Positions 1 to 64,000 of a DNA stretch of 64,000 nt are shown in pieces. A model generated the notes under the pieces. That model was not told where the DNA came from and made no database searches. It saw nothing but the letters and a program-made list of their open reading frames with translations. The DNA is from Paraflavitalea soli (GTDB taxonomy: Bacteria; Bacteroidota; Bacteroidia; Chitinophagales; Chitinophagaceae), in NCBI RefSeq assembly GCF_003555545.1, contig NZ_CP032157.1, forward strand, positions 8,002,546 to 8,066,545, written 5' to 3'. How positions within the stretch are numbered: the first letter of the stretch is position 1; each line of letters begins with the position of its first letter. The position numbers and the translations under genes were made by a program.

Positions 1-204
1 ATTCACTTTACCGACCATAAGGTGAAATACGCAAAATACAAAGGCGTACATGGAAAACAAGTGGTTATACGGGATAGCCGTGATCCTAAGTATTACGTGG
101 TAAAAGGTCATCCCGGAAATAGCAACAAAGGTAATGGTCCTAATAAGGGAAAGGGAAATGGAAAGGGCAACGGTAATGGAAAAGGTAAAGGGAAAAATAA
201 ATAA
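1..204 (+). CDS. C-terminal end of an unidentified protein with Gly/Asn/Lys-rich tail (5' truncated)
   Basis: The reading frame is open from base 1 to the TAA at 202-204, so the gene starts outside the window; the GTG at 22 is probably internal. The visible part has a short mixed segment (KGVHGKQVVIRD, then KYYVVKGHPG) followed by a low-complexity tail of about 27 residues made only of Gly, Lys, Asn and Pro. Such basic tails occur on several unrelated proteins and do not identify the family. No function is assigned. Confidence 0.6.
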   Translation: MHFTDHKVKYAKYKGVHGKQVVIRDSRDPKYYVVKGHPGNSNKGNGPNKGKGNGKGNGNGKGKGKNK

Positions 205-225
205 ATAAGAGCAACGCCTGGAACA

Positions 226-1707
226 TCAATGATCGATCCTGATCAATTGATTATTACCGGGCGGGTAGGTTTTCAATACTTCATACCGCAGCCCCAGTTG
301 CTGCAGGCATTGCAATGTCACCGGGAAAGCCGTGATCACATAATCACTGCGTTGCAATGCTTCCCGCAAGGCAGGGGCCGCAACGTCCGGGTTTTGGTCT
401 GGCAGGTTACCCGGCATGGATTGAAACCTTTCATCAATAAGGCTGTAATAGTTGATATGCACACCTCCCAGCGAAAAGCCCAGGGAAGCATGTTGCGGCT
501 GCTGCGCATACAGGTCGTACAAGGCCTGCCGGCTGTTCGCTTGCAATGACCATTCAAAGCAGAAAGCCCTGTCGGCCCGCGTATAAAAATGGGCTCCCAT
601 GATCAGTGCAACCACCACCGCTATGCCCCTGCCTGCCCACCGCGTACTATTGACTGCCGGCACCCATTCACTGCCGGCCACACAAAGCAATAAAATGCCC
701 GGTACATACCATTGCAGCGCCGTACGTCCCAATAGATACGGGTTATTGAGCACCAGGTGAAACACCATGTTCAGGACCACGATGCCTGCAAAAAGAATAG
801 CTAGTATAAAGCCTGTGCTGATCTTTTTATGGCGCAGGGCCTGCCAGCCATACCACCCGCTCACTACCAGCAGCAGGAAGAAAGAACAATACGTAAGCGC
901 CGGCAACAGATCACCATAAGCGGCGCCATAAAGACTGCCTTCCCACACCGAGCCCATTAGCGAAGCGATCAGTTGGTCATCACCGCCAAAGCCGAGGTCC
1001 TTGCCGTAATATTTGATGAACAGCAGATCAGCCACCGTACCCAGCAACAGCAAGCCATACAATACCAGTATCCGGATGAGCCCTTTGCTCACCGGCTGGC
1101 GACGCATAAGCGAAGTAATGAATACACAACCACAAAAGCCTGCCATACCGATCGCCGTATAGAAATAACTAAGGTTGGCGGCGATCATCAGTGCATTCAT
1201 CAGCCACACCATCAGCCAGCTTCGGTAATGGAATGCCGGGGCCTGCGCTGCTTTGATAAAATAATAAAGACTCCAGGCCTGGAACGTCATGGCCAGTCCA
1301 TAACCACGCGCCAGCGAAAAGAAATCCAGCACATAGGGGTTCAGCAATACCAATGCCCAAAAAATAATGGCCCCGGCCCTTGCTTTGATCAAATTGCCCA
1401 GCCGGTACAAGGCCCAGGCAAAGAAGGGAAAGGCCAGTACCGAATGAAGCCGTACCCAGCCAGGCCCATCACCAAACAGGTCATTGAATAGCTCCATAAA
1501 GAAACTATTCAACCAATGGTTATTGGCAGTGCCAAACAGCGCAATGAAATAATTCGTTTTGATCAGCCGGAAAGAATACGCTTCATCATGCGTCATGTCC
1601 ATGCCAAAAGCATGTACCCACACAAACCCCCATAGCACCACCGTTACCAATACATACAGCAGGAGAGACAGTTGTTGTGGACCCGTAAGTGAGCGGAAGC
1701 GTACCAT
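226..1707 (-). CDS. Multi-pass membrane glycosyltransferase, GT39/ArnT-like (PMT_2 type)
   Basis: A 493-residue integral membrane protein with about ten hydrophobic segments. The first starts near residue 15 and is followed by an extracytoplasmic loop carrying THDEAYS (Asp41, Glu42). An acidic pair in the first loop, then a segment such as HWLNSFFMEL and a later RLHSV, is typical of family 39 transferases that move sugars from polyprenyl phosphate carriers to lipid or protein acceptors. The acceptor cannot be told from sequence. An ATG 63 bases upstream is in frame but lies inside a terminator hairpin; the ATG at 1707 begins a normal N-terminus and is preferred. It follows fbaB on the same strand but is separated from it by two hairpins, so it is probably its own unit. 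Confidence 0.75.
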   Translation of the reverse strand: MVRFRSLTGPQQLSLLLYVLVTVVLWGFVWVHAFGMDMTHDEAYSFRLIKTNYFIALFGTANNHWLNSFFMELFNDLFGDGPGWVRLHSVLAFPFFAWALYRLGNLIKARAGAIIFWALVLLNPYVLDFFSLARGYGLAMTFQAWSLYYFIKAAQAPAFHYRSWLMVWLMNALMIAANLSYFYTAIGMAGFCGCVFITSLMRRQPVSKGLIRILVLYGLLLLGTVADLLFIKYYGKDLGFGGDDQLIASLMGSVWEGSLYGAAYGDLLPALTYCSFFLLLVVSGWYGWQALRHKKISTGFILAILFAGIVVLNMVFHLVLNNPYLLGRTALQWYVPGILLLCVAGSEWVPAVNSTRWAGRGIAVVVALIMGAHFYTRADRAFCFEWSLQANSRQALYDLYAQQPQHASLGFSLGGVHINYYSLIDERFQSMPGNLPDQNPDVAAPALREALQRSDYVITAFPVTLQCLQQLGLRYEVLKTYPPGNNQLIRIDH

Positions 1708-1726
1708 GGATCGGAAAAATACAAAA

Positions 1727-1775
1727 AAGAGGTGACACCTTTCCTTTTCGATGCAAACGAAAGGTGTCACCTCTT
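1727..1775 (-). terminator. Perfect 17-bp hairpin with T-run, between fbaB and the GT39-like gene
   Basis: Bases 1727-1743 are the exact reverse complement of 1759-1775 (core AGGTGACACCTTT), with a 15-base loop. Read on the minus strand the stem is followed by TTTTTTGT, the layout of an intrinsic terminator. It ends only about 20 bases before the downstream start at 1707, so it may also act as an attenuator for that gene. Confidence 0.75.
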
Positions 1776-1780
1776 GTACT

Positions 1781-1823
1781 GTTTAAGGGTGGGTCGCCTT
1801 TCAAAGGCGGCTCACCCTTAAAC
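1781..1823. repeat. Second long hairpin (GTTTAAGGGTG ... CACCCTTAAAC)
   Basis: Arms of about 21 bases pair with two mismatches around a minimal loop. It starts 10 bases from the fbaB stop codon and 5 bases from the terminator hairpin, giving two stable stems in tandem. It lacks its own T-run, so a role in 3'-end protection or as a repeat element is as likely as termination. Confidence 0.6.
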
Positions 1824-1832
1824 TTCATTAGA

Positions 1833-2891
1833 TTAAGCTACCGTAATATCTTTATCCAGATACACATCCTGCGTAGCGTTCAGGAGCGCCACCCCTTCAT
1901 TGAAGGGTCGCTGGAAAGCTTTCCGTCCCAGGATCAACCCCATGCCACCGGCCCGTTTATTGATCACTGCCGTGTACACAGAATCCTGCAGGTCACTCGC
2001 TCCCTTGCTTTCACCGCCGCTGTTGATCAGGCCCACACGGCCACTATAGCAATTCAACACCTGGTAGCGGCACAGATCAATAGGGTGATCCGTGGTCAGC
2101 TTTTCATAGACCAGCGGAGAGGTCTTGCCATGTTTCGTAGCCAGGTAACCGCCATTATTCGTAGGTAGTTTTTGTTTGATGATATCCGCTTGTAAGGTTA
2201 CCCCCAGGTGATTGGCCTGGCCTGTAAGGTCCGCGGAAGTATGATAATCCACTCCATCCACCTTAAAGCCATTGTTGCGTGTATAACACCACAGGATAGT
2301 AGCCATGCCCAGCTCATGCGCCAGTTCAAATGCTTCCGCTACTTCCTTCAGTTGGCGGGCGCTTTCTGCCGAGCCCCAGTAGATCGTAGCGCCTACAGCT
2401 ACCGCTCCCATATTCCAGGCGCTCTTTACCGTGCCAAACATCGTTTGGTCAAAGCGGTTGGGCAGACTCAGGAATTCATTGTGGTTGATCTTTACCACAA
2501 AAGGAATGCGGTGCGCATATTTACGGCTCATGATACCCAATACACCATAGGTAGACGCTACTGCATTACAACCCCCTTCCATCGCCAGTTTCACAATATT
2601 CTCCGGGTCGAAATAAATGGGGTTGGGTGCAAAGGCCGATCCCGCACTGTGTTCAATGCCCTGGTCTACCGGGAAGATGCTGCAATAACCTGTATTGGCC
2701 AGGCGGCCGTGCCCCAGTAAGGTTTGGATGCTGCGCAGCACCTGGTTGCTACGGTTACTGGTGATCCAGCTTTTCTCCACATGATCGGGAGAGGGGAGCG
2801 AGATCGTTGATTTGTCGATCGTCTTACACTGATGCTCCAATAAATAAGCGGCTTTATCGCCCAGCAGGTCTGTGATTTTCTTTGATGGCAT
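1833..2891 (-). CDS. fbaB: Class I fructose-bisphosphate aldolase (FbaB/DhnA type)
   Basis: Cleaves fructose 1,6-bisphosphate to dihydroxyacetone phosphate and glyceraldehyde 3-phosphate through a Schiff base, in the cytoplasm. The 352 residues match the E. coli FbaB length (350), and the C-terminal half carries family blocks: ADIIKQK (Lys239, the expected Schiff-base lysine), [19 protein letters not shown] and [16 protein letters not shown]. It is metal-independent and unrelated in fold details to the class II enzyme encoded next to it at 3184-4251. The ATG at 2891 fits the family start. Its 3' end is followed by two hairpins. Confidence 0.95.
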
Positions 2892-2994
2892 AATCGATAA
2901 GTTTGTTTACTGCCGCCCAAAGATAGAAGGATGCGCCCTGCCGGGCAACCACTGCCAGCTGCATGCCACCTCTCCCCGCTAGATAAAAAACAAG

Positions 2995-3021
2995 AAAGTC
3001 TCCCGCAAAGCAGGAGACTTT
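2995..3021 (-). terminator. Intrinsic terminator downstream of fbaA
   Basis: The 9-bp stem AAAGTCTCC/GGAGACTTT has a 9-base loop, and on the minus strand it is followed by a T-rich run (TTCTTGTTTTTT). It lies about 160 bases past the fbaA stop, with a repeat copy in between. Confidence 0.6.
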
Positions 3022-3139
3022 TAAACTATGTTGCCATTCTGTTGACGGGCTTCAAACCATCGCCCCGTATCAGTGAATGTTTTATAAATCTGAACAAGGC
3101 GTCGCCTTAAGGCTTTCTCGTTACCTTGCTTTCAAAGCT

Positions 3140-3180
3140 GTATTTGGCTCGTAGCTCACAGCTCGTCACTCGTAGCTTGC
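3140..3180. repeat. GAGCT-word repeat, copy 1 (single arm plus core)
   Basis: This stretch is made of variants of GGCTCGTAGCTC and CAGCTCGTCACTCG. Read in reverse complement it gives ...GAGCTACGAGCCAAATACAGC, matching the arm and AAATACAG core of the copies at 23978, 36021 and 49720. The second arm is missing or decayed. It abuts the fbaA stop codon. Confidence 0.6.
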
Positions 3181-3183
3181 TTC

Positions 3184-4251
3184 TTACGCGTTCCTATTGA
3201 TACAGTTCAGATCATCAAATGCTACTTCCAGGCGCTTGATAAAGGTTTCTTCTCCTTTACGCAGCCATACACGGGGATCGTAGTATTTCTTATTCGGTTT
3301 GTCTTTTCCTTCCGGATTGCCCAACTGACCTTGCAGGAACCCTTCGTTCTTTTTATAGTAGTTCAGCACACCTTCCCAGAAGCTCCATTGGAGATCCGTA
3401 TCGATGTTCATTTTGATAGCACCGTAGCTGATCGCTTCCCTGATCTGGTGTTGGGGGGAGCCGCTACCGCCATGGAATACGAAATACACTGGCTTGGGGC
3501 CTGTTTTCAACGTCTTTTCAATAAAGTCCTGGCTATTCTTGAGGATCTCCGGACGCAGTTCAACATTACCGGGACTGTACACCCCGTGCACATTACCAAA
3601 GGCGGCGGCTACGCTGAACAGGCGGCCCACTTTGCTCAGTTCCGTATAAGCATAGCTTACGTGCTCGGGCTGCGTATAGAGCTTGTCATTTTCAACGCCA
3701 CTGTTGTCAACACCATCTTCTTCACCACCCGTTACACCCAGTTCGATCTCGATGGCCATACCCAGCGGCTGCATGCGTTTGAAGAACTCAACAGATGTGT
3801 GGATATTCTCTTCGATCGGCTCTTCACTCAGGTCCAGCATATGCGAGCTGAAAAGCGGCTGGCCTTTTTCTTTGAAATATTGTTCGCCGGCATCGATCAG
3901 TCCGCTGATCCAGGGCAACCATTTCTTGGCCGCATGGTCAGTGTGCAGAACCACCGGTACACCGTAATATTTGGCTACATTATGGATGTGCAGCGCGCCG
4001 GAGATACCACCCGAGATATTGGCTTGCAACTGGTCGTTGGGCATGCCTTTACCGGCGATGAACTGCGCGCCGCCATTGGAAAACTGGATGATAACGGGAG
4101 AATTGACCTTGGCCGCTGTTTCCAGCACAGCATTGATCGTATTCGTACCGATCGTATTCACGGCGGGCAGGGCAAACTGGTTCTCTTTGGCATCTTTATA
4201 AAGGGCTTCCAATTCTTCGCCAAAAAGCACCCCGGCTTTATATTTCTTCAT
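3184..4251 (-). CDS. fbaA: Class II (metal-dependent) fructose-bisphosphate aldolase
   Basis: Catalyses the same glycolytic and gluconeogenic cleavage as FbaB but with a divalent metal. The 355 residues are near the E. coli FbaA length. Visible blocks are VVLHTDHAAK (Asp105 and His106, catalytic and metal sites), MAIEIELGVTGGEEDG (metal-binding Glu region), GNVHGVYSPGN (His ligand), FHGGSGS and KMNIDTDLQW (substrate phosphate and Asp sites). The start MKKYKAGVLFG is the usual one. It precedes fbaB on the same strand with 292 bp between, containing a repeat and a terminator, so the two are probably transcribed separately. Confidence 0.96.
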   Translation of the reverse strand: MKKYKAGVLFGEELEALYKDAKENQFALPAVNTIGTNTINAVLETAAKVNSPVIIQFSNGGAQFIAGKGMPNDQLQANISGGISGALHIHNVAKYYGVPVVLHTDHAAKKWLPWISGLIDAGEQYFKEKGQPLFSSHMLDLSEEPIEENIHTSVEFFKRMQPLGMAIEIELGVTGGEEDGVDNSGVENDKLYTQPEHVSYAYTELSKVGRLFSVAAAFGNVHGVYSPGNVELRPEILKNSQDFIEKTLKTGPKPVYFVFHGGSGSPQHQIREAISYGAIKMNIDTDLQWSFWEGVLNYYKKNEGFLQGQLGNPEGKDKPNKKYYDPRVWLRKGEETFIKRLEVAFDDLNCINRNA

Positions 4252-4430
4252 GATTTTCCTGTTTTTTCTTTTATTTAATTAATAAGTAGTCGTGGTTGTT
4301 GAGAATTATTTAAGAAAAAGCCTTCTTTTCTTAAATGCGCGGCGAAGATAAGAAAAGTCACTGGCAACTTTCATGTTGAAGCGACACATTAAAAAGGTGT
4401 TGAAATACAGGCTTTTATAGTAGTAGGGGC

Positions 4431-4460
4431 TTGCGGGTGCCATTTTAATGCCCTATTTTG
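4431..4460 (+). promoter_or_regulatory. Candidate promoter for the lipoprotein gene at 4483
   Basis: TTG at 4431-4433 is followed, after 20 bases, by TATTTTG at 4454-4460, close to the Bacteroidota -33/-7 arrangement (TTG, 19-21 bases, TAnnTTTG), but with one base fewer in the -7 box. It lies 22 bases before the start codon. Confidence 0.4.
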
Positions 4461-4482
4461 GAGCAGATTTATCCTACAACCC

Positions 4483-5211
4483 ATGCGCACTGTTAACTCC
4501 TTCCTGCTGATATGGGCAATGCTTTTTGCCGCCTGCGGAAATCGCACCAGCTATATCGACCAGGTAAGCTCCAATTATTACCCGGGCAATGAAGACAAAT
4601 TTGGTTTCCTGGTCTTCGATAAGGAGCGTGTGGATTCCTTTTTCCGGCAGTATCCCGAACTCAATTTTCAAAGTGACAAGCTGCAGAAGGCTTTTAAGGG
4701 ATTACTCCGTGTTGATACAAACTTCAGGCGCGGGGATGACCGCTTTACCAGGCATATCAGCCCGCCTGCTTCTTTTGATAAGCAACTGGCTTTCGAACTA
4801 TTAGAAGCAACTGTTGGCCAGCACAAAGAAGAATACTTTACCGGAAGCCTCAATTACTTGTTCTTTTACAAATGCCTGCCCGATACTTTCAAAGCCAACT
4901 GGCCCCAGGTCCAATTGGGCGATCTGCAATTCAATGTTACCTTTTTCAATTTGCTCAGGGTGAGGTGTGAGGCTTTTGAGAAGCAGATTGTGATGGACTC
5001 CGTATATTGGGATGAGAACATCAAAAAGGTTTTTGGCGAAGAGACCTACAATGAATTTACGGTCGACAAAGTGCAATTGATCAGCCATTGCATCAGGACC
5101 GACACCGCCTTCGCCGATCCAAGGTTACAGCCCGATAAAGACAATTTCCTGTATATCTTAGACCAGGTAATAGCCCGTAAATGGCGGTTGATACTCATGG
5201 ATAATAATTAG
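4483..5211 (+). CDS. Putative lipoprotein of unknown function
   Basis: This 242-residue protein starts with a short signal sequence ending in LFAAC, a plausible lipobox with Cys18, so it is probably anchored to a membrane after export. The rest is soluble, acidic and rich in aromatic residues, with no motif I recognise. It is the first gene of a same-strand run (4483-7347) with gaps of 28-42 bases, but its neighbours have unrelated functions, so the grouping does not suggest a role. Confidence 0.7.
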   Translation: MRTVNSFLLIWAMLFAACGNRTSYIDQVSSNYYPGNEDKFGFLVFDKERVDSFFRQYPELNFQSDKLQKAFKGLLRVDTNFRRGDDRFTRHISPPASFDKQLAFELLEATVGQHKEEYFTGSLNYLFFYKCLPDTFKANWPQVQLGDLQFNVTFFNLLRVRCEAFEKQIVMDSVYWDENIKKVFGEETYNEFTVDKVQLISHCIRTDTAFADPRLQPDKDNFLYILDQVIARKWRLILMDNN

Positions 5212-5253
5212 GATGCAACGGGTATCTTTACCGGGAATTTCAAACCCAATACT

Positions 5254-5658
5254 ATGATATTAGAACATGTGGCCATCTGGACCGGTCAACTGGAGCAACT
5301 AAAGGCATACTACATAAAGTATTTTGGAGCTGTTCCCAATGAGAAGTACACCAATGAGAAAAAGCAATTCCAAAGTTATTTCCTCAGCTTTCAATCCGGC
5401 GCCCGGCTCGAGATCATGTCCATGCCCAATATTCCCGACAATCAAAACGATACCATAAAAGCCCAATACAAAGGTATTATCCACCTCGCATTTGGTGTTG
5501 ATACCGTCCAGGAGGTAGAAGCCAAAGCAAAGCAATTGCAGGAGGATGGTTTTCAGGTACTGAGCGGTCCCCGCAAAACAGGCGATGGCTATTATGAATT
5601 CGAGACCCTCGATCCTGACAACAACCGGTTGGAGGTAACCTGTCCATATCCTCAATAA
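5254..5658 (+). CDS. VOC superfamily (glyoxalase I / bleomycin resistance-like) protein
   Basis: The 134 residues form one pair of beta-alpha-beta-beta-beta modules. The four positions that bind metal in glyoxalase I-type proteins are all present: His5 (LEHVAIW), Glu53 (ARLEIMS), His77 (IIHLAFGV) and Glu127 (NRLEVTC). A metal-dependent isomerase or lyase acting on a small molecule is therefore likely. The substrate is not predictable; methylglyoxal-glutathione is doubtful because many Bacteroidota lack glutathione. It lies 42 bases after the lipoprotein gene. Confidence 0.85.
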   Translation: MILEHVAIWTGQLEQLKAYYIKYFGAVPNEKYTNEKKQFQSYFLSFQSGARLEIMSMPNIPDNQNDTIKAQYKGIIHLAFGVDTVQEVEAKAKQLQEDGFQVLSGPRKTGDGYYEFETLDPDNNRLEVTCPYPQ

Positions 5659-5698
5659 CCAATAACAATTTCACAGAACACACAAAACTAACACAACA

Positions 5699-6217
5699 AT
5701 GGCCTATATAATGGTCGATATCGAAAGCGATGGCCCCATTCCTGGCGACTACTCCATGATCTGCTTTGGAGCAGTAATAGTAGAGGAGGGCTTGACCAAA
5801 ACCTTCTATGGACAGCTAAAGCCCATCTCCGATAAATTCATTCCTGAAGCACTGGCTGTTTCAGGCTTTACCCGCGAACAGACACTTGCCTTTGACGATC
5901 CCAAATCAGTAATGGAAAACTTTGCAGCCTGGCTCAAAGAAGTAGTAAAAGACAGGCCTGTATTCATCAGCGATAACAATGGCTTCGACTGGATGTTCAT
6001 CTGCTGGTATTTTCACCACTTTACCGGGTCCAATCCCTTTGGCCACAGTTCCTACAACCTGGGCAGCCTCTACAAAGGTATAGTGAAAGATACCTTCCAA
6101 AACTTTAAACACCTGCGTAAAACAACGCATACACATCACCCTGTGGATGACGCAAAAGGAAATGCAGAAGCCTTACTCACCATTAAAAAGGAGATGGGCC
6201 TTAAGATCAAATTCTAA
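5699..6217 (+). CDS. DEDDh-type 3'-5' exonuclease
   Basis: A 172-residue protein with the RNase T/DnaQ exonuclease motifs: MVDIESDG (Asp7, Glu9), DNNGFDWMF (Asp97) and HHPVDDAKGNAEAL (His147, Asp151). All five catalytic positions are intact, so it should hydrolyse single-stranded DNA or RNA from the 3' end with two metal ions. It has no polymerase or other domain. The small size and context resemble stand-alone exonucleases of the Rv2179c type, but substrate class cannot be decided. It is 40 bases after the VOC gene. Confidence 0.85.
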   Translation: MAYIMVDIESDGPIPGDYSMICFGAVIVEEGLTKTFYGQLKPISDKFIPEALAVSGFTREQTLAFDDPKSVMENFAAWLKEVVKDRPVFISDNNGFDWMFICWYFHHFTGSNPFGHSSYNLGSLYKGIVKDTFQNFKHLRKTTHTHHPVDDAKGNAEALLTIKKEMGLKIKF

Positions 6218-6245
6218 TAAATCCTTCATCATTAATAAAATTACC

Positions 6246-6701
6246 ATGATCAATACTATAAGAACCGACTCCGACAACCAGGATTTTGTAGGATTGGTAA
6301 GGCTCCTTGACGCTGACCTGGCAGAAAGAGACGGAGCCGACCATGCATTTTATGGCCAGTTCAACAAGATCGACAAGATCAAACACGCTGTTGTTGCATT
6401 TGCGAATGGTAAACCCGTAGGTTGTGGCGCCATAAAAGAATTCAGCCCCGCTGCCATGGAAGTGAAACGCATGTACACATTGCCCGAATACAGGGGCCGG
6501 GGAATTGCCTCCATTGTGTTGGCTGAATTAGAGAAATGGGCCCGGGAATTGTCGTACAAGAAGTGCGTATTAGAGACTGGAAAAAGACAGCCCGAGGCCA
6601 TTGAGCTGTATAAAAAGAATGGATACGCGATCACTCCCAACTACGGCCAGTATATCGGTATTGAAAACAGTGTTTGTTTCGAAAAGGAAATCACAAGGTG
6701 A
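6246..6701 (+). CDS. GNAT family N-acetyltransferase
   Basis: A 151-residue single-domain acetyltransferase. Motif A is EYRGRGIASIVLAELEKWA (Arg83-Gly-Arg-Gly-Ile-Ala88, the acetyl-CoA pyrophosphate loop), preceded by VKRMYTLP and followed by LETGKRQPEAIELYKKNGY, the usual motif B. The frame is open 99 bases further upstream into the exonuclease gene, but ATG 6246 begins the normal beta-1 strand and is preferred. The substrate is unknown. Confidence 0.85.
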   Translation: MINTIRTDSDNQDFVGLVRLLDADLAERDGADHAFYGQFNKIDKIKHAVVAFANGKPVGCGAIKEFSPAAMEVKRMYTLPEYRGRGIASIVLAELEKWARELSYKKCVLETGKRQPEAIELYKKNGYAITPNYGQYIGIENSVCFEKEITR

Positions 6702-6729
6702 TGATCACAAAGAAAGCATCTCTTCTGAT

Positions 6730-7347
6730 ATGAATTCATCTACCATTCTATTAATCAAGTCGTCTGTATTTGACAGGGACCGGGAGCTAATTGTTGATAA
6801 CGCGTTTTTGTCTTTTGATAACAAAGATCGGATCGCAGTACCCCCAACGACGTTTCTAAAGGAGGATATAACTGCATTCAGATATGGGGTCAAATGGATT
6901 AAAGGGTACTCGTTTGTAATTGGTCGCATCTATTGCGTAGATATTAAATCTTCATCAGGGGAAGTTATAAAAATAAGACTCAAATCAATTTACGGAGTTA
7001 ACAGAACAAGACTTCATGAGAAATACGCAATATTGATCAATGCCCTATATGATACTTATTTTGATGGTATTACAGGACATTATTTACAACAATTTTCTGA
7101 ATCAGTAGACTTTCAACTGCTTGGAATTGCCTTCAGGCAGGATGGTATTCTTTTGGATAAAAACAGGTTAATAAAGTGGGAAGACCTTGGGACAAGATCC
7201 TATAGTACTTATTATACTGTTTTTTCAAAATCAGATCCCAACATATATAAAGCATTTGAGTACCTGAACGATTGGAATACAGGTATTATATATAGCGTGT
7301 CAAGAGAAATATTAAAGAGTAAAAACCTGCTTCCTGAAGTAGTATAA
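6730..7347 (+). CDS. Protein of unknown function
   Basis: This 205-residue protein is AT-richer than its neighbours. It has no signal peptide, membrane segment or motif I recognise. Alternating hydrophobic stretches (FRYGVKWIKGYSFVIGRIYCVDIKS, then a long helix-like segment HEKYAILINALYDTYFDG) suggest a small alpha/beta domain. The longer frame from 6601 overlaps the GNAT gene; ATG 6730 removes the overlap. Different base use and no known family suggest recent acquisition, but this is weak evidence. Confidence 0.55.
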   Translation: MNSSTILLIKSSVFDRDRELIVDNAFLSFDNKDRIAVPPTTFLKEDITAFRYGVKWIKGYSFVIGRIYCVDIKSSSGEVIKIRLKSIYGVNRTRLHEKYAILINALYDTYFDGITGHYLQQFSESVDFQLLGIAFRQDGILLDKNRLIKWEDLGTRSYSTYYTVFSKSDPNIYKAFEYLNDWNTGIIYSVSREILKSKNLLPEVV

Positions 7348-7359
7348 CTTATTTGATCC

Positions 7360-8451
7360 CTAATCCTCAAACTTCCCCAAATTCTTTTGGATAAGCGCCA
7401 GGTTCTTTTGCAGCGTTTGTTTCAGCTGGCGCTTCACCAATTGCCCCATAGAATTACATTTATTAAATGCCGGGTTGTGAAAATATAGGCCCAGGTCAGT
7501 TCTTAGCTGCTGTAGTTTTTCGGGCGTGGATATCTTGTCCCGCGCCATGATGTTGAGTAGCTCCATCAGCCGGAAGCGGGTAGAAGCCACCCGGAATGCC
7601 ATCATCGTCCTTTCCTCTGCCTGGTATTGATCGATCGACTCCTTGTTGAGGTACTTGCTGCACAGGTTTACCAGTTCCAGGTTTTCCTTGAAGAACTGTG
7701 GCAGGTACAGGTTTTTCCTGCCTTCATAAGATTGCTGGTCAAAGTCAATAGCGCGGATACGGTATTGGTAATCCTCAATATCCGGTGTAATGTCCACCAC
7801 AAAGTTATACGAGCGCATATCCCCCAGCAGCCGCACAAAACAACGTTCATTGAACTTCACAAACTCCTTGGCCAGCCTGATCTTATTGGTAGACGGGCTG
7901 GACAGGTGCGTTTGGATAAACACATCCCCGGGAATACCGGGTATATGTTCTTCTACCAGCGTATTGTTGTGTGTGAGGTAGGTAATACGGTTGGGAGAAA
8001 GCAGGTGCTCCAGTTCCAACCCATAGATACGCGAAGCATCCGCTATCTTGATATAAAAGTGATCGTAGTTGTCGTTGAATTTATTGATGATGCGTATACG
8101 GAAAGGATGCGAGTTCCCAAAACTGCAATAGTCAATCCTCGCTACATCCAGGTGCGCCGTAAAAGTAAGATCACCCTCCGTTTTCAGAAAGGCATACATC
8201 TTCACCAGTCCACTCCGGATATACTCCCAATCCCGCATGTCATACACCGCTTTCTCCCACAGCGTGTCCTTGCCGTTCTTGTCTTTCAGCGGAATAGAAT
8301 AGGTGATGTGCAGCAGGTCATTATAAGATACCGGCAGCTTCACCTCACGGCCATGCACTTTCAGGTAATTCCGCAGCCCATCCTTTACAGGAAACATCGG
8401 CTTCTTGCGCGAAGGTTTATTGTTCTCTTCCGGTGTGAAATCTGGTATCAA
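7360..8451 (-). CDS. Unknown protein with protein-kinase/APH-like motifs
   Basis: I do not recognise the family. Residues 131-240 carry a series in the order expected of a kinase fold: HFYIKIADAS (Lys135, like the beta-3 lysine), TLVEEHIPGIPGD (hinge-like, as in aminoglycoside phosphotransferases), LLGDMRSYNFVV (Asp211 and Asn216, like the catalytic loop) and IRAIDFDQ (Asp236/Asp238, like DFG). The C-terminal 110 residues are helical and basic. A cytoplasmic small-molecule or protein kinase is therefore inferred, with the caveat that the first 125 residues show no glycine loop. It converges with the gene at 6730-7347 (12 bases between stops). Confidence 0.6.
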   Translation of the reverse strand: MIPDFTPEENNKPSRKKPMFPVKDGLRNYLKVHGREVKLPVSYNDLLHITYSIPLKDKNGKDTLWEKAVYDMRDWEYIRSGLVKMYAFLKTEGDLTFTAHLDVARIDYCSFGNSHPFRIRIINKFNDNYDHFYIKIADASRIYGLELEHLLSPNRITYLTHNNTLVEEHIPGIPGDVFIQTHLSSPSTNKIRLAKEFVKFNERCFVRLLGDMRSYNFVVDITPDIEDYQYRIRAIDFDQQSYEGRKNLYLPQFFKENLELVNLCSKYLNKESIDQYQAEERTMMAFRVASTRFRLMELLNIMARDKISTPEKLQQLRTDLGLYFHNPAFNKCNSMGQLVKRQLKQTLQKNLALIQKNLGKFED

Positions 8452-8494
8452 TGATAAATAAACATTAGTTAAGAAATAGTATACGTCCTCGTCT

Positions 8495-8530
8495 CTTACC
8501 CCTTACCACTAGCCACTCACCACTCGTCCT
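8495..8530. repeat. Word repeat (ACCACTAGCCACTCACCACTCG type), single arm
   Basis: Short variants of CCACT/CTTACC follow one another (CTTACCCCTTACCACTAG, then CCACTCACCACTCGTCC) in the gap between two minus-strand genes. The style matches the other word repeats in this window, but no inverted second arm is seen. Confidence 0.45.
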
Positions 8531-8544
8531 TCAAATTACACAAT

Positions 8545-9342
8545 CTATAGTAATTGTATCCGATTCAGTAATTCTTTGAAATACCCTGTCGCTTCCAGCA
8601 GCCTGCTGCCATACCAGCTAAACATTTCACCATCCACCAGCACAATGCGCGTGTCGGGTAAATAACCTTGCAATTCATCAATATGCTGTTGCTTAAAAGG
8701 GTAGGGCTCCGAAGAAAGCAGCAGGAGCTCACAGCCCGCAGCTTGTAATGCTTCGATATTGACAGCGGGGTACCTTGTTTGATCCCCAAATACATGCTGT
8801 AATCCGCAGCGGCCAAGCAGGTGATGGATAAAGGTATCACGGCCCACCGTCATATAAGGGTCTTTCCAGATAAGGTAGGCCGTCCGCAGGGCAGGAGCCA
8901 GGCCAGTCAGTTGAAGGAAGTTTGTATGAATAGTATCGGCAATAGAGGCTGCTTTGGCGCTTGTGTGCGTGATCTCCCCAATGGCCCGGATCATGCCAAG
9001 TGCATCCTCCAGGGTATTGACATCACTCACCCACACCGGGTAATGCCTGGCCAGTTCTTCCACCTGCTCACGTACATTTTCTTCTTTGTTGGCGATGATC
9101 AGATCAGGCTGCAGCGCATGCACCCTGTCTATATGTACCTTTTTGGTGCCGCCTATTCTTGTCTTGCTGCGGAACCAGCTTTCCGGATGTACGCAGAATT
9201 TTGTGATGCCTACGACAACATCATCCAGCCCCAGTGCCGCCAGCAGCTCCGTTTGCGAAGGCACCAACGACACGATCCGCCTGGGTATGCCTGGCAAATG
9301 AATTGCTCTGTCTAATTGATCGGTGAATGTAAGTATGGTCAC
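8545..9342 (-). CDS. Periplasmic-binding-protein-like protein, BtuF/helical-backbone metal receptor family, without signal peptide
   Basis: The 265 residues fit the BtuF/FecB-type fold: RRIVSLVPSQTELLAALGL (first strand and helix), GITKFCVHPE, KVHIDRVHALQPDLIIANKEEN, then a long linking helix and a C-terminal lobe starting near LRTAYLIWKDPYMTVG. Family members bind cobalamin, haem or metal chelates for ABC importers. Here translation must begin at the GTG at 9342, because a TAG lies three codons upstream, and no signal peptide or lipobox is encoded. The protein is therefore predicted to be cytoplasmic, which is odd for a transport receptor. No permease or ATPase gene lies nearby. Confidence 0.75.
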   Translation of the reverse strand: MTILTFTDQLDRAIHLPGIPRRIVSLVPSQTELLAALGLDDVVVGITKFCVHPESWFRSKTRIGGTKKVHIDRVHALQPDLIIANKEENVREQVEELARHYPVWVSDVNTLEDALGMIRAIGEITHTSAKAASIADTIHTNFLQLTGLAPALRTAYLIWKDPYMTVGRDTFIHHLLGRCGLQHVFGDQTRYPAVNIEALQAAGCELLLLSSEPYPFKQQHIDELQGYLPDTRIVLVDGEMFSWYGSRLLEATGYFKELLNRIQLL

Positions 9343-9349
9343 TGCCTGC

Positions 9350-9427
9350 TAAATTCTATATTCTATATTCTGGATTCTAAATTCTGGATTCTGAATTCTG
9401 GATTCTGGATTCTGAATTCTAAGATTC
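9350..9427. repeat. Word repeat (ATTCTGGATTCTGAATTCT), about nine units
   Basis: Roughly nine 7-10-base variants of ATTCTGG/ATTCTAA/ATTCTAT follow each other without interruption between a minus-strand and a plus-strand gene. The same word in inverted form occurs at 24742-24849. No clear second arm is present here, although each GAATTC is itself a palindrome. Confidence 0.7.
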
Positions 9428-9522
9428 ACAGCAAAGCTAATCAACCCTTTCTGCAAAAAGATCAGCACCCTCTTGTGGAAAAACTCCCCGGATGCATCTC
9501 ACTGCCTGATTAAATCCTGTAC

Positions 9523-11886
9523 ATGCTTAAAAACTACCTGACCATTGCCTGGCGCCACCTGTTGAAGAACCGCCAATTCACCATCCTCAATTTACTGGGT
9601 TTATCTACCGGCCTCGCCGTCACCGTGCTCATCTGGTTATGGGTACAGGACGAAAGAAGTGTAGACAGGTTTCATGAAAATGACCAGCAGCTTTTCCAGG
9701 TCATGGAGCACCGGACCAACAGCAGCGGCATCAACACCTCGGGCGAAACGCCGCCCCTCCTCGACGAATACCTGGCTGCTAACATGCCCGAAGTAAAGCA
9801 GGCTGTTACCACCACGCCGCCCACCTGGTTTCCCCGCGTACCCCTTACTACCGGCAAAGACAATGTCCATGGCGCCGGCCTGTTTGCCGGGAAAGATTAT
9901 TTCCAGGTATTTACCTATCCCCTCGTCAGCGGCGATAAACAAACCGTGCTGAATGATAGAAACGGTATTGTCCTGTCTGAAAAGCTGGCCATGCGTTTGT
10001 TCCACAGCACCGAAGGCATTATCGGGAAAGCAGTATACTGGCAACTAGACCAAACCCGGCGCACCAGCATGGTGACCGGTGTTTTTAAAGGCACGCCTGC
10101 CAACTCCTCCATACAGTTTGACTTTGTATTGCCCTTCGATGCGTTTAAAACGATCATGAACATGAGCAGCGACCTGAGCAGTGGCGGCCCTTTCCACACC
10201 TACCTCGTGTTGAAAGAAGGCACATCTGTGCAGGCTTTCAATGATAAGCTCAGCGCTTTTATGAAGTCCCATAGCAATGGCAATGCACGTAAGCTATTCC
10301 TGAAATCCTATGGGGATAATTACCTCTATGGTAATTATGAGAATGGCGTTCAAGCCGGTGGCCGCATCAGTTATGTAAGGTTGTTTTCCCTCATTGCCAT
10401 CTTTATCCTCATCATCGCCTGTATCAATTTTATGAACCTGTCTACTGCCAAAGCTGCCGGAAGAATGAAAGAGATGGGTATCCGCAAGACCATTGGCGCA
10501 GGCCGCGGCTCACTCATCCTGCAATACCTGGCCGAATCCCTGCTATTGGTCTTTGTGGCTATGTTGCTGGCCCTGCTGCTGGTGGTAGCTTTACTCCCTG
10601 CCTTCAACCAGGTGACCGGCAAGGAACTTTCTGTCGGGATCAATACAAGGTTGATCTTAACACTCCTGGGCATTGTGTTGATCACCGGCTGCCTGGCAGG
10701 TGGTTATCCTGCCTTCTATCTCTCCGGCTTTAAGCCCGTTGCTGTATTGAAAGGAAAACTCAACAACCTCATAGGAGGGCAATGGGCGCGTAAAGGCCTC
10801 GTGGTGTTTCAATTCACTTTATCGGTGGTATTCATAGTGGCAGTGTTGGTGGTATACCGGCAAATAGCCTTTATTCAATCCCATAAGGCAGGCTATGATA
10901 AAGAGCAGGTTATTTATTTCGACGTGGAGGGCAAGGTGCCAGGCGCTATGCCGGCATTCCTGGCCGCCGTCAGGAATATCCCGGGCGTGGTCAATGCATC
11001 CAGTATGGTGGGCAATGTGCTGGGCGGCCCTACCAGTGGTAACCGCTGGCAGTATGAAGGGGCAGATGCGACCATTCCTTTCAGACCTTTCATGGTCAAT
11101 TATGGTATGATAGAAACACTGGGTATTGACATGAAAGAGGGGCGTTCCTTCTCTGCAGATTATGGTATGGATACCGCGAAGATCATCTTTAATGAAGCGG
11201 CGATTGCCGCTATGGGTATTAAAGATCCGGTAGGCAAGACTATCCGCTTTGATGGGGCAGATCGCCAGATCATTGGTGTAGCAAAGAATTTTCATTTCCA
11301 GTCCCTGCATGAAGAAGTAAAACCGTTGTTCTTTAAGTTGGATTTTATGAACACCACCGTGATGGTGAAAATAGACCAGGCTGCTGAAAAGGCTACCATT
11401 GATAAACTAAGATCCTTTTATACCAGCTATAATCCCGGCTTCCCGTTTGATTACAAATTCCTGGATGAGGATTACCAGGCACAATACAATGCCGAGAAGC
11501 GCGTAGCCATCCTTTCCCAATACTTTGCAGGGCTGGCCGTACTGATATCCTGCCTGGGATTGTTTGGACTGGCTTCTTTCACCGCCGAGAAGAAACGCAA
11601 AGAGATAGGCATCCGCAAAGTGTTGGGTGCCACCGTAAGCCAGGTGGTGCTGCTGTTGTCAAAAGAGTTCCTGCGGGCCGTGATGATAGCCCTTTGCATG
11701 GCCATGCCACTCTCCTGGTGGATCATGCACCATTGGTTAGCCGGTTTTGCATTACACATTCCCCTGGGTGTCGATATCTTCCTGATCACAGGCATTTGCA
11801 TGATCCTGCTTACGATAACGACAGTCAGTTTCCAGGCCGTCAATGCGGCCATAGCCAACCCGGTAAAAAGCCTGGATGCTGAATAG
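9523..11886 (+). CDS. ABC transporter permease, FtsX/MacB type (Bacteroidota 8-TM family)
   Basis: A 787-residue inner-membrane protein made of two MacB-like halves. TM1 is at about 20-40, followed by a periplasmic core domain and a three-helix bundle ending near residue 410, then ARKGLVVFQFTLSVVFIVAVLVVY starts the second half with the same order. Each half has the conserved cytoplasmic signature at the start of a bundle: KEMGIRKTIGAG and KEIGIRKVLGAT. Family members work with a separate ATPase and drive extracytoplasmic tasks such as lipoprotein or peptide export rather than bulk transport. No ATPase gene is adjacent; the macB-type ATPase at 60215 belongs to another operon. Confidence 0.9.
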   Translation: MLKNYLTIAWRHLLKNRQFTILNLLGLSTGLAVTVLIWLWVQDERSVDRFHENDQQLFQVMEHRTNSSGINTSGETPPLLDEYLAANMPEVKQAVTTTPPTWFPRVPLTTGKDNVHGAGLFAGKDYFQVFTYPLVSGDKQTVLNDRNGIVLSEKLAMRLFHSTEGIIGKAVYWQLDQTRRTSMVTGVFKGTPANSSIQFDFVLPFDAFKTIMNMSSDLSSGGPFHTYLVLKEGTSVQAFNDKLSAFMKSHSNGNARKLFLKSYGDNYLYGNYENGVQAGGRISYVRLFSLIAIFILIIACINFMNLSTAKAAGRMKEMGIRKTIGAGRGSLILQYLAESLLLVFVAMLLALLLVVALLPAFNQVTGKELSVGINTRLILTLLGIVLITGCLAGGYPAFYLSGFKPVAVLKGKLNNLIGGQWARKGLVVFQFTLSVVFIVAVLVVYRQIAFIQSHKAGYDKEQVIYFDVEGKVPGAMPAFLAAVRNIPGVVNASSMVGNVLGGPTSGNRWQYEGADATIPFRPFMVNYGMIETLGIDMKEGRSFSADYGMDTAKIIFNEAAIAAMGIKDPVGKTIRFDGADRQIIGVAKNFHFQSLHEEVKPLFFKLDFMNTTVMVKIDQAAEKATIDKLRSFYTSYNPGFPFDYKFLDEDYQAQYNAEKRVAILSQYFAGLAVLISCLGLFGLASFTAEKKRKEIGIRKVLGATVSQVVLLLSKEFLRAVMIALCMAMPLSWWIMHHWLAGFALHIPLGVDIFLITGICMILLTITTVSFQAVNAAIANPVKSLDAE

Positions 11887-12094
11887 TACAGCCACAATAA
11901 TAAAAACAATCGACAAGCTAAAAAATGGTTCTGTAAGACGGGCTGTGAAGTAATGGCCCTGGAATCGTTCCGTAGTGATAATGGTGGAAAGGAGACCGCT
12001 GCTGCCTCCTGCTAAATAGAATAAGGATCATCTAGCAGGAGGGTATTGGATTGCAGGCGGTTCTTAACACACAGGAATTGGAACTAAATGGTTT

Positions 12095-12300
12095 TTGTTC
12101 GGACGTTGGATCTTATTGGACGGTTTTTTCAAGGATACGATCAAAATCGGTTTTTTTCGGACGTTGGACTTTGGACGGTTTGACTTGGACTTAGGACTTT
12201 GACTTTGGACATTGGTTTCTCAGAGGCAAGGACTATACAATCGTTTTGGACTCGGACATTTCATTTGGACATTGGACTTCGGACATTTGGATTTAAAAGA
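12095..12300. repeat. GGAC-word array (TTGGACATTGGACTT type)
   Basis: At least thirteen variants of TTGGAC or TCGGAC, spaced 6-20 bases apart, all lie in the same orientation (for example GGACTTTGGAC, TTGGACATTGGACTTCGGAC). No inverted arm is seen. T-runs (GGTTTTTTT) separate subgroups. The origin is unknown. Confidence 0.6.
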
Positions 12301-12306
12301 AAAAAA

Positions 12307-12408
12307 GAAGTTGATTGATACTGGATTTTAGGATTTTCCTGGATATTGGATGTGTAACTGGTTTTTCTCCTGGATATTGGAATGATTGATAAGCTATCAA
12401 TCAACTTC
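12307..12408. repeat. 14-bp perfect inverted repeat flanking CTGGATATTGGA repeats
   Basis: GAAGTTGATTGATA at 12307-12320 is the exact reverse complement of 12395-12408. Between them TCCTGGATATTGGA occurs twice. The 102-bp unit resembles a tiny non-coding inverted-repeat element, but no flanking target duplication was found. Confidence 0.5.
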
Positions 12409-12640
12409 GATAACAAAGATATATCCACACTGAAATGTTAACAAGAGCAGAAACTCGCTATTTAAAAAATTCGGTATTTACTGCAAAAATAGTAAGTCTG
12501 TCAGGGTGTACCTAGTAGGATAACGTAGTGTATATGGTAATACTACGCACTTGCCCTGGTAAAAGGGTCTTTTCATTGATCGCCATCAAAAGAGGAATAG
12601 GAAAGTTACGCGTTATCCACATACCAACAGCTATATTAAA

Positions 12641-12770
12641 ATAAATTAATCTGACTTTTAACTCCATTCAACGGCTGGTTAGATGCATTGATCGAATAAA
12701 CTACCACCATCACCTTTCCTGCTTCATCTTTGTACCAGTTATGCGAGGAACCCTTTTTAACCCCCTAAAC
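12641..12770 (-). pseudogene. Possible decayed coding fragment
   Basis: Read on the minus strand, a frame of about 42 codons after a TAG gives GVKKGSSHNWYKDEAG..., then KVMVVVYSINASNQPLNG, and ends at a TAA. The composition looks like real protein (a beta-sandwich-like segment), yet there is no start codon or signal peptide. It may be the remnant of a secreted protein gene. The evidence is weak. Confidence 0.25.
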
Positions 12771-12858
12771 ACCAGGTCCCTCTCTTAATCTGAACATTCA
12801 TGGTAAAGGCCCCAAAGGTCTTGAACACTTTGTCTCTGATTAAAAGATTTTCCCCCTG

Positions 12859-12890
12859 GGGCTGGCTAGTAATGGTCAGCCTCTTTTTTT
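12859..12890 (+). terminator. Terminator-like hairpin (GGCTGGC ... GTCAGCC) with T7 run
   Basis: A 7-bp stem with one G-T pair is followed on the plus strand by TCTTTTTTT. It points towards the converging cystathionine beta-synthase-type gene, so it would end a transcript coming from the preceding non-coding kilobase. Confidence 0.45.
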
Positions 12891-14250
12891 AATTACCCAG
12901 CGCCTGTATCACATCATACTTGGTGACAATGTGCAGGTGGCCGGCTTCATCTTTGCTCAGCACCGCCCCATTATCTTTATTGATGAGCGTACGTAGCTTT
13001 TCAATGGGTGTATTGAACTCTACCAGCGGGAAGGCAGGTTCCATCACACTTTCTACCGAGGCATTCTTAATATCGGGATTGGAAAATACTTTTTGGAAAA
13101 GGCCGCCTTCGCTGATCGCACCTATCAGTCCATTGCCATTGACCACTGGTATGTGTTCAATATCATGTTTGCGCATCAGCTCTACCGCGTCGGCCACCGT
13201 ATGTTTGGGTTCAATGGTTACCAGCTTTTGTTTGGCCGTCCTGCCGTTTACAATGTCTTTAAATGTTTTTACATCCAGGAAACCTCTTTCCATCATCCAC
13301 TGGTCATTGTAGATCTTGCCCACATACCTGCTGCCATGATCATGGAAGATACATACCACTACATCATCTGCTTTCAGGCGGTCTTTCAATTGCAGCAGCC
13401 CCTGCAGGCAGCTGCCGGCGCTATACCCGCAAAACAAACCTTCTTCTTTGGCAATGCGCCGGGCCATTACAGCGCCATCTTTATCCGTTACCTGCTCAAA
13501 GTGATCGATCACACGCATATCATAATTCTCCGGCACAAAGTCTTCCCCAAAGCCTTCCGATACATAGGGGTGCACCTCTTTCATATCTATTTCACCTGTA
13601 CGGAAATATTTGGTGAGCAGCGAGCCATACACATCAATAGCCCAAATTTGTATGTTGGGATTCTTTTCTTTCAGGTACATGGCCGTACCCGTTACCGTAC
13701 CACCCGTGCCGGCCGTGCACACCAGGTGTGTGATCTTGCCATCCGTTTGCTCCCACAGTTCGGGACCGGTGGTCTCATAATGCGCCAGCCTGTTGGCCAG
13801 GTTATCATATTGGTTGCACAGGAAAGAATTGGGAATTTCTTTGGCCAGCCTGCGGGCCACAGAGTAATAGGAGCGGGGATCATCGGGTTCCACATTGGTA
13901 GGGCACACGATCACTTCCGCACCCACCGCCTTCAGGATATCCATTTTCTCCTTCGATTGCTTATCGGTAGTTGTAAAAATGCATTTGTATCCTTTTACAC
14001 AGCCAGCCAGCGCCAGCCCCATGCCCGTATTGCCGCTGGTGCATTCAATGATCGTGCTGCCGGGTTTTAGTTTTCCCTCTTTTTCAGCCACCTCGACCAT
14101 TTTCAGCGCCATCCGGTCCTTGATCGAGTTGCCGGGGTTGAAATAATCCACTTTGGCCAGTATAGTGCCGGGAATATCCTTCGTGATCTTGTTAAGCTTT
14201 ATCAAAGGCGTATTACCAATCGTTTCCAATATGTTGTTCTTGATATCCAT
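12889..14250 (-). CDS. Cystathionine beta-synthase-type PLP enzyme with C-terminal CBS domain pair
   Basis: The first ~315 residues are a fold-type II PLP enzyme: NTPLIKLNKI, NPGNSIKDRMAL (Lys44, the PLP lysine), ECTSGNTGMGLAL (substrate loop) and TAGTGGTVTG (phosphate loop). Residues ~330-453 form two CBS motifs (VTIEPKHTVADAVELMRKHDIEHIPVV and MEPAFPLVEFNTPIEKLRTLI), usually an adenosyl-ligand regulatory module. This architecture is that of cystathionine beta-synthase, which joins serine and homocysteine; cysteine synthase activity is an alternative because the core is similar. It is monocistronic here and no sulfur genes are adjacent. Confidence 0.88.
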   Translation of the reverse strand: MDIKNNILETIGNTPLIKLNKITKDIPGTILAKVDYFNPGNSIKDRMALKMVEVAEKEGKLKPGSTIIECTSGNTGMGLALAGCVKGYKCIFTTTDKQSKEKMDILKAVGAEVIVCPTNVEPDDPRSYYSVARRLAKEIPNSFLCNQYDNLANRLAHYETTGPELWEQTDGKITHLVCTAGTGGTVTGTAMYLKEKNPNIQIWAIDVYGSLLTKYFRTGEIDMKEVHPYVSEGFGEDFVPENYDMRVIDHFEQVTDKDGAVMARRIAKEEGLFCGYSAGSCLQGLLQLKDRLKADDVVVCIFHDHGSRYVGKIYNDQWMMERGFLDVKTFKDIVNGRTAKQKLVTIEPKHTVADAVELMRKHDIEHIPVVNGNGLIGAISEGGLFQKVFSNPDIKNASVESVMEPAFPLVEFNTPIEKLRTLINKDNGAVLSKDEAGHLHIVTKYDVIQALGN

Positions 14251-14349
14251 TTTCCGGTATTTGTGGCGATAAAGGTACGGAAAATAGGAGGTGGTGAGGG
14301 GTTGAAGGTTCAGTCTTCCTGGCCTCTTTCTTCTCTTTAGTACCTCTTA

Positions 14350-14436
14350 TCTTAGGGTCATCCTGGGGTTTTCTTAGGGTATTCTTAAGTTTATTAAAAG
14401 GTTTAAACCCTACAATAACCTTACCATAACCCTAGG
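14350..14436. repeat. Two-armed word repeat (CTTAGGGT / ACCCTA)
   Basis: The left arm (14350-14390) repeats CTTAGGGT and related words; the right arm (14405-14436) carries AAACCCTACAATAACC and CATAACCCTAGG, the inverted word. The arms can pair imperfectly in several registers. It lies in the divergent gap between the PLP enzyme and the 14516 gene, so it may overlap their promoters. Confidence 0.5.
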
Positions 14437-14515
14437 TATATTAAAAAAATATCTTATCTTACAAGAAGGTAAAGGCCTTCTTGATAGGTAGCATACATAC
14501 CCAAAAAACACTTTT

Positions 14516-14839
14516 ATGGCAATCAGTGAAAATGTATTACTCAAAAAACTGTCCGGACACCTGGGCAAACAGATCGTATTCAAGCAGTATGGCGAAAAAA
14601 CCGTGGTGAGTGCCTACCCGAATATGAGCCGACGTAAGCTCAGTGTAAAACAAAAGGAAGTGAATGCTATGATGGAAGATGCCAATTACCAGGCTAAAAG
14701 GATCATGGCGAATGAAGAGCTGAGACAGGCAGCACAGGTGCGGTTGGATGTAACCAGCAATAAACTGTATACGGCCCTGATCAAAGAGTACTTTAAGATC
14801 GCGCGGGCGGGCGGGGAAGTTCCATCCGGCGGGCAATAG
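14516..14839 (+). CDS. Conserved-looking small protein of unknown function
   Basis: The 107-residue protein is basic and has no signal peptide. It begins with AISENVLLKKLSGHLGKQIVFKQY, followed by GEKTVVSAYPNMSRRKLSVKQKE and a long helix (VNAMMEDANYQAKRIMANEELRQAAQ). The pattern of a short strand region followed by a charged helix could bind nucleic acid, but no family is recognised. It ends 78 bases before the alpha/beta hydrolase. Confidence 0.6.
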   Translation: MAISENVLLKKLSGHLGKQIVFKQYGEKTVVSAYPNMSRRKLSVKQKEVNAMMEDANYQAKRIMANEELRQAAQVRLDVTSNKLYTALIKEYFKIARAGGEVPSGGQ

Positions 14840-14878
14840 AAAGCCGGTTTTTAACGGACTGTATCACTGGTAAAGTGA

Positions 14879-14886
14879 TAAATTTG
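14879..14886 (+). promoter_or_regulatory. Exact TAnnTTTG -7 box upstream of the alpha/beta hydrolase
   Basis: TAAATTTG lies 31 bases before the TTG start at 14918. No TTG is found 19-21 bases upstream, so only half of the Bacteroidota promoter is supported. Confidence 0.35.
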
Positions 14887-14917
14887 TATACATTTTTCAC
14901 GCTGTAATTACCGGTAC

Positions 14918-15562
14918 TTGAAAGCATATTTTATCAGTGGAATGGCCGCCGATGAGCGCGTCTTTAAATATGTCCGTTTACCCGAAGGATATGAGATCGT
15001 ACACCTTACCTGGATTGACCCCCAAAAACAAGAATCTTTAGCCTCCTATGCCATCCGGATGGCGGAACGGATCGACACCAGCCAGCCATTTGTGCTGATC
15101 GGCTTATCCTTTGGTGGTATGCTGGTCACTGAAATTGCCAAACGTTATCCCCCGGTTAAAACCATCCTGATCGCAAGTATTCCCTTATCCGCCCAATTGC
15201 CGGGTTATTTCCGCGTAGCCGCTGCCTTGCGGCTCCATAAAGTAGTACCTATCGGCATGGTAAAAACAGCTGCCCGCTTAAAAAGGTACATCACCAATGA
15301 AAAGTCCGAAGATAAAAAGCTGATCTGGGAGATCATCAACAGCAGCGATCCTGCTTTTATCCGTTGGTCGATGGAAGCGATCCTTACCTGGAAGAATGAA
15401 GAAATGCCGCAACAGGTATTGCATATCCATGGCACGCGCGATGAAGTATTGCCTGCACGCTATACAAAACCTACCCATATCATTCCCAAAGCGGGTCACC
15501 TGATGGTGATGTCACAACCGGATGATGTAAACAGGATACTGCACAATGCCCTGGCTATATAG
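14918..15562 (+). CDS. Alpha/beta hydrolase
   Basis: A 214-residue soluble hydrolase. The nucleophile elbow is LIGLSFGGMLV (Ser64), the acid is likely the Asp in HGTRDEVLPARY, and the base is the His in PKAGHLMVMSQP. Translation is placed at the TTG at 14918 because it supplies the first strand KAYFISGMAADERVF, which family members share; starting at the later ATG would delete it. The substrate (ester, lactone or similar) is unknown. Confidence 0.8.
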   Translation: MKAYFISGMAADERVFKYVRLPEGYEIVHLTWIDPQKQESLASYAIRMAERIDTSQPFVLIGLSFGGMLVTEIAKRYPPVKTILIASIPLSAQLPGYFRVAAALRLHKVVPIGMVKTAARLKRYITNEKSEDKKLIWEIINSSDPAFIRWSMEAILTWKNEEMPQQVLHIHGTRDEVLPARYTKPTHIIPKAGHLMVMSQPDDVNRILHNALAI

Positions 15563-15652
15563 TTATTAAAATACATATTGAGAACAGTTGATACTGTTGA
15601 TAAAAACAAAGTTTTTTCTTTCATTCCTTCACTTACATTTGCTGCCCTGAAA

Positions 15653-15737
15653 TCAGTCGGGAGTCGATGGTTAAGAGTCGGGAGAAGGGAACTCCGGATC
15701 CACGGCTCAGAACTCAGGACGCTCAACTCAGAACTAC
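15653..15737. repeat. Word repeat (GAGTCGGGAG / CTCAGAACTCAG)
   Basis: Left words (AGTCGGGAGTCG, AGAGTCGGGAG) face right words of inverted type (CGGCTCAGAACTCAGGACG, CTCAACTCAGAACT). Pairing between arms is imperfect. It occupies the gap just before tex and ends 16 bases from its start codon. Confidence 0.45.
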
Positions 15738-15752
15738 TTAAAGTATCAGACC

Positions 15753-18041
15753 ATGGAATTAAAGTACACACAAAAGATTGCAGAGAAATTAAACCTTACA
15801 CTCAAGCAGGTGACCAGTGTTCACGACCTGCAGGCCGAAGGCGCTACCATTCCCTTTATGGCGCGTTACCGCAAAGAAGCTACCAACAATATGGATGAGG
15901 TAGCCATCGGAAACGTAGTGGAGCAAATTGCTTATTTCACCGAATTGGAAAAGCGGAAGGAAACCGTGATCAAGACCATTGAAGGACTGGGCAAACTGAC
16001 ACCCGAACTGAAACAACGCATCGAAGATTGTTATGATGCCACAGTATTGGAAGATATTTACCTACCTTATAAACCCAAACGCAAAACAAGAGCCACCCAG
16101 GCCATTGAAAAAGGACTGGAGCCACTGGCCAAAACATTGTTTGAACAAGGGGCGGAAGATCCTACTGCCGAAGCAGGCAAGTTCATCAACGAACAGGTAA
16201 AAGATACCAAGGAAGCCTTGCAGGGCGCCCGCGATATCATTGCTGAATGGGTAGCGGAACATGAGCAGGCACGCAATAAAGTACGCCAGCTGTTTACCGA
16301 AACCTCTCACTTGTCGGCCAAGGTACTCACCAGCAAGAAAGACGAGGAAGAAGCCCAGAAATACCGTGATTATTTTGAATTCAATGAACCCTTATCACAA
16401 AGCCCTTCTCACCGCATACTGGCCATCCGCCGGGGCGAAAAAGAAGGCTACCTGGTGATGGATATCAATATCGACAAACAACAGGCAGTAGATGAACTGG
16501 AAAGGATCTTTATCAAAGCCTCCAATCCCAACAGCACAGAGGTAAAGAAAGCCATCGAAGATAGCTATGAGCGCCTGCTGAAATCATCTATTGAAAATGA
16601 GTTCCGCCTGGTGAGCAAGAACAAAGCCGATGAAGAGGCCATCCATGTGTTTACAGAAAACCTGCGCCAGTTATTGCTGGCTTCCCCATTAGGTTCCAAG
16701 AAAGTACTGGCCCTCGATCCGGGCTTCCGTACGGGTTGTAAGACCGTGTGCCTGGATGCCCAGGGCAATATGGTGTACCATGGTGTTATCTATCCCCATC
16801 CGCCGCAGAATGAATGGTCGAAGAGCGAAGCAGAAATTAAGTTCCTGGTAGATAAGTACGATATCGAAGCGATTGGTGTAGGCAATGGTACTGCAGGCCG
16901 TGAAACAGAGCAGTTGGTAAGAGGTATTGATTTTGGCAAACCAGTGAGTGTGTTCCAGGTCAATGAAAGCGGTGCTTCTATTTATTCCGCGTCAGAAGTA
17001 GCACGGGAAGAGTTCCCCGACCAGGATGTTACTGTGCGTGGCGCAGTGAGCATTGGCCGCCGCCTGCTCGATCCCCTGAGCGAACTGGTAAAGATCGATC
17101 CCAAATCCATTGGGGTAGGGCAGTACCAGCACGATGTGAACCAAACCAAATTGAAAGACGCACTCGACAGGGTAGTGGAAAGCGCCGTGAACTATGTAGG
17201 CGTGGATGTAAATACCGCTTCCAAACACCTGTTGCTGTATGTATCTGGTCTCAACAATACCCTGGCCAAAAACATCGTGGAATACCGCCTGAAGAACGGC
17301 GCTTTCAAAAGCCGCGATGAACTGAAGAAAGTACCCATGATGGGACCCAAGACCTTTGAGCAATGTGCGGGCTTCTTACGCATTTCCGGTGCGGCCAATC
17401 CATTGGACAATTCCTCTGTGCACCCCGAAAGCTATTTCGTGGTAGAGCAGATGGCCAAAGACCTGCAGGCTTCCCTGGAAGACCTGATCAAGCAATCAGA
17501 ACTGCGCAAGAAGATCAATAAAAAGCAATACATCAGCGAGACCATTGGTGAGTTCACCATTACAGATATCCTCAAGGAGTTGGAAAAGCCGGGTCGTGAC
17601 CCACGGGCGCCCATTGAAGAGTTTCGCTTTGATGATACCATCAAGTCCATTGAAGATGTGAAGCAGGGAATGACCGTCCCCGGTATCGTGACGAATATTA
17701 CCAACTTTGGCGTGTTTGTAGACATTGGTGTAAAGCAGGATGGACTGGTGCATATTTCACAGCTCAGCAACACCTTCGTGTCCGACCCCAACCAGGTAGT
17801 GAAGCTGAACCAGAAAGTAACGGTTACCGTTACCGAAGTGGATGTGAACAGGAAGCGGATCGCGCTGACCATGAAGGACCAAAGCAGGGCCGGTGGCGGC
17901 GGCGACAAGCAGCGTCCCCAACAACAAGGTGGCGGCGGCAGCAGGCCTTCCGGCAATAAGCCCCAGCAGCCTAAAAAGCAGGAGCCGCTGAATCCCTTCC
18001 AGGCCAAGCTGATGGAACTGAAGAAGAAGTTCAACGATTAG
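15753..18041 (+). CDS. tex: Tex family RNA-binding transcription accessory protein
   Basis: A 762-residue cytoplasmic protein with the Tex domain order: N-terminal helical region with PFMARYRKEAT, a YqgF-like nuclease-fold domain (VLALDPGFRTGCKTVCLD), a helix-hairpin-helix region (GLNNTLAKNIVEYRLKNGAFKSRDELKKVPMMGPKTFEQCAGFLRI, shown here only as its landmarks), and an S1 RNA-binding domain (GMTVPGIVTNITNFGVFVD). A Gly/Gln/Pro-rich linker of about 40 residues and a terminal helix follow S1, as in other Bacteroidota Tex proteins. Tex is thought to act in transcription or RNA metabolism; its precise role is unsettled. Confidence 0.95.
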   Translation: MELKYTQKIAEKLNLTLKQVTSVHDLQAEGATIPFMARYRKEATNNMDEVAIGNVVEQIAYFTELEKRKETVIKTIEGLGKLTPELKQRIEDCYDATVLEDIYLPYKPKRKTRATQAIEKGLEPLAKTLFEQGAEDPTAEAGKFINEQVKDTKEALQGARDIIAEWVAEHEQARNKVRQLFTETSHLSAKVLTSKKDEEEAQKYRDYFEFNEPLSQSPSHRILAIRRGEKEGYLVMDINIDKQQAVDELERIFIKASNPNSTEVKKAIEDSYERLLKSSIENEFRLVSKNKADEEAIHVFTENLRQLLLASPLGSKKVLALDPGFRTGCKTVCLDAQGNMVYHGVIYPHPPQNEWSKSEAEIKFLVDKYDIEAIGVGNGTAGRETEQLVRGIDFGKPVSVFQVNESGASIYSASEVAREEFPDQDVTVRGAVSIGRRLLDPLSELVKIDPKSIGVGQYQHDVNQTKLKDALDRVVESAVNYVGVDVNTASKHLLLYVSGLNNTLAKNIVEYRLKNGAFKSRDELKKVPMMGPKTFEQCAGFLRISGAANPLDNSSVHPESYFVVEQMAKDLQASLEDLIKQSELRKKINKKQYISETIGEFTITDILKELEKPGRDPRAPIEEFRFDDTIKSIEDVKQGMTVPGIVTNITNFGVFVDIGVKQDGLVHISQLSNTFVSDPNQVVKLNQKVTVTVTEVDVNRKRIALTMKDQSRAGGGGDKQRPQQQGGGGSRPSGNKPQQPKKQEPLNPFQAKLMELKKKFND

Positions 18042-18094
18042 GGTTGTGAATAGTGAATCTTCCCGCGGAGCGGGACAAATAAAACAGCTTATAC

Positions 18095-18119
18095 AAAGCC
18101 GGTCTATATGGCCGGCTTT
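18095..18119 (+). terminator. Terminator-like hairpin after tex
   Basis: AAAGCCGG pairs with CCGGCTTT around a 9-base loop, followed by CTTTGGTTT. It lies 54 bases past the tex stop, facing the converging histidine kinase gene. Confidence 0.5.
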
Positions 18120-18181
18120 CTTTGGTTTATAGGCTGCTATCTTTCTAAAACACTAAGCCTCCTTGAAATTCCCATTCTTAC

Positions 18182-19501
18182 TCACGGAAAAACTACACTG
18201 AATACCGTTCCTTTTCCAGCCTCTGAACTTACTTCGATACGAATAGTATGGTATTGGGCAATACTCTTTACAATCGATAGCCCCAATCCATAACCTTCGC
18301 CCGTTGACCGGTTGGCCTTCTTGAAGCGATCAAAGATCGTATCCAGCTCTTCTGCCGGTATACCGATACCTGTGTCCTGTATATAGATCGTCCAGGTATG
18401 AAGTGGAGATATTTTTGCACTGATGAAGAGCTGGCCATTTTCTTTATTGTACCGAATGGCATTGTTGATCAGGTTATAAAACAACTGGAAAATAAGCTCA
18501 TGGTTCATGTTCGGAATAACAATGCCATCGGGTGGAAGCGTGATGGATACCGTAATTCCCCTGGCCTCTGCACGATGCCCCAATTCTTCCATCACCTCCT
18601 GCAATAGTTGTTCAATGTTGATGGTGTCTGTCCGGGTGAATTGGTCATTCTCTATCCGTGAGATGAGCAACAAGGAATGAACGATCTTCTTCAACCTGTT
18701 CAGCGTCTTCATCATACCCATGGTCTTTTCCTGCAAGGCCTCATTCATATCACTGTCTACCATCAGGTTTTCCAGTTTGTTCTGCAGTATGCTGATGGGC
18801 GTCATCAACTCATGCGACGCATTGGAAGTAAACTCCCGTTCCTTGTCGAAGGCTTCCTTTATTTTCCCCATCAGCTCTATCAGGGCATTGTCGAGGTACC
18901 TGAAGTCTGCCGTCGACGTTCTGATCGGCGGCAGGTGTTCTTTGAAGGGGAAGCGCCGGTTCACCAGCCGGGTGCGGATGATGACCGCCAGGGGCCGCAG
19001 CACCAGGCGGGTATAGAGCAGGTCGACCAGTATGGTAAGGATGATCAAAGCGATCAATACAAATAACGCTACCCGTTGCAGTGGCCGGTTGTATTGGCTG
19101 ATGGTAGCGGTGGTCTTGCCTACTTCCAGCAGGTAATTCTTTTTATCGTAGCTAAAGACATGTCTTAAGATGCGGTAGGTGAGGGTATCTGTTTCTACCA
19201 GGCGACGGGCGGTTTCAATGGTATCATGCCATAGCCCCGCAGTGTCTGGCTCCAGGGATATGTATTCTTCCTTCAGCATGGTATAACTGCCGTAGCTGCC
19301 TTCGCCCTGCAGGTAATAATCGATCCCATTCGACTGGATGGCCTTCAGTACTTTTTTCTTCTGTTCGCGCAGGTAATAGTTGGTGTATTCAGAGGCTACC
19401 CGGTTTACCAGTACCGGCAACAGCAGCACAAAGAGCACCACAATGGCCAGCTTGGATAGTGTAATGAACAGGGTTAGTTTGGTAAACAGTTTCACGCTCA
19501 C
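18182..19501 (-). CDS. Membrane sensor histidine kinase
   Basis: A 439-residue sensor with TM1 at about 9-32, an extracytoplasmic sensor of about 110 residues, TM2 at about 143-163, a short HAMP-like linker, a HisKA dimerisation helix with FTSNASHELMTPISIL (His230), and an ATPase domain with NLINNAIRYN, DTGIGIP and GYGLGLSIV boxes. It autophosphorylates and passes phosphate to the regulator encoded just upstream; their genes overlap by 4 bases (ATGA), indicating coupled translation. The signal is unknown, but the cotranscribed envelope proteins point to a cell-surface cue. Confidence 0.93.
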   Translation of the reverse strand: MSVKLFTKLTLFITLSKLAIVVLFVLLLPVLVNRVASEYTNYYLREQKKKVLKAIQSNGIDYYLQGEGSYGSYTMLKEEYISLEPDTAGLWHDTIETARRLVETDTLTYRILRHVFSYDKKNYLLEVGKTTATISQYNRPLQRVALFVLIALIILTILVDLLYTRLVLRPLAVIIRTRLVNRRFPFKEHLPPIRTSTADFRYLDNALIELMGKIKEAFDKEREFTSNASHELMTPISILQNKLENLMVDSDMNEALQEKTMGMMKTLNRLKKIVHSLLLISRIENDQFTRTDTINIEQLLQEVMEELGHRAEARGITVSITLPPDGIVIPNMNHELIFQLFYNLINNAIRYNKENGQLFISAKISPLHTWTIYIQDTGIGIPAEELDTIFDRFKKANRSTGEGYGLGLSIVKSIAQYHTIRIEVSSEAGKGTVFSVVFP

Positions 19502-20172
19502 AGTTTTATTTTATAGCCAATCCCGCGAATGGTCTGCAGCCATTCGACAGGCGCATAGACGCTTAGTTTCTTCCGGATGTTCTTGATGTGTACATCAATA
19601 TAGTTGGAATCATAATCATCGTCGGAGAAATTGCCCCAGATATGCTCACTGAGCTGCGCCCTGGTGAGCGGCCTGTTCTTATGCAGCAGGAGGTAGCTGA
19701 GCAGGTCAAACTCTTTACGGGAGAGTTCGATGGCCTGGTTGTCAAAAAGGATATTGCGTTGGCTGAGGTCAACAGTAAAATCACCAAGCGCAACCAGCGC
19801 GTCTTTAAGTCCCGATTTGCGGCGGGTAATGGCCTGCATGCGTGATTGCAGCTCCAGCAGGGAGAAAGGTTTGGGCAGGTAATCGTCGGCCCCAAGGTCA
19901 AGCCCCTTGATTCGGTCTTCCAGGTCGCCCCGGGCGGTTAAGATGATGTAGGAGGCGCCGGGACAGTTGCGCTTGGCATCTTCCAACACCTGCAGCCCAT
20001 CTTTATCGGGAAGCCCCAGGTCGAGCAGGATGAAATCATATTGGTTTTCCTCCATCTGCTGCAGTCCTTGCCGGGCAGTAAATGCAAGATCACACAAATA
20101 AAAGGCCTTTAGCAGGAAGGCCTCCATTTCAAGCGCTAAAGATCTTTCATCTTCTACGATCAGTACCCTCAT
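19498..20172 (-). CDS. OmpR/PhoB family response regulator
   Basis: The 224 residues comprise a receiver domain (VEDERSL acidic pocket with Asp8; FILLDLGLPDKDG with phosphoacceptor Asp51; a threonine in ILTARG; Lys101 in YLPKPF) and a C-terminal winged helix (ELSRKEFDLLSYLLLHKNRPLTRAQLSEHIWG region, ending IRGIGYKIKL). It is the partner of the kinase at 18182. Its start is only 3 bases after the stop of the outer-membrane-like gene at 20176, so the pair sits at the end of a longer operon. Confidence 0.94.
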   Translation of the reverse strand: MRVLIVEDERSLALEMEAFLLKAFYLCDLAFTARQGLQQMEENQYDFILLDLGLPDKDGLQVLEDAKRNCPGASYIILTARGDLEDRIKGLDLGADDYLPKPFSLLELQSRMQAITRRKSGLKDALVALGDFTVDLSQRNILFDNQAIELSRKEFDLLSYLLLHKNRPLTRAQLSEHIWGNFSDDDYDSNYIDVHIKNIRKKLSVYAPVEWLQTIRGIGYKIKL

Positions 20173-20175
20173 AGT

Positions 20176-21036
20176 TTAAAACTGGTAATAAAAACTACAG
20201 GTGAAAAATGAGTTGGTATGGCCGGTGCCTTTAGGGGCTTTCTCACTTAATACCGACAACTGGTAGGCTAGCTCCAACAAATAATGGGCCCGGTTATAAG
20301 CAAGCGGCAACTTTAAATTATAGGACAACAGGTCAAAACTGGTAGATACCGTTGTATGGGTGGTCGTGCCATTATTGCCCGGACCGCCGAGGATCGGTGG
20401 TATCAGCAGACCCAGCAAGCTGTCCCTTAATCTCTTTTCGGTAACATAGGTCTCATAGAAATGCTGTGTGCCTCCTGTTACTTCAATAGCTGGTGTTAAG
20501 GAAACAAAATCTTTGGGGCTGAGGCTGCCCAGGTTGATAAATTTGCTGGTACCCAGCGTCACGAATACATCCTGCGTTTTTCCAAAGGCATAATCTACGC
20601 TGGCTGTAGTGCTCAACCAGTTTTCGAGTGTAAGCGAGCCACTTACATTGTCGGCATTGGCCGCCTGCAGAAAAGGAGAGTGGGCCGGATAGAAAGTATG
20701 ACTATAGCTGAGATCGGCTGTCAGGCGCTTGCTGAGTGGGAACGATATACCTGCTCCCAGGCTGGTAGCGGAAATGGCCGAGCCGGAATCGTTCAGGAGT
20801 TTAAAGCCCATACCGGAAAAATAAATACCCGAGCGTAAACGGTAAGTAGCATTGGCAGCTATATAGGGCATATTTTCCTGTGCCCGCTGACCATAATAAT
20901 TCGCATTATTGGAATAGGAAGCGCCTAGCGTAAGGGTGGCTTTATTGGTGGAATCTGTTGTAGCTGTAGTGTCGGTTTGAGCTATACAGGATACACCGAT
21001 ACCGGTTGCTATTAGCAGGAAAGTTAGTTTCATCAT
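20176..21036 (-). CDS. Putative outer membrane beta-barrel protein, unknown function
   Basis: The 286 residues start with a signal peptide (MMKLTFLLIATGIGVSCIAQ, cleavage after CIAQ) and continue as alternating strands with aromatic girdle residues (ATLTLGASYSNNANYYGQ, YIAANATYRLRSGIYFSGMGF, LTADLSYSHTFYPAH), ending in ...SFYYQF, whose terminal Phe is a usual outer membrane barrel signal. The role is unknown. It is translated just ahead of the two-component genes, so it may be sensed by them or respond to them. Confidence 0.7.
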   Translation of the reverse strand: MMKLTFLLIATGIGVSCIAQTDTTATTDSTNKATLTLGASYSNNANYYGQRAQENMPYIAANATYRLRSGIYFSGMGFKLLNDSGSAISATSLGAGISFPLSKRLTADLSYSHTFYPAHSPFLQAANADNVSGSLTLENWLSTTASVDYAFGKTQDVFVTLGTSKFINLGSLSPKDFVSLTPAIEVTGGTQHFYETYVTEKRLRDSLLGLLIPPILGGPGNNGTTTHTTVSTSFDLLSYNLKLPLAYNRAHYLLELAYQLSVLSEKAPKGTGHTNSFFTCSFYYQF

Positions 21037-21047
21037 GTGGCTGAATT

Positions 21048-21389
21048 TTAGCCAATCATCCCGATCACCCGTTTGATGACCGTTGGTTTGATCACCTTGA
21101 TGGGCTTGACAGGTACAGTGGGTAAAGTAACCGGCTTCACCTGTCTGCGGGATTTTGGCACTTCTTTTATGATAGCAGGTTTCACGGTTGCCGGTACATT
21201 CTCCTCCGGTTTCTTCGTGTCGGGGATGACGACAGGTATCGTATCTGTCACCATTTTCATCCTATGGATCCCCGGCATATGGCGAAACCGGTTGATACTG
21301 TTGCTGCCATCATTGCCCTCACTGATCAAAGAACGGAGGAGGCACAGCAGTACCAGGAAAATAAACCGTTGTATGAACAATTTAGCCAT
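21048..21389 (-). CDS. Small exported Pro/Val/Lys-rich protein, unknown function
   Basis: A 113-residue protein with an N-terminal hydrophobic segment (FIQRFIFLVLLCLLRSLIS) and a C-terminal half of PVK/PTV-type repeats (KPVTLPTVPVKPIKVIKPTV), which is likely extended and periplasmic. It may be tethered by its uncleaved N-terminus. It lies 11 bases upstream of the barrel gene. Its start codon is 8 bases after a strong hairpin (21398-21437), suggesting control of its expression. Confidence 0.55.
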   Translation of the reverse strand: MAKLFIQRFIFLVLLCLLRSLISEGNDGSNSINRFRHMPGIHRMKMVTDTIPVVIPDTKKPEENVPATVKPAIIKEVPKSRRQVKPVTLPTVPVKPIKVIKPTVIKRVIGMIG

Positions 21390-21397
21390 TTATAAAA

Positions 21398-21437
21398 GTA
21401 ACAGATTTTTGTTTAGATAGAAACAAAAATCTGTTAC
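21398..21437 (-). terminator. Perfect 17-bp hairpin between the first and second genes of the operon
   Basis: Bases 21398-21414 (GTAACAGATTTTTGTTT) are the exact reverse complement of 21421-21437, with a 6-base loop. On the minus strand it is followed by TTTTATA, so it could terminate most transcripts of the first gene (21447-21914), allowing partial read-through into the rest. Since it ends 8 bases before the next start codon, it might also block ribosome access. Confidence 0.65.
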
Positions 21438-21446
21438 GGCTTTAAG

Positions 21447-21914
21447 TTATTGAATACCCAATTTTACCCCTGTTCTCAGGGTGCTTTGCAGGCTGGTTTG
21501 TACTTGCACTGGTTTGATGGCGCTTCTTGCAGCTTCTCCTGTTTCAATTACCGTGCTGGATGCTTTATGAACAGTGGAAGTGCTGGCCTTTTTAACCTTT
21601 TGTACAGTGGTCACTGTTGCTTCCGGTGATACAGCTGCTTGTGCCTGCACCGGTGTGCTGACCGCTGCTTGGTGGCTATTCGCCGTTACCTGTGTGCTGG
21701 TTCCTGCTGCCAGTTTGCCGCCAATATTGGAGCCGCCGGTGGTGGCACTGGCCGCAGTGGTGGAGCTTACCGTGCTGCTGGCTGCCACGGGCTTTTCGAC
21801 CGGGGTGGCTTTTACCTGTACTTTGGAAGCAGCTTCATTCTTTACGTTGACATCCTGTGCCAGGGCCACGCCCGACAACAATACCAGGGATACAAATAAG
21901 AAGTTGGTTTTCAT
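21447..21914 (-). CDS. Exported Ala/Thr/Ser/Val-rich low-complexity protein
   Basis: The 155 residues begin with a clear signal peptide (MKTNFLFVSLVLLSGVALAQ) followed by a segment made almost wholly of Ala, Val, Ser, Thr, Lys and Gln (for example TVSSTTAASATTGGS). It has no Cys and no folded-domain motifs. It is probably an unstructured periplasmic or surface protein. Being first in the run before the two-component genes, it may be their main regulated product. No family recognised. Confidence 0.6.
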   Translation of the reverse strand: MKTNFLFVSLVLLSGVALAQDVNVKNEAASKVQVKATPVEKPVAASSTVSSTTAASATTGGSNIGGKLAAGTSTQVTANSHQAAVSTPVQAQAAVSPEATVTTVQKVKKASTSTVHKASSTVIETGEAARSAIKPVQVQTSLQSTLRTGVKLGIQ

Positions 21915-22168
21915 AATGTTTGTTTTAGATGTTTTTTTAGATTGCTATTACAGGAACAAAACTATAAGCCGAAGATGAAGCGAAGATGAAAAAAGAAAGA
22001 ACCTGTCAGTGGAGATAATATGAGTATAATACTGGCTATTCCGCGTAAACAGATAATTACTGTAGTATTTACAATTAAAAAACTTAAGTGTTATTTTTAG
22101 TAACTCATATATATGATGTCTTTGCATGGATCGATCCGGCTATCATTTAACATCAAAAACATTTTATT

Positions 22169-22516
22169 ATGAAAACCAGAATCCTTTTGATTGCTGTATT
22201 GTTTGCTGTATGCGCATTCCAGAAACCTGTTCAGTCAGTTGACAAACCGGCAATGTTCAAGAAATTAGCCTGGGTAGACTATTGCGGTTATTTAAGTACC
22301 GGTTGCCCTGGCGGCATCGTAGAAATTAAAATAGCCAGTGATCTCTCAACAGCGTATGTGCTGGCTGTGACCGTGGGCGGAGTATCTGTCCCCTTCTCAG
22401 TAGTTTCCATTACACCCGTTTCGGGGTCTGCCGGTGTCTTTACAGTAAATATCAATTTTCAATGTGGTAACAACTGGACCAACTACCAGGGCGGTGCCTA
22501 TACTTCCCCTTGTTGA
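22169..22516 (+). CDS. Small secreted protein with four cysteines, unknown function
   Basis: The 115-residue product has a signal peptide (MKTRILLIAVLFAVCAFQK) and a mature part of about 90 residues containing WVDYCGYLSTGCPGG and FQCGNNWTNYQGGAYTSPC. The four mature cysteines, one at the very C-terminus, could make two disulfides. The middle is strand-rich (IVEIKIAS, AYVLAVTVGG, VFTVNINF), giving a small beta-sandwich-like domain. No family is recognised. It is followed by a strong terminator and stands alone. Confidence 0.6.
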   Translation: MKTRILLIAVLFAVCAFQKPVQSVDKPAMFKKLAWVDYCGYLSTGCPGGIVEIKIASDLSTAYVLAVTVGGVSVPFSVVSITPVSGSAGVFTVNINFQCGNNWTNYQGGAYTSPC

Positions 22517-22595
22517 TTGGCAGGTAGATACAAAAGCCCTTCCGAGGAATCGGAAGGGCATACCGGAACATAGTGATATATGAAGATCACCATGT

Positions 22596-22631
22596 AAAAA
22601 GGGATGCTTGCAATGAAATGCATCCCTTTTT
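22596..22631. terminator. Bidirectional terminator between 22169-22516 and the anti-sigma gene
   Basis: AAAAAGGGATGC pairs perfectly with GCATCCCTTTTT around a 12-base loop, giving A- and T-runs on both strands. It serves the small secreted protein gene and could also end the converging anti-sigma operon. Confidence 0.8.
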
Positions 22632-22728
22632 ACCTATAAAAACAGTAAAGCTTGCAAGCTGAAAGATTAAACCAGGAACCTCAAAACGCAGAGCAATCCG
22701 AAATTCTGCCTCCTGCATCCGAAATCAT

Positions 22729-23265
22729 TTAATGCTTCCCCTGCAACTGCTTTTTCTTTTTGCCGAGGTACATATCCAGCAATACCAGTCCGAGTACGGC
22801 ATTCACCATCAGGAAGACATTGGTGTAGGTATTGTTGAAGAGTTTACTGAAGTCGATACTATTGATCCGGGAAGGATCAATATTGAAAGGCAGGGTAGTG
22901 CTGCCACTGCCGCCACCGGATGACCAATTGATCTGTCCAAAGCTATAGATCAGGAAACCTGCAATGGTCAGTATAAAGAAGGTGGCAATGCCCCATATAA
23001 TACGTTTGTTGATATAGGATTGCGTAGCAGGAGCAATCTGGTATTTGGCAATATCCTCCATCACATTCTGGGTAAAGCGCATGGAAGGTTCATCCAGTTC
23101 CAGGCTATTCGTCATGAGCTGGTGTACTTCAAGTAATTCGTGGTATTTATGCCGCCATTCTATATTGCTGTCGATCAACTGCTCAATAGCAGATTTCTCT
23201 TCCGGCAGGGAATGACCGTCGATATAATCCCACAAACGCTCTTCGATGGATGATGGCGTGTTCAT
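22729..23265 (-). CDS. Probable anti-sigma factor, two membrane segments
   Basis: The 178-residue protein has a cytoplasmic N-terminal region with ERLWDYIDGHSLPEEKSAIEQLI, the helical pattern of anti-sigma domains, then TM segments near 88-110 (IIWGIATFFILTIAGFLIYSF) and 148-168 (VFLMVNAVLGLVLLDMYLG), and a basic tail. It has no zinc-binding His/Cys set. Its position 16 bases after the sigma gene supports an anti-sigma role. A long Gly/Ser-rich periplasmic loop may receive the signal. Confidence 0.75.
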   Translation of the reverse strand: MNTPSSIEERLWDYIDGHSLPEEKSAIEQLIDSNIEWRHKYHELLEVHQLMTNSLELDEPSMRFTQNVMEDIAKYQIAPATQSYINKRIIWGIATFFILTIAGFLIYSFGQINWSSGGGSGSTTLPFNIDPSRINSIDFSKLFNNTYTNVFLMVNAVLGLVLLDMYLGKKKKQLQGKH

Positions 23266-23281
23266 ATAACTTCTTTTTAGA

Positions 23282-23866
23282 TCAGTTCATAATGTCTTTT
23301 ACTTCCTGTACAAAATGCGTTTCCATTTTGTCCTTCAGCCTTTGCCGGGCCCGGTGCAGGCGTACCTTCACCGTATTGGGCTCCAGTCCCATGATCTGTC
23401 CTATTTCTTCCAGGCTTTGTTCGCCCTGGTAAAACAGGTTGATCAGTTTGGCATCATCAGGGCTTAATAACCGGATGGCTTTGTTGACCATCTGTATCTT
23501 GGATTTCTGTTCTACCTGGTTGGCCTTGAAGCCTGAATCGGTACTTTCCACCGTTTCAAACACTTTTTCATTGTCCAGTGAATGCGTGTCCAGTTTCTTT
23601 TTACGCAGGAAAGTGATGCAGGTAGTAGTCACAATGGTATAGAGCCAGGTGCTAAAGCGGGACTCACCGCGGAAATCGGCCAGGCTGCGGTATGCTTTTA
23701 CAAATACATCCTGGGCTATTTCTTCAGCATCCTCCCGGCTGGTAGTGTACCGTAGCGTGATGGTGAAAACGAAATTCTGGTATCGTTTCACCAGGTCGGC
23801 ATACAGTGATTGCTCACCACGCAGCACTCTGCTAATGATCTCATTATCATTCGTTCCGGTATTCAT
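23282..23866 (-). CDS. ECF-type RNA polymerase sigma factor
   Basis: A 194-residue sigma-70 family protein with region 2 (RYQNFVFTITLRYTTSREDAEEIAQDVFVKAY, landmarks AEEIAQDVF and SRFSTWLYTI) and region 4 (SPDDAKLINLFYQGEQSLEEIGQIMGLEPNTVKVRLHRAR, landmarks NLFYQGEQSLEEIG and NTVKVRLHRAR). It directs RNA polymerase to its own promoter set and is probably held by the anti-sigma factor encoded next. ATG 23866 starts the normal N-terminus; the longer frame to 23968 reads through the promoter region. Confidence 0.92.
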   Translation of the reverse strand: MNTGTNDNEIISRVLRGEQSLYADLVKRYQNFVFTITLRYTTSREDAEEIAQDVFVKAYRSLADFRGESRFSTWLYTIVTTTCITFLRKKKLDTHSLDNEKVFETVESTDSGFKANQVEQKSKIQMVNKAIRLLSPDDAKLINLFYQGEQSLEEIGQIMGLEPNTVKVRLHRARQRLKDKMETHFVQEVKDIMN

Positions 23867-24247
23867 TGCTGGTAATAAGACTACATGTGACGGTGGCAGG
23901 TTACACTGTAAGGTAAGAATTTTCAAAAGATGGGGTAGGTACTGTATAATTATAATATGGGAAGACAAATCAGGAAAAGCTGCGAGCTCCCGCTATGGCG
24001 GGACAAGTTGTGAGCTTCGAGCCGCGAGCTAATACAGCGAAGAACAGGGCTCGAAGCTCGCAGCTCGTCGCTCGCAGCTGGTTTTTTTCAAAACACCCTG
24101 TAACCTCCTCTCCCCACCCGTAGTCTTATCTCATGTAACAGGTGCTGAAAAAAAATCTTAAGAAAGCTGTAACCCCGGGTCAAAAGCAGTAGTCTGATAC
24201 AATAACAAGCAAGCAATAACTTTTAAAACAATAAAAAACTTTAAGCC
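23867..24247. other. Divergent intergenic region between sigma factor and DUF6249 genes
   Basis: It must hold the promoters of both divergent genes. The central third is occupied by a GAGCT-word repeat copy (23978-24079). I see no exact TAnnTTTG box close to either start. Confidence 0.5.
23978..24079. repeat. GAGCT-word repeat, copy 2 (two arms, core AATACAG)
   Basis: The left arm includes GAGCTTCGAGCC (24012-24023), an exact reverse complement of GGCTCGAAGCTC at 24048-24059. Between them is the core CTAATACAGCG. Extra words (CTCGCAGCTCGTCGCTCGCAGCT) extend the right arm, and a T7 run follows on the plus strand. Inside the left part sits a small hairpin, TCCCGCTATGGCGGGA; a similar CCCGCnnnGCGGGACAA module occurs near 18063. 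Confidence 0.75.
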
Positions 24248-24655
24248 ATGGACGAAGGTATATTAGCGATAATCTGGTTAATACTCAGCAGTTTAGCGCT
24301 CCTTTTAATGATATTCGGTATCCGCTACCTGCGCAGCCGTGAAAATATGGCCATGATCGATAAAGGCATGGACCCCAAATTGAATCAAAAGCGCCCTGCG
24401 CCATTTATGAACCTGAAATGGGGATTGCTCCTCGTAGGCGCCGGTGCAGGATTACTGGTGGCCTATATACTGGCCGACTATGTATTGTTCCGTGCCGACA
24501 AGTGGGGCCATAATGATGCCGACAACCCTGCCATCTACTTTGCCCTCATAGCCATCGGCGGTGGATTGGGATTGATCGCCTCCTACAAGATCGAGAAGAA
24601 GGAGTTGCTGGACAAACAAGAACAATACGACCGGAGTTTACCCAACAGGGATTAA
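24248..24655 (+). CDS. Small membrane protein, DUF6249-like
   Basis: A 135-residue protein with three hydrophobic segments: LAIIWLILSSLALLLMIFGI, GLLLVGAGAGLLVAYILADY and AIYFALIAIGGGLGLIASY. Between the first two is RSRENMAMIDKGMDPK, a conserved cytoplasmic signature of the DUF6249 family, often found beside ECF sigma genes in Bacteroidota. It is divergent from the sigma/anti-sigma pair here. The function is unknown; membrane homeostasis is a guess from context. Confidence 0.7.
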   Translation: MDEGILAIIWLILSSLALLLMIFGIRYLRSRENMAMIDKGMDPKLNQKRPAPFMNLKWGLLLVGAGAGLLVAYILADYVLFRADKWGHNDADNPAIYFALIAIGGGLGLIASYKIEKKELLDKQEQYDRSLPNRD

Positions 24656-24691
24656 ATAGCGCATCACACAAGTATCAGCCACATGATCAAC

Positions 24692-24729
24692 AAAAAAGCA
24701 GGATCGCCCTAAGGTGATCCTGCTTTTTT
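24692..24729. terminator. Strong bidirectional terminator
   Basis: AAAAAAGCAGGATCGCC pairs with GGTGATCCTGCTTTTTT (one G-T pair) around CTAA. It separates the DUF6249-like gene from the converging protease gene. Confidence 0.85.
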
Positions 24730-24741
24730 TATAAGAAACGA

Positions 24742-24849
24742 GAATACAGGACACAGAATACAGGAGACAGAATACAGGAGTCTATATATAGAATACAGAA
24801 CAGTTGCCGCGAAAAAAGCTTCTGTATTCTGTATTCTAAATTCTGTATT
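24742..24849. repeat. Two-armed word repeat (AGAATACAGGA / TTCTGTATTC)
   Basis: The left arm (24742-24799) repeats AGAATACAGGA with small changes about five times. The right arm (24820-24849) is the inverted word (TTCTGTATTCTGTATTCTAAATTC) and runs up to the stop codon of the protease gene at 24850. The arms can pair in several registers. It lies directly after the terminator at 24692. Confidence 0.75.
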
Positions 24850-26433
24850 CTATTTCTTCAACTCCTGCATCGCTCTCTTTACCATCGTATCTGAAGCATT
24901 GTTCACTTCAAAATAACCAGGCATACGCCACATTTGGCGGGCCAGCCAGGTTTTGATACGCTTTTCTATTTCTTCTTTGTCACGGCCCGTAAGTCCTTTC
25001 AGCTGGATGGAATCTTTCGCTGCATAGTCTACCAGGCTATTCCAGGCCGCCTCGGTCTGGTTGAACCGCTGGTTAAAATCGGCCGGCGTCTTGAACTGGT
25101 TGAAATAAGTGCGGTTTTGAATATAATAACCATAGATAAAGCGGCTGAAGGTTTGTTGATTGAACAATTCATACACGGGACGTGAAAAGCCCGTTGTGTC
25201 GTAGGGAATAAAGATATCCGGTGTGATACCGCCACCGCCATATACGATCCTGCCCTTGGGTGTTTTATATGAATGGCCATTGTGGTTGGTGCTGGTATCG
25301 CCCTTGATCATCTCTCCATTGTGAAAGCGTTCGGCTACTTCATCCTGGTAGGCAGCCCTGCCTTTATTGTAAGGTTTCTGGATATTACGGCCCAGCGGGC
25401 TATAATAGCGGGCTACCGTTAAGCGCAAGGCAGCGCCATTGGTGAGGTCATATTGTTCCTGCACCAGCCCTTTGCCGAAGGTGCGACGGCCAATAATGGT
25501 GGCGCGGTCCCAATCCTGCAGGGCGCCGGCTACTACCTCACTGGCAGAAGCTGAATTTTCATCCACCAGTAATACCACTTTGCCTTCTTCCAGCAGGCCG
25601 GGGCGCTTGCACCGGAAATCCTGCCGGGCTTGTTTGTCGCCCTGGGTATATACGATCAGTTTGTTGTCATTCAGGAATTCATCTACAATATCCACTGCTT
25701 CACCCAGGATGCCGCCGCCATTGTCGCGTACATCAAAGATCAGCTGCTTCATGCCCAGCTTTTGCAGTTTCTCCGTAGCCTGCATAAACTCTTCGTACGT
25801 AGTGCCGGAAAATTTATTGAGGTGTATATAGCCGGTAGTGGCATCTATCATATATGATGCATCTACTGAATACAAGGGAATGGTACCCCGGGTAATGGTG
25901 GTCCTGACCGTTTGTTTATTCCGGAGCACTTCTACCGGTACCGTACTGCCGCCCGGTCCACGTAAAAGTTTCTTGATCCTATCGCCATCGATATTACCGG
26001 CTACGATAGAGTCGCCTACTTTCAGGAATTGGTCGCCTACCTGCAGGCCGGCTTTGTCACTCGGTCCATCCGCCAGTACATTCGTGACGTTGACGGTATC
26101 GTTGATGATGTAAAACTCTACGCCGATGCCTTCAAAATTACCCTGAAGCTCTTCATTCACATCATCAAGGTACCGGGCGGGAATGAAAACAGAGTGGGGG
26201 TCCAGGTGGCTCAGCATGGCCTGTATGGCATCATCTGTAAGCGTATCCGTATTGACCTTGTCTACATAACGCAGGTTGATCAGGTCGATCACCTCTTGTA
26301 CAGAAGACTTATTAGCCGTTTGAAAAATACCCCGGGAATAAGGAATATTGTCACGTAACCGGAAGCCAATCCACATACCTGCTATCAGCACCAATGCAAA
26401 TAATAAGGGTAGCCATACCTGTAGTTTCTTCAT
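24850..26433 (-). CDS. ctpA: S41 family C-terminal processing protease (CtpA type)
   Basis: A 527-residue envelope protease with an N-terminal membrane anchor or signal segment (LPLLFALVLIAGMWIGF), a PDZ domain (about 95-175, with EGIGVEF and LQVGDQFLKVGD), and the S41 core: LIFDVRDNGGG, ENSASASEVVAG (Ser296) and RRTFGKGLVQ (Lys321). The Ser-Lys spacing of 25 residues equals that of E. coli Prc. Such enzymes trim proteins from non-polar C-termini in the periplasm. The C-terminal ~130 residues extend beyond the core, as usual in Bacteroidota. Confidence 0.93.
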   Translation of the reverse strand: MKKLQVWLPLLFALVLIAGMWIGFRLRDNIPYSRGIFQTANKSSVQEVIDLINLRYVDKVNTDTLTDDAIQAMLSHLDPHSVFIPARYLDDVNEELQGNFEGIGVEFYIINDTVNVTNVLADGPSDKAGLQVGDQFLKVGDSIVAGNIDGDRIKKLLRGPGGSTVPVEVLRNKQTVRTTITRGTIPLYSVDASYMIDATTGYIHLNKFSGTTYEEFMQATEKLQKLGMKQLIFDVRDNGGGILGEAVDIVDEFLNDNKLIVYTQGDKQARQDFRCKRPGLLEEGKVVLLVDENSASASEVVAGALQDWDRATIIGRRTFGKGLVQEQYDLTNGAALRLTVARYYSPLGRNIQKPYNKGRAAYQDEVAERFHNGEMIKGDTSTNHNGHSYKTPKGRIVYGGGGITPDIFIPYDTTGFSRPVYELFNQQTFSRFIYGYYIQNRTYFNQFKTPADFNQRFNQTEAAWNSLVDYAAKDSIQLKGLTGRDKEEIEKRIKTWLARQMWRMPGYFEVNNASDTMVKRAMQELKK

Positions 26434-26671
26434 CTGGAAAGTATATTTTTTAAAGGTCGGATGTCATAACCTCGTAGCTTTTCTGCTAAAAGACAAGCAG
26501 ATATGCGGGTTTCTGCTGCTTTTTTGTAGAATGGGCTGTCAGACAGGTTACTTCATGCGGGGTCGCTCAATTTTAAAATTTAGGGGCGAAGTTCATAATT
26601 AATTCTCAATTCCACGCTTTACCTTCGTTAAATGGTTGCTGCTGAGTATGGAAGATTAAACGGATATATCT

Positions 26672-27520
26672 ATGGCCATTTTGATTGCTGACAGCGGGGC
26701 TACCAAATGTGAATGGTGCCTGGCAGAAACAAGGAAGAAGAGCAAGACAGTGTTTACACAGGGTATCAGTCCCTATTTTCTGAATACTCCGCAGATTGAA
26801 GCTATTATCCGTAATGAGTTGTTGCCCGGATTAAAAAAAGCATCTGTAGACGCTGTATTTTATTATGGTACCGGGTGCAGCAATCCCGCCAATGCCAAAC
26901 TGGTAAAAAAAGCTATTGCCAACGTATTCCCCGGTATAGAAATAATGGTTACCCACGACCTCTATGGGGCTGCCCGTGCCCTGGCAGGCCGGGAAAAGGG
27001 CATTACCTGCATCCTGGGTACCGGTAGCAATTCCGCCTATTATAATGGAAATAAGATCGTAAAGAACAGTCCGGGCCTTGGGTATGTGCTGGGCGATGAA
27101 GGCAGTGGGGCCTACCTGGGTAAAAAAGTGCTGCAATATTACCTGTACAATACCTTTGATGAAGAACTTCGTTATAAATTTGAGGCTAAATACAAGGGTA
27201 TAAATGCGGTAGAAATACTGGAAAATATATATAAGAAACCATTCCCCAATCGTTATCTGGCCACCTTCACCCTCTTCCTGGCAGAAAACCGCGGGCATTT
27301 CATGGTGGAGAATATAGTGGAGGATGGAATAAATGATTTTTTCTTTAACCATCTTTGCAAATACGGGGAAAGCTGGAAAATGCCCATCCATTTCACAGGA
27401 GGTGTATCCTGGGCCTTCCGTGATGCAGTAACAGATCTCTGTCATTCCTATGAGTTTGAATTAGGGCAGATACTGAAAAACCCGATGGAAGGCCTGATCA
27501 AATACCATCTTGAGAAGTAG
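26672..27520 (+). CDS. BadF/BadG-type sugar kinase, probable MurNAc (or GlcNAc) kinase
   Basis: A 282-residue member of the ASKHA fold: LIADSGATKCEW (phosphate 1 loop), CILGTGSNSAYY (phosphate 2), LGYVLGDEGSGAYLG (sugar-binding loop typical of GlcNAc kinases) and HFTGGVSWAF (adenosine loop). It is followed after 44 bases by murQ. In Bacteroidota such as Tannerella, a kinase of this type phosphorylates N-acetylmuramic acid ahead of MurQ, so a role in cell-wall sugar salvage is inferred. GlcNAc kinase activity alone is possible. Confidence 0.82.
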   Translation: MAILIADSGATKCEWCLAETRKKSKTVFTQGISPYFLNTPQIEAIIRNELLPGLKKASVDAVFYYGTGCSNPANAKLVKKAIANVFPGIEIMVTHDLYGAARALAGREKGITCILGTGSNSAYYNGNKIVKNSPGLGYVLGDEGSGAYLGKKVLQYYLYNTFDEELRYKFEAKYKGINAVEILENIYKKPFPNRYLATFTLFLAENRGHFMVENIVEDGINDFFFNHLCKYGESWKMPIHFTGGVSWAFRDAVTDLCHSYEFELGQILKNPMEGLIKYHLEK

Positions 27521-27564
27521 AGAGTTCGTACACGATTCAAGTAAAAAAGCAAGAAAAAGCATAC

Positions 27565-28380
27565 ATGTCAGCATTCAACAAAGTAACTGAGCAGTCGAGT
27601 CATTACAGGCATTTGGAAAAGATGAGTATTCACGATCTTCTGATTAATATCAATGAGGAAGATAAGATAGTGCCTTTGGCAGTGGAGAAGGCGATTCCGC
27701 AAATTGAGCAGCTGGTAGCCGCCATTGCTGATAAAATGCTGGCCGGTGGACGTTTGTTTTACATGGGCGCAGGTACCAGCGGAAGGCTGGGTATCCTGGA
27801 TGCTTCGGAGATCCCCCCTACCTATGGCATGCCCCAGGGCCTGGTCATTGGCCTGATTGCCGGGGGCGAAATAGCTATCCAACGTCCTGTGGAGCAGGCA
27901 GAAGACAGCTGGGACCAGGGATGGCTTGATCTGCAGCAACATGCAGTTACTAAAAACGATGTGGTCATTGGCATTGCAGCCAGCGGCACCACTCCTTACG
28001 TGATAGGGGCCCTCAATGAAGCCCGCAAGAACGGTATCGTTACCGGTTGTATTACCTGCAACCAGGGTTCTCCGTTGGCCCAGGCTGCCGAGTTCCCGGT
28101 AGAAGTGGTAGTAGGTCCTGAATTCGTAACCGGCAGTACCCGCATGAAAAGCGGCACCGCCCAGAAGCTGGTACTGAATATGATCTCTACTACCGTGATG
28201 ATCCAGATCGGCCGGGTAGAAGACAATAAGATGGTCAATATGCAGCTTACCAACAGTAAGCTGGTGGACCGGGGTACCAGGATGGTAATGGAAAAAACAG
28301 GCATCAAAGACTACGATAAGGCCAAAGCCCTCCTCATCCAGCACGGCAGCGTAAAGAAAGCCGTGGATTCACTGGGATGA
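27565..28380 (+). CDS. murQ: N-acetylmuramic acid 6-phosphate etherase
   Basis: Cleaves the lactyl ether of MurNAc 6-phosphate to GlcNAc 6-phosphate and D-lactate in the cytoplasm. The 271 residues carry a SIS domain with the MurQ signature MGAGTSGRLGILDASEIPPTYG at about 70-91 (landmarks GAGTSGRLG and DASEIPPTYG), IGIAASGTTPYVIGAL, and GSTRMKSGTAQKLVLNMIST. It is the second gene of a pair with the sugar kinase, so MurNAc would be phosphorylated and then opened. It ends at a terminator (28450-28480). Confidence 0.95.
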   Translation: MSAFNKVTEQSSHYRHLEKMSIHDLLININEEDKIVPLAVEKAIPQIEQLVAAIADKMLAGGRLFYMGAGTSGRLGILDASEIPPTYGMPQGLVIGLIAGGEIAIQRPVEQAEDSWDQGWLDLQQHAVTKNDVVIGIAASGTTPYVIGALNEARKNGIVTGCITCNQGSPLAQAAEFPVEVVVGPEFVTGSTRMKSGTAQKLVLNMISTTVMIQIGRVEDNKMVNMQLTNSKLVDRGTRMVMEKTGIKDYDKAKALLIQHGSVKKAVDSLG

Positions 28381-28387
28381 GAGCCAG

Positions 28388-28560
28388 GGTTTTGTGTTTC
28401 GTGTTAAGCGTTTCGCGTTTCTGGGTGTAACCCACAAATGAATTGTTTAAAGACCGGTGACTTAATAGTCTCCGGTTTTTAAATTTTAGCCCCTTGCCCT
28501 TTAGGACGAAAGTTAAGCCCTGGAAAACCCGAAACCCTACACCCGAAACTCCCAACCGTG
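28388..28560. repeat. Two-armed word repeat (GTTTCGTGTT / AACCCGAAACC)
   Basis: The left arm (28388-28429) repeats TTTCG-words (TTTTGTGTTTCGTGTT, GCGTTTCGCGTTTC). The right arm (28521-28560) is the inverted form (AAAACCCGAAACCC, ACACCCGAAACTCCC). The murQ terminator lies between the arms, as if the element surrounds it. Confidence 0.6.
28450..28480 (+). terminator. Terminator after murQ
   Basis: AAGACCGGTGAC pairs with GTCTCCGGTTTTT around TTAATA, with one mismatch, and is followed by TTTTTAAATTTT on the plus strand. Confidence 0.65.
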
Positions 28561-28669
28561 TTATCCTTTTATAAATTCGGGCATCCTCCTGTAACAATAA
28601 CTGGAATTGTCTACGAAAATTTCGTATCTTTCTGTACATCATTCAACCATCACTTTAAATAACCGGTCT

Positions 28670-29914
28670 ATGAAGTACAAAATTTTACTTACCACCATTT
28701 CTTTATTCACCATCGCCCTCGCCTCCGCCCAAAAGACGGCTAAGCAGGCTTATGCTATTACAGCATCTACCAAGGGTTCTTTTGTATGGACAGAAGTGAA
28801 GCTGCTTGATCTCAGCACAGGAGAGGTTGTACAAACGATCTACGATAACAAACAAACGGACTATACCATTACCCAGGCCAGAACGGGTAAGCCCATTGCT
28901 ATTAAAGATGCCAAAGGAAACATAGCTGATATTAACCAGCTTCCTTTTAATACTTTCTCTGCTGCCTGTGCCTTTGATAAAAGCCACAACCGTTTATATT
29001 TCACCCCCATGGGCATTAACCGCCTGCAGTATATTGACCTCAATGCCAAAACGCCGTCCATAGCTTACTTTGATGGCGAAGCATTTGGTGTAGCTACCGA
29101 CCTGAAAGATGAAGCCAATCATATCACCCGCATGGCTATTGCAGTCGATGGACAGGGTTATGCCCTAAGCAATGATGGCAACCATCTCATCAAATTTACG
29201 ACCGGCCGCAAGCCAGTGATCACCGACCTGGGCCCCTTGCAGGATAATCCTGCCAATGGCGGCAATTCTATCCATACCAAACCCACCAGCTGGGGTGGTG
29301 ATATGATCGCCGATGCACTGGGCAACCTGTATGTGATCAGCGCCAGCCGCTATGTTTTCAAAGTAGATATCAGTACCCGCCAGGCTACCTTTATCAGCAC
29401 CATCAATGGTATCCCTGCCAGCTTCACCACCAATGGAGCCGCCGTGGTAGCCGATGATAAGCTGATCGTGAGCAGTGCCAACTCCGTAGAAGGTTATTAT
29501 GAAGTGGATATGAAAGATTGGAAAGCCACCTTGTTGCCCAATAACGGCAATGTGTACAATGCTTCCGACCTGGCTAATAGTCAGCTGGCTTTTGAAAGTG
29601 CCCGCACCACTACCATCCCTGCATTCATTGCCAAAGAAAGGGTAGGGAATGATAAGATTGCCCTGTATCCCAATCCTGTTACCAAAGATATGTTCCGCGT
29701 GAGCTTCAATACCGATGCCGGCCGTTACAATGTACAACTCGTCGACCTTACCGGCCGCCTTATTTCACAAAAGATTGTAAGCATTGGATACGAAGGACAG
29801 GTAGCAGAAATAACCCTGCCGGCTAAACTAACCAAAGGCATGTACCTGGTGAAGGTATTGGACAATGCGAAGAAAACAGTGTATGCTGATAAGTTGATGG
29901 TGGCGGCTGATTAG
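28670..29914 (+). CDS. T9SS-secreted protein, beta-propeller-like, unknown function
   Basis: The 414 residues start with a signal peptide (MKYKILLTTISLFTIALASAQ). Repeated blade-like segments follow (LYFTPMGINRLQYIDLNAK, DALGNLYVISASRYVFKVDIS), as in NHL or PQQ-like beta-propellers. The last ~80 residues form a type A sorting domain (IALYPNPVTKDMFRVSF ... LPAKLTKGMYLVKVLD), which directs export by the type IX system to the cell surface or medium. ATG 28670 gives the correct signal peptide; the upstream in-frame ATG at 28607 does not. The ligand or role is unknown. Confidence 0.8.
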   Translation: MKYKILLTTISLFTIALASAQKTAKQAYAITASTKGSFVWTEVKLLDLSTGEVVQTIYDNKQTDYTITQARTGKPIAIKDAKGNIADINQLPFNTFSAACAFDKSHNRLYFTPMGINRLQYIDLNAKTPSIAYFDGEAFGVATDLKDEANHITRMAIAVDGQGYALSNDGNHLIKFTTGRKPVITDLGPLQDNPANGGNSIHTKPTSWGGDMIADALGNLYVISASRYVFKVDISTRQATFISTINGIPASFTTNGAAVVADDKLIVSSANSVEGYYEVDMKDWKATLLPNNGNVYNASDLANSQLAFESARTTTIPAFIAKERVGNDKIALYPNPVTKDMFRVSFNTDAGRYNVQLVDLTGRLISQKIVSIGYEGQVAEITLPAKLTKGMYLVKVLDNAKKTVYADKLMVAAD

Positions 29915-29948
29915 TAATAGTCAGTCCTCCGGGAGCAGCAGCTTAAAA

Positions 29949-29990
29949 ATAAATATAAATGGCCCGCGGGAGCGGGCCGTTTATATTTAT
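29949..29990. terminator. Strong terminator after the T9SS gene
   Basis: ATAAATATAAATGGCCCGC pairs with GCGGGCCGTTTATATTTAT (one mismatch) around a 4-base loop, making a GC core with AT flanks on both strands. Confidence 0.75.
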
Positions 29991-30167
29991 ATCAGTTAAA
30001 GATATACGGTAAGACGATCTTTAAGATCATGGCTCTTTTATCAAAAAGCCTACATGCAGGCTTTGCCATTATTAGCTGAATTCCTATTTTTAGAGATATA
30101 TACTACTAATTAGTACCCACCTTCCTCCTTTTGTACCTGATGAAATAAATTAAATGAATGTCTGCTT

Positions 30168-32648
30168 ATGGCAAAAGGAATTGATTTCGAAATAAAAGCG
30201 TTGAAGTATCTCCGGTCTTTGTTTGAGTACCTGGGTTTCAGGGTAACCGCTGAAAGGCAACAGGATACCGGTACCCAGAACGGTTTCGACCTAAGGATAA
30301 GTTTTTTTGACGACAACGGAAAGCTACGGCATTTTTACTTTGAATGTAAGGACTATAATACTACCCTTTACTGGAAAGACCTTCTCACAAAAATAATAGA
30401 ACTGAATACTTCCCGTCACCAGGTAGATGGTTTTATCGCTATGTCTCCGCATGTAGATCTCAGTAACATACACAGTAATATAAACGACCACTTACCAACC
30501 CTGGTAAAATTTCCCATTGAGTTCTGGACGCCTGAATCATCAGTAAAGAATTACTTTTCCCTGGGTGAAGATTTTTATAGTTCCATATATGGCCGTAAGC
30601 CTAAGGTTACGGCTACCGAAAAAGAGCGTATCCGTCAAGATCTGCGTGCTGTGGTATTGGACATGCTTCGGCAAAAGGATCAACTGGCCTTGGCAAATAC
30701 ACACACTACTTTTCCTAAAGAACTAACCTCTAAGATCCCCCGCATTCACCAGCACGATATCATAGGCCGGGAAGATGAATTACAGGACCTGCATACTTTA
30801 CTATTCAACAACAAACAGGTAGTAGTGGTCAATGGGATGGGCGGTATAGGAAAAACAATCCTTTCCCAGGCATACCTCAGTAAATATTATGACGACTACC
30901 ATCATATAGCCTGGGTTTCCCAACTTACCAACGATATCGCCAATGACATCGTTAGTGCAAGTGGGCTGGCAGAAAATCTGTCTGTGTCAAAGGAGAACAA
31001 AGAAGTGAACCAGGTATTTGATGAAATACTCCGCCGGTTAAAAGCATGTTCTGATGGCCCCAACCTGCTGATCCTTGACAATGCTGAAGAAGCGCTCACA
31101 AAACTGAAAGATATATTGCCTGGCCAGCCTGATTGGCACCTGCTGATCACCTCACGCCATCGCATAGAAGGGTTTTATCCCAAGGAGTTGGATTTTTTAT
31201 CCCCTCCCCAGGCCCTTGCTTTATTCCAAAAGCACTGCACACGCATTAAAAATGAAGAGCTAATTGCAGGACTGTTAAAGGTCATCGACTACCATACCCT
31301 TACAATAGAAATATTGGCCAAAACAGCAGAACGGCAAAAGCTGGATGTGGAAACTCTTAAAAAAGGCATTAAAGACGACCTGAAAGCCAATGTTTATGTG
31401 AACCATAAGGGAAATAAGATAGACAAGGTATTCTCTTACCTATCCTCCATTTTTAACCTTAGTGGTTTAAGTGAAGAAGAAGCCTGGTTGATGAAACAGT
31501 TTACCTGCCTGCCTGCGGAGTTTCATCCCTATGATCTGTTGCTGGAATTGATCGATCCTCCTGAAAATAAAAGGGAAGTATTTGCAGATACAATCGAAAG
31601 GCTGGTGGAGCTTGGCTGGTTAATAAAGAATATGGAAACAGAGGCTTATAAAATGCACCTGGTGGTAAAAGAAGTAGCGGTCAGGCAGTTGCAACCAACA
31701 TGGCAGAATATTGAAGGTTTATTGAATAAGATAGCAGATAATTTAGACATTGACCAATCCAAAGACAACCCCGTAGAGAAGTTCCGGTGGATACCTTTTG
31801 GCCATGCCTTGCTCAATAATTTTCCGAATGATACAGCTACCGTTATTGTGCGCCTGCAAAATAACCTGGCACTAGTGCTTATAAATCTGGGCAATTATAC
31901 CGAAGCGCGGGTCTTGTTAGAGAAGGTCCTCTATTCAGTTGAGCAAAAATTCAGCCCTGACCACCCTACTACAGCAGTGAGTTATTCAAATCTGGCAACG
32001 GTACTTAATGCCCTGGGTGACTATGCCGGGGCGAAGGCCCTGCTGGAGAAGGCAATGCATTCAGCTGAGCAAAATTTCGGCCCCGACCATCCTTATACGG
32101 CACGCAGCTATTCAAATCTGGCAACGGTACTTCAAAACCTGGGCGATTACACTGGAGCAAGAGCCTTACTGGAGAAAGCTCTACATTCCGATGAGCGAAA
32201 TTTCGGCCCTGACCATCCCACTGTTGCAGTAAGGTATTCGAATCTGGGAACTGTGTTTAAAGATCTGGGCGATTATATCGGGGCGCGGGGCTTATTGGAG
32301 AAAGCTATGCACTCAGAGGAGCAAAACTTCGGCCCTAACCATCCGAACACCGCAGTGAGTTATTCGAATCTGGCATTAGTGCTTCTCGACCTGGGCGATT
32401 ATGCCGGGGCGCGGGCCTTGTTGGAGAAAGCGGTACATTCCAACGAGCGAAACTTTGGTCCTGACCATCCAACCACGGCAGTGAGCTATTCTAATCTGGC
32501 AATGGTGCTTAGGTACTTGGATGATTATACACTGGCCTTGGAATTAGCCGAAACGGGCCTTTTAATTCTCAAGAAAATATTACCCCAAGGTCATCCTTAC
32601 ATTGGCACGGCTCAAAGCATTTATGATTCTATAAAAGCTAAGCTTTAA
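30168..32648 (+). CDS. Nuclease-STAND NTPase-TPR protein, candidate single-gene anti-phage system
   Basis: An 826-residue three-part protein. Residues 1-125 look like a Mrr-type PD-(D/E)xK nuclease: Glu8 in the first helix, Asp41 (QNGFDLRIS) and Glu59-Cys-Lys61 (YFECKDY). Residues ~195-560 are an NB-ARC/STAND NTPase with HDIIGREDEL, a Walker A loop VNGMGGIGKT (223-230), Walker B LLILDNAEE (Asp304) and LITSRHR (Arg330/332). Residues 569-778 hold five 42-residue kinesin-light-chain-type TPRs (LGDYAGARALLEKA ... FGPDHPTTAVSYSNLA). This is the effector-switch-sensor layout of Avs and related STAND defence proteins, so DNA cleavage on sensing an invader is inferred. It stands alone between a terminator and a TetR locus. 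Confidence 0.85.
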   Translation: MAKGIDFEIKALKYLRSLFEYLGFRVTAERQQDTGTQNGFDLRISFFDDNGKLRHFYFECKDYNTTLYWKDLLTKIIELNTSRHQVDGFIAMSPHVDLSNIHSNINDHLPTLVKFPIEFWTPESSVKNYFSLGEDFYSSIYGRKPKVTATEKERIRQDLRAVVLDMLRQKDQLALANTHTTFPKELTSKIPRIHQHDIIGREDELQDLHTLLFNNKQVVVVNGMGGIGKTILSQAYLSKYYDDYHHIAWVSQLTNDIANDIVSASGLAENLSVSKENKEVNQVFDEILRRLKACSDGPNLLILDNAEEALTKLKDILPGQPDWHLLITSRHRIEGFYPKELDFLSPPQALALFQKHCTRIKNEELIAGLLKVIDYHTLTIEILAKTAERQKLDVETLKKGIKDDLKANVYVNHKGNKIDKVFSYLSSIFNLSGLSEEEAWLMKQFTCLPAEFHPYDLLLELIDPPENKREVFADTIERLVELGWLIKNMETEAYKMHLVVKEVAVRQLQPTWQNIEGLLNKIADNLDIDQSKDNPVEKFRWIPFGHALLNNFPNDTATVIVRLQNNLALVLINLGNYTEARVLLEKVLYSVEQKFSPDHPTTAVSYSNLATVLNALGDYAGAKALLEKAMHSAEQNFGPDHPYTARSYSNLATVLQNLGDYTGARALLEKALHSDERNFGPDHPTVAVRYSNLGTVFKDLGDYIGARGLLEKAMHSEEQNFGPNHPNTAVSYSNLALVLLDLGDYAGARALLEKAVHSNERNFGPDHPTTAVSYSNLAMVLRYLDDYTLALELAETGLLILKKILPQGHPYIGTAQSIYDSIKAKL
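31872..32501 (+). repeat. Five tandem 126-bp coding repeats (TPR units)
   Basis: Within the STAND gene, five in-frame 126-bp units encode nearly the same 42 residues. Recurrent DNA words include ATTCGAATCTGG and CTGGGCGATTATNCCGGGGCG. Such similarity would allow unit gain or loss by recombination, changing the sensor. Confidence 0.8.
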
Positions 32649-32663
32649 TGTCCACTGTATGGA

Positions 32664-33284
32664 TCATTTAACGATCACCTCCATGAAACGCCTCTGCGTT
32701 TCGGTAGTTAAATAAGGATAGAACATATGTATAAATACATGGCGGTAATGGTCGATCGCCTTATTGCCTTTTAATCTTACCGTCAGCTCATTATTGGAGA
32801 GCCAGAAATCCGCAACAATAAATATTTGCGTAACCAGCGACTGCAACACTTCTTTCGGAATGTCTGTTCTGAGTAGCCCCGCCGTTTGCAGTTTTTCAAA
32901 AAGCAGCAGGAATTCTTTTTCCCGGCGCTTTGTCAAGGCTGCATATTCCTTTTTGATCGCAGGAATGCGCAGACCGATCTCCACAAAATGAAGGAATATA
33001 AAACGGTTCTTGTAGGCCAGCGCAAAGGACTGGTCAACATACTCCTTCATCGTATCCAGGTCGATCAGGTCAAGTGTTCCCAAGCCCTTTACGATGGCAT
33101 CAAAGTCCAGGGCCAGCCGATCGTACAGGCTTTTAATGATCTCATCCGTTTGCTTGAAATGATAATGCAGGTTGCCCGGACTAATGCCCATTTCAGCAGC
33201 AATATGCCTGCTGGTGATGGTATTCACACCCTGACTGTTATAAAGCTCCAGGGCCACCTGGAGTATGCGTTCCTTGGTATCCAT
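32664..33284 (-). CDS. TetR/AcrR family transcriptional regulator
   Basis: The 206 residues begin with the TetR helix-turn-helix (KERILQVALELYNSQGVNTITSRHIAAEMGISPGNLHYHFKQTDEII; landmarks TSRHIAAEMGIS and NLHYHF). The rest is a helical ligand and dimer domain. It is divergent from two small membrane protein genes, and the 66-base gap contains a perfect 20-bp palindrome, so it probably represses both itself and those genes. The ligand is unknown. Its -7 box ends only 5 bases from the start codon, so the transcript may be leaderless. Confidence 0.9.
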   Translation of the reverse strand: MDTKERILQVALELYNSQGVNTITSRHIAAEMGISPGNLHYHFKQTDEIIKSLYDRLALDFDAIVKGLGTLDLIDLDTMKEYVDQSFALAYKNRFIFLHFVEIGLRIPAIKKEYAALTKRREKEFLLLFEKLQTAGLLRTDIPKEVLQSLVTQIFIVADFWLSNNELTVRLKGNKAIDHYRHVFIHMFYPYLTTETQRRFMEVIVK

Positions 33285-33289
33285 GCTGG

Positions 33290-33297
33290 CAAATTTA
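33290..33297 (-). promoter_or_regulatory. -7 box of the tetR-type gene (TAAATTTG)
   Basis: An exact TAnnTTTG on the minus strand, partly inside the operator palindrome and 5 bases before the ATG at 33284. No clear -33 TTG is seen. This geometry places transcription start at or next to the A of the ATG. Confidence 0.5.
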
Positions 33298-33313
33298 GAA
33301 CAATTGTTCTAAA
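33294..33313. promoter_or_regulatory. Palindromic operator, TTTAGAACAATTGTTCTAAA
   Basis: A perfect 20-bp palindrome in the tetR divergent gap. A second half-like site TTTGTTCTAAA lies at 33331-33341, downstream of the -7 box for the plus-strand genes. Placement over the -33 element of one promoter and the -7 box of the other suits a TetR operator. Confidence 0.8.
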
Positions 33314-33334
33314 TAAGAATAATTAGTACATTTG
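33304..33334 (+). promoter_or_regulatory. Promoter of the small membrane protein pair
   Basis: TTG at 33304-33306, 20 bases, then TACATTTG at 33327-33334: an exact Bacteroidota -33/-7 pair. The -33 is inside the operator palindrome, so bound regulator would block it. The ATG follows 16 bases after the box. Confidence 0.7.
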
Positions 33335-33350
33335 TTCTAAATAGGGTAAC

Positions 33351-33545
33351 ATGAACAACCAGGTAAGTGATCCGGAGAGAAAAAGTACATCCTTGTACGA
33401 GCAATTGAGAAATAATATTCTCCCACTAAAGCCCACCGATTCTGCATCGGGAAGGGTGCTCAAGCAAAGCGCCTTTTATTTGTTCCTTGTCATGTTAGTG
33501 CTAATTACCGGGGTGGTGGCACTGGCCATCACATTTGTATTGTGA
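33351..33545 (+). CDS. Small single-pass membrane protein, TetR-controlled
   Basis: A 64-residue protein with a polar N-terminus of about 38 residues and one membrane helix (AFYLFLVMLVLITGVVALAITFVL) ending at the C-terminus. It starts 16 bases after an exact promoter and immediately precedes another membrane gene (1 base gap). I know no family. Its regulation by the adjacent TetR-type protein suggests a part in response to a membrane-active compound. Confidence 0.65.
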   Translation: MNNQVSDPERKSTSLYEQLRNNILPLKPTDSASGRVLKQSAFYLFLVMLVLITGVVALAITFVL

Positions 33546-33546
33546 G

Positions 33547-33909
33547 ATGAAAAAACTATTTGATCCATTCTTTATCAGCTACTGCCTGGTATGGGCCTTC
33601 ATACATGGCTGCCGGTATCTTAAACAGCCGGTACCCCTGCTCAATGACCACCTGACTGATCTGATAGCGGTACCCGTCATGGCCCACCTTACACTGGCTT
33701 TTACGCGCAGGTATATTGTCAGGAATAACTTTTATACTTATCCCTTCGGCTACCTGCTCTTTATCGCCTTGTATGTCTCCATAATATTTGAAGGGATCAT
33801 GCCCTGCCTTTCCCCTGCCTATACCGCTGATGTCTGGGACATAGCCTCCTATTTTGGCGGGAGCATTTTTTATTATTGTCTTCATCAAAGGTCATGGGTT
33901 ACCGCATAA
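33547..33909 (+). CDS. Small multi-pass membrane protein, unknown function
   Basis: A 120-residue protein with about three to four hydrophobic segments (PFFISYCLVWAFIHGCRYL, LIAVPVMAHLTLAF, FGYLLFIALYVSIIFEGIMPCL, IASYFGGSIFYYCL). The charged loop TRRYIVRNNFYTYP lies between them. The layout recalls VanZ-like small proteins, but no firm match is claimed. ATG 33547 is one base after the previous stop, so translation is probably coupled; the TTG at 33535 is less likely. Confidence 0.65.
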   Translation: MKKLFDPFFISYCLVWAFIHGCRYLKQPVPLLNDHLTDLIAVPVMAHLTLAFTRRYIVRNNFYTYPFGYLLFIALYVSIIFEGIMPCLSPAYTADVWDIASYFGGSIFYYCLHQRSWVTA

Positions 33910-34280
33910 CTTTATAAAAAACCACCCATACACTGCGCTGCAGCCTTCCCATGACCTATAATAGTCGTAGGTAGTCGAATCAGGCCATCTTAGTCGATTC
34001 CGACCCAAAGCCACCCGCATTTGCATACATTTTAATCTATAAGTACGTTTGTTGGGTAATATTGACCGCACTGCAAAGGAAGCCGTAGGGGAGTCATAGG
34101 GTAGTCGAAGGGTAGTACAAGGGTGCTAATAGCGTTTATCATTAAAACATGTCTTTTTACTAAAAAAGCAGGGCAACTGGCGCCCCTGCCCCTAATCCTA
34201 AACAATCCCCAAATCCCAATAAATTCTAAAATCTGGCACAATTATTTGGAAACCCCCTGTCGGAAAATGTAAATTGTACC
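33910..34280. other. Intergenic region with GTAGTCG/GGGTAGT words
   Basis: No gene is seen. The first part (33960-34000) has TAGTCGTAGGTAGTCGAATC facing TTAGTCGATTCCG, a small inverted pair. The second (34081-34127) has repeated GGGTAGTC-type words (CATAGGGTAGTCGAAGGGTA). Both fit the word-repeat style of other gaps in the window. Confidence 0.45.
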
Positions 34281-34844
34281 ATGCACGAGATTGAACCATT
34301 TTATAACTGGCGGCATATTTACACCAGTGAGCAGGATGAACGGTCTCCCTTTTTTGGGAGGGTGTATTCGGAGTTTACCTATACCCAGGTTGTCTACAAC
34401 TATTATATCCATCCCCAGTGGGATGATTTTGGTTCCCGTACCCTGTACCTGAAAGTATTGATGGCAGATTATGATGAACATTATGTGATCATTGAAATGA
34501 TCGGCGAATGGAATGATGCGATCGAGAATGATATTATGGAGCTGAAGCGGGAGGTCACCGATGTGTTCTTTTCCATGGGCATCACCAAATTCATTTTAAT
34601 AGGCGAGAATGTGTTGAACTTCCACAGCGGTGATAAAGATTATTACCAGGAATGGTTTGAGGAAGTGACCGACGAAAACGGGTGGGTGGTGATCCTCAAC
34701 ATGCCCGGGCAAACACAGCATGATTTTGTAAGGGCCAAGCTGAACCGTTATGTGGAGCTGATGCAGCTGGATAACTGGCGCACCTACAGACCTTTTCACC
34801 TGTTCAAAAAGATTGACGAAGAGATACAAAAACGGCTGGAATAG
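34281..34844 (+). CDS. Protein of unknown function, probably conserved in Bacteroidota
   Basis: A 187-residue acidic cytoplasmic protein. The start HEIEPFYNWRHIYTSEQDERSPFFG and the central strand and helix pattern (LYLKVLMADYDEHYVIIEMIGEW, KREVTDVFFSMGITKFILIGENVLNFH) suggest a compact alpha/beta domain. No catalytic motif is recognised. It is followed by the attenuator region of the aromatic cluster, from which it is independent. Confidence 0.65.
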   Translation: MHEIEPFYNWRHIYTSEQDERSPFFGRVYSEFTYTQVVYNYYIHPQWDDFGSRTLYLKVLMADYDEHYVIIEMIGEWNDAIENDIMELKREVTDVFFSMGITKFILIGENVLNFHSGDKDYYQEWFEEVTDENGWVVILNMPGQTQHDFVRAKLNRYVELMQLDNWRTYRPFHLFKKIDEEIQKRLE

Positions 34845-34912
34845 CTGCTGGGAGCGGGTTCTTATGGGAAAAGGCCCCGTTGGCCATCGTAATTCACCCC
34901 GAAAAAAAGAAT

Positions 34913-34942
34913 TTTGTTTTTCGCGATTACTAACTATTTTTG
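34913..34942 (+). promoter_or_regulatory. Promoter of the aromatic amino acid cluster
   Basis: TTTG at 34913-34916, 18 bases, then TATTTTTG at 34935-34942, matching the TTG/TAnnTTTG pattern. The leader peptide ATG at 34948 comes 5 bases after the box, so the transcript would begin at or near that ATG. Confidence 0.65.
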
Positions 34943-34947
34943 ATCCA

Positions 34948-35040
34948 ATGTTAAAGGCAAAGGCATACCGTTATTTTTACTTTTATTTTTTCTTCTACTT
35001 TACCAGTAGGCCGGGAGTGCTTTTGTTGACAACCAAATAG
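34948..35040 (+). CDS. Phe/Tyr-rich leader peptide (attenuation)
   Basis: A 30-residue reading frame containing YRYFYFYFFFYF, that is six Phe and five Tyr within twelve codons (34966-35001). It lies between an exact promoter and a strong terminator, 96 bases ahead of pheA. This is the known layout of transcription attenuation, where ribosome stalling on the codons for the end product allows read-through. The inclusion of both Phe and Tyr matches a cluster that makes both. The frame also contains GGCCGGGA (35009-35016), complementary to the terminator's left arm. Too short and biased to be a functional protein. Confidence 0.85.
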   Translation: MLKAKAYRYFYFYFFFYFTSRPGVLLLTTK

Positions 35041-35071
35041 AACAAATAAAATCAACATAAGAATCCCGGCC
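35009..35071 (+). promoter_or_regulatory. Antiterminator pairing segments
   Basis: GGCCGGGA (35009-35016) is exactly complementary to TCCCGGCC (35064-35071), the left arm of the terminator. The two structures are mutually exclusive. A ribosome halted on the upstream Tyr/Phe codons would leave the first segment free to pair and prevent termination. Confidence 0.7.
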
Positions 35072-35092
35072 AAAAGGCCGGGATTTTTTTTG
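35062..35092 (+). terminator. Attenuator terminator upstream of pheA
   Basis: AATCCCGGCC pairs perfectly with GGCCGGGATT around AAAA and is followed by T7. It lies 22 bases past the leader stop codon and 45 bases before pheA. Confidence 0.9.
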
Positions 35093-35136
35093 CCTCACCT
35101 ACTGTCTATCAGTACGGTAGGCTTTAAAAACAACCA

Positions 35137-36021
35137 ATGGAACAACAGCGACAATTGGACCCCCTGAACAACAGTTCTTCTCCCAAAACGGCAGGAAAGG
35201 GTATACGCGTATCGATTCAAGGTTATGAAGGCAGCTTTCACCAGGTGGCAGCCCAGCAATTCTTCGGTGCAGCCGTAGAGGTCATTCCCTGCGCTACCTT
35301 CCGGGAGGTGGTAAAAATTGCCGCCAATAAAAAAGAGAGCGAAGGCGGCGTGATGGCCATCGAGAACTCAATAGCTGGCAGCATCCTTCCCAATTATAAC
35401 TTATTACAGAAAAGTAACCTTACGATAATAGGAGAGATCTATCTTCCCATCAAGCAACAACTACTGGTGAATCCCGGTGTAAAACTGGAAGATATCCGCG
35501 AGGTGCATTCGCATCATATGGCCATCCAGCAATGCCTGGAGTTCCTGGATAAATATGACTGGAAACTGGTGGAAACAGAAGATACAGCACTTAGCGCCAA
35601 ACACCTGCACCAGCACAGAAGCAAGCATACGGCTGCTATTGCCAGCAAACTGGCGGCAGACCTCTTTGAACTGGAAGTGCTGGCCCCCAATATCCATACC
35701 ATGAAAAGCAATTATACACGATTTCTGGTATTACAACCCGAAGGAGTAGCGCAGCCCGTTGCAGATGCCAACAAAGCATCGGTCAATTTTCATACCGACC
35801 ACTCCCGGGGCAGCCTGGCCAGGGTATTATCGAAAATTGCAGAGGGGGGCATCAACCTCAGTAAACTGCAAAGCTTTCCCATTCCGGGCAGTGATTGGGA
35901 ATACAGCTTTCATGCAGACATGGAATTTGATGCACTGGAACAATTCAATACCGTGATCGAACAAATTAAACCGATCACTGCTGAGTTGAAGATCTACGGC
36001 GTGTACAAAAACGGCAAATAA
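35137..36021 (+). CDS. pheA: Prephenate dehydratase with ACT domain
   Basis: Converts prephenate to phenylpyruvate, committing it to phenylalanine. The 294 residues lack a chorismate mutase domain. The catalytic part has IQGYEGSFHQVAAQQFF, AIENSIAGSI and the essential SNYTRFLVL. The ACT domain (~210-290) contains GSLARVLSKIAEGGINLSKLQSFPIPG; the Phe-binding ESRP of well-studied enzymes is QSFP here, so feedback inhibition may differ. It is the first structural gene after the attenuator. About 20 polar residues precede the domain. Confidence 0.95.
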   Translation: MEQQRQLDPLNNSSSPKTAGKGIRVSIQGYEGSFHQVAAQQFFGAAVEVIPCATFREVVKIAANKKESEGGVMAIENSIAGSILPNYNLLQKSNLTIIGEIYLPIKQQLLVNPGVKLEDIREVHSHHMAIQQCLEFLDKYDWKLVETEDTALSAKHLHQHRSKHTAAIASKLAADLFELEVLAPNIHTMKSNYTRFLVLQPEGVAQPVADANKASVNFHTDHSRGSLARVLSKIAEGGINLSKLQSFPIPGSDWEYSFHADMEFDALEQFNTVIEQIKPITAELKIYGVYKNGK

Positions 36022-36100
36022 GCTACGAGCCACGAGCTACGAGCAAATACAAGTTGTTGCACAGGAAGGCTCGCAGCTCGAAGCTCACAGCTCGCAGCTT
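36021..36100. repeat. GAGCT-word repeat, copy 3 (two arms, core AAATACAAG)
   Basis: The left arm is AGCTACGAGCCACGAGCTAC plus GAGC; the core is AAATACAAG; the right arm (36067-36100) is GGCTCGCAGCTCGAAGCTC followed by ACAGCTCGCAGCTT. It lies inside the aromatic operon, between pheA and the aminotransferase gene. Confidence 0.75.
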
Positions 36101-36128
36101 GAATTAAACTAAGAAAGAACATTCGTTT

Positions 36129-37313
36129 ATGAACATAGCAACATCAAAAAGATTAGAAGGCATCGGTGAATACTACTTCTCACAAAAGCTGCGGGAGATA
36201 GATGAACTGAACAAGCAGGGTAAGCAGATCATTAACCTGGGCATTGGCAGCCCCGACCTGCCGCCACATCCGGAAGTGATCAAAACCCTGCAGGAAGAAG
36301 CTGCAAAACCCAATGTTCATGCTTACCAAAGCTATAAAGGCTCACCGGTCCTGCGCAAAGCTGTAGCCGATTGGTACAGCAAATGGTATGGTGTAACACT
36401 CAATCCCGATACGGAAATATTGCCCCTGCTCGGCAGCAAGGAAGGCATCATGCACATTTGCATGACCTACCTCAACAAAGGCGATAAAGTACTGGTGCCC
36501 AATCCCGGCTACCCCACATACAGAAGTGCGGTGAAACTGGCAGGAGGGGAGTGCATAGATTATGAACTGAAAGAAGAAAACAACTGGTACCCCGATTTTG
36601 ATCAACTGGAAAATATAGTAGGTTCTTCCCTGGGTTATAAACTGATGTGGGTGAACTATCCGCATATGCCTACCGGGCGCTTGCCGGAGAAAGCCTTGTT
36701 TGAAAAGCTGGTAGCCTTTGGTAAAAAACACAATATCCTCATCTGCCATGATAACCCCTATAGCTTTATCCTCAATGACAGCCCTATGAGCCTGTTCAGT
36801 GTGGAAGGTGCCAAAGAGGTGGTGATCGAGTTGAACTCCTTAAGCAAATCACAGAACATGGCAGGCTGGCGCATCGGCACTTTGTGCGGCGCCAAAGAGC
36901 GGATCGATGAAGTGCTCCGGTTCAAAAGCAATATGGACAGTGGTATGTTCCTGCCCCTGCAACTGGCAGCTGCCAAAGCCCTGGGCCTGGGTAAGGATTG
37001 GTATGATAGTGTGAATGCGGTATACGCTGCCAGGAGAAAGAAAGTGTTTGAATTGCTCGACCTGTTGAACTGTGTGTATGATAAAAGTCAGGCCGGTATG
37101 TTTGTATGGGCGAAGATCCCCGCAGGATATAAAAATGGCTTTGCCCTCAGCGATGAGATCTTGTACAATGCCAATGTATTCATCACGCCGGGCGGCATCT
37201 TTGGCAGCGCAGGTGAGCAATACATCCGCGTGAGCTTGTGCAGTCCGGAAGAGAAGCTGGGCGAAAGCATCAAACGGGTAAATGAATTATTTCTACAGGT
37301 AAAAGACAAATAG
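36129..37313 (+). CDS. Class I/II PLP aminotransferase, probably aromatic amino acid aminotransferase
   Basis: The 394 residues have the fold-type I signatures INLGIGSPDLPPHP, LLGSKEGIMHI, NPGYPTYRSA, an Asp/Tyr pair in HDNPYSF and SLSKSQNMAGWRIG with the PLP lysine at Lys240. The family motif NYPNNPTG reads NYPHMPTG. Members act on aspartate, LL-diaminopimelate precursors or aromatic keto acids. Placement between pheA and tyrA suggests it makes Phe and Tyr from phenylpyruvate and 4-hydroxyphenylpyruvate. It ends 3 bases before tyrA. Confidence 0.88.
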   Translation: MNIATSKRLEGIGEYYFSQKLREIDELNKQGKQIINLGIGSPDLPPHPEVIKTLQEEAAKPNVHAYQSYKGSPVLRKAVADWYSKWYGVTLNPDTEILPLLGSKEGIMHICMTYLNKGDKVLVPNPGYPTYRSAVKLAGGECIDYELKEENNWYPDFDQLENIVGSSLGYKLMWVNYPHMPTGRLPEKALFEKLVAFGKKHNILICHDNPYSFILNDSPMSLFSVEGAKEVVIELNSLSKSQNMAGWRIGTLCGAKERIDEVLRFKSNMDSGMFLPLQLAAAKALGLGKDWYDSVNAVYAARRKKVFELLDLLNCVYDKSQAGMFVWAKIPAGYKNGFALSDEILYNANVFITPGGIFGSAGEQYIRVSLCSPEEKLGESIKRVNELFLQVKDK

Positions 37314-37316
37314 CAA

Positions 37317-38165
37317 ATGTTCAATACGGTTACCATCGTCGGCGTAGGTTTGATCAGCGGTTCTTTCAGCCTCGCGTTGAAAGAAAAAGGACTGGCCAAA
37401 AAAGTAATCGGCGTCAGCCGCACCGCTGCCAGCGCACAAAAAGCCCTGGAACTGGGACTCATCGATGAAGCCCTGCCACTGGAACAGGCCATCGCGCAAA
37501 GCGACCTCATCTATGTGGCCATCCCCGTGGATGTTACCATCCCGGTTATGAAGCAGGTAATGGACCTGGTGACAGACAAGCAAATAGTGGCCGATGCAGG
37601 GTCTACCAAACATGCCCTGTGCCTGGCCCTGAACGATCACCCCATGCGCCGGCAGTTTGTAGCCACCCACCCCATGTGGGGTACCGAATACAGCGGCCCC
37701 GAAGCCGCCGTAAGAGATGCCTTCGTAGGCAGGGCTTGTGTGATCTGTGAAAAAGAGAAGAGTGATCCCGCTGCCGTGGAAAAGATAGAGCAGGTGTACC
37801 GTGCACTGGGCATGCACATCATCTACATGGATGCAGACAGCCATGACACCCATGCTGCCTATATTAGCCATATTTCACATATTACCTCTTTTGCTCTGGC
37901 CAATACGGTTTTGGAGAAAGAAAGGGAAGAAAATACCATTTTCGAGCTGGCCGGCGGCGGTTTTGAAAGTACCGTCAGGCTGGCCAAAAGTAACCCGGCC
38001 ATGTGGGTGCCCATTTTCATGCAAAACCGTGAAAATGTGCTTGATGTGCTGAATGAGCACATCAGCCAGCTCCGGAAATTCAAGGCATGCCTGGAGAAAG
38101 AGAATTACCAGTACCTCCAGGAGTTGATAGAAAATGCCAATAAGATAAAACGGATCATAAAGTAA
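37317..38165 (+). CDS. tyrA: Prephenate dehydrogenase
   Basis: Oxidises prephenate to 4-hydroxyphenylpyruvate for tyrosine. The 282 residues start with a Rossmann motif (VTIVGVGLISGSFSLAL), followed by YVAIPVDVTIPVM, ADAGSTKHAL, THPMWGTEYSGPEAA (substrate site) and MDADSHDTHAAYISHISH with the catalytic His region. There is no ACT domain, so regulation is probably at the attenuator or in other enzymes. It starts 3 bases after the aminotransferase gene. Confidence 0.93.
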   Translation: MFNTVTIVGVGLISGSFSLALKEKGLAKKVIGVSRTAASAQKALELGLIDEALPLEQAIAQSDLIYVAIPVDVTIPVMKQVMDLVTDKQIVADAGSTKHALCLALNDHPMRRQFVATHPMWGTEYSGPEAAVRDAFVGRACVICEKEKSDPAAVEKIEQVYRALGMHIIYMDADSHDTHAAYISHISHITSFALANTVLEKEREENTIFELAGGGFESTVRLAKSNPAMWVPIFMQNRENVLDVLNEHISQLRKFKACLEKENYQYLQELIENANKIKRIIK

Positions 38166-38253
38166 GTCAGTCATTTAGAGGTGAGGAAAAATGGTTATGA
38201 CATGTTATTCCGGCATCATAATGAATGGATTAGGCTAAGGCGGGCAATAGTAG

Positions 38254-38261
38254 TACCTTTG
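38254..38261 (+). promoter_or_regulatory. -7 box (TACCTTTG) of the DEAD-box helicase gene
   Basis: An exact TAnnTTTG, 17 bases before the start at 38279. No convincing TTG is at -33. It suggests that the helicase has its own promoter despite lying inside the aromatic cluster. Confidence 0.5.
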
Positions 38262-38278
38262 CGCAAATTTTAATTGTT

Positions 38279-39979
38279 ATGATGACTTTCGCTGAGTTGG
38301 GTTTGGATGCGAAACTGGTACAGGCTACCGACGCATTAGGCTATAAAAACCCAACACCTATACAGGAAAAGGCTATTCCTGTTCTTATAAGTGGAACCAA
38401 GGACCTGGTAGGTCTGGCGCAGACTGGTACCGGGAAAACAGCGGCCTTTGGCCTGCCTCTGTTGCACCTGATCGATGAGGGACAAAAGTTCCCGCAGGCG
38501 TTGGTGGTGTGTCCCACGAGGGAGCTTTGCCTCCAGATCGTGAACGAAATGGAGCTGTTTAAGAAGTTTCAGACCGGTATGCATGTAGTGGCCGTTTATG
38601 GCGGTACATCCATCGGTCAGCAGATACGGGACCTGAAAAGAGGCGTACAGATCGTGGTAGCGACTCCCGGCCGTTTAATTGATCTTATTGAGCGCAAAGC
38701 GATCAATTTAGAACAAATAAAATATGTAGTTCTTGACGAGGCGGATGAAATGCTGAACATGGGTTTTAAGGATGATATTGAATTCATCCTGCAGAATACG
38801 CCCAACCGTCAGAGCACCTGGTTATTCAGTGCTACCATGCCACCGGAAATTCGCCGGATCAGCAAGAAGTACCTGAAAGACCCCATGGAGATCACGGTTG
38901 GTAAGACCAATACGGCCAATAAGAACATCGACCACCAGTATTTTGTAACCAGTGCACAACACAGGTACCAGACACTGAAACGGTTGATCGACTTTAACCC
39001 GGGTATTTATGGCATCATTTTTACCCGTACCAAGGCCGATGCGCAGGATATAGCAGAGAAGCTGACCCGGGAGGGATATGATATCGATGCATTGCATGGC
39101 GACCTGACGCAGCAGCAGCGTGATAAAGTGATGGGTGAGTTCAGGGATAAGACCTTACAGCTCTTAATAGCTACCGATGTAGCAGCCAGGGGTATCGACG
39201 TAGCGGGTATCACCCATGTGATCAACTACGAGTTGCCCGATGATGTGGAAGTGTACACACACAGAAGCGGTCGTACAGGCCGGGCGGGTAATACCGGTGT
39301 ATGTATGTCCATCATCCACATCCGTGAAATGGGTAAGATGAGGCATATCCAGGGTATCGTACAGGTGCCTTTCCACAAGATGGATATTCCTGGTGGTAAG
39401 GATGTATGCCGCAAGCAGTTCTTCCATTTCATGGAGAAACTGTTGCAAACCGATATCAGCCATGGCGATTATGAAAGCTATGTACCCATGCTGGAAGAAA
39501 AGTTTGCCGATGTGAGCAAGGAAGAGGTACTGAAGCGCGTAGCTGCCATGGAGTTTGACAGGTTCCTGAAATATTATGAAAATGCAGAAGACCTGAATAT
39601 TTACGAGCAGCGCAGGGAACGTTTTGAGCGCGGCGCTGGTATGGACAGAAGAGGTGGTGACCGTGAAAGAATGCCAGGACGTGATACCAGGGGAAGGCAG
39701 TTTGGAAGCAGTGCAGGTGGTAACGGCGGCGGCGGAGATTACGCCCGGCTGTTTGTGAACCTGGGTACCAAAGATGGTTTTTACAAAGCGAGTTTCTTAC
39801 AGTTTATCCTTGACCTGAGTGATTTGCGCAAAGAGGTATTGGGAAGGATCGACATGAAGGAAATGAACAGCTGGATCGAGATCGATAAAAGAGCCGCCAA
39901 ACAAATGATAGCGGCCATCGATGGAAAGAATTACAAAGGAAGAAGGATCAGGATGAATGATGCGGATAGCCGCAGGTAG
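38279..39979 (+). CDS. DEAD-box RNA helicase with DbpA-like RNA-binding domain
   Basis: A 566-residue helicase with all core motifs: TPIQEKAIP (Q motif), AQTGTGKTA, PTRELCLQI, TPGRLIDL, VLDEADEML, FSATMP, ATDVAARGID and HRSGRTGRAG. After a helical extension and an Arg/Gly-rich linker (about 455-495, RRGGDRERMPGRD), residues ~498-560 form a DbpA-type RNA-recognition domain (YARLFVNLGTKDGFYKASFLQFIL). It resembles DeaD/CsdA proteins that remodel ribosomal or cold-stabilised RNA. It interrupts the aromatic gene order, and a -7 box of its own precedes it. A second Met at residue 2 is an equal start candidate. Confidence 0.93.
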   Translation: MMTFAELGLDAKLVQATDALGYKNPTPIQEKAIPVLISGTKDLVGLAQTGTGKTAAFGLPLLHLIDEGQKFPQALVVCPTRELCLQIVNEMELFKKFQTGMHVVAVYGGTSIGQQIRDLKRGVQIVVATPGRLIDLIERKAINLEQIKYVVLDEADEMLNMGFKDDIEFILQNTPNRQSTWLFSATMPPEIRRISKKYLKDPMEITVGKTNTANKNIDHQYFVTSAQHRYQTLKRLIDFNPGIYGIIFTRTKADAQDIAEKLTREGYDIDALHGDLTQQQRDKVMGEFRDKTLQLLIATDVAARGIDVAGITHVINYELPDDVEVYTHRSGRTGRAGNTGVCMSIIHIREMGKMRHIQGIVQVPFHKMDIPGGKDVCRKQFFHFMEKLLQTDISHGDYESYVPMLEEKFADVSKEEVLKRVAAMEFDRFLKYYENAEDLNIYEQRRERFERGAGMDRRGGDRERMPGRDTRGRQFGSSAGGNGGGGDYARLFVNLGTKDGFYKASFLQFILDLSDLRKEVLGRIDMKEMNSWIEIDKRAAKQMIAAIDGKNYKGRRIRMNDADSRR

Positions 39980-40083
39980 TTGACAGGTTGAAAAGTTGAC
40001 AGGTTGAACAGTAAAAGCAAACCTGGATTTTCAGCTGGCCTGTCAACTGATGAACTTGTTAACTTATCAACACATCAACTTAA
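39979..40083. repeat. Two-armed word repeat (GTTGACAGGTTGA / CTGTCAACTG)
   Basis: The left arm (39979-40011) repeats GTTGACAGGTTGAAAA. The right arm (40038-40083) carries CCTGTCAACTGATGAACTTG and several further ATCAAC words. It fills nearly the entire gap between the helicase and DAHP synthase genes and ends 3 bases before the start at 40087. Confidence 0.75.
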
Positions 40084-40086
40084 CAT

Positions 40087-41178
40087 ATGCAAGCAATCGA
40101 CACCAACAACACGAAAGAACTTGTGCAAAGCAAGTGGAATAAACGTCCTTTGATCATATCAGGACCCTGCAGTGCGGAAACAGAAGCGCAGGTATTGGAA
40201 ACAGCCCAACGGCTGGCCGCTACCGGTAAGGTAGACCTGCTGCGTGCAGGTATCTGGAAACCCCGTACAAGACCAGGCAGCTTTGAAGGCATTGGCACCA
40301 AGGGCCTGCCCTGGATGCAGCAGGCAAAAAAAGCTACCGGTTTACCCATCACCATAGAAGTAGCTACCGGCAAGCAGGTGGAAGATGCGCTGCACTTTGA
40401 TGTAGACGTATTATGGATCGGCGCCCGTACCACCGTTAACCCCTTCAGCGTACAGGAAGTTGCCGACGCGCTGCGTGGTGTAGATGTGCCGGTATTGATC
40501 AAGAACCCGATCAACCCCGACCTCGAACTGTGGATCGGAGCGGTAGAAAGGGTAGCCAAAGCAGGCATCAAACAAATTGGATTGATACACCGTGGCTTCA
40601 GCGCTTACGGCAATACCGAATACCGCAATGCTCCCATGTGGCACCTGGCCATTGAAATGAAAAGACGCAATCCCGGTATGATGATGATCAACGATCCTTC
40701 TCATATCTGCGGTCGCCGTGATATCCTGATGGATGTAGCGCAAAAAGCTATTGACCTCGACTTTGATGGTCTGATCATTGAAAGCCATATCGATCCTGAT
40801 AATGCCTGGAGTGATGCCAAACAGCAAATAACACCAGAGCGCCTGTCCGAAATGTTGAGCGAGATCGTATGGCGTAAAGAAGACAGCAACTCCGAAGAAT
40901 TTCACCTGGCCCTCGAAAAGCTGCGTCAGCAGATCAATCACCTCGATGATGAACTGATGCAGATCATTGGTCAGCGTATGAAGGTGGCAGAAAAGATCGG
41001 TGAATACAAGAAGAACAACGATATCACCATCCTGCAAACCAACCGCTGGAATGAGATCCTGGAAAGGGCCTTCAAGAAAGGCGACAAACTCGGCCTCTCC
41101 AAAGAATTTATTACCAAATATTTTGACGCAGTGCACATGGAAAGTATCAACCACCAGAATAAGATCATGAATTCTTAG
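40087..41178 (+). CDS. Bifunctional DAHP synthase / chorismate mutase
   Basis: The 363 residues join two enzymes of the pathway. Residues ~20-265 are a type I-beta DAHP synthase (ISGPCSAETE, GIWKPRTRPGSFEG, IGARTTVNPF, LIHRGFS, NDPSHICGRRD), which condenses PEP and erythrose 4-phosphate. Residues ~275-355 are an AroQ-type chorismate mutase (ALEKLRQQINHLDDELMQIIGQRMKVAEKIGEYKK; landmarks LDDELMQIIGQRM and KIGEYKK). Such fusions exist in Bacteroidota, where the mutase domain can act as allosteric sensor of prephenate or chorismate. It supplies both ends of the path to prephenate used by pheA and tyrA. Confidence 0.94.
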   Translation: MQAIDTNNTKELVQSKWNKRPLIISGPCSAETEAQVLETAQRLAATGKVDLLRAGIWKPRTRPGSFEGIGTKGLPWMQQAKKATGLPITIEVATGKQVEDALHFDVDVLWIGARTTVNPFSVQEVADALRGVDVPVLIKNPINPDLELWIGAVERVAKAGIKQIGLIHRGFSAYGNTEYRNAPMWHLAIEMKRRNPGMMMINDPSHICGRRDILMDVAQKAIDLDFDGLIIESHIDPDNAWSDAKQQITPERLSEMLSEIVWRKEDSNSEEFHLALEKLRQQINHLDDELMQIIGQRMKVAEKIGEYKKNNDITILQTNRWNEILERAFKKGDKLGLSKEFITKYFDAVHMESINHQNKIMNS

Positions 41179-41239
41179 GATGGCTTGATAGGGTTGTTTC
41201 ATAAAGTTTTGCAAAGTGGGAAAGGGCTGTCGAAGCAAA

Positions 41240-41275
41240 CGACTAACAGCTAAATGCTAAAAGCTAACAGCTTTG
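41240..41275. repeat. Word repeat (GCTAACAGCTAAATGCTAAAAGCT), single arm
   Basis: Four to five variants of GCTAA/AGCTAACAG lie between the DAHP synthase stop and the IS200-like gene. No inverted arm is seen on either side of that gene. Confidence 0.5.
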
Positions 41276-41304
41276 CCAACTTAGCTCAGCAATAATATAT
41301 ACGC

Positions 41305-41733
41305 ATGATAAATAACCAGAATAAGGTTTATCTGTTTGTCCATATTATCTGGAGCGTGCAAAACCGTGAGCCTTTGCTTACAAAGCCCATCCGAACCATC
41401 TTGTTTTCCCATATGCAGAAACGTGCCGGGGAAAAGGGTATCAACGTGCTGGCTGTGAATGGCGTGGAAGATCATGTGCATGCTTTGATACAATTGCACC
41501 CGGCGCAAAATCTCTCTCAGGTGGTTAAAAGCATCCGCACGGATGCTTCGGACTGGATCAACGAAACAAAACTCGTGGCCAATCCATTTCAGTGGGAAGA
41601 AGCTTATGCGGCTTTGTCTGTCAATCCCAGCACCATCAAACAGGTGGAGGAATTCCTGGGCCGGCAGGAAGAATACCATAAGACAAAGACCCTGGAAAGC
41701 GAACTGGAAGTATTTGATAAGATCCAACTTTAG
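41305..41733 (+). CDS. IS200/RAYT-like HUH protein with catalytic Tyr replaced by Phe
   Basis: The 142 residues match the TnpA fold of IS200/IS605-type single-strand transposases: YLFVHIIWSVQNREPLL, GVEDHVHALIQL with HUH residues His57 and His59, KSIRTDASDWINE, and FQWEEAYAALSVNPSTI. Members then have a V-x-x-Y-I-x-x-Q-E-x-H-H helix whose Tyr cleaves DNA. Here it is VEEFLGRQEEYHK, so Phe117 stands at the nucleophile position, with Tyr124 seven residues on. Strand cleavage is therefore doubtful. It ends 11 bases before aroB, within the cluster and undisturbed, suggesting domestication. No element ends or duplications are visible. Confidence 0.82.
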   Translation: MINNQNKVYLFVHIIWSVQNREPLLTKPIRTILFSHMQKRAGEKGINVLAVNGVEDHVHALIQLHPAQNLSQVVKSIRTDASDWINETKLVANPFQWEEAYAALSVNPSTIKQVEEFLGRQEEYHKTKTLESELEVFDKIQL

Positions 41734-41744
41734 ATCGTTCAGGA

Positions 41745-42764
41745 ATGCAAAAGAAAACATATCAGTTCACCGCTAAGAAGGTGGACTATTATTTCGATGC
41801 CGATTTCTCCTATCTCGCCAGGCTCATTGATAAGGAGCATACCGTATTGGTGACCGACGAAAACATCTTTCAGGCGCAGGCCAAAAAGTTCAAAGGCTGG
41901 CATACCATCGTACTGAAACCAGGAGAGCAGCACAAAGTACAGGCTACTGCCAACAGTGTGATAGAACAACTGATCGCCCGGGGCGCAGATCGCAAGACCG
42001 TGCTGGTAGGCATTGGCGGCGGTGTGATCACCGACCTTACCGGGTATGTCGCTGCTGTGTACATGCGTGGCCTGCGGGTAGGTTTTGTGCCCACTACCGT
42101 ACTGGCCATGGTGGATGCTTCTATTGGTGGTAAGAATGGCATTGATGTAGGCGTGTACAAGAACCTGGTGGGTACCATCCGGCAGCCGGATTTCCTGTTG
42201 TATGATTACAGCTTCCTGAAATCCTTGCCCGAAACAGAATGGATCAACGGCTTTGCCGAGATCATCAAACACAGCTGTATCAAAGATGCCCCTTTGTTCC
42301 GGGAACTGGAGAAGAACAAACTGAAATATTACCAGAAAGATAAAGCTGCACTGGGCAAGCTGATCCGCCGCAATGCGGTGATCAAATCGACCGTCGTTGA
42401 AAAGGATGAATTTGAACAGGGCGAACGCCGGTTGCTGAACTTTGGTCATACCCTGGGCCATGCGATTGAGAACATGTATGCTTTGTCGCACGGGCAGGCC
42501 ATATCCATCGGCATGGTAGCTGCCTGCAGCATCTCTGCACAGCTGGTAAAATTCAAAGACAGTGAGAAAGTGATCAAAGTACTGGCGCAATACGGATTGC
42601 CCGTGCATACTGATTTCGACAGGAAAAAGGCATTCGACATATTGAAGATGGACAAGAAGCGGGAGAAGAAAGAGATGAATTATGTGTTGCTGGAAAAGAT
42701 AGGTAAAGGGGTAGTAAAGTCTATCCCCATGGTACAGTTAGAGAAAATTATTTCAAACTTATGA
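41745..42764 (+). CDS. aroB: 3-dehydroquinate synthase
   Basis: Closes DAHP to 3-dehydroquinate with NAD and a metal. The 339 residues contain LKPGEQHK, GIGGGVITDLTGYVAAVYMRG (NAD site), PTTVLAMVDASIGGKNGID, NGFAEIIKH (metal Glu), LLNFGHTLGHAIE (metal His) and HGQAISIGM (third metal ligand). It overlaps aroA by 4 bases, indicating translational coupling. It follows DAHP synthase in pathway order, with only the IS200-like gene between. Confidence 0.96.
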   Translation: MQKKTYQFTAKKVDYYFDADFSYLARLIDKEHTVLVTDENIFQAQAKKFKGWHTIVLKPGEQHKVQATANSVIEQLIARGADRKTVLVGIGGGVITDLTGYVAAVYMRGLRVGFVPTTVLAMVDASIGGKNGIDVGVYKNLVGTIRQPDFLLYDYSFLKSLPETEWINGFAEIIKHSCIKDAPLFRELEKNKLKYYQKDKAALGKLIRRNAVIKSTVVEKDEFEQGERRLLNFGHTLGHAIENMYALSHGQAISIGMVAACSISAQLVKFKDSEKVIKVLAQYGLPVHTDFDRKKAFDILKMDKKREKKEMNYVLLEKIGKGVVKSIPMVQLEKIISNL

Positions 42765-44056
42765 TCGCAACTATTCAGCCATCCGGTATACAGGGCACCA
42801 TTCAGGCGCCCACCTCCAAAAGCTCCATGCAAAGAGCTTGTGCAGCGGCCTTACTCACCAAAGGAGTGACCATCATTAAGAACCCCGGTAATTCCAATGA
42901 CGACAGGGCTGCACTGGGTGTTATCCGCGGCCTGGGCGCGTATGTAGAGCAATTGCCCGATGGCTCCCTGAAGATCACCAGCAATGGCGTAAATCCTGAT
43001 GCAGGTGAAGTAAACTGTGGTGAAAGTGGGTTGGGTATCCGGATGTTTACCCCCCTCGTAGCCCTGAGCAATAAAGCCATCACCATCAACGGCGAAGGCA
43101 GCCTGCTTACCCGCCCGATGGATTTCTTTGATACCGTATTGCCGCAGCTCGGTGTAGAGATCGTATCCAACAAAGGTAAATTGCCTTTGCAGGTAAAGGG
43201 ACCTTTAAAACCAACGGCCATTGAGGTAGATGGTTCACTGAGCTCTCAGTTCCTCACTGGTTTGTTGTTTGCTTATGCAGCCTCCGGCGCCAGTGATGTT
43301 GCCCTCACGGTAAAAGACCTGAAGAGCAAACCTTATATCGACCTTACCCTCCAGGTGATGAAACACTTTGGCTGGGATGTGGAGAACAGGAATTATGAAG
43401 AGTTCTATTTTGCGGAGGCGGTGGTCAGGCAATCATCCGCTCAGCCTGTCAGCTATACGGTGGAAGGCGACTGGAGTGGCGCTGCTTTCCTATTGGTAGC
43501 AGGCGCCATTGCCGGCAATATCACTGTAAAAGGGCTGGACGTATCTTCTACCCAGGCCGATAAAGCGATCCTGCAGGCATTGATGAGCTGTGAAGCAAAG
43601 CTCTCCGTGCAGGCCGAACAAATCGAGATAGGACCTGCCTCCCTGAAAGCATTTCATTTTAATGCCACGGAGTGCCCCGACCTGTTTCCTCCACTGGTGG
43701 CATTGGCTTCCTATTGTGAAGGCAAAACCGTGATTGAAGGCGCTTCCCGGCTTACCCATAAGGAGAGCAATCGTGCATTGACCCTGCAGCAGGAGTTTGG
43801 CAAGATGGGCATTCAGATCGACCTGCAGGATGACCTGATGATCATTCATGGCGGAACAGGGGTGAAGGGGACAGCTACCCATTCCCACCACGATCACCGC
43901 ATTGCCATGGCCTGTGCAGTAGCAGGGCTAAAAGCTACCGGCGCTACCACCATTGAAGAAGCACAGGCAATCAACAAATCATACCCGGATTTCTATAAGC
44001 ATATACAGCAATTGGGGGCAGCAGTACAGATCACAGAATCACTTCAACATAATTAG
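42761..44056 (+). CDS. aroA: 3-phosphoshikimate 1-carboxyvinyltransferase (EPSP synthase)
   Basis: Adds enolpyruvyl from PEP to shikimate 3-phosphate. The 431 residues show the two-domain EPSP synthase pattern: APTSKSSMQRACAAALLT (Lys and Ser substrate contacts), NPGNSNDD, CGESGLGIRMFTPLVAL (in place of the NSGTxxR loop of many enzymes), GSLSSQFLTGLLFA, KESNRA and HHDHRIAMA. The CGESGLGIR variant is common in Bacteroidota and is not a defect. Its start overlaps aroB by 4 bases and aroC starts 2 bases past its stop. Confidence 0.95.
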   Translation: MIATIQPSGIQGTIQAPTSKSSMQRACAAALLTKGVTIIKNPGNSNDDRAALGVIRGLGAYVEQLPDGSLKITSNGVNPDAGEVNCGESGLGIRMFTPLVALSNKAITINGEGSLLTRPMDFFDTVLPQLGVEIVSNKGKLPLQVKGPLKPTAIEVDGSLSSQFLTGLLFAYAASGASDVALTVKDLKSKPYIDLTLQVMKHFGWDVENRNYEEFYFAEAVVRQSSAQPVSYTVEGDWSGAAFLLVAGAIAGNITVKGLDVSSTQADKAILQALMSCEAKLSVQAEQIEIGPASLKAFHFNATECPDLFPPLVALASYCEGKTVIEGASRLTHKESNRALTLQQEFGKMGIQIDLQDDLMIIHGGTGVKGTATHSHHDHRIAMACAVAGLKATGATTIEEAQAINKSYPDFYKHIQQLGAAVQITESLQHN

Positions 44057-44058
44057 GC

Positions 44059-45057
44059 ATGAACAGTTTTGGCAGAATATTCAGGGTTACCATCTTTGGT
44101 GAATCACATGGTGAAAGTGTAGGCGTTAATATCGATGGCTGTCCTGCCGGCCTTCCCCTTACGGTAGACGATTTTATGACCGATATAGAGCGTCGCAAGG
44201 GTGGTATGCAAAAAGGTACTACACCCCGTAAGGAAGACGATATTCCCATCTTTAAGACGGGCGTATTCAACAATAAGACCACGGGTGCACCCATTACAAT
44301 ATTATTCGACAACAAGAATACCCGTTCGGGCGATTATGAAAAACAAAGAGCGGTACCACGTCCCGGTCACGCCGACTTTGTAGCCCATCAGAAATTTGGT
44401 GGCTTTGAGGATTTCAGGGGAGGCGGTCATTTTAGCGGCAGGCTCACCGTTTGCCTCGTAGCAGCCGGTGTGATCGCCAAAAAACTATTGGCCCTGCAGC
44501 AGAGTGAAGTAAAAGCCACGATCATGGAGATCGGCGGCGAAGCAGACCTCGACAAAGGATTGCAAAAAGCCATCGATGCCAAAGATACCATTGGCGGTAT
44601 TGTAGAATGCCGTGTCAATGGATTGCCCATTGGACTGGGAGAGCCATTTTTTGATTCAGTAGAATCTGTGTTGGGCCATGCCGTGTTTGCGATCCCCGCA
44701 GTAAGAGGTATTGAATTCGGGACCGGCTTTGCTGCTGCCCGTATGTTTGGCAGCCATCACAATGATGCCATTGAGGACAATACCGGGAAAACACGCACCA
44801 ACCATGCTGGTGGAGTAGTGGGAGGCATTACCAACAGCAACGAGCTGGTATTCCGTATTGCTATCAAACCTACCTCTTCCACTCCTAAAGAGCAGGTGAC
44901 GTTAAACTGGGAAACCGGTGAACAGGAAACCTTTTCCGTAAAGGGGCGCCATGATCTGTGTATTGCCCTGCGTGTGCCGGTGGTGCTGGAAGCGGTGACT
45001 GCCTTTGTGATGGCCGACCTGTACATGCTGCAGCAACACATCAAAAGAATCATATAG
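44059..45057 (+). CDS. aroC: Chorismate synthase
   Basis: Converts EPSP to chorismate with reduced FMN. The 332 residues hold the family signatures FGESHGESVGVNIDGCPAG, AVPRPGHADFVAHQKFG, DFRGGGHFSGRLTV, FGSHHNDAI and NHAGGVVGGITNSNEL, with ALRVPVVLEAVTA at the end. It is somewhat shorter than the usual 350-360 residues because the C-terminus is trimmed; the catalytic blocks are complete. It is the last aromatic gene of the cluster. Confidence 0.95.
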   Translation: MNSFGRIFRVTIFGESHGESVGVNIDGCPAGLPLTVDDFMTDIERRKGGMQKGTTPRKEDDIPIFKTGVFNNKTTGAPITILFDNKNTRSGDYEKQRAVPRPGHADFVAHQKFGGFEDFRGGGHFSGRLTVCLVAAGVIAKKLLALQQSEVKATIMEIGGEADLDKGLQKAIDAKDTIGGIVECRVNGLPIGLGEPFFDSVESVLGHAVFAIPAVRGIEFGTGFAAARMFGSHHNDAIEDNTGKTRTNHAGGVVGGITNSNELVFRIAIKPTSSTPKEQVTLNWETGEQETFSVKGRHDLCIALRVPVVLEAVTAFVMADLYMLQQHIKRII

Positions 45058-45061
45058 TACC

Positions 45062-45364
45062 ATGGCAACCATTTATCACATCACCACGCAGGCCGAATGG
45101 GATGCAGCCTCCCGGTCGGGCATATATGAAGCTGCTTCTTTGAAGGAGGAAGGCTTTATCCATTGTTCACAGGAAGAACAGATACCTGGTGTACTGCAAC
45201 GTTATTTCAAGGGGAAAACAAACCTGGTAAAACTGGTGATTGATACAGATAAGCTAACCAGCCGTTGGCTCTATGAATGGTCGCCCTCTACGGCTGATAC
45301 CTTTCCGCACATTTATGGCCCCATCAATGCCACAGCAGTAGTAGCTGTGGAGCAGGTTATTTAA
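45062..45364 (+). CDS. DUF952 family protein
   Basis: The 100 residues match the DUF952 pattern: YHITTQAEWDAASRSGIYEAASLKEEGFIHCSQEEQ (landmarks YHITTQAEW and EGFIHCS) and FPHIYGPINATAVVAV. The family is a small soluble fold related to ADP-ribosyltransferases, with no proven activity. It starts 4 bases after aroC and so may be read with it. Its stop overlaps the convergent dipeptidase gene by 8 bases. Confidence 0.85.
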   Translation: MATIYHITTQAEWDAASRSGIYEAASLKEEGFIHCSQEEQIPGVLQRYFKGKTNLVKLVIDTDKLTSRWLYEWSPSTADTFPHIYGPINATAVVAVEQVI

Positions 45365-46088
45365 TGGGTTTGCGCAAGGCCGCAAAGGGAATATCCAATA
45401 CCTCATAATTTTTGTCATTGGGCCAATAATAATGCCACCATTCCGTTTCAAGGGGGGTAAAACCGTGTTTTTGCATGGTAGTTTTCAATAGCTCCCGGTT
45501 TTTAAGTACTGCCGCTGGCAGGCTGCTAAAGCCCTGGTGGGCTGAATCCGTGAAATTGTCGAACCCGGTTCCCATATCCAGTTCCTGGCCCGTTTTTAGA
45601 TCAACGATGGTGAGGTCTACAGCCAGCCCGCGGTTATGGCCCGATCCTTTGGAAGGATTGGCTACATACCGCTCATCTTTTACCAACTCCCAAAAGCTCA
45701 CCGTAACGGAATAGGGACGGTAAGCATCAAATATTTTTAATCCATAGCCTTGCATACCCAGTTCCTTTTGTACAGCAGCCAATGCCTGGGCAGCAGGCGC
45801 TCTTAAAAAGGTATGACGGGTAGGAGGGATATACATCCGGCGGTGCATGAAGTTGTTGGCAGTGGCATAGCGCAGGTCATAACGAACAGCTGGCAGAAGG
45901 GTGCGCAATTCAACCATCTTTTTGGATGAATCGGCCTTTACTTGTGCGTGGTAAGCAGATAAATTGTCAATAACTGCCACTCCGTAGCGTTTTATATCAG
46001 TTTCCTGTGCTATAAGCCCTCCGTGGTGGAAAAAAATTAACATCAACAATAGTAAAATATTACGCTGAAGTGCTATTTTGTATATCAT
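45357..46088 (-). CDS. M15D D-alanyl-D-alanine dipeptidase (VanX/DdpX-like)
   Basis: A 243-residue exported zinc peptidase. A signal peptide (NILLLLMLIFFHHGGLIAQ) follows ATG 46088. The enzyme core has LRYATANNFM, FDAYRPYSV, SGHNRGLAVDLTI (zinc His and Asp, SxHxxGxAxD) and ETEWWHYYW (catalytic Glu and zinc His, ExxWH). It splits D-Ala-D-Ala. Without van ligase or kinase genes nearby, recycling of wall dipeptides is more likely than vancomycin resistance. It is divergent from the L,D-transpeptidase gene, with 73 bases between starts. Confidence 0.88.
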   Translation of the reverse strand: MIYKIALQRNILLLLMLIFFHHGGLIAQETDIKRYGVAVIDNLSAYHAQVKADSSKKMVELRTLLPAVRYDLRYATANNFMHRRMYIPPTRHTFLRAPAAQALAAVQKELGMQGYGLKIFDAYRPYSVTVSFWELVKDERYVANPSKGSGHNRGLAVDLTIVDLKTGQELDMGTGFDNFTDSAHQGFSSLPAAVLKNRELLKTTMQKHGFTPLETEWWHYYWPNDKNYEVLDIPFAALRKPIK

Positions 46089-46161
46089 TGCAACTGGTTG
46101 ATGCTTAAATCCATCTCTGTTGAAAGATACGACCTTTTGCACTGATCAATTAAGTCAAACA

Positions 46162-47850
46162 ATGAATAAAAGTACGTATGCGGGCATGATGGGTTGTTGT
46201 GTGGTAATCTGCTCACTCTCCCTGCTGGCCTGTAATATGGCAACCGTTAAACCCCCGGAAAAGGACATTGTAGCAGTGCCGGAAAAGTTTGAAGTACGCG
46301 TAAGCGATAACCTCAAAACAGCCCTTGCGTTCATACTGGATAATAAAGGTCGTCTCAATGACACCGTGTTGCTGGCCAACGACTCCCTGGTAAATGGCCT
46401 GTATGAAAAGGAAAACTACCAGCCGCTCTGGTGCGCTCAGGAAAACTGGTCGGCCCTGGGTGATTCTCTTTATACATTCATAGAACGATCCAAAGAATAC
46501 GGTTTATTCCCTTCAGATTATCACTTCCGGGCCCTCGCAGGCATCCGGGCAAAGATGGCCACTGATTCTACGGCACGCAGGGATGCGGCTTTATGGTCCC
46601 GGGCCGACCTGATGCTGACAGACGCTTTCTTTCTTACCACCCGCCACCTTAAGCTGGGACACCTGGAGAAGGACAGTATGACCTTACGGAATGATTCTGC
46701 CCTGAACAATGATTTCTATACCCAGGTCTTCCACCTCATGCGGCATACCAACAATGTGACCGCCACTTTTCATGACCTGGAACCGAAACATGCGCAGTAC
46801 GATTCACTCAAGCAGGGTTTAAAATTCTTCCTGGATTCTATCCAGACATTCAGAAGGTATACATACATCAATTATCCCAATAAAGATTCTGCTGCCTTGC
46901 ACAATGCCCTGCAAAGGCGCCTGTTTGAGGAGGATGTGTTAACCTCCGCTACTGAACTGATCGATACGGCGGCCTGGCGGCAGGCGATCATGGGCTATCA
47001 AACGGCCAAAGGCCTCAAGCCTACAGGGAAGATCAATGAAAATACAGTCAACAGCCTCAACAATACCGACTGGGAGAAATTCAAGCGTATAGCCATCAAT
47101 CTCGATCGTTACAAGATGCTGCCCGATACCCTGCCCCTTACCTATATTTGGGTCAACCTCCCTTCATTCTACATGCAGGTGATGAATATGGATACCATGG
47201 TATTGGAGTCGAGGGTCATTGTGGGTCAGCCAAAGACCAGGACCCCGTTGCTCACCTCCAACGTATCCAATTTTATTATCTATCCCCAATGGACAGTTCC
47301 TTACAGCATCATATTTAAGGAAATGCTGCCCAAGATCCAGAAGAATGTAGCATACCTCAATAAGGAAAACCTGATGGTGGTAGATAAAAATGACAGTATC
47401 ATCGATCCTTATACGATAGACTGGAGCAAGCTCAGTAAAAAGTATTTCCCCTACCTGCTGAAACAGCGCCAGGGAGATGATAATTCATTGGGTGTATTGA
47501 AATTCAACTTTGCCAATAAGTATAGTGTATACTTACATGATACCAATGTGCGTTGGATGTTTAGCCGGAGCAACAGGGCATTAAGTCATGGTTGCGTACG
47601 GGTAAAGGAATTCCTGAAGCTGGCCGACTTCCTGGTGCGGGATGATACCCTCAAGTATCGCCCGGATACCCTCAGGGCCTGGATCGCCCGCCAGGAAAAA
47701 CACATTGTATCCGGTTTTCACCGGGTGCCCATCTATATCCGTTACTTTACCTGTGAGGGAAAGAGCGGCAAACTTCGTATTTATGATGATATCTATGCAG
47801 AAGATAAAGTGTTGAGGGAGCGATATTTCGCCGACAAATCGATCCTATAA
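46162..47850 (+). CDS. L,D-transpeptidase lipoprotein, YcbB-like (YkuD domain)
   Basis: A 562-residue lipoprotein. The signal sequence ends in SLSLLAC (lipobox). The layout is that of YcbB: an N-terminal domain (VNGLYEKENYQPLW), a peptidoglycan-binding helical motif (GYQTAKGLKPTGKINENTVNSLN; landmark GLKPTGKI), then the YkuD catalytic domain with IVGQPKTRTPLL, and SHGCVRV, where Cys478 is the nucleophile and His476 adjacent. It forms 3-3 crosslinks or links proteins to peptidoglycan in the periplasm. ATG 46162 is preferred over the upstream 46120. Confidence 0.9.
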   Translation: MNKSTYAGMMGCCVVICSLSLLACNMATVKPPEKDIVAVPEKFEVRVSDNLKTALAFILDNKGRLNDTVLLANDSLVNGLYEKENYQPLWCAQENWSALGDSLYTFIERSKEYGLFPSDYHFRALAGIRAKMATDSTARRDAALWSRADLMLTDAFFLTTRHLKLGHLEKDSMTLRNDSALNNDFYTQVFHLMRHTNNVTATFHDLEPKHAQYDSLKQGLKFFLDSIQTFRRYTYINYPNKDSAALHNALQRRLFEEDVLTSATELIDTAAWRQAIMGYQTAKGLKPTGKINENTVNSLNNTDWEKFKRIAINLDRYKMLPDTLPLTYIWVNLPSFYMQVMNMDTMVLESRVIVGQPKTRTPLLTSNVSNFIIYPQWTVPYSIIFKEMLPKIQKNVAYLNKENLMVVDKNDSIIDPYTIDWSKLSKKYFPYLLKQRQGDDNSLGVLKFNFANKYSVYLHDTNVRWMFSRSNRALSHGCVRVKEFLKLADFLVRDDTLKYRPDTLRAWIARQEKHIVSGFHRVPIYIRYFTCEGKSGKLRIYDDIYAEDKVLRERYFADKSIL

Positions 47851-47868
47851 ATAATCCCCCAATATTCT

Positions 47869-48309
47869 ATGAAGAAACGTATTCTGTATGCTTTACTGCT
47901 TACCGGAACACCCGCCATGGTGGCTGCCCAGGAGAAAAAAGACAGTATTGTGCTGACCAGGAGCAAGAACGTGGCCAGGGTCCAGTACGGCATAGCCAGT
48001 TTTTACCACAATAAATTCGAAGGGCGAAAGACTGCCAATGGAGAGATATTTAGCCAAAATGGCCTGACAGCGGCCAGTAATACCCATCCGCTCAACTGCT
48101 GGGTAAGGGTCACCAATAGCCGCAATAAGAAAAGTGTGATCCTTCGTATAACGGACCGGATGCACCCCAAAAATCCCCGTTTAATTGATCTGAGTCGTGC
48201 GGCCGCTAAAAAGCTGGGCTATACCGGGAGAGGGTTGACGCGTGTAAAGGTAGAATACCTGGGCAGGCAAAAGCCAGCCAGTCCAGGTGAAAATGAAGAT
48301 AATAAATAA
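47869..48309 (+). CDS. RlpA-like septal ring lytic transglycosylase family protein
   Basis: A 146-residue exported protein with signal peptide (ILYALLLTGTPAMVAAQ) and a double-psi beta-barrel domain: YGIASFYHNKFEGRKTANGEIF, NTHPLNCWVRVTN, VILRITDRMHP and RLIDLSRAAAKKLGY. The conserved Asp in ITDR is the expected catalytic acid of RlpA. There is no SPOR domain. It begins 18 bases after the L,D-transpeptidase gene, forming a cell-wall unit. Confidence 0.85.
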   Translation: MKKRILYALLLTGTPAMVAAQEKKDSIVLTRSKNVARVQYGIASFYHNKFEGRKTANGEIFSQNGLTAASNTHPLNCWVRVTNSRNKKSVILRITDRMHPKNPRLIDLSRAAAKKLGYTGRGLTRVKVEYLGRQKPASPGENEDNK

Positions 48310-48369
48310 TTTCTACATTTAATTTGTACCTGCTACATTTGCTCATTACCGAACCAAACTGCATGGTTT

Positions 48370-49713
48370 ATGAAGAAAATCTCAGGCATGGTGCTGGCCT
48401 TATTACTGCTGCACACGATTGCTCTTTGCCAGGATGACGATTACATACAGAATCCTACTCTTGGCGTTCACTTTATCTTTAATGATTTTAAATCGGCTCA
48501 GGCTATCCGTTCTACCTCTTTGGGCGCCGCCTTGCGCAACAAACAATTCGGCAAGGTCAAGGAAATGTCTCCCGGTTTAGCCATCAATTACATTCACGGC
48601 CTTTCTCCCAGTTTTGATTTTACGGGTACACTTGCAGGTTCTATTCTTGACTATTCGTTTAAGGATGGTACTACTGCGGGTAAGGATAACCTTTTGCTGG
48701 AAGTGGATGCCTCCATACGGGGTAAAATGTTCAGCAATAAATATGTGGTATCACCTTATTTCCAGGTGGGTGTAGGTGCCTCAAAATACAAAGGTTACTA
48801 TGGTGCTTTTATACCTGCCGGCCTGGGCCTGCAGGTAAATCTTTTTGATGAAGCATTCCTGCTCATCAATTCACAGTACCGGATCGGTATAACCGATAAG
48901 GCCAGTAACCATTTCTTTTACAGCATTGGCCTCGCTGGTGCGATCGGTAAAAGAAAGGCTACTCCCAAGGTCATCCCACCTCCGCCATTGCCGCCGCCAC
49001 CGCCGCCTGATTCAGATGGGGATGGCGTTATTGACAGCCTCGATGCCTGCCCCCAGGCGAAAGGATTGGCACAGTTCCAGGGATGTCCCGATACAGATGG
49101 CGACGGTATACCTGATAAGGATGATAAATGTCCCGATCAGCGGGGCCTGGAGCGTTACCAGGGATGTCCCATTCCCGATACAGATGGCGATGGCATCAAT
49201 GATGAAGAAGATAAGTGTCCGAAGGAAAAGGGAGTTGCCCGTTACCAGGGTTGCCCCGTTCCTGACCGTGATAAGGACGGTGTGAATGATGAAGAAGACA
49301 AATGCCCTGATCTGCCCGGTGTAGCAGCAAATAATGGTTGTCCCGAGGTGTCTGCTGAAGTGAAAAAGCGCATAGATGTAGCCGCCCGCAATATCTTCTT
49401 TGCTACAGGCAGTGCCAAACTGCTGGCCAAATCCAATAAATCATTGGATGAAGTAGCGAAGTTGATGAACGAAGATGCCAACCTGAAACTGGATGTGGAA
49501 GGGCATACCGATAATACAGGCAAGCCTGCTACCAACCAGGCGCTCAGTGAAAAGAGGGCAAAAGCCGTGTATGATTACCTTAATAAAAAAGGAGTCAATG
49601 CCGATCGCTTACGTTCTGCAGGCTATGGCCAGGACAAACCCGTTGCCGATAATAAAACGGCCAAAGGCCGTACGGCCAACAGAAGGGTAGAGCTGAAGCT
49701 GCATTACGACTAA
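48370..49713 (+). CDS. OmpA family protein with thrombospondin type 3 repeats
   Basis: The 447 residues have a signal peptide (MVLALLLLHTIALCQ), an outer-membrane barrel-like region (~20-200), a Pro-rich hinge (PPPPLPPPPPP), four calcium-binding TSP3 units (DSDGDGVIDSLDACP, DTDGDGIPDKDDKCP, DTDGDGINDEEDKCP, DRDKDGVNDEEDKCP) and a C-terminal OmpA domain (VEGHTDNTGKPATNQALSEKRA, SAGYGQDKPV, NRRVEL) that binds peptidoglycan. It links outer membrane and wall. It follows the RlpA gene by 60 bases. Confidence 0.93.
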   Translation: MKKISGMVLALLLLHTIALCQDDDYIQNPTLGVHFIFNDFKSAQAIRSTSLGAALRNKQFGKVKEMSPGLAINYIHGLSPSFDFTGTLAGSILDYSFKDGTTAGKDNLLLEVDASIRGKMFSNKYVVSPYFQVGVGASKYKGYYGAFIPAGLGLQVNLFDEAFLLINSQYRIGITDKASNHFFYSIGLAGAIGKRKATPKVIPPPPLPPPPPPDSDGDGVIDSLDACPQAKGLAQFQGCPDTDGDGIPDKDDKCPDQRGLERYQGCPIPDTDGDGINDEEDKCPKEKGVARYQGCPVPDRDKDGVNDEEDKCPDLPGVAANNGCPEVSAEVKKRIDVAARNIFFATGSAKLLAKSNKSLDEVAKLMNEDANLKLDVEGHTDNTGKPATNQALSEKRAKAVYDYLNKKGVNADRLRSAGYGQDKPVADNKTAKGRTANRRVELKLHYD

Positions 49714-49719
49714 GAATAC

Positions 49720-49806
49720 AAGCTACAAGCTACGAGCTGCGAGCTATGAGCAGCGAGCAAATACAGCCTCCAAAGGCTCGAAGCTCGCAGCTCATGGCTC
49801 GTCGCT
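49720..49806. repeat. GAGCT-word repeat, copy 4 (two arms, core AAATACAG)
   Basis: GAGCTGCGAGCT (49734-49745) is the exact reverse complement of AGCTCGCAGCTC (49782-49793). The core AAATACAG lies at 49759-49766. Outer words (AGCTACAAGCTACGA; CATGGCTCGTCGCT) extend both arms. It fills the gap between the converging ompA-type and pdxJ genes. Confidence 0.8.
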
Positions 49807-49808
49807 TT

Positions 49809-50525
49809 TTACGCCAGTTGGCGCTTATACAACTGTATCGTATTCTCATACCCCAGGTACAGCGCATCAGCGATCAAAGCGTGACCGATAGATACTTCCA
49901 GTAGTCCGGGTATGTGTTGGGCAAAATAAGCCAGGTTTTGGAGGTCCAGGTCGTGCCCGGCATTGATACCCAGCCCCAGTTCGTTGGCCCGGATAGCAGC
50001 CGTCCTGTAAGGCGCTATGGCCTGTTCTTTATTGATGAGGTATTCACGGGCATAGCCTTCTGTATACAACTCGATCCGGTCTGTACCCGTTTCCGCTGCC
50101 CCATTGATCATTTCTATAACAGGATCTACAAAAATGGATACCCTGATGCCGGCATTGCGGAAAACCTGTATCGTTTCACGCAGGTAGTGGGCATGTGTTA
50201 TCGTATCCCAACCGTGGTCCGAAGTCAATTGGCCTTCAGCATCCGGCACCAGCGTTACCTGGTCTGGTTTTACTTCCAATACCAGGTCGATGAACTTTTG
50301 TTCCCGGCAATTGCCTTCAATATTAAACTCAGTGGTAATGATCTTCTTAATATCACGGGCATCCTGGTAACGGATATGCCGTTCATCAGGCCGGGGATGG
50401 ATCGTTACCCCATCCGCCCCAAAGAGTTGGGCATCAATAGCAGCCTTTACTACATCCGGATTATTACCGCCACGACTGTTGCGCAGGGTGGCAAACTTAT
50501 TAATGTTTACGCTTAACTTGGTCAT
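49809..50525 (-). CDS. pdxJ: Pyridoxine 5'-phosphate synthase
   Basis: Joins 3-amino-1-hydroxyacetone phosphate and deoxyxylulose phosphate to pyridoxine phosphate, in the cytoplasm. The 238 residues start with the family N-terminus TKLSVNINKFATLRNSRGGNNPD and have GVTIHPRPDERHIRYQDARD, EGNCREQKF, TLVPDAEGQLTSDHGWD, IELYTEGYA and GINAGHDLDLQNL. ATG 50525 is the usual start. TAATTTTG ends 3 bases before it; this is an exact -7 box but lacks a -33 and may be chance. Confidence 0.95.
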   Translation of the reverse strand: MTKLSVNINKFATLRNSRGGNNPDVVKAAIDAQLFGADGVTIHPRPDERHIRYQDARDIKKIITTEFNIEGNCREQKFIDLVLEVKPDQVTLVPDAEGQLTSDHGWDTITHAHYLRETIQVFRNAGIRVSIFVDPVIEMINGAAETGTDRIELYTEGYAREYLINKEQAIAPYRTAAIRANELGLGINAGHDLDLQNLAYFAQHIPGLLEVSIGHALIADALYLGYENTIQLYKRQLA

Positions 50526-50564
50526 ACCCAAAATTAGAAGTTTCCGGGGTACTATCCATGAAAC

Positions 50565-50598
50565 GAAAAAAGGCCATCCCGAACTCCGGGACAGCCTT
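50565..50598 (-). terminator. Terminator upstream of pdxJ, for the 50619-51086 gene
   Basis: On the minus strand AAGGCTGTCCCG pairs with CGGGATGGCCTT (one mismatch) and is followed by TTTTTTCG. Confidence 0.6.
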
Positions 50599-50618
50599 CT
50601 TCATGGGGGGCGCAGGGA

Positions 50619-51086
50619 TCACAAATGCGCTAAGTTTTCTTTGGTCACGTTTGTACTATATAAAAGTTTACCCTCGTTATCGATCATGTCGAGGTGATAT
50701 TTTCCTGCTGAGAGAGAATTGATCTCATTGATGCTCGTCACATTGGTACCCTTTACCAGGAACCAGCTGAACATCTTCACAATATGCCCTTCTGTATCAT
50801 ACATCCGCACAATCGTGTGGCGGCTTTGTTCGCTGGTAACATCCAGGGTGATGGCCGTGAAAAACGGATTCGGGCGAACCAGGACTTTTGTAATCACAAT
50901 ATGCTTGTTTTGGTTGTGGGTATTATCAGGGGTACCCACCGGCGCTTCCTGTAAAAGGCGGTTCAATTGCCGTTGAATGGCCTGTTGCTGCTCTGCTTTC
51001 TGTACTTCTGTGCCGGTGTTAATATTGTGTTTCACTTGATAAGGGATTTGATCCCATAGATACCAATCCGGTGCCGGTTTTGGCAC
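50619..51086 (-). pseudogene. T9SS sorting-domain protein fragment lacking a signal peptide
   Basis: The C-terminal ~85 residues match a T9SS type A sorting domain (VLVRPNPFFTAITLDVTS, VRMYDTEGHIVKMF, NSLSAGKYHLDMID). The 155-residue frame can only begin at a GTG (51086), six codons after a TAA, and the N-terminus (PKPAPDWYLWDQIPYQVK) has no signal peptide, which the sorting domain requires. It is probably the 3' remnant of a secreted protein gene, though a cytoplasmic protein with a similar fold cannot be excluded. The base composition is ordinary. Confidence 0.5.
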
Positions 51087-51235
51087 GCGCTGAAGATCAT
51101 AGAGTTAGCAGAAAGCTGGCACTTCCATCTTTCCCATGGCGGGAATTAAAATCTTGCTTTTGGGAATAAAACAGACCCTGGGGTTACAATAAAGAAGGAA
51201 GAAATAGACTAAGGCGATGAAGTTTAGTGGAGGAT

Positions 51236-52228
51236 TTAGTTGTTGCCATTGATCAGGTTTACCACCACCTGGGTCATGATGTCTTTTTCATCTGGCTTGC
51301 TTTCCGCAATCATGAGGGTAAGCGCTACGAGGGCATTATCAGCAATGCGTTTTGTACCATTACTGCTGTACAGCAACCTATTTCTTTCTAAAAACCAAAC
51401 AAACAGGAAAGCTGCAATGCGCTTGTTCCCATCTGAAAATGAATGATTTTTCACCACGAAATAAAGAAGGTTGGCTGCCTTTTCTTCTACACTGGGGTAC
51501 AGATCTTCCCCGCCGAATGATTGGTAGATGGTGGCGATGGAGCTTTTAAAGGATTCATCCTTTTCATTACCAAAAAGACTGCTGCCACCGAATTTATCCT
51601 TTAAGCCATGGATGGCTTTCATGGCTTCCTCATAGGTAAACGTGAAAGACTGCCTTTTGTGGATAGCCTCAATAGTTAATGTACGGTGGTCGTACTTGTC
51701 CAGAACATCCAGTGCATACGTATAATCTGTGAGGACTTTAAGCAACCCACTGGCTTCGTCTGAGGTTAGAGGCTTGGATTCCAAAACATTGCCTAATATC
51801 CGGACAGTCTGTTTTAGTGCATCAAATTGCAGGGATTGTTCGTGCAAGCGCTTTTCATTCAGTGAGTAGCCTTTGATAAGGTATTCTTTTAGGACCTTAT
51901 TGGCCCAGATTCGGAATTGCGTACCCCTGATTGAGTTGACCCTGTATCCCACAGAAATGATCATGTCCAGGTTATAGCGGGTAATCTTTCGATTTATCTT
52001 CCTATTACCCTCTTGCTGAACTTGTGCAATTTTTGCACAAGTTGCCTGCTCGTCTAATTCTGTTGATTTGTAAATATTTTTAATATGCTTCGTGATAGAG
52101 GTTCTATCCGCTTCGAATAAATCGGCAAGTTGATGTTGATCCAGCCAAATGGTATCCTGCTCCAGCGTCACATCAATGGATATCTTCCCATCAGGTGTTT
52201 GATAAATGATGATCTTTTCGTTTTCCAT
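51236..52228 (-). CDS. RhuM family protein with C-terminal Fic/Doc domain
   Basis: The 330 residues combine an N-terminal RhuM region (IWLDQHQLADLFEADRTSITKHIKNIY, DMIISVGYRVNSIRGTQFRIWANKVL; landmarks LADLFEADRTSI and SIRGTQFRIWA), which resembles a phage-type DNA-binding module, with a Fic fold ending in HSFSDGNKRIAAFLF (His262 to Arg270). The loop HxFxDGNKR has Lys after Asn as in the Doc toxin, which phosphorylates EF-Tu, rather than Gly as in AMP-transferring Fic enzymes. No antitoxin-like inhibitory motif is evident and no Phd-like gene is adjacent. A conflict or regulatory role is likely; the target is unknown. Confidence 0.85.
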   Translation of the reverse strand: MENEKIIIYQTPDGKISIDVTLEQDTIWLDQHQLADLFEADRTSITKHIKNIYKSTELDEQATCAKIAQVQQEGNRKINRKITRYNLDMIISVGYRVNSIRGTQFRIWANKVLKEYLIKGYSLNEKRLHEQSLQFDALKQTVRILGNVLESKPLTSDEASGLLKVLTDYTYALDVLDKYDHRTLTIEAIHKRQSFTFTYEEAMKAIHGLKDKFGGSSLFGNEKDESFKSSIATIYQSFGGEDLYPSVEEKAANLLYFVVKNHSFSDGNKRIAAFLFVWFLERNRLLYSSNGTKRIADNALVALTLMIAESKPDEKDIMTQVVVNLINGNN

Positions 52229-52332
52229 AGTCCTATAAAGATAAGGCAACGGCAAAACCAATAAAGTTTTGTTTATCGTAATTACTGGCCCCATGGAAGA
52301 TTATAACAAACAAGCGCACGCACCACGCACCC

Positions 52333-54816
52333 TCAAAACCGTGCAACCAGTTTCAGGTTCAATAAGCGCGGCGTAAGCCGGTTGGGCATGGCAAAAGTGG
52401 CATTGGAAAAGTCCTTGATCAGCAGGTAAGAGATCGTATTGTCCCGGTCTATCAGGTTAAAGACCTCCAGCGTAGCCCAGATATTCTCAAAGTTGCGGAA
52501 GGGGCTATGGCTCCTGCGGTTGCTTTTCTCGCTGTCCAGCAGGAGCGCACTGAAGCCAATATCTATCCGCATATAGGGCTCAATGATGAGTGCATTGCGG
52601 TATTTAACGCTGTTGGGGATATTATAAGGCAGGTTGCTGCCGTACAGGAAGTTCAGGTATACTTTAAAGTTCTTGTTGGTAGACAGGTAATCCTGCAGGA
52701 ACATGCCAAAGGTGAGTAAGCGGTCACTGGGACGACGCAGCCAGCCGCCTTCTTTCAAAGTGCTGTCAACAGGTTTGTTCAGCGAGTCCAGTTTGTAGTC
52801 AAAGTACGTGTCCTTATCCAGGTCTTCCCGCGTGCGCATAAAACCAATGCTGATCCAGCTTTCTGCATCCTTTACCAGTTCTCCAAACAGGCGCATCTCC
52901 AGACCCGTGGCATAGGCTTTGGCGCGGTTCTCTCCAAAATAGCGCAGCCGTACATTGTCTACATCATAAGGCACCACATCCCACATATGTTTGTAATACG
53001 CTTCTGCCGTAAAGCGGTAAGGTCTTGTACCTGATTTGAAATTATAATCCAAACCAGCCGTTACCTGCCAGCTTTTTTGTGCTTTGAGCGCCTCGTTCAC
53101 CGTGCCGTCATAACGGCGTAATTCACGGTAAAAAGGTGGCTGGTTATAGACACCCGCAGCCCCGCGGAAGATCATATCCCGTTTCCAATGCGCCGGCTTC
53201 CAGGAGAAACCTGCCCGGGGCGAAAGCAGGAATTCCTTGTTAAGTGTATTGTAATTATACCGTACACCGGCCTGCAGCGTAAAGCCGGTGGAGTCATTAA
53301 AGATGATATTGTCCTGGATATAGCCTGTTAGCCGCGTAATATCCAGGTCAGCCTTCGACTGAAGCGATTTGCTGAGCTCAAACCGGTCGGGATTGTACGG
53401 CAGGTTATAGCCCGCTGAATCCTGGTATTCCCATTCATGCAGTTTGTCATTGATCGTTTGCCGCTCTATACTTTGCCCCCATTGAATATAATGCCTGCCT
53501 TTATCCAGGGTGCCTTTATGCGAGAAATTCCAGATGCCGATATTCAATTTGTTACGGGCAAAGGTTTGGGAAAGACCGGCGCCCAGCGGGTTCACAATAA
53601 GCCCGTAATCAGGTTTGCCTTTATCGAAAGAGCGCTCTCCGAACAGGTAAGCGCCGGTGATGTCGATAGATTCACGCTCATCGTTCTCAAAGCGGCTCAC
53701 CATCCATTTGAGGCGTAGGTTCTTGCGCAGTTGCTGTATCCAGGAAAGCCCCAGCATGCTGGTGCGGTACTTGTCTTCTTCACGTCCTTCGAAATAAATA
53801 TCCAGCCCCAGGTTGGCGCTGAAAAAAGGAGAAAACACAGAAGTGGTGAGTTGGCTAAACTCCGGCACCAGTGTAAACTTTGTTTGCGACAGGTTGCCCA
53901 ATAATTCCAGTGAGTTGCGGCTATTGATCTGGTACGTGAGCAAAGCCTGCAGGTCGGCCGAGGAGGGCACATAATTGCCCTTTGTTTCCTGACTGGCCAG
54001 CAGGTTGCGGTTGCTGCGGTTACGCACGCCTACCAGGAAGCTGAATTTATTATTACGGCTGGTACCTTCCAGGTGCAGCCCCTGTTCCAATAATCCAACA
54101 TAGGCCGATCCGCCAAACTGTTTGGGCCTCTTGTATTGGATGTCCAGCACAGATGACATCTTATCGCCATAACGGGCCTGGAAACCGCCATTGTAAAAGT
54201 TGACGTTTCTCGCCATCTCAGGATTAATGAAGCTCAATCCTTCCTGCTGGCCACTGCGTACCAGGTAGGGGCGGAATACTTCAAAATCGTTTACATAGAT
54301 CAGGTTCTCGTCGTAATTACCCCCCCGTACCGAATATTGGGAGGTCAGCTCATTATTAGAGCCTACGAATACTTTAATGAGGCTTTCTATGCCGCCTGTA
54401 GGGGAGGGGATATTGATCGCGTTTTTGGGATTGAGCACAATGAGGCCGGCTTCCCGTCTTTGCCGCTGATCTGTTACGACCACCGAATCCAGTTGCCGCG
54501 CTCCTCTTTCCATACGGATCACGATACGTTCTTCTTCCTGCTCATTCAGCAGGAAATTGCGTTGTTCCGTTTTATAACCCGTATAGGTAAATACAATGGC
54601 AAAGGCTTTATCGGGAGGAGCTTGCAGGCGGAAAGTGCCGGAATCGGAGGTGGAAGTACCCGTACGGCGGCCAAGGATCATCACCGATACATGCGAGATG
54701 GGCTGCTCGTTCTCATCTACTACCTTACCCGTCACATAGGCCGGTTTTTTCTGGGCTACGGCTGTCAAAGACAGGAAAGCGAGGAAGCAGCAAAGTAGTA
54801 AAGGTGTAAATCTCAA
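52333..54816 (-). CDS. TonB-dependent outer membrane receptor with N-terminal carboxypeptidase-like domain
   Basis: The 827 residues start with a signal peptide (LLLCCFLAFLSLTAVAQ), then a carboxypeptidase-D regulatory-like domain (~25-105, YVTGKVVDENEQPISHVSVMI), a plug domain (IPSPTGGIESLIKVFVG, SQYSVRGGNYDENLIYVNDFEV) and a 22-strand barrel ending in NLKLVARF with terminal Phe. It imports a substrate too large for porins using TonB energy. No SusD-like partner is adjacent, so glycan uptake is not indicated; the substrate is unknown. The gene stands alone. Confidence 0.93.
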   Translation of the reverse strand: MRFTPLLLCCFLAFLSLTAVAQKKPAYVTGKVVDENEQPISHVSVMILGRRTGTSTSDSGTFRLQAPPDKAFAIVFTYTGYKTEQRNFLLNEQEEERIVIRMERGARQLDSVVVTDQRQRREAGLIVLNPKNAINIPSPTGGIESLIKVFVGSNNELTSQYSVRGGNYDENLIYVNDFEVFRPYLVRSGQQEGLSFINPEMARNVNFYNGGFQARYGDKMSSVLDIQYKRPKQFGGSAYVGLLEQGLHLEGTSRNNKFSFLVGVRNRSNRNLLASQETKGNYVPSSADLQALLTYQINSRNSLELLGNLSQTKFTLVPEFSQLTTSVFSPFFSANLGLDIYFEGREEDKYRTSMLGLSWIQQLRKNLRLKWMVSRFENDERESIDITGAYLFGERSFDKGKPDYGLIVNPLGAGLSQTFARNKLNIGIWNFSHKGTLDKGRHYIQWGQSIERQTINDKLHEWEYQDSAGYNLPYNPDRFELSKSLQSKADLDITRLTGYIQDNIIFNDSTGFTLQAGVRYNYNTLNKEFLLSPRAGFSWKPAHWKRDMIFRGAAGVYNQPPFYRELRRYDGTVNEALKAQKSWQVTAGLDYNFKSGTRPYRFTAEAYYKHMWDVVPYDVDNVRLRYFGENRAKAYATGLEMRLFGELVKDAESWISIGFMRTREDLDKDTYFDYKLDSLNKPVDSTLKEGGWLRRPSDRLLTFGMFLQDYLSTNKNFKVYLNFLYGSNLPYNIPNSVKYRNALIIEPYMRIDIGFSALLLDSEKSNRRSHSPFRNFENIWATLEVFNLIDRDNTISYLLIKDFSNATFAMPNRLTPRLLNLKLVARF

Positions 54817-54947
54817 CCGGTCAGATTTTAATGCTGTCGAAATTAATTGAATTTGTGGTCACTCTAAAACAGAAAAACCCATTATTTATTTTATTTTGGC
54901 GCTCAAACCTGACCCGTTATGGGTATTAAAATCCCGGAATAACTGTT

Positions 54948-55865
54948 ATGCGCCTGCTGAATATATGCTTAGTCTGTTCCTCAACCCTGCTGCTGGCTAC
55001 CTTAGGATGTGGCGATCATACGGGCAGTAGAGGCGACAGACCCAAGGCTAATGCCCCCTATATTGTAAAAGAGACCCTGGCTACCGGCGATACCGGCATC
55101 ACCAAACTGACCGGCATTAAAAAGGTGAATGCCCTGGATATAATTTGCCAGCATTGGGAAGTGGGGAAAACGGAAGGCGCTACTTCGGCTGAGCTGATGC
55201 GGGATGAAGCCGGCGATAAGGCAGTGCCCGGGCTGGACCTTTTTAACGACAGCAGCTATGTGGCCAATCCACGGGGCGATATTTCTATCGGTACCTGGCG
55301 CATCAAACAGGAGGGTAAGGAAATGACCCTCGTACTTAGGGCAGCAGATAACAAGGAAACCAACTGGCATATCAATGAACTGAATTCACGCAGCCTTCGG
55401 TTGATCACTACCAATGAGGCCGGCAAATCCTTGTACCTCAACTTATCTTCCGATGGGATCGTACACAAAAACAAGCTGAATGATCCTTTCCATCCGGTCA
55501 ATAACCAATGGCGTATACGACCGGTAAAGCCGGAAAATGATAGTGCTATTGCTGTGCGGGCCAGACAATGCCTGCAATTTTATGCCTTGTTCTACCGCGA
55601 TAATATTTTACGGCAGCAGGAAAAGATAAACTTCGCCGGATTGCCCGTCATATTCGTATGGTATGCGAGAGGGATCGGCATGCCCGATTGGGATGATATC
55701 CGCGATTCCTGGGTACAGTGCTTTTATGACAAAGACCAGGCCCGCAAAGGCTACGATGTATTACGCAAAGTGATCGTAGACTATGAATTCACCTGGGTCA
55801 AAGGATTGCCCGATTGGAGGATGGAGACCGAGCATGTATTGGAGCAGATGTGGCATAAGATGTAA
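54948..55865 (+). CDS. Putative lipoprotein of unknown function
   Basis: A 305-residue protein with a lipoprotein signal (LVCSSTLLLATLGCG; probable lipid Cys at 21). The first half is strand-rich (IKKVNALDIICQHWEVGKTEGA, GTWRIKQEGKEMTLVLRA), like lipocalin-type domains; the second half is helical with many Trp (MPDWDDIRDSWVQCFYDKDQARKGYDVLRK). Two domains are suggested, with no motif I can name. It lies between the TonB receptor (divergent) and a T9SS protein. Confidence 0.65.
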   Translation: MRLLNICLVCSSTLLLATLGCGDHTGSRGDRPKANAPYIVKETLATGDTGITKLTGIKKVNALDIICQHWEVGKTEGATSAELMRDEAGDKAVPGLDLFNDSSYVANPRGDISIGTWRIKQEGKEMTLVLRAADNKETNWHINELNSRSLRLITTNEAGKSLYLNLSSDGIVHKNKLNDPFHPVNNQWRIRPVKPENDSAIAVRARQCLQFYALFYRDNILRQQEKINFAGLPVIFVWYARGIGMPDWDDIRDSWVQCFYDKDQARKGYDVLRKVIVDYEFTWVKGLPDWRMETEHVLEQMWHKM

Positions 55866-55967
55866 GCTGCCAGTTTGTTGCATATGGTGATAAATGCCCA
55901 TGTCCGGCAGGGCTATTAATATCCGGATATTTTTTCTATTTTGGGCGGAGGCACCAAATCCGTACCT

Positions 55968-57833
55968 ATGCAAAGACCTCTACCCCTAAAGAGGATTACC
56001 CGTTATGTTGGTATCATAACAGTTTTATGTAATCTTCATCTGTCTGTTATTTCACAAACCATCTATGTGGCTCCTTCCGGAAATGATGTTTCCGGCGACG
56101 GTACTGCGGGTAATCCTTACAGAACCATCACCCAGGGTATTGCTATCGCTTCAGCGGGTAATACCATCCAATTGGGCAGCGGCACATACAATGAACTGGT
56201 GGTGATCAATAAACCGGTTACCATCGATGGAGTGAATGCCGGCCAGACTACTGTAAACTATACCGGCACCATTGCTGATTACTCAACGGCCGGTACCGTA
56301 CTGCCCACCTTGTTTAAAGTAACTGCGCAAAACGTGGTGATCAAAAATATCAACTTTATTGTACAGCTGAATATTGTCCACTCGGCCATACATACCTCTG
56401 GTGATGCTTCAGGATTGCAGGTACTAAACAATATTATTACAGCAAGTAGGAACGGGCTGCCTTCCTCTTTACCTGCTTTTACAGCCCTTGCATACGCAAG
56501 GACAAATGCCATTGCCCTGAATCCGTCTATTAGCTACGGCGCATCTAAATATAGCACTGCTCCCGCAGGCTTAAGTAATGTAAAAGTCTCCGGCAATTTT
56601 ATTTCCGGAAGTACGCTTGCACAAAACGGTTTTGCGGATGCCGCTTTCAGGGCAGGTGTGTATGCCGATAATGCGTATGCTTTATTGGTGGGCGGCACCA
56701 CAGCAGAGAAGAATACCATACAGACAGGTAACCATGATGTGATTATGCGGTTTTTTATGAATGGCGATGTTACCATCCGCAATAATGAGTTTAATGGTGG
56801 TGGAGTGGAATTGTCCACCTCCAATACCAGTACCGGCACCATCCTGGTGGATTCCAATTACTTCAATTTCCTGGCGCCCGCCGTACCCGCATATGCCCTG
56901 TTACGATTAATGAGTGGTAATATCAATAAGACCACCATTGTTAAAGGGAATACTTTTTACAATAGCAACTGGTATATCAGCCTGGGTAATTACAACACCG
57001 TGCTGGTGGACAGTAATTTCTTTACACCCGTTATCAAAGATCCGGGCGCCCACAATGATTTTCGTTTGATCACTGTCAACTCCAAGGTCATACAAACATC
57101 TGCCACTACCAAGGTCCTTAACAACGCTACCTTTACCCGCAACCAGTTTAACGGGGCAGCAGGGGCCAATGGAATAGCTATGGCTTTTTATAACCACGAT
57201 GCTGTGGGCAGCTCCTTTGGTCTTTATTCAGTAGGAGGGCCGGGCAAGGAGAATAATTTCAACGCCAATATCAGCCGTTTTTTTTATGTAGATAACAGCA
57301 ATGGACAGTCTACCACTTCCATGACGGGCAATTACCCGGAGTATAGTGGTGTTTTCAATACAACCACGGCATGGTGGACACAAAATATCCTGGCGCCTCA
57401 AAACTGGTATGAAATAGGGGCAGGCTCACCCATGAAGCCCGATGCGATGGATGCTGCTCAAAAGAATACATTAAATGCTATGATCACCGATCAGTTGGAC
57501 GATGCCAGTATTGGCATGGTCTTGCTCTACAATATTTTGCTGGCCTTGCCGCCTGCCAATACCAATCCCCGTAGTACGCCACGGCAACCTGGCATAACGT
57601 ATCAGCTGTATCCCAATCCCGTTACTACAAATTTGAATGCCCGGGTAGACACGCAAAAAAAGCAGCCTGTGCAGTTGCGGTTGTTCAATATGAACGGCCA
57701 TTGTTTACAAACCAGGTATGGAACCAGTAACAATACCATTCAGTTGGAAATGACCAGGTGGCCGGCTGGTATATATACGGTAGAACTCGTAACAGCTGGT
57801 AGCAGCCGTGTGCAACAGATCATTAAACGATAG
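55968..57833 (+). CDS. T9SS-secreted right-handed beta-helix protein
   Basis: A 621-residue exported protein. It has a signal peptide (VGIITVLCNLHLSVISQ) followed by IYVAPSGNDVSGDGTAGNPYRTI, the entry segment of DUF1565/pectate-lyase-like beta-helices. Helix rungs continue (VVIKNINFIVQ, VTIRNNEFNGGGVELS, TTIVKGNTFYNS) to about residue 520. The last ~80 residues are a T9SS sorting domain (YQLYPNPVTTNLNARVD ... WPAGIYTVELV). Binding or cleavage of a polysaccharide is plausible, but no catalytic site is evident. ATG 55968 is preferred to the TTG at 55941. Confidence 0.85.
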   Translation: MQRPLPLKRITRYVGIITVLCNLHLSVISQTIYVAPSGNDVSGDGTAGNPYRTITQGIAIASAGNTIQLGSGTYNELVVINKPVTIDGVNAGQTTVNYTGTIADYSTAGTVLPTLFKVTAQNVVIKNINFIVQLNIVHSAIHTSGDASGLQVLNNIITASRNGLPSSLPAFTALAYARTNAIALNPSISYGASKYSTAPAGLSNVKVSGNFISGSTLAQNGFADAAFRAGVYADNAYALLVGGTTAEKNTIQTGNHDVIMRFFMNGDVTIRNNEFNGGGVELSTSNTSTGTILVDSNYFNFLAPAVPAYALLRLMSGNINKTTIVKGNTFYNSNWYISLGNYNTVLVDSNFFTPVIKDPGAHNDFRLITVNSKVIQTSATTKVLNNATFTRNQFNGAAGANGIAMAFYNHDAVGSSFGLYSVGGPGKENNFNANISRFFYVDNSNGQSTTSMTGNYPEYSGVFNTTTAWWTQNILAPQNWYEIGAGSPMKPDAMDAAQKNTLNAMITDQLDDASIGMVLLYNILLALPPANTNPRSTPRQPGITYQLYPNPVTTNLNARVDTQKKQPVQLRLFNMNGHCLQTRYGTSNNTIQLEMTRWPAGIYTVELVTAGSSRVQQIIKR

Positions 57834-57834
57834 A

Positions 57835-58917
57835 TTACAAAGGCCACCTGACTGCTTGCCTTTCTTTAGAAGACTTATAGATGGCATTGAACAGTTCTAC
57901 TGTTCTTCTGCCATCACTGCCACTTACCAGCGGCTTGCGTTGTTCAATGACCGACAGGATAAAGTCCCGTTGCTGCAGCCGGATAAAATATTCTACCGGG
58001 TCCACTGTATTGAATAGGTGTGTGTCTTCTTCCTGCCATTGTTTCAGGGAGGTTTCTTCACCGGCGATCGTCCACAGGTCATTTAATGGCGGCTCCGTGA
58101 TGGTCGACCGGCCCGGCAGGAACATGCTTCCCCCATCCGTTTGTACACCAGCTGTAGCGCCATTGGAGCCATGGATATGCACCTTGCCATAGATGCCTGG
58201 CTTTTGTGCATTGCTGACCATGATATTGGCCAGCGCGCCATTTTTAAACCGTACAATGGCTACCGCCGTATCGTCTACTTCAATATAAGGATGGTTGATA
58301 TTGTTCCAAACGCCGTATAGCTCTTCAAACTCACTGCCCATAAACCATTGCAGCAGGTCAAGCTGGTGAGGCGCCTGGTTTACCAATACGCCGCCGCCTT
58401 CTGCTGCCCAGCTGCCCCGCCAGGGATCACTTTTATAGTAGGTCTCATCGCGCCAGCCATACATCACTACAAAACCCAGCATGGGGGTGCCCAGCTTGCC
58501 ATCGTCAATGGCTTGTTTAATGCGCATGCAGGAAGGGAAAAACCTGCGCTGGCTGATCATGCCCAGTTGTTTACCGGCAGCAGCAGCGGCTGCTATCATT
58601 ATATCACAATCCGCCAGGCTGATGGCCAATGGCTTCTCTACCAATACATGTGCGCCGTTTTCAAAAGCAGTAACAGCGGCAGCTTTGTGAGCAGGATGAG
58701 GCGTGCAAATAACCACCATATCTACTTTCTCCTGCCTGATCATGGTGGCAATATCCGTATAGGGTTGTGCCTGGTATTTGCCAGCGAAAGCCGTTGCCTT
58801 GTCCAGGCTGCGGCTTTGGACAGCTACCAATTCTGTTTCCCCGATATTCATCAATGCCTGCGCATGTACATGCGCCATTTTACCGCATCCAATAATGGCG
58901 GAGCGAAGTTTTTTCAT
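57835..58917 (-). CDS. Gfo/Idh/MocA family oxidoreductase
   Basis: The 360 residues begin with a Rossmann domain (SAIIGCGKMAHVHAQALM, VVICTPHPAHKAAAVTAF, VLVEKPLAIS with the family EKP motif) and continue with a substrate domain (GGGVLVNQAPHQLDLLQWFMG, the catalytic His region). It oxidises or reduces a sugar or cyclitol with NAD(P). The C-terminus meets the converging T9SS gene one base past its stop. There is no signal peptide, so it is cytoplasmic. The substrate is unknown. Confidence 0.9.
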   Translation of the reverse strand: MKKLRSAIIGCGKMAHVHAQALMNIGETELVAVQSRSLDKATAFAGKYQAQPYTDIATMIRQEKVDMVVICTPHPAHKAAAVTAFENGAHVLVEKPLAISLADCDIMIAAAAAAGKQLGMISQRRFFPSCMRIKQAIDDGKLGTPMLGFVVMYGWRDETYYKSDPWRGSWAAEGGGVLVNQAPHQLDLLQWFMGSEFEELYGVWNNINHPYIEVDDTAVAIVRFKNGALANIMVSNAQKPGIYGKVHIHGSNGATAGVQTDGGSMFLPGRSTITEPPLNDLWTIAGEETSLKQWQEEDTHLFNTVDPVEYFIRLQQRDFILSVIEQRKPLVSGSDGRRTVELFNAIYKSSKERQAVRWPL

Positions 58918-58976
58918 AACCTGCCAAAGCTATATTTTTTTGGCATCCGGTTGTCGGCACAGGAAAAAATAGTTCA

Positions 58977-60203
58977 TTATTCATACCGCAATGCCTCAAT
59001 AGGGTCCAGCCGGGAGGCATTCCGCGCAGGGTAATAACCAAAGAACACCCCTGTAATGGCGCATACCAGGAACGACAGTACAATGGAGGATTCCGAGACC
59101 AGTGTAGGCCAGGAAAACAGCAGGGTGACCAGGTTGGCCGCCACAATGCCCAGTACCACACCAATGACACCGCCGGTGATGCTGATGAAGATGGCTTCTA
59201 CCAGGAATTGAAGCAGAATGTCGATACCCCGCGCACCAATCGACATGCGCAAACCGATCTCTTTGGTGCGCTCCGTCACCGATACATACATGATGTTCAT
59301 GATGCCGATGCCGCCCACCAGCAGTGAAATACCGGCAATGGCTGTCAGTAATACGGTGAGCAGTTCACTGGTAGAACTGATCGTACTGATCAGCTCAGCC
59401 TGTGTGCGAACCGTAAAGTCGTCGGGGTCGGTACTCTTTAACTTGTGCTGTTTGCGCAAAATGGCTGATATTTCAGTGGTGGCCAGCGCCGAGCTTTGCT
59501 CATCAATGGCCGAAGCGTAAATGGTTTGCACGTAGGTGATGGCCAGCAATCTTTTTTGTACCGTGGTATAAGGGGCCAGTATGATATCATCCTGGTCCTG
59601 CCCAAAAGCGTTTTCTCCTTTCTCTTCCAGCACACCGATCACTTTAAAGGGTATCTTCTTAAAGCGGATGTATTTGCCGATCGGGTCTTCGCCGCTGCCG
59701 AATATATTCTCTACGATCGTTTGCCCTATGAGGCATACTTTGTTGGCCGTCTTTACATCCTCATCCGTAAAATTGACACCGCTTTTCAATTTCCACTGGC
59801 GTATATCCAGGTAGCCCGGACTCACCCCCTGCATACTGGTGGGCCAGTTGAGCGCCGCATTGATCACCTGTCCGCTGGCGTTCACAGCGGGAGATACGTT
59901 CGTGATATATTGCGCTTGTGCTTCCATCGCTTTGGCATCTTCTACCGTTAAAGTTTGCAGCGAAGCAGCGCCCAGCCTGGCGCCGCCGCCCACAGTGGTA
60001 TTGCTGCTGGGGCGCAGCGTGATCATGTTGGAACCCATGGTCGACAACTGGTCCCTGATGCTTTGTTTGGACCCCTGGCCAATAGCCACCATCGTGATCA
60101 CAGACGCTACGCCAATGATGATGCCCAGCATGGTCAGGAAGGCACGCAGCTTGTTGCGCAGCAGCGCCCGCCAGGCAATTCTAAAAAGGTTGATCACATT
60201 CAT
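58977..60203 (-). CDS. MacB-type ABC transporter permease
   Basis: A 408-residue inner-membrane permease with the MacB layout of four membrane helices: TM1 near 20-45 (AFLTMLGIIIGVASVITMVAIG), a large periplasmic domain, and three C-terminal helices (LLTAIAGISLLVGGIGIMNIM, the VSVTERTKEIGLRMSIGARGIDIL coupling region, GGVIGVVLGIVAANLVTLL, IVLSFLVCAITGVFFGYYPA). It ends in SRLDPIEALRYE, typical of the family. It works with the ATPase encoded 11 bases upstream, the adaptor and TolC-like protein. Confidence 0.94.
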   Translation of the reverse strand: MNVINLFRIAWRALLRNKLRAFLTMLGIIIGVASVITMVAIGQGSKQSIRDQLSTMGSNMITLRPSSNTTVGGGARLGAASLQTLTVEDAKAMEAQAQYITNVSPAVNASGQVINAALNWPTSMQGVSPGYLDIRQWKLKSGVNFTDEDVKTANKVCLIGQTIVENIFGSGEDPIGKYIRFKKIPFKVIGVLEEKGENAFGQDQDDIILAPYTTVQKRLLAITYVQTIYASAIDEQSSALATTEISAILRKQHKLKSTDPDDFTVRTQAELISTISSTSELLTVLLTAIAGISLLVGGIGIMNIMYVSVTERTKEIGLRMSIGARGIDILLQFLVEAIFISITGGVIGVVLGIVAANLVTLLFSWPTLVSESSIVLSFLVCAITGVFFGYYPARNASRLDPIEALRYE

Positions 60204-60214
60204 GTTGCATGGTT

Positions 60215-60964
60215 TTAATAATCATCCTGGGTGGGTAAGGCGGCCAGCGCTTCCTGCGCCGATCGCACATTTTCATTGACGATATCTTTTACTACCCGGC
60301 CATCCTTCAGGGTGATCGTGCGGGAACTAAAGGCTGCTATATCTGGTTCGTGCGTCACGAATACGATCGTTTTCCCCTGTTGCTGGTTCAGCTCCTGCAT
60401 CAGTGACATGATCTCGTACGAGGTGCGCGTATCCAGGTTGCCCGTTGCTTCATCCGCCAGTATCATTACCGGTTGATTGACCAGCGCCCGGGCAATGGCC
60501 ACACGCTGCTGCTGGCCGCCCGACAATTGATTGGGCAGGTGATCCAGCCGGTCCGCCAGTTTAACCGCTTCCAGCGATCTAAGCGCCCGTTCATGCCGCT
60601 CTTTAGCTCCTACTTCTTTGTTGTAGAGCAAGGGCAGTTCTACATTCTCCAGCGCAGAAGTGCGCGCCAGCAGGTTGTAGGATTGAAACACAAAACCGAT
60701 CTTCCGGTTGCGCAGCCTGGCCAGTTCATTGCGCGAGAGGTCTCTCACACTGATATTATCCAGCAGGAATTCTCCATCCGAGGGCTTGTCAAGGCAACCT
60801 AAAATGTTCAATAGCGTGGTTTTGCCCGACCCGCTGCTGCCCATGATCGTAACAAACTCACCCGCTTCAATTTGAAAGGACACGCCTTTTAAAGCGCGCA
60901 CCGTTTCACTGCCCATTTTGAACTCACGTTTCAGGCCTTTTATGTCAAGGATCTTTGTAGCCAT
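60215..60964 (-). CDS. MacB/LolD-type ABC transporter ATPase
   Basis: The 249 residues hold a full nucleotide-binding domain: GSSGSGKTTLLNILGCL (Walker A), FVFQSYNLLAR (Q-loop), LSGGQQQRVAIARAL (signature), VMILADEATGNLD (Walker B; note AD before EAT) and VTHEPD (switch His). It is a separate chain from the permease, unlike fused E. coli MacB. It powers the tripartite exporter by conformational pumping rather than through a membrane pore. Confidence 0.95.
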   Translation of the reverse strand: MATKILDIKGLKREFKMGSETVRALKGVSFQIEAGEFVTIMGSSGSGKTTLLNILGCLDKPSDGEFLLDNISVRDLSRNELARLRNRKIGFVFQSYNLLARTSALENVELPLLYNKEVGAKERHERALRSLEAVKLADRLDHLPNQLSGGQQQRVAIARALVNQPVMILADEATGNLDTRTSYEIMSLMQELNQQQGKTIVFVTHEPDIAAFSSRTITLKDGRVVKDIVNENVRSAQEALAALPTQDDY

Positions 60965-60999
60965 ATTATACCGTATAAGGTTTCATTAATAATGCAGGC

Positions 61000-62265
61000 T
61001 CATCGCGGTGGTCGCGTGCCGCCGCCACTGCCGCCTCCTCCGCCGCCCCGGCCACCCGGACGCTGGGGCATGAACGGACTGGTTGATTTGGCCTTTGCTT
61101 TGCCTTTCAGCGTTTCATAGCCTGTTACCACTTCATCTTCCGTGCTGAGGCCCGATAGGATCTCCCGCTGCGTTTCATTCGTCATGCCCGTCATTACATG
61201 GTGAAGGATTAGCGCGCTGTCTTTCTTTACCCATACATAGCTTGGCTGGCCGGTGGTACGCACACTGGTATCCCTTTTATGCCTGGTGGTATCCCGGCGG
61301 TCCGGCGGAGAACCCGAATGCCTTTCCACCTTGTATATTTTCCGCAGCACCGTGTCGGGCTCAAAATTGAAAGCACTGGCCGATACCAGTAGAGCATGTT
61401 CTACCTCTTTGGTGTAAATGAAGATGCTGGCTGTCATGCCCGGCTTTAGCCGTTTGTCTGAATTGGGAGCATCAATAAGCGTGGTATAGGATACCACGTT
61501 GGCAGAAGTGGAAGGTTGTAGCCTGATCTCTTTCACCCGCCCGCTAAAAGTATCTTCCGGAAAAGCATCTACCGTGAAAATGACACGCTGCCCTTTTCCT
61601 ACGTTGCCGATATCCGCTTCATCTACCGATGCCTGCACCTGCATATTGGTCAGGTCCCTGGCAATGCTGAAGAGCGTGGGTGTATTGAAACTGGATGCCA
61701 CCGTTTGTCCCTCACTTACATTACGCGATAGAACAGTGCCGTCGATGGGCGAATAGATATTTGTAAAGGAGAGATTGCGTTTAGCCGAAGACAACTGCGC
61801 TGCCACACTGTTCACATTGTCTTTTGCCGCATTGTATTGGTACAGCGCAGTTTCCAGTTCCGCCTTGGCAATGGCCCCTACCTTGTACAGGTTCGACTGC
61901 CGCTCATAATTGCTTTGCTGGTACACCAGGTTCGACTTGGCCTGTTGCAGGTTGGCGTTGATCTGATCTACCTGTGCCTGCAGCAATACCTTGTCCAGCT
62001 GCGCCAGCAATTGCCCTTTTTTCACCGTACTGTTAAAATCAACCAACACCTTGGTGATCGTGCCTGATACCTGCGAGCCGACGGCTACCGTATCCACCGG
62101 CTGCAAAGTGCCTGTAGCCGTTACCGTATTGGCAATCGTTCCATAATGTGGTTTTTCCGTATTGAGGACAATGGTGGTTTTTTCTTCCCTGAATTTCCAG
62201 TACCATATACCCACGCCTGCAGCTACCAGCACCAACACCCAGATGAGCCATTTAATTTTTTTCAT
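61000..62265 (-). CDS. Periplasmic adaptor subunit, MacA/HlyD family
   Basis: A 421-residue membrane-anchored adaptor: TM helix near residues 5-23 (WLIWVLVLVAAGVGIWYW), a split lipoyl domain (GTLQPVDTVAVGSQVSGTITKV ... NIYSPIDGTVLSRNVSEGQTV), a coiled-coil hairpin (~80-165) that contacts TolC, a beta-barrel domain and a Gly/Arg-rich tail (RPGGRGGGGGGSGGG). It joins the MacB-like permease to the outer membrane channel. It precedes the ATPase gene by 35 bases. Confidence 0.94.
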   Translation of the reverse strand: MKKIKWLIWVLVLVAAGVGIWYWKFREEKTTIVLNTEKPHYGTIANTVTATGTLQPVDTVAVGSQVSGTITKVLVDFNSTVKKGQLLAQLDKVLLQAQVDQINANLQQAKSNLVYQQSNYERQSNLYKVGAIAKAELETALYQYNAAKDNVNSVAAQLSSAKRNLSFTNIYSPIDGTVLSRNVSEGQTVASSFNTPTLFSIARDLTNMQVQASVDEADIGNVGKGQRVIFTVDAFPEDTFSGRVKEIRLQPSTSANVVSYTTLIDAPNSDKRLKPGMTASIFIYTKEVEHALLVSASAFNFEPDTVLRKIYKVERHSGSPPDRRDTTRHKRDTSVRTTGQPSYVWVKKDSALILHHVMTGMTNETQREILSGLSTEDEVVTGYETLKGKAKAKSTSPFMPQRPGGRGGGGGGSGGGTRPPR

Positions 62266-62299
62266 GGTAGATCCTTTTTATGTCCGTTGTCAAATTGAT

Positions 62300-63634
62300 T
62301 TAGAATGTGATGGGCACACCCGCATAGAAGTCATATATTTTGCCATACAGTATGCTGCTGTATTTGGCTTGTATGTATGCCTGTGTGGCCTGTACATACG
62401 TATTTTTCTGTTGTAACAATTCTACCAGGTTCACCGATCCGTATTTTAATTGTTCGTTGGTGATATTGTAGGTTTCTTCACTGGCTTTCATTTGCGTATT
62501 GGCAGCAGTGTATTGCGCCAGCGCGTTCTGCCAGCTGATGTATACCTGCTCTATTTGTTGGTTCAGCGTGTTCCTGGTATCCAATTGAGCAAGCCTTGCC
62601 TGTTCAATGAGGATATTGTTTTTGGCAATATTGGTTTTGTTGATCCGCTTATTATAAATAGGAACGCTCATATTGATGCCCAGGGATTGGTAGAAATTAT
62701 TGTTCAGTTGCTTTAGATAAGGGTTTGCCTGGTTATCTGAGTAGCCCGTAGAGAGCGAAGCGCCCAGGCTAATGGTTGGCCTGGTACCTGCTTTCACTTT
62801 GGCCAGGTTGGCCTCCGCCAGTTGTACCGCTACTTCGCTGTTCTCGATCTCGGGTCTTGTTTGCTGTGCCGTTTCCTGTGTTTGAATAAGTCCCTGTCCT
62901 TCGGCATCTACCTTCACAGCAGGGGGAACGGTGACCTCGAAGTTGTAAGTAGAAGGCAACAGCAGCAATTGTTTCAATACCAGGGTATTTTGCCGGAGGG
63001 TATTATTGGCGTTGACCAGGTTGTATTCATCCGAAGCTACCTGCGATTCAAATTGCAGGAAGTCTTTACGCGAAATGCTGCCGGCATCAAACTGTTGTTG
63101 TCCTTGCTTCAATTGGGCGCGGGAGGTGGCCAGTATCTCTTCCATGTACACGATATTCTCTTTGGCCAGCAGGATATTCAGGAACGCCTGGGTAATGCTG
63201 AGGGTAATATCATTTTCGGTTTCCTGCACATTTAGGTTGGCTGCTTTTAACGACAGCTCTTTTGCCTTGATATCATTCTTCAGAAAACCGCCATTGAACA
63301 GTACAATGGACGAACTGAGGGAGTAGTTGCTGCTGAAATTGGCCTGTGTCTGGAAGCCGCCTACTACCGGATCGGTATTGGTACTGTTGACCAGTGATTG
63401 CGACATAGCCCCCGACAGGCTGGGCAGTTTGGCTGCTTTCGATTGCAGCAGGTCTTCGTTGGCGGAGCGGCTGCTTAGCTTTTGCGTATTGATAGTGATG
63501 CTGTTCTGCCGGGCATAAGCAATGCTGTTCTCCAATGTCCAGTTCACCGGAACACGCTGCAGGAGTGTATCCTGGGCATTTACAAACATAGAACTGCCTG
63601 CCGTGAGCATTAAAATGATCATTACTTTTTTCAT
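62300..63634 (-). CDS. TolC family outer membrane efflux protein
   Basis: The 444 residues have a signal peptide (IILMLTAGSSMFVNAQ) and two OEP repeats with long helices rich in Gln, Ala and Asn (SANEDLLQSKAAKLPSL, ITQAFLNILLAKENIVYMEEI, and the second VQLAEANLAKVKAGTRPTISLGASLSTGY). It forms the outer membrane exit duct. As first gene of the minus-strand run TolC-adaptor-ATPase-permease it completes a MacAB-TolC-type exporter of peptides, lipids or macrolide-like compounds. Confidence 0.93.
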   Translation of the reverse strand: MKKVMIILMLTAGSSMFVNAQDTLLQRVPVNWTLENSIAYARQNSITINTQKLSSRSANEDLLQSKAAKLPSLSGAMSQSLVNSTNTDPVVGGFQTQANFSSNYSLSSSIVLFNGGFLKNDIKAKELSLKAANLNVQETENDITLSITQAFLNILLAKENIVYMEEILATSRAQLKQGQQQFDAGSISRKDFLQFESQVASDEYNLVNANNTLRQNTLVLKQLLLLPSTYNFEVTVPPAVKVDAEGQGLIQTQETAQQTRPEIENSEVAVQLAEANLAKVKAGTRPTISLGASLSTGYSDNQANPYLKQLNNNFYQSLGINMSVPIYNKRINKTNIAKNNILIEQARLAQLDTRNTLNQQIEQVYISWQNALAQYTAANTQMKASEETYNITNEQLKYGSVNLVELLQQKNTYVQATQAYIQAKYSSILYGKIYDFYAGVPITF

Positions 63635-63944
63635 ATCCCGAAAATATTAGAGTAGTTAGGTTGGGGACAGCAAAGCGGTTAGGAGTGGGGTATCCTGTAA
63701 ACGGTATGTATCTGGGCTGGGGGAATCAGTCAGCCGGTACAGCCGTTTATATTAGTTATTCATTGAATATACGAAATCATATCCAATCAACTTGTTATCG
63801 TTTGGTGATTAAGGGGTTCGTTAAAGATTATGTTTGACTTTACAAGGGTAGAATGCAAATCATATACCCGGCCCTTTGTACCTTTATCAGGCCCCGGTCT
63901 CTGACAAGGACCTGTAATTATATCCACTCAACTTTGCCCATCGT
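63635..63944. other. Intergenic region between the efflux operon and the truncated lipoprotein gene
   Basis: No gene is seen. It should contain divergent promoters. TATGTTTG at 63829-63836 is an exact TAnnTTTG, but its nearest TTTG (63801-63804) is 24 bases away, longer than usual, and it lies 108 bases before the ATG at 63945. No repeat is obvious. Confidence 0.4.
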
Positions 63945-64000
63945 ATGAATATCCCTGCAGCTCTAAGCCTGATCTTTTTGCTGGCTGTCTATGCCTGTTC
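63945..64000 (+). CDS. N-terminus of a lipoprotein (3' truncated by the window)
   Basis: ATG 63945 opens a frame MNIPAALSLIFLLAVYACS, a lipoprotein signal with lipobox VYAC. The gene continues beyond the window, so nothing more can be said. Confidence 0.5.
   Translation, partial: MNIPAALSLIFLLAVYAC

Follow-up and report, generated by a model that had tools for sequence, protein, structure and literature searches.

The window, a 64,000 nt stretch of the 8.44 Mb Paraflavitalea soli genome (contig NZ_CP032157.1), carries on its forward strand pheA, encoding prephenate dehydratase (35137–36021; Pfam PF00800, E 5.7e-56), a class I/II aminotransferase gene (36129–37313; PF00155) and tyrA, encoding prephenate dehydrogenase (37317–38165; PF02153 and PF20463), Pfam assignments which agree with a preliminary description of this DNA in which tyrosine and phenylalanine were taken to be products of the cluster. 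The order pheA-aminotransferase-tyrA was kept in 78 of the best 80 of 209 relatives, in the other two loci the sequence reaches just 1256 and 1278 nt past pheA, and this order fits phenylalanine and tyrosine as the regulated products; we infer that the three genes are co-transcribed as an operon. A DEAD-box helicase gene (38279–39979), with its own exact −7 box at 38254–38261 (17 nt before the ATG), lies between tyrA and a DAHP synthase/chorismate mutase gene, and an 826 aa protein with an NB-ARC ATPase and TPR repeats is encoded at 30168–32648.

Ahead of pheA, on the same strand, a leader peptide gene of 30 codons plus stop (34948–35040) translates to MLKAKAYRYFYFYFFFYFTSRPGVLLLTTK, in which 11 of the 12 residues from 7 to 18 are Phe or Tyr (codon tract 34966–35001, the putative sensor), the count given previously. 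The gene is followed by an intrinsic terminator (35062–35091; stem 35062–35085), a perfect 10 bp helix (35062–35071/35076–35085) with an AAAA loop and a tract of eight T (35084–35091), two of which lie within the stem. The perfect stem had been described correctly, the run of seven T had not, as six T follow the stem. Within the leader gene, GGCCGGGA (35009–35016) is exactly complementary to 35064–35071 in the left arm of the terminator, a match already pointed out, and two further helices that had been missed (35020–35022/35059–35061 and 35024–35029/35052–35057) extend it into an antiterminator, with a 5′ arm at 35009–35029 (strand 2) and a 3′ arm at 35052–35071 (strand 3) which includes the terminator 5′ arm and a conserved TCAACA element. 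A 1:2 hairpin, also missed before, pairs strand 1 (34957–34970) with a 3′ arm at 35012–35026 that overlaps the antiterminator 5′ arm. The antiterminator (35009–35071) folds at −23.2 kcal/mol (8 + 3 + 6 bp) and the terminator (3:4) at −22.1 kcal/mol, whilst the ribosome-free leader of the window folds into the 1:2 hairpin plus the terminator. Complementarity, folding and the pairing counts given below agree that the antiterminator (2:3) excludes the terminator, and point, with weaker support than for 2:3 and 3:4, to a 1:2 hairpin that would keep the antiterminator from forming unless a ribosome stalls. The parts of ribosome-mediated attenuation claimed for this locus are all present, with the 1:2 hairpin and the longer antiterminator in addition.

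A ribosome with an assumed 12 nt between A site and leading edge was walked along the leader in silico. In the window, placing the A site anywhere between codons 34969 and 34996 left the antiterminator at −23.2 to −24.5 kcal/mol, with −14.5 kcal/mol at the last Phe and −5.3 kcal/mol one codon on; in this walk the antiterminator stays accessible while the ribosome is stalled on the regulatory codons. The antiterminator energy was more than halved one codon past the last Phe/Tyr codon in 64 of 93 loci, two codons past it in 26 and three codons past it in 3, with a mean of −19.0 kcal/mol two codons before the end of the tract and a mean terminator energy of −18.0 kcal/mol in the 93 relatives, which implies that the sensor ends where stalling would cease to help. 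At least 17 nt separate the end of the antiterminator segment from the stop codon in 50 of 93 leaders, thus a terminating ribosome may not cover the segment and the 1:2 hairpin must mask it.

Distribution of the leader and position of its promoter

Of 147 Chitinophagaceae genomes, 103 gave a PheA match at E ≤ 1e-30, and all 103 upstream regions were read. At 97 of the 103 loci there is a frame in which 7 or more of 12 codons are Phe or Tyr, followed by a terminator at 93 of those 97. The preliminary description had named pheA orthologues lacking a Tyr/Phe-rich frame as evidence that would speak against it; no leader at the 7-in-12 cut was found at L151, L161, L176, L181, L182 and L183, three of which reach 6 in 12, and these are possibly natural losses or weaker leaders. 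Loci L078 and L095, with 30 and 92 nt of upstream sequence, are too short to judge.

Across the phylum, PheA was found in 333 of 392 genomes (E ≤ 1e-20) and 98 hand-chosen places were read, 69 of which had a leader at a looser cut of 6 in 12. Leaders were present in family f2 of the same order as P. soli (5/5 places), in f3 (11/11), f5 (37/38), f8 (3/7), f9 (3/3), f11 (4/4) and f12 (1/1) of the same class, in f17 (1/1), f20 (1/1) and f35 (2/2), which share the phylum only, and in f1 (1/1). No leader was found in f4 (8 places), f10 (3 places) or eleven other families represented by one or two places each (13 in total), so that 24 of the 98 places are absences in thirteen leader-free families, with five more absences in leader-bearing families; those where PheA is fused or N-terminally extended, and the upstream sequence may hence be intragenic, or where the locus is cut (L281), are weak absences. 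Such a leader had been thought unusual in Bacteroidota, which does not hold for its occurrence, as it is common in several families, but does hold for the literature, in which our searches found it barely described. In two f35 genomes (L193 and L194) the PheA is 60% identical to that of P. soli and is preceded by a Phe/Tyr leader and terminator, whilst the other f35 genomes listed encode a PheA of 33–37% identity; from the sequences, this looks like an operon transferred together with its leader.

Upstream of the P. soli leader, a −7 box, TATTTTTG, lies at 34935–34942 on the forward strand, matching the Bacteroidota sigma-A consensus TAnnTTTG and placed 5 bases from the leader start codon, as had been noted, with a TTTG, which we take to be the consensus of the −33-type box, 18 nt before it (34913–34916). 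A sigma-70 scan for E. coli-type promoters gave none at the leader, and the terminator was listed on the reverse strand only. As the −7 consensus TAnnTTTG is reported to occupy −12 to −5 (PMC9723704), transcription is predicted to start at 34947, leaving a 5′ UTR of ~1 nt. Of the 97 family loci, 84 have an exact TAnnTTTG no more than 45 nt from the leader ATG, vs. 3 of 290 control windows, and the gap from box to ATG is 4–8 nt at 64 of the 97, for which the same box position predicts a 5′ UTR of 0–4 nt. In 72 relatives the exact −7 box is ≤20 nt from the ATG, and among these TTTG was found at a spacer of 18 nt in 10 and of 19 nt in 26 (36 in total). This promoter spacing makes a near-leaderless start of the pheA leader likely, in line with the earlier suggestion that the transcript may be leaderless. 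In f2 the gaps are 7, 8, 10, 27 and 35 nt, in f3 17–28 nt (6 of 11 leaders with a box), in f5 18–34 nt (8 of 37 with a box), in f11 27–33 nt and in f12 27 nt, whilst in f8, f9, f17, f20 and f35 the 45 nt before the leader ATG contain no exact box. Chitinophagaceae and part of f2 therefore show the near-leaderless spacing, which elsewhere is absent or not judgeable.

Conservation of codons and of RNA pairing

In 93 unique tracts from Chitinophagaceae, 847 of the 976 in-frame codons are Phe (523) or Tyr (324), and Tyr occurs in all 93 tracts and at least twice in 91; conserved leader codons, which the preliminary description proposed to look for in this family, are thus present. The alternative which survives best, and which we consider unlikely rather than remote, is that the same attenuator responds to Phe alone, the Tyr codons being neutral fillers or slow-decoding neighbours. 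Phe codons do outnumber Tyr codons in the tracts, and the Phe-Tyr-Phe leader AroR of Corynebacterium glutamicum answers to Phe with no effect of Tyr availability (PMC11802643), a precedent against reading Tyr codons as proof that Tyr is sensed. Against a Phe-only response, however, no tract lacks Tyr, tyrA lies downstream in the same gene row, and the Tyr codons of the window span the whole range in which a stall keeps the antiterminator intact. We infer that the attenuator may sense Tyr as well as Phe.

Beyond the tract, the GGG core of the antiterminator falls in codon frame 2, 1 and 0 in 47, 25 and 13 of 85 leaders, respectively (8 of the 93 leaders, with no GGG there, were left out), so the constraints on RNA and on codons can be separated, and among 97 leaders the peptide ranges from 17 to 40 residues with a shifting stop codon. 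What is conserved in the tract is the codons, and in the remainder of the leader the RNA. A functional Phe/Tyr-rich peptide acting elsewhere in the cell has a precedent in peTrpL of Sinorhizobium meliloti, which acts in trans (PMC7298713), but with a core read in three frames, a mobile stop and no conservation of sequence outside the tract we rejected it as very improbable here.

Slightly less credible again is a role of the pyrimidine-rich tract as a signal in the RNA itself, either a protein site or a pause, with the Phe/Tyr reading a by-product of its composition. The tract is rich in T, and DNA rich in T, A and C gives many Phe/Tyr codons. Genome-wide, runs of eight Phe/Tyr codons occur at two sites, the pheA leader (three overlapping matches) and a single TTY-only run, and the reversed pattern, searched as a control, gave no forward and two reverse matches, hence poly-pyrimidine runs as such are not uncommon. 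The enrichment is however specific to one frame, and we rejected an RNA signal on this ground: Phe/Tyr codons number 243/883 and 240/883 (~27%) in the other two frames of the 93 unique tracts, base shuffles giving 425 ± 12, and TTR and TAR codons are absent in frame, vs. 200 TTR and 22 TAR in the +2 frame. The 69 leaders of the phylum set behave alike (564/713 in frame vs. 146/644 and 155/644 out of frame), and an ATG stands just upstream of the tract, at the short distance from the box seen in those 64 loci.

The score for complementarity between terminator arm and leader averaged 12.6 in 93 relatives vs. 7.0 in shuffled leaders, with the best partner of the arm 6–13 nt after the last Phe/Tyr codon and at least 6 bp long in 84 of 93 leaders. 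For the 1:2 duplex (93 leaders), native arms gave −14.1 kcal/mol vs. −11.1 ± 0.3 kcal/mol with arms swapped between genomes (the best of 200 swaps reaching −11.85) and −8.5 kcal/mol with shuffled 5′ arms. Pairs were counted in 91 aligned leaders (90 distinct), L170 and L171 being left out for their longer N-terminus: 59.5% of 1:2 cells were paired vs. at most 48.9% in controls slid out of register, 74.8% vs. at most 50.1% for 2:3, and 86.8% vs. at most 58.6% for 3:4. As regards the compensatory changes that the preliminary description proposed to look for, the covariation score exceeded all 500 shuffles for each of the three pairings, a comparison in which related rows may exceed shuffles even without structure. 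The number of pairs changed on both sides was reached by 174 of 500 shuffles for 1:2, which is no excess, by 16 for 2:3 and by 6 for 3:4. Slid registers gave up to 16 such pairs vs. 15 in the true register for 1:2 and up to 15 vs. 12 for 2:3, and sliding 1:2 by −1 gave 111 both-side cells vs. 100; 1:2 is the weakest of the three pairing counts. RNAalifold on the mixed 91-row alignment predicted the terminator and nothing else, because one structure cannot hold competing pairings, and the named structures were therefore counted instead. Although the 5′ region is structured and has a terminator, a riboswitch, T-box or other cis-regulatory RNA class before pheA is scarcely credible, as the attenuator explains all the conserved pairings tested and neither a T-box nor a riboswitch was among the matches at E ≤ 5 in 33000–37000, a T-box leader being rejected because its covariance model had no match there.

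Leaders of the His and Trp operons

The hisG and trpE genes of P. soli are also preceded by leaders, rich in His and Trp codons, respectively. HisG was found in 46 of 60 family genomes and the best 30 of the 46 were read (own locus L295, others L300–L328), giving a His-rich leader with a terminator at 26 of 30 loci and a box gap of 4–10 nt at 18. TrpE was found in 44 of 60 family genomes, and among the best 30 of the 44 (L329–L358) all 30 loci had a Trp-rich leader, 29 with a terminator. The trpE locus of P. soli itself (L297, 640–960) has a Trp leader of the WWWHTN type, a terminator and a box, CATATTTG, 7 nt before the ATG. An exact TAnnTTTG was found within 45 nt at 7 of the 30 trpE loci, six of them with a gap of 5–7 nt, whilst the looser YAnnTTYG, a pattern chosen after the sequences had been inspected, lies 4–9 nt before the leader ATG at 24 of 30 loci vs. 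1 of 116 control windows. A quick look upstream of two ilvD genes gave no evident leader. No Rfam 15 leader family reached its threshold for the pheA, hisG and trpE leaders of P. soli or for 20 pheA relatives, and the hisG locus of P. soli matched no leader family of Rfam.

Chitinophagaceae may share a single near-leaderless attenuator design among the Phe/Tyr, Trp and His operons, a proposal that we make tentatively and regard as slightly more doubtful than probable. The leader start codon would form, or nearly form, the first transcribed bases, so that ribosomes could load without a Shine-Dalgarno sequence as soon as this 5′ AUG emerges and trail RNA polymerase from the beginning, and the pheA leader would in addition be a true OR gate, opened by a shortage of Phe or of Tyr.

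Proposed mechanism and comparison with known systems

Taken together, the anatomy of the locus, selection at the codon level, its conservation, the covariation of all three pairings, the match in register between tract and antiterminator and the position of the promoter, all computed here, make ribosome-mediated transcription attenuation of the pheA-aminotransferase-tyrA operon highly probable. Transcription would start at the leader AUG or a few bases away. With charged Phe- and Tyr-tRNA, or with no ribosome on the leader, the passing ribosome or the 1:2 hairpin would block pairing of 35009–35029 with 35052–35071, the terminator (35062–35091) would form and transcription would stop before pheA. 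If charged Phe- or Tyr-tRNA were scarce, the leading ribosome on the translated leader would stall in the tract and open the 1:2 hairpin, freeing 35009–35029 to capture the terminator 5′ arm, and RNA polymerase would read through into pheA.

Ribosome-mediated attenuation needs a leading ribosome close behind RNA polymerase. The occurrence in many Bacteroidota families of an attenuator that is complete and covaries suggests that ribosome and polymerase are coupled in a phylum without Shine-Dalgarno sequences; in Flavobacterium psychrophilum, mRNAs lack the Shine-Dalgarno sequence and 5.5% of the mapped mRNAs are leaderless (PMC9723704). In Chitinophagaceae, the near-leaderless start predicted alike for the three kinds of leader (Phe/Tyr, His and Trp) suggests a general way of loading ribosomes. 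The leader would be a ready reporter for coupling and for leaderless initiation in Bacteroidota, and its design would allow the annotation of leaders that Rfam 15 does not call.

The mechanism itself is classical attenuation. The pheA leader of E. coli is Phe-only and has an ordinary ribosome-binding site, whereas in P. soli Tyr codons are mixed with Phe codons, tyrA lies downstream and the start is predicted to be near-leaderless. The enterobacterial pheA leader is represented in Rfam by RF01859 (Phe_leader), likewise a leader RNA with a terminator directly before pheA; it matched the window over its full length with 41 bits (E 1.4e-4), below the gathering threshold of 55 bits, and among 20 tested of the 103 relatives 3 gave 29.0–30.9 bits, the maximum being 30.9. 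In E. coli, control of pheA depends on pheL and is exerted by Phe-charged tRNA (PMC11802643).

Within Bacteroidota, a 2021 study of F. psychrophilum (PMC9723704) reports a pheA 5′ element, present in other Flavobacteriaceae and classed with the original elements that have no Rfam hits, and strong clues for leader-peptide attenuation before amino-acid biosynthesis operons. This is likewise a structured, transcribed pheA 5′ region, for which the text consulted gives neither a leader sequence nor its codon content and mentions no antiterminator or covariation. A map of Bacteroides thetaiotaomicron notes short frames resembling leader peptides (PMC7366714), and the sources retrieved in our literature search, as far as their text was accessible, describe no Phe/Tyr attenuator in Bacteroidota beyond the F. 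psychrophilum study. A leaderless transcript, which the preliminary description considered odd for an attenuator, has precedents in actinobacteria, where attenuator leaders of Streptomyces lividans (PMC8079986) and mycobacterial polycysteine ORFs (cited in PMC9031893) are reported to have the leader frame at the extreme 5′ end of the transcript, as is predicted for P. soli; these belong to another phylum and concern other amino acids, and some of the S. lividans cases are reported without a typical terminator. The nearest Phe/Tyr leader among the literature found is AroR of C. glutamicum (PMC11802643), which lies before aroF and, as in P. soli, combines Phe and Tyr codons before an aromatic-pathway operon with ribosome-mediated attenuation, yet differs in having three such codons, in preceding a DAHP synthase operon, in belonging to another phylum and in being blind to Tyr.
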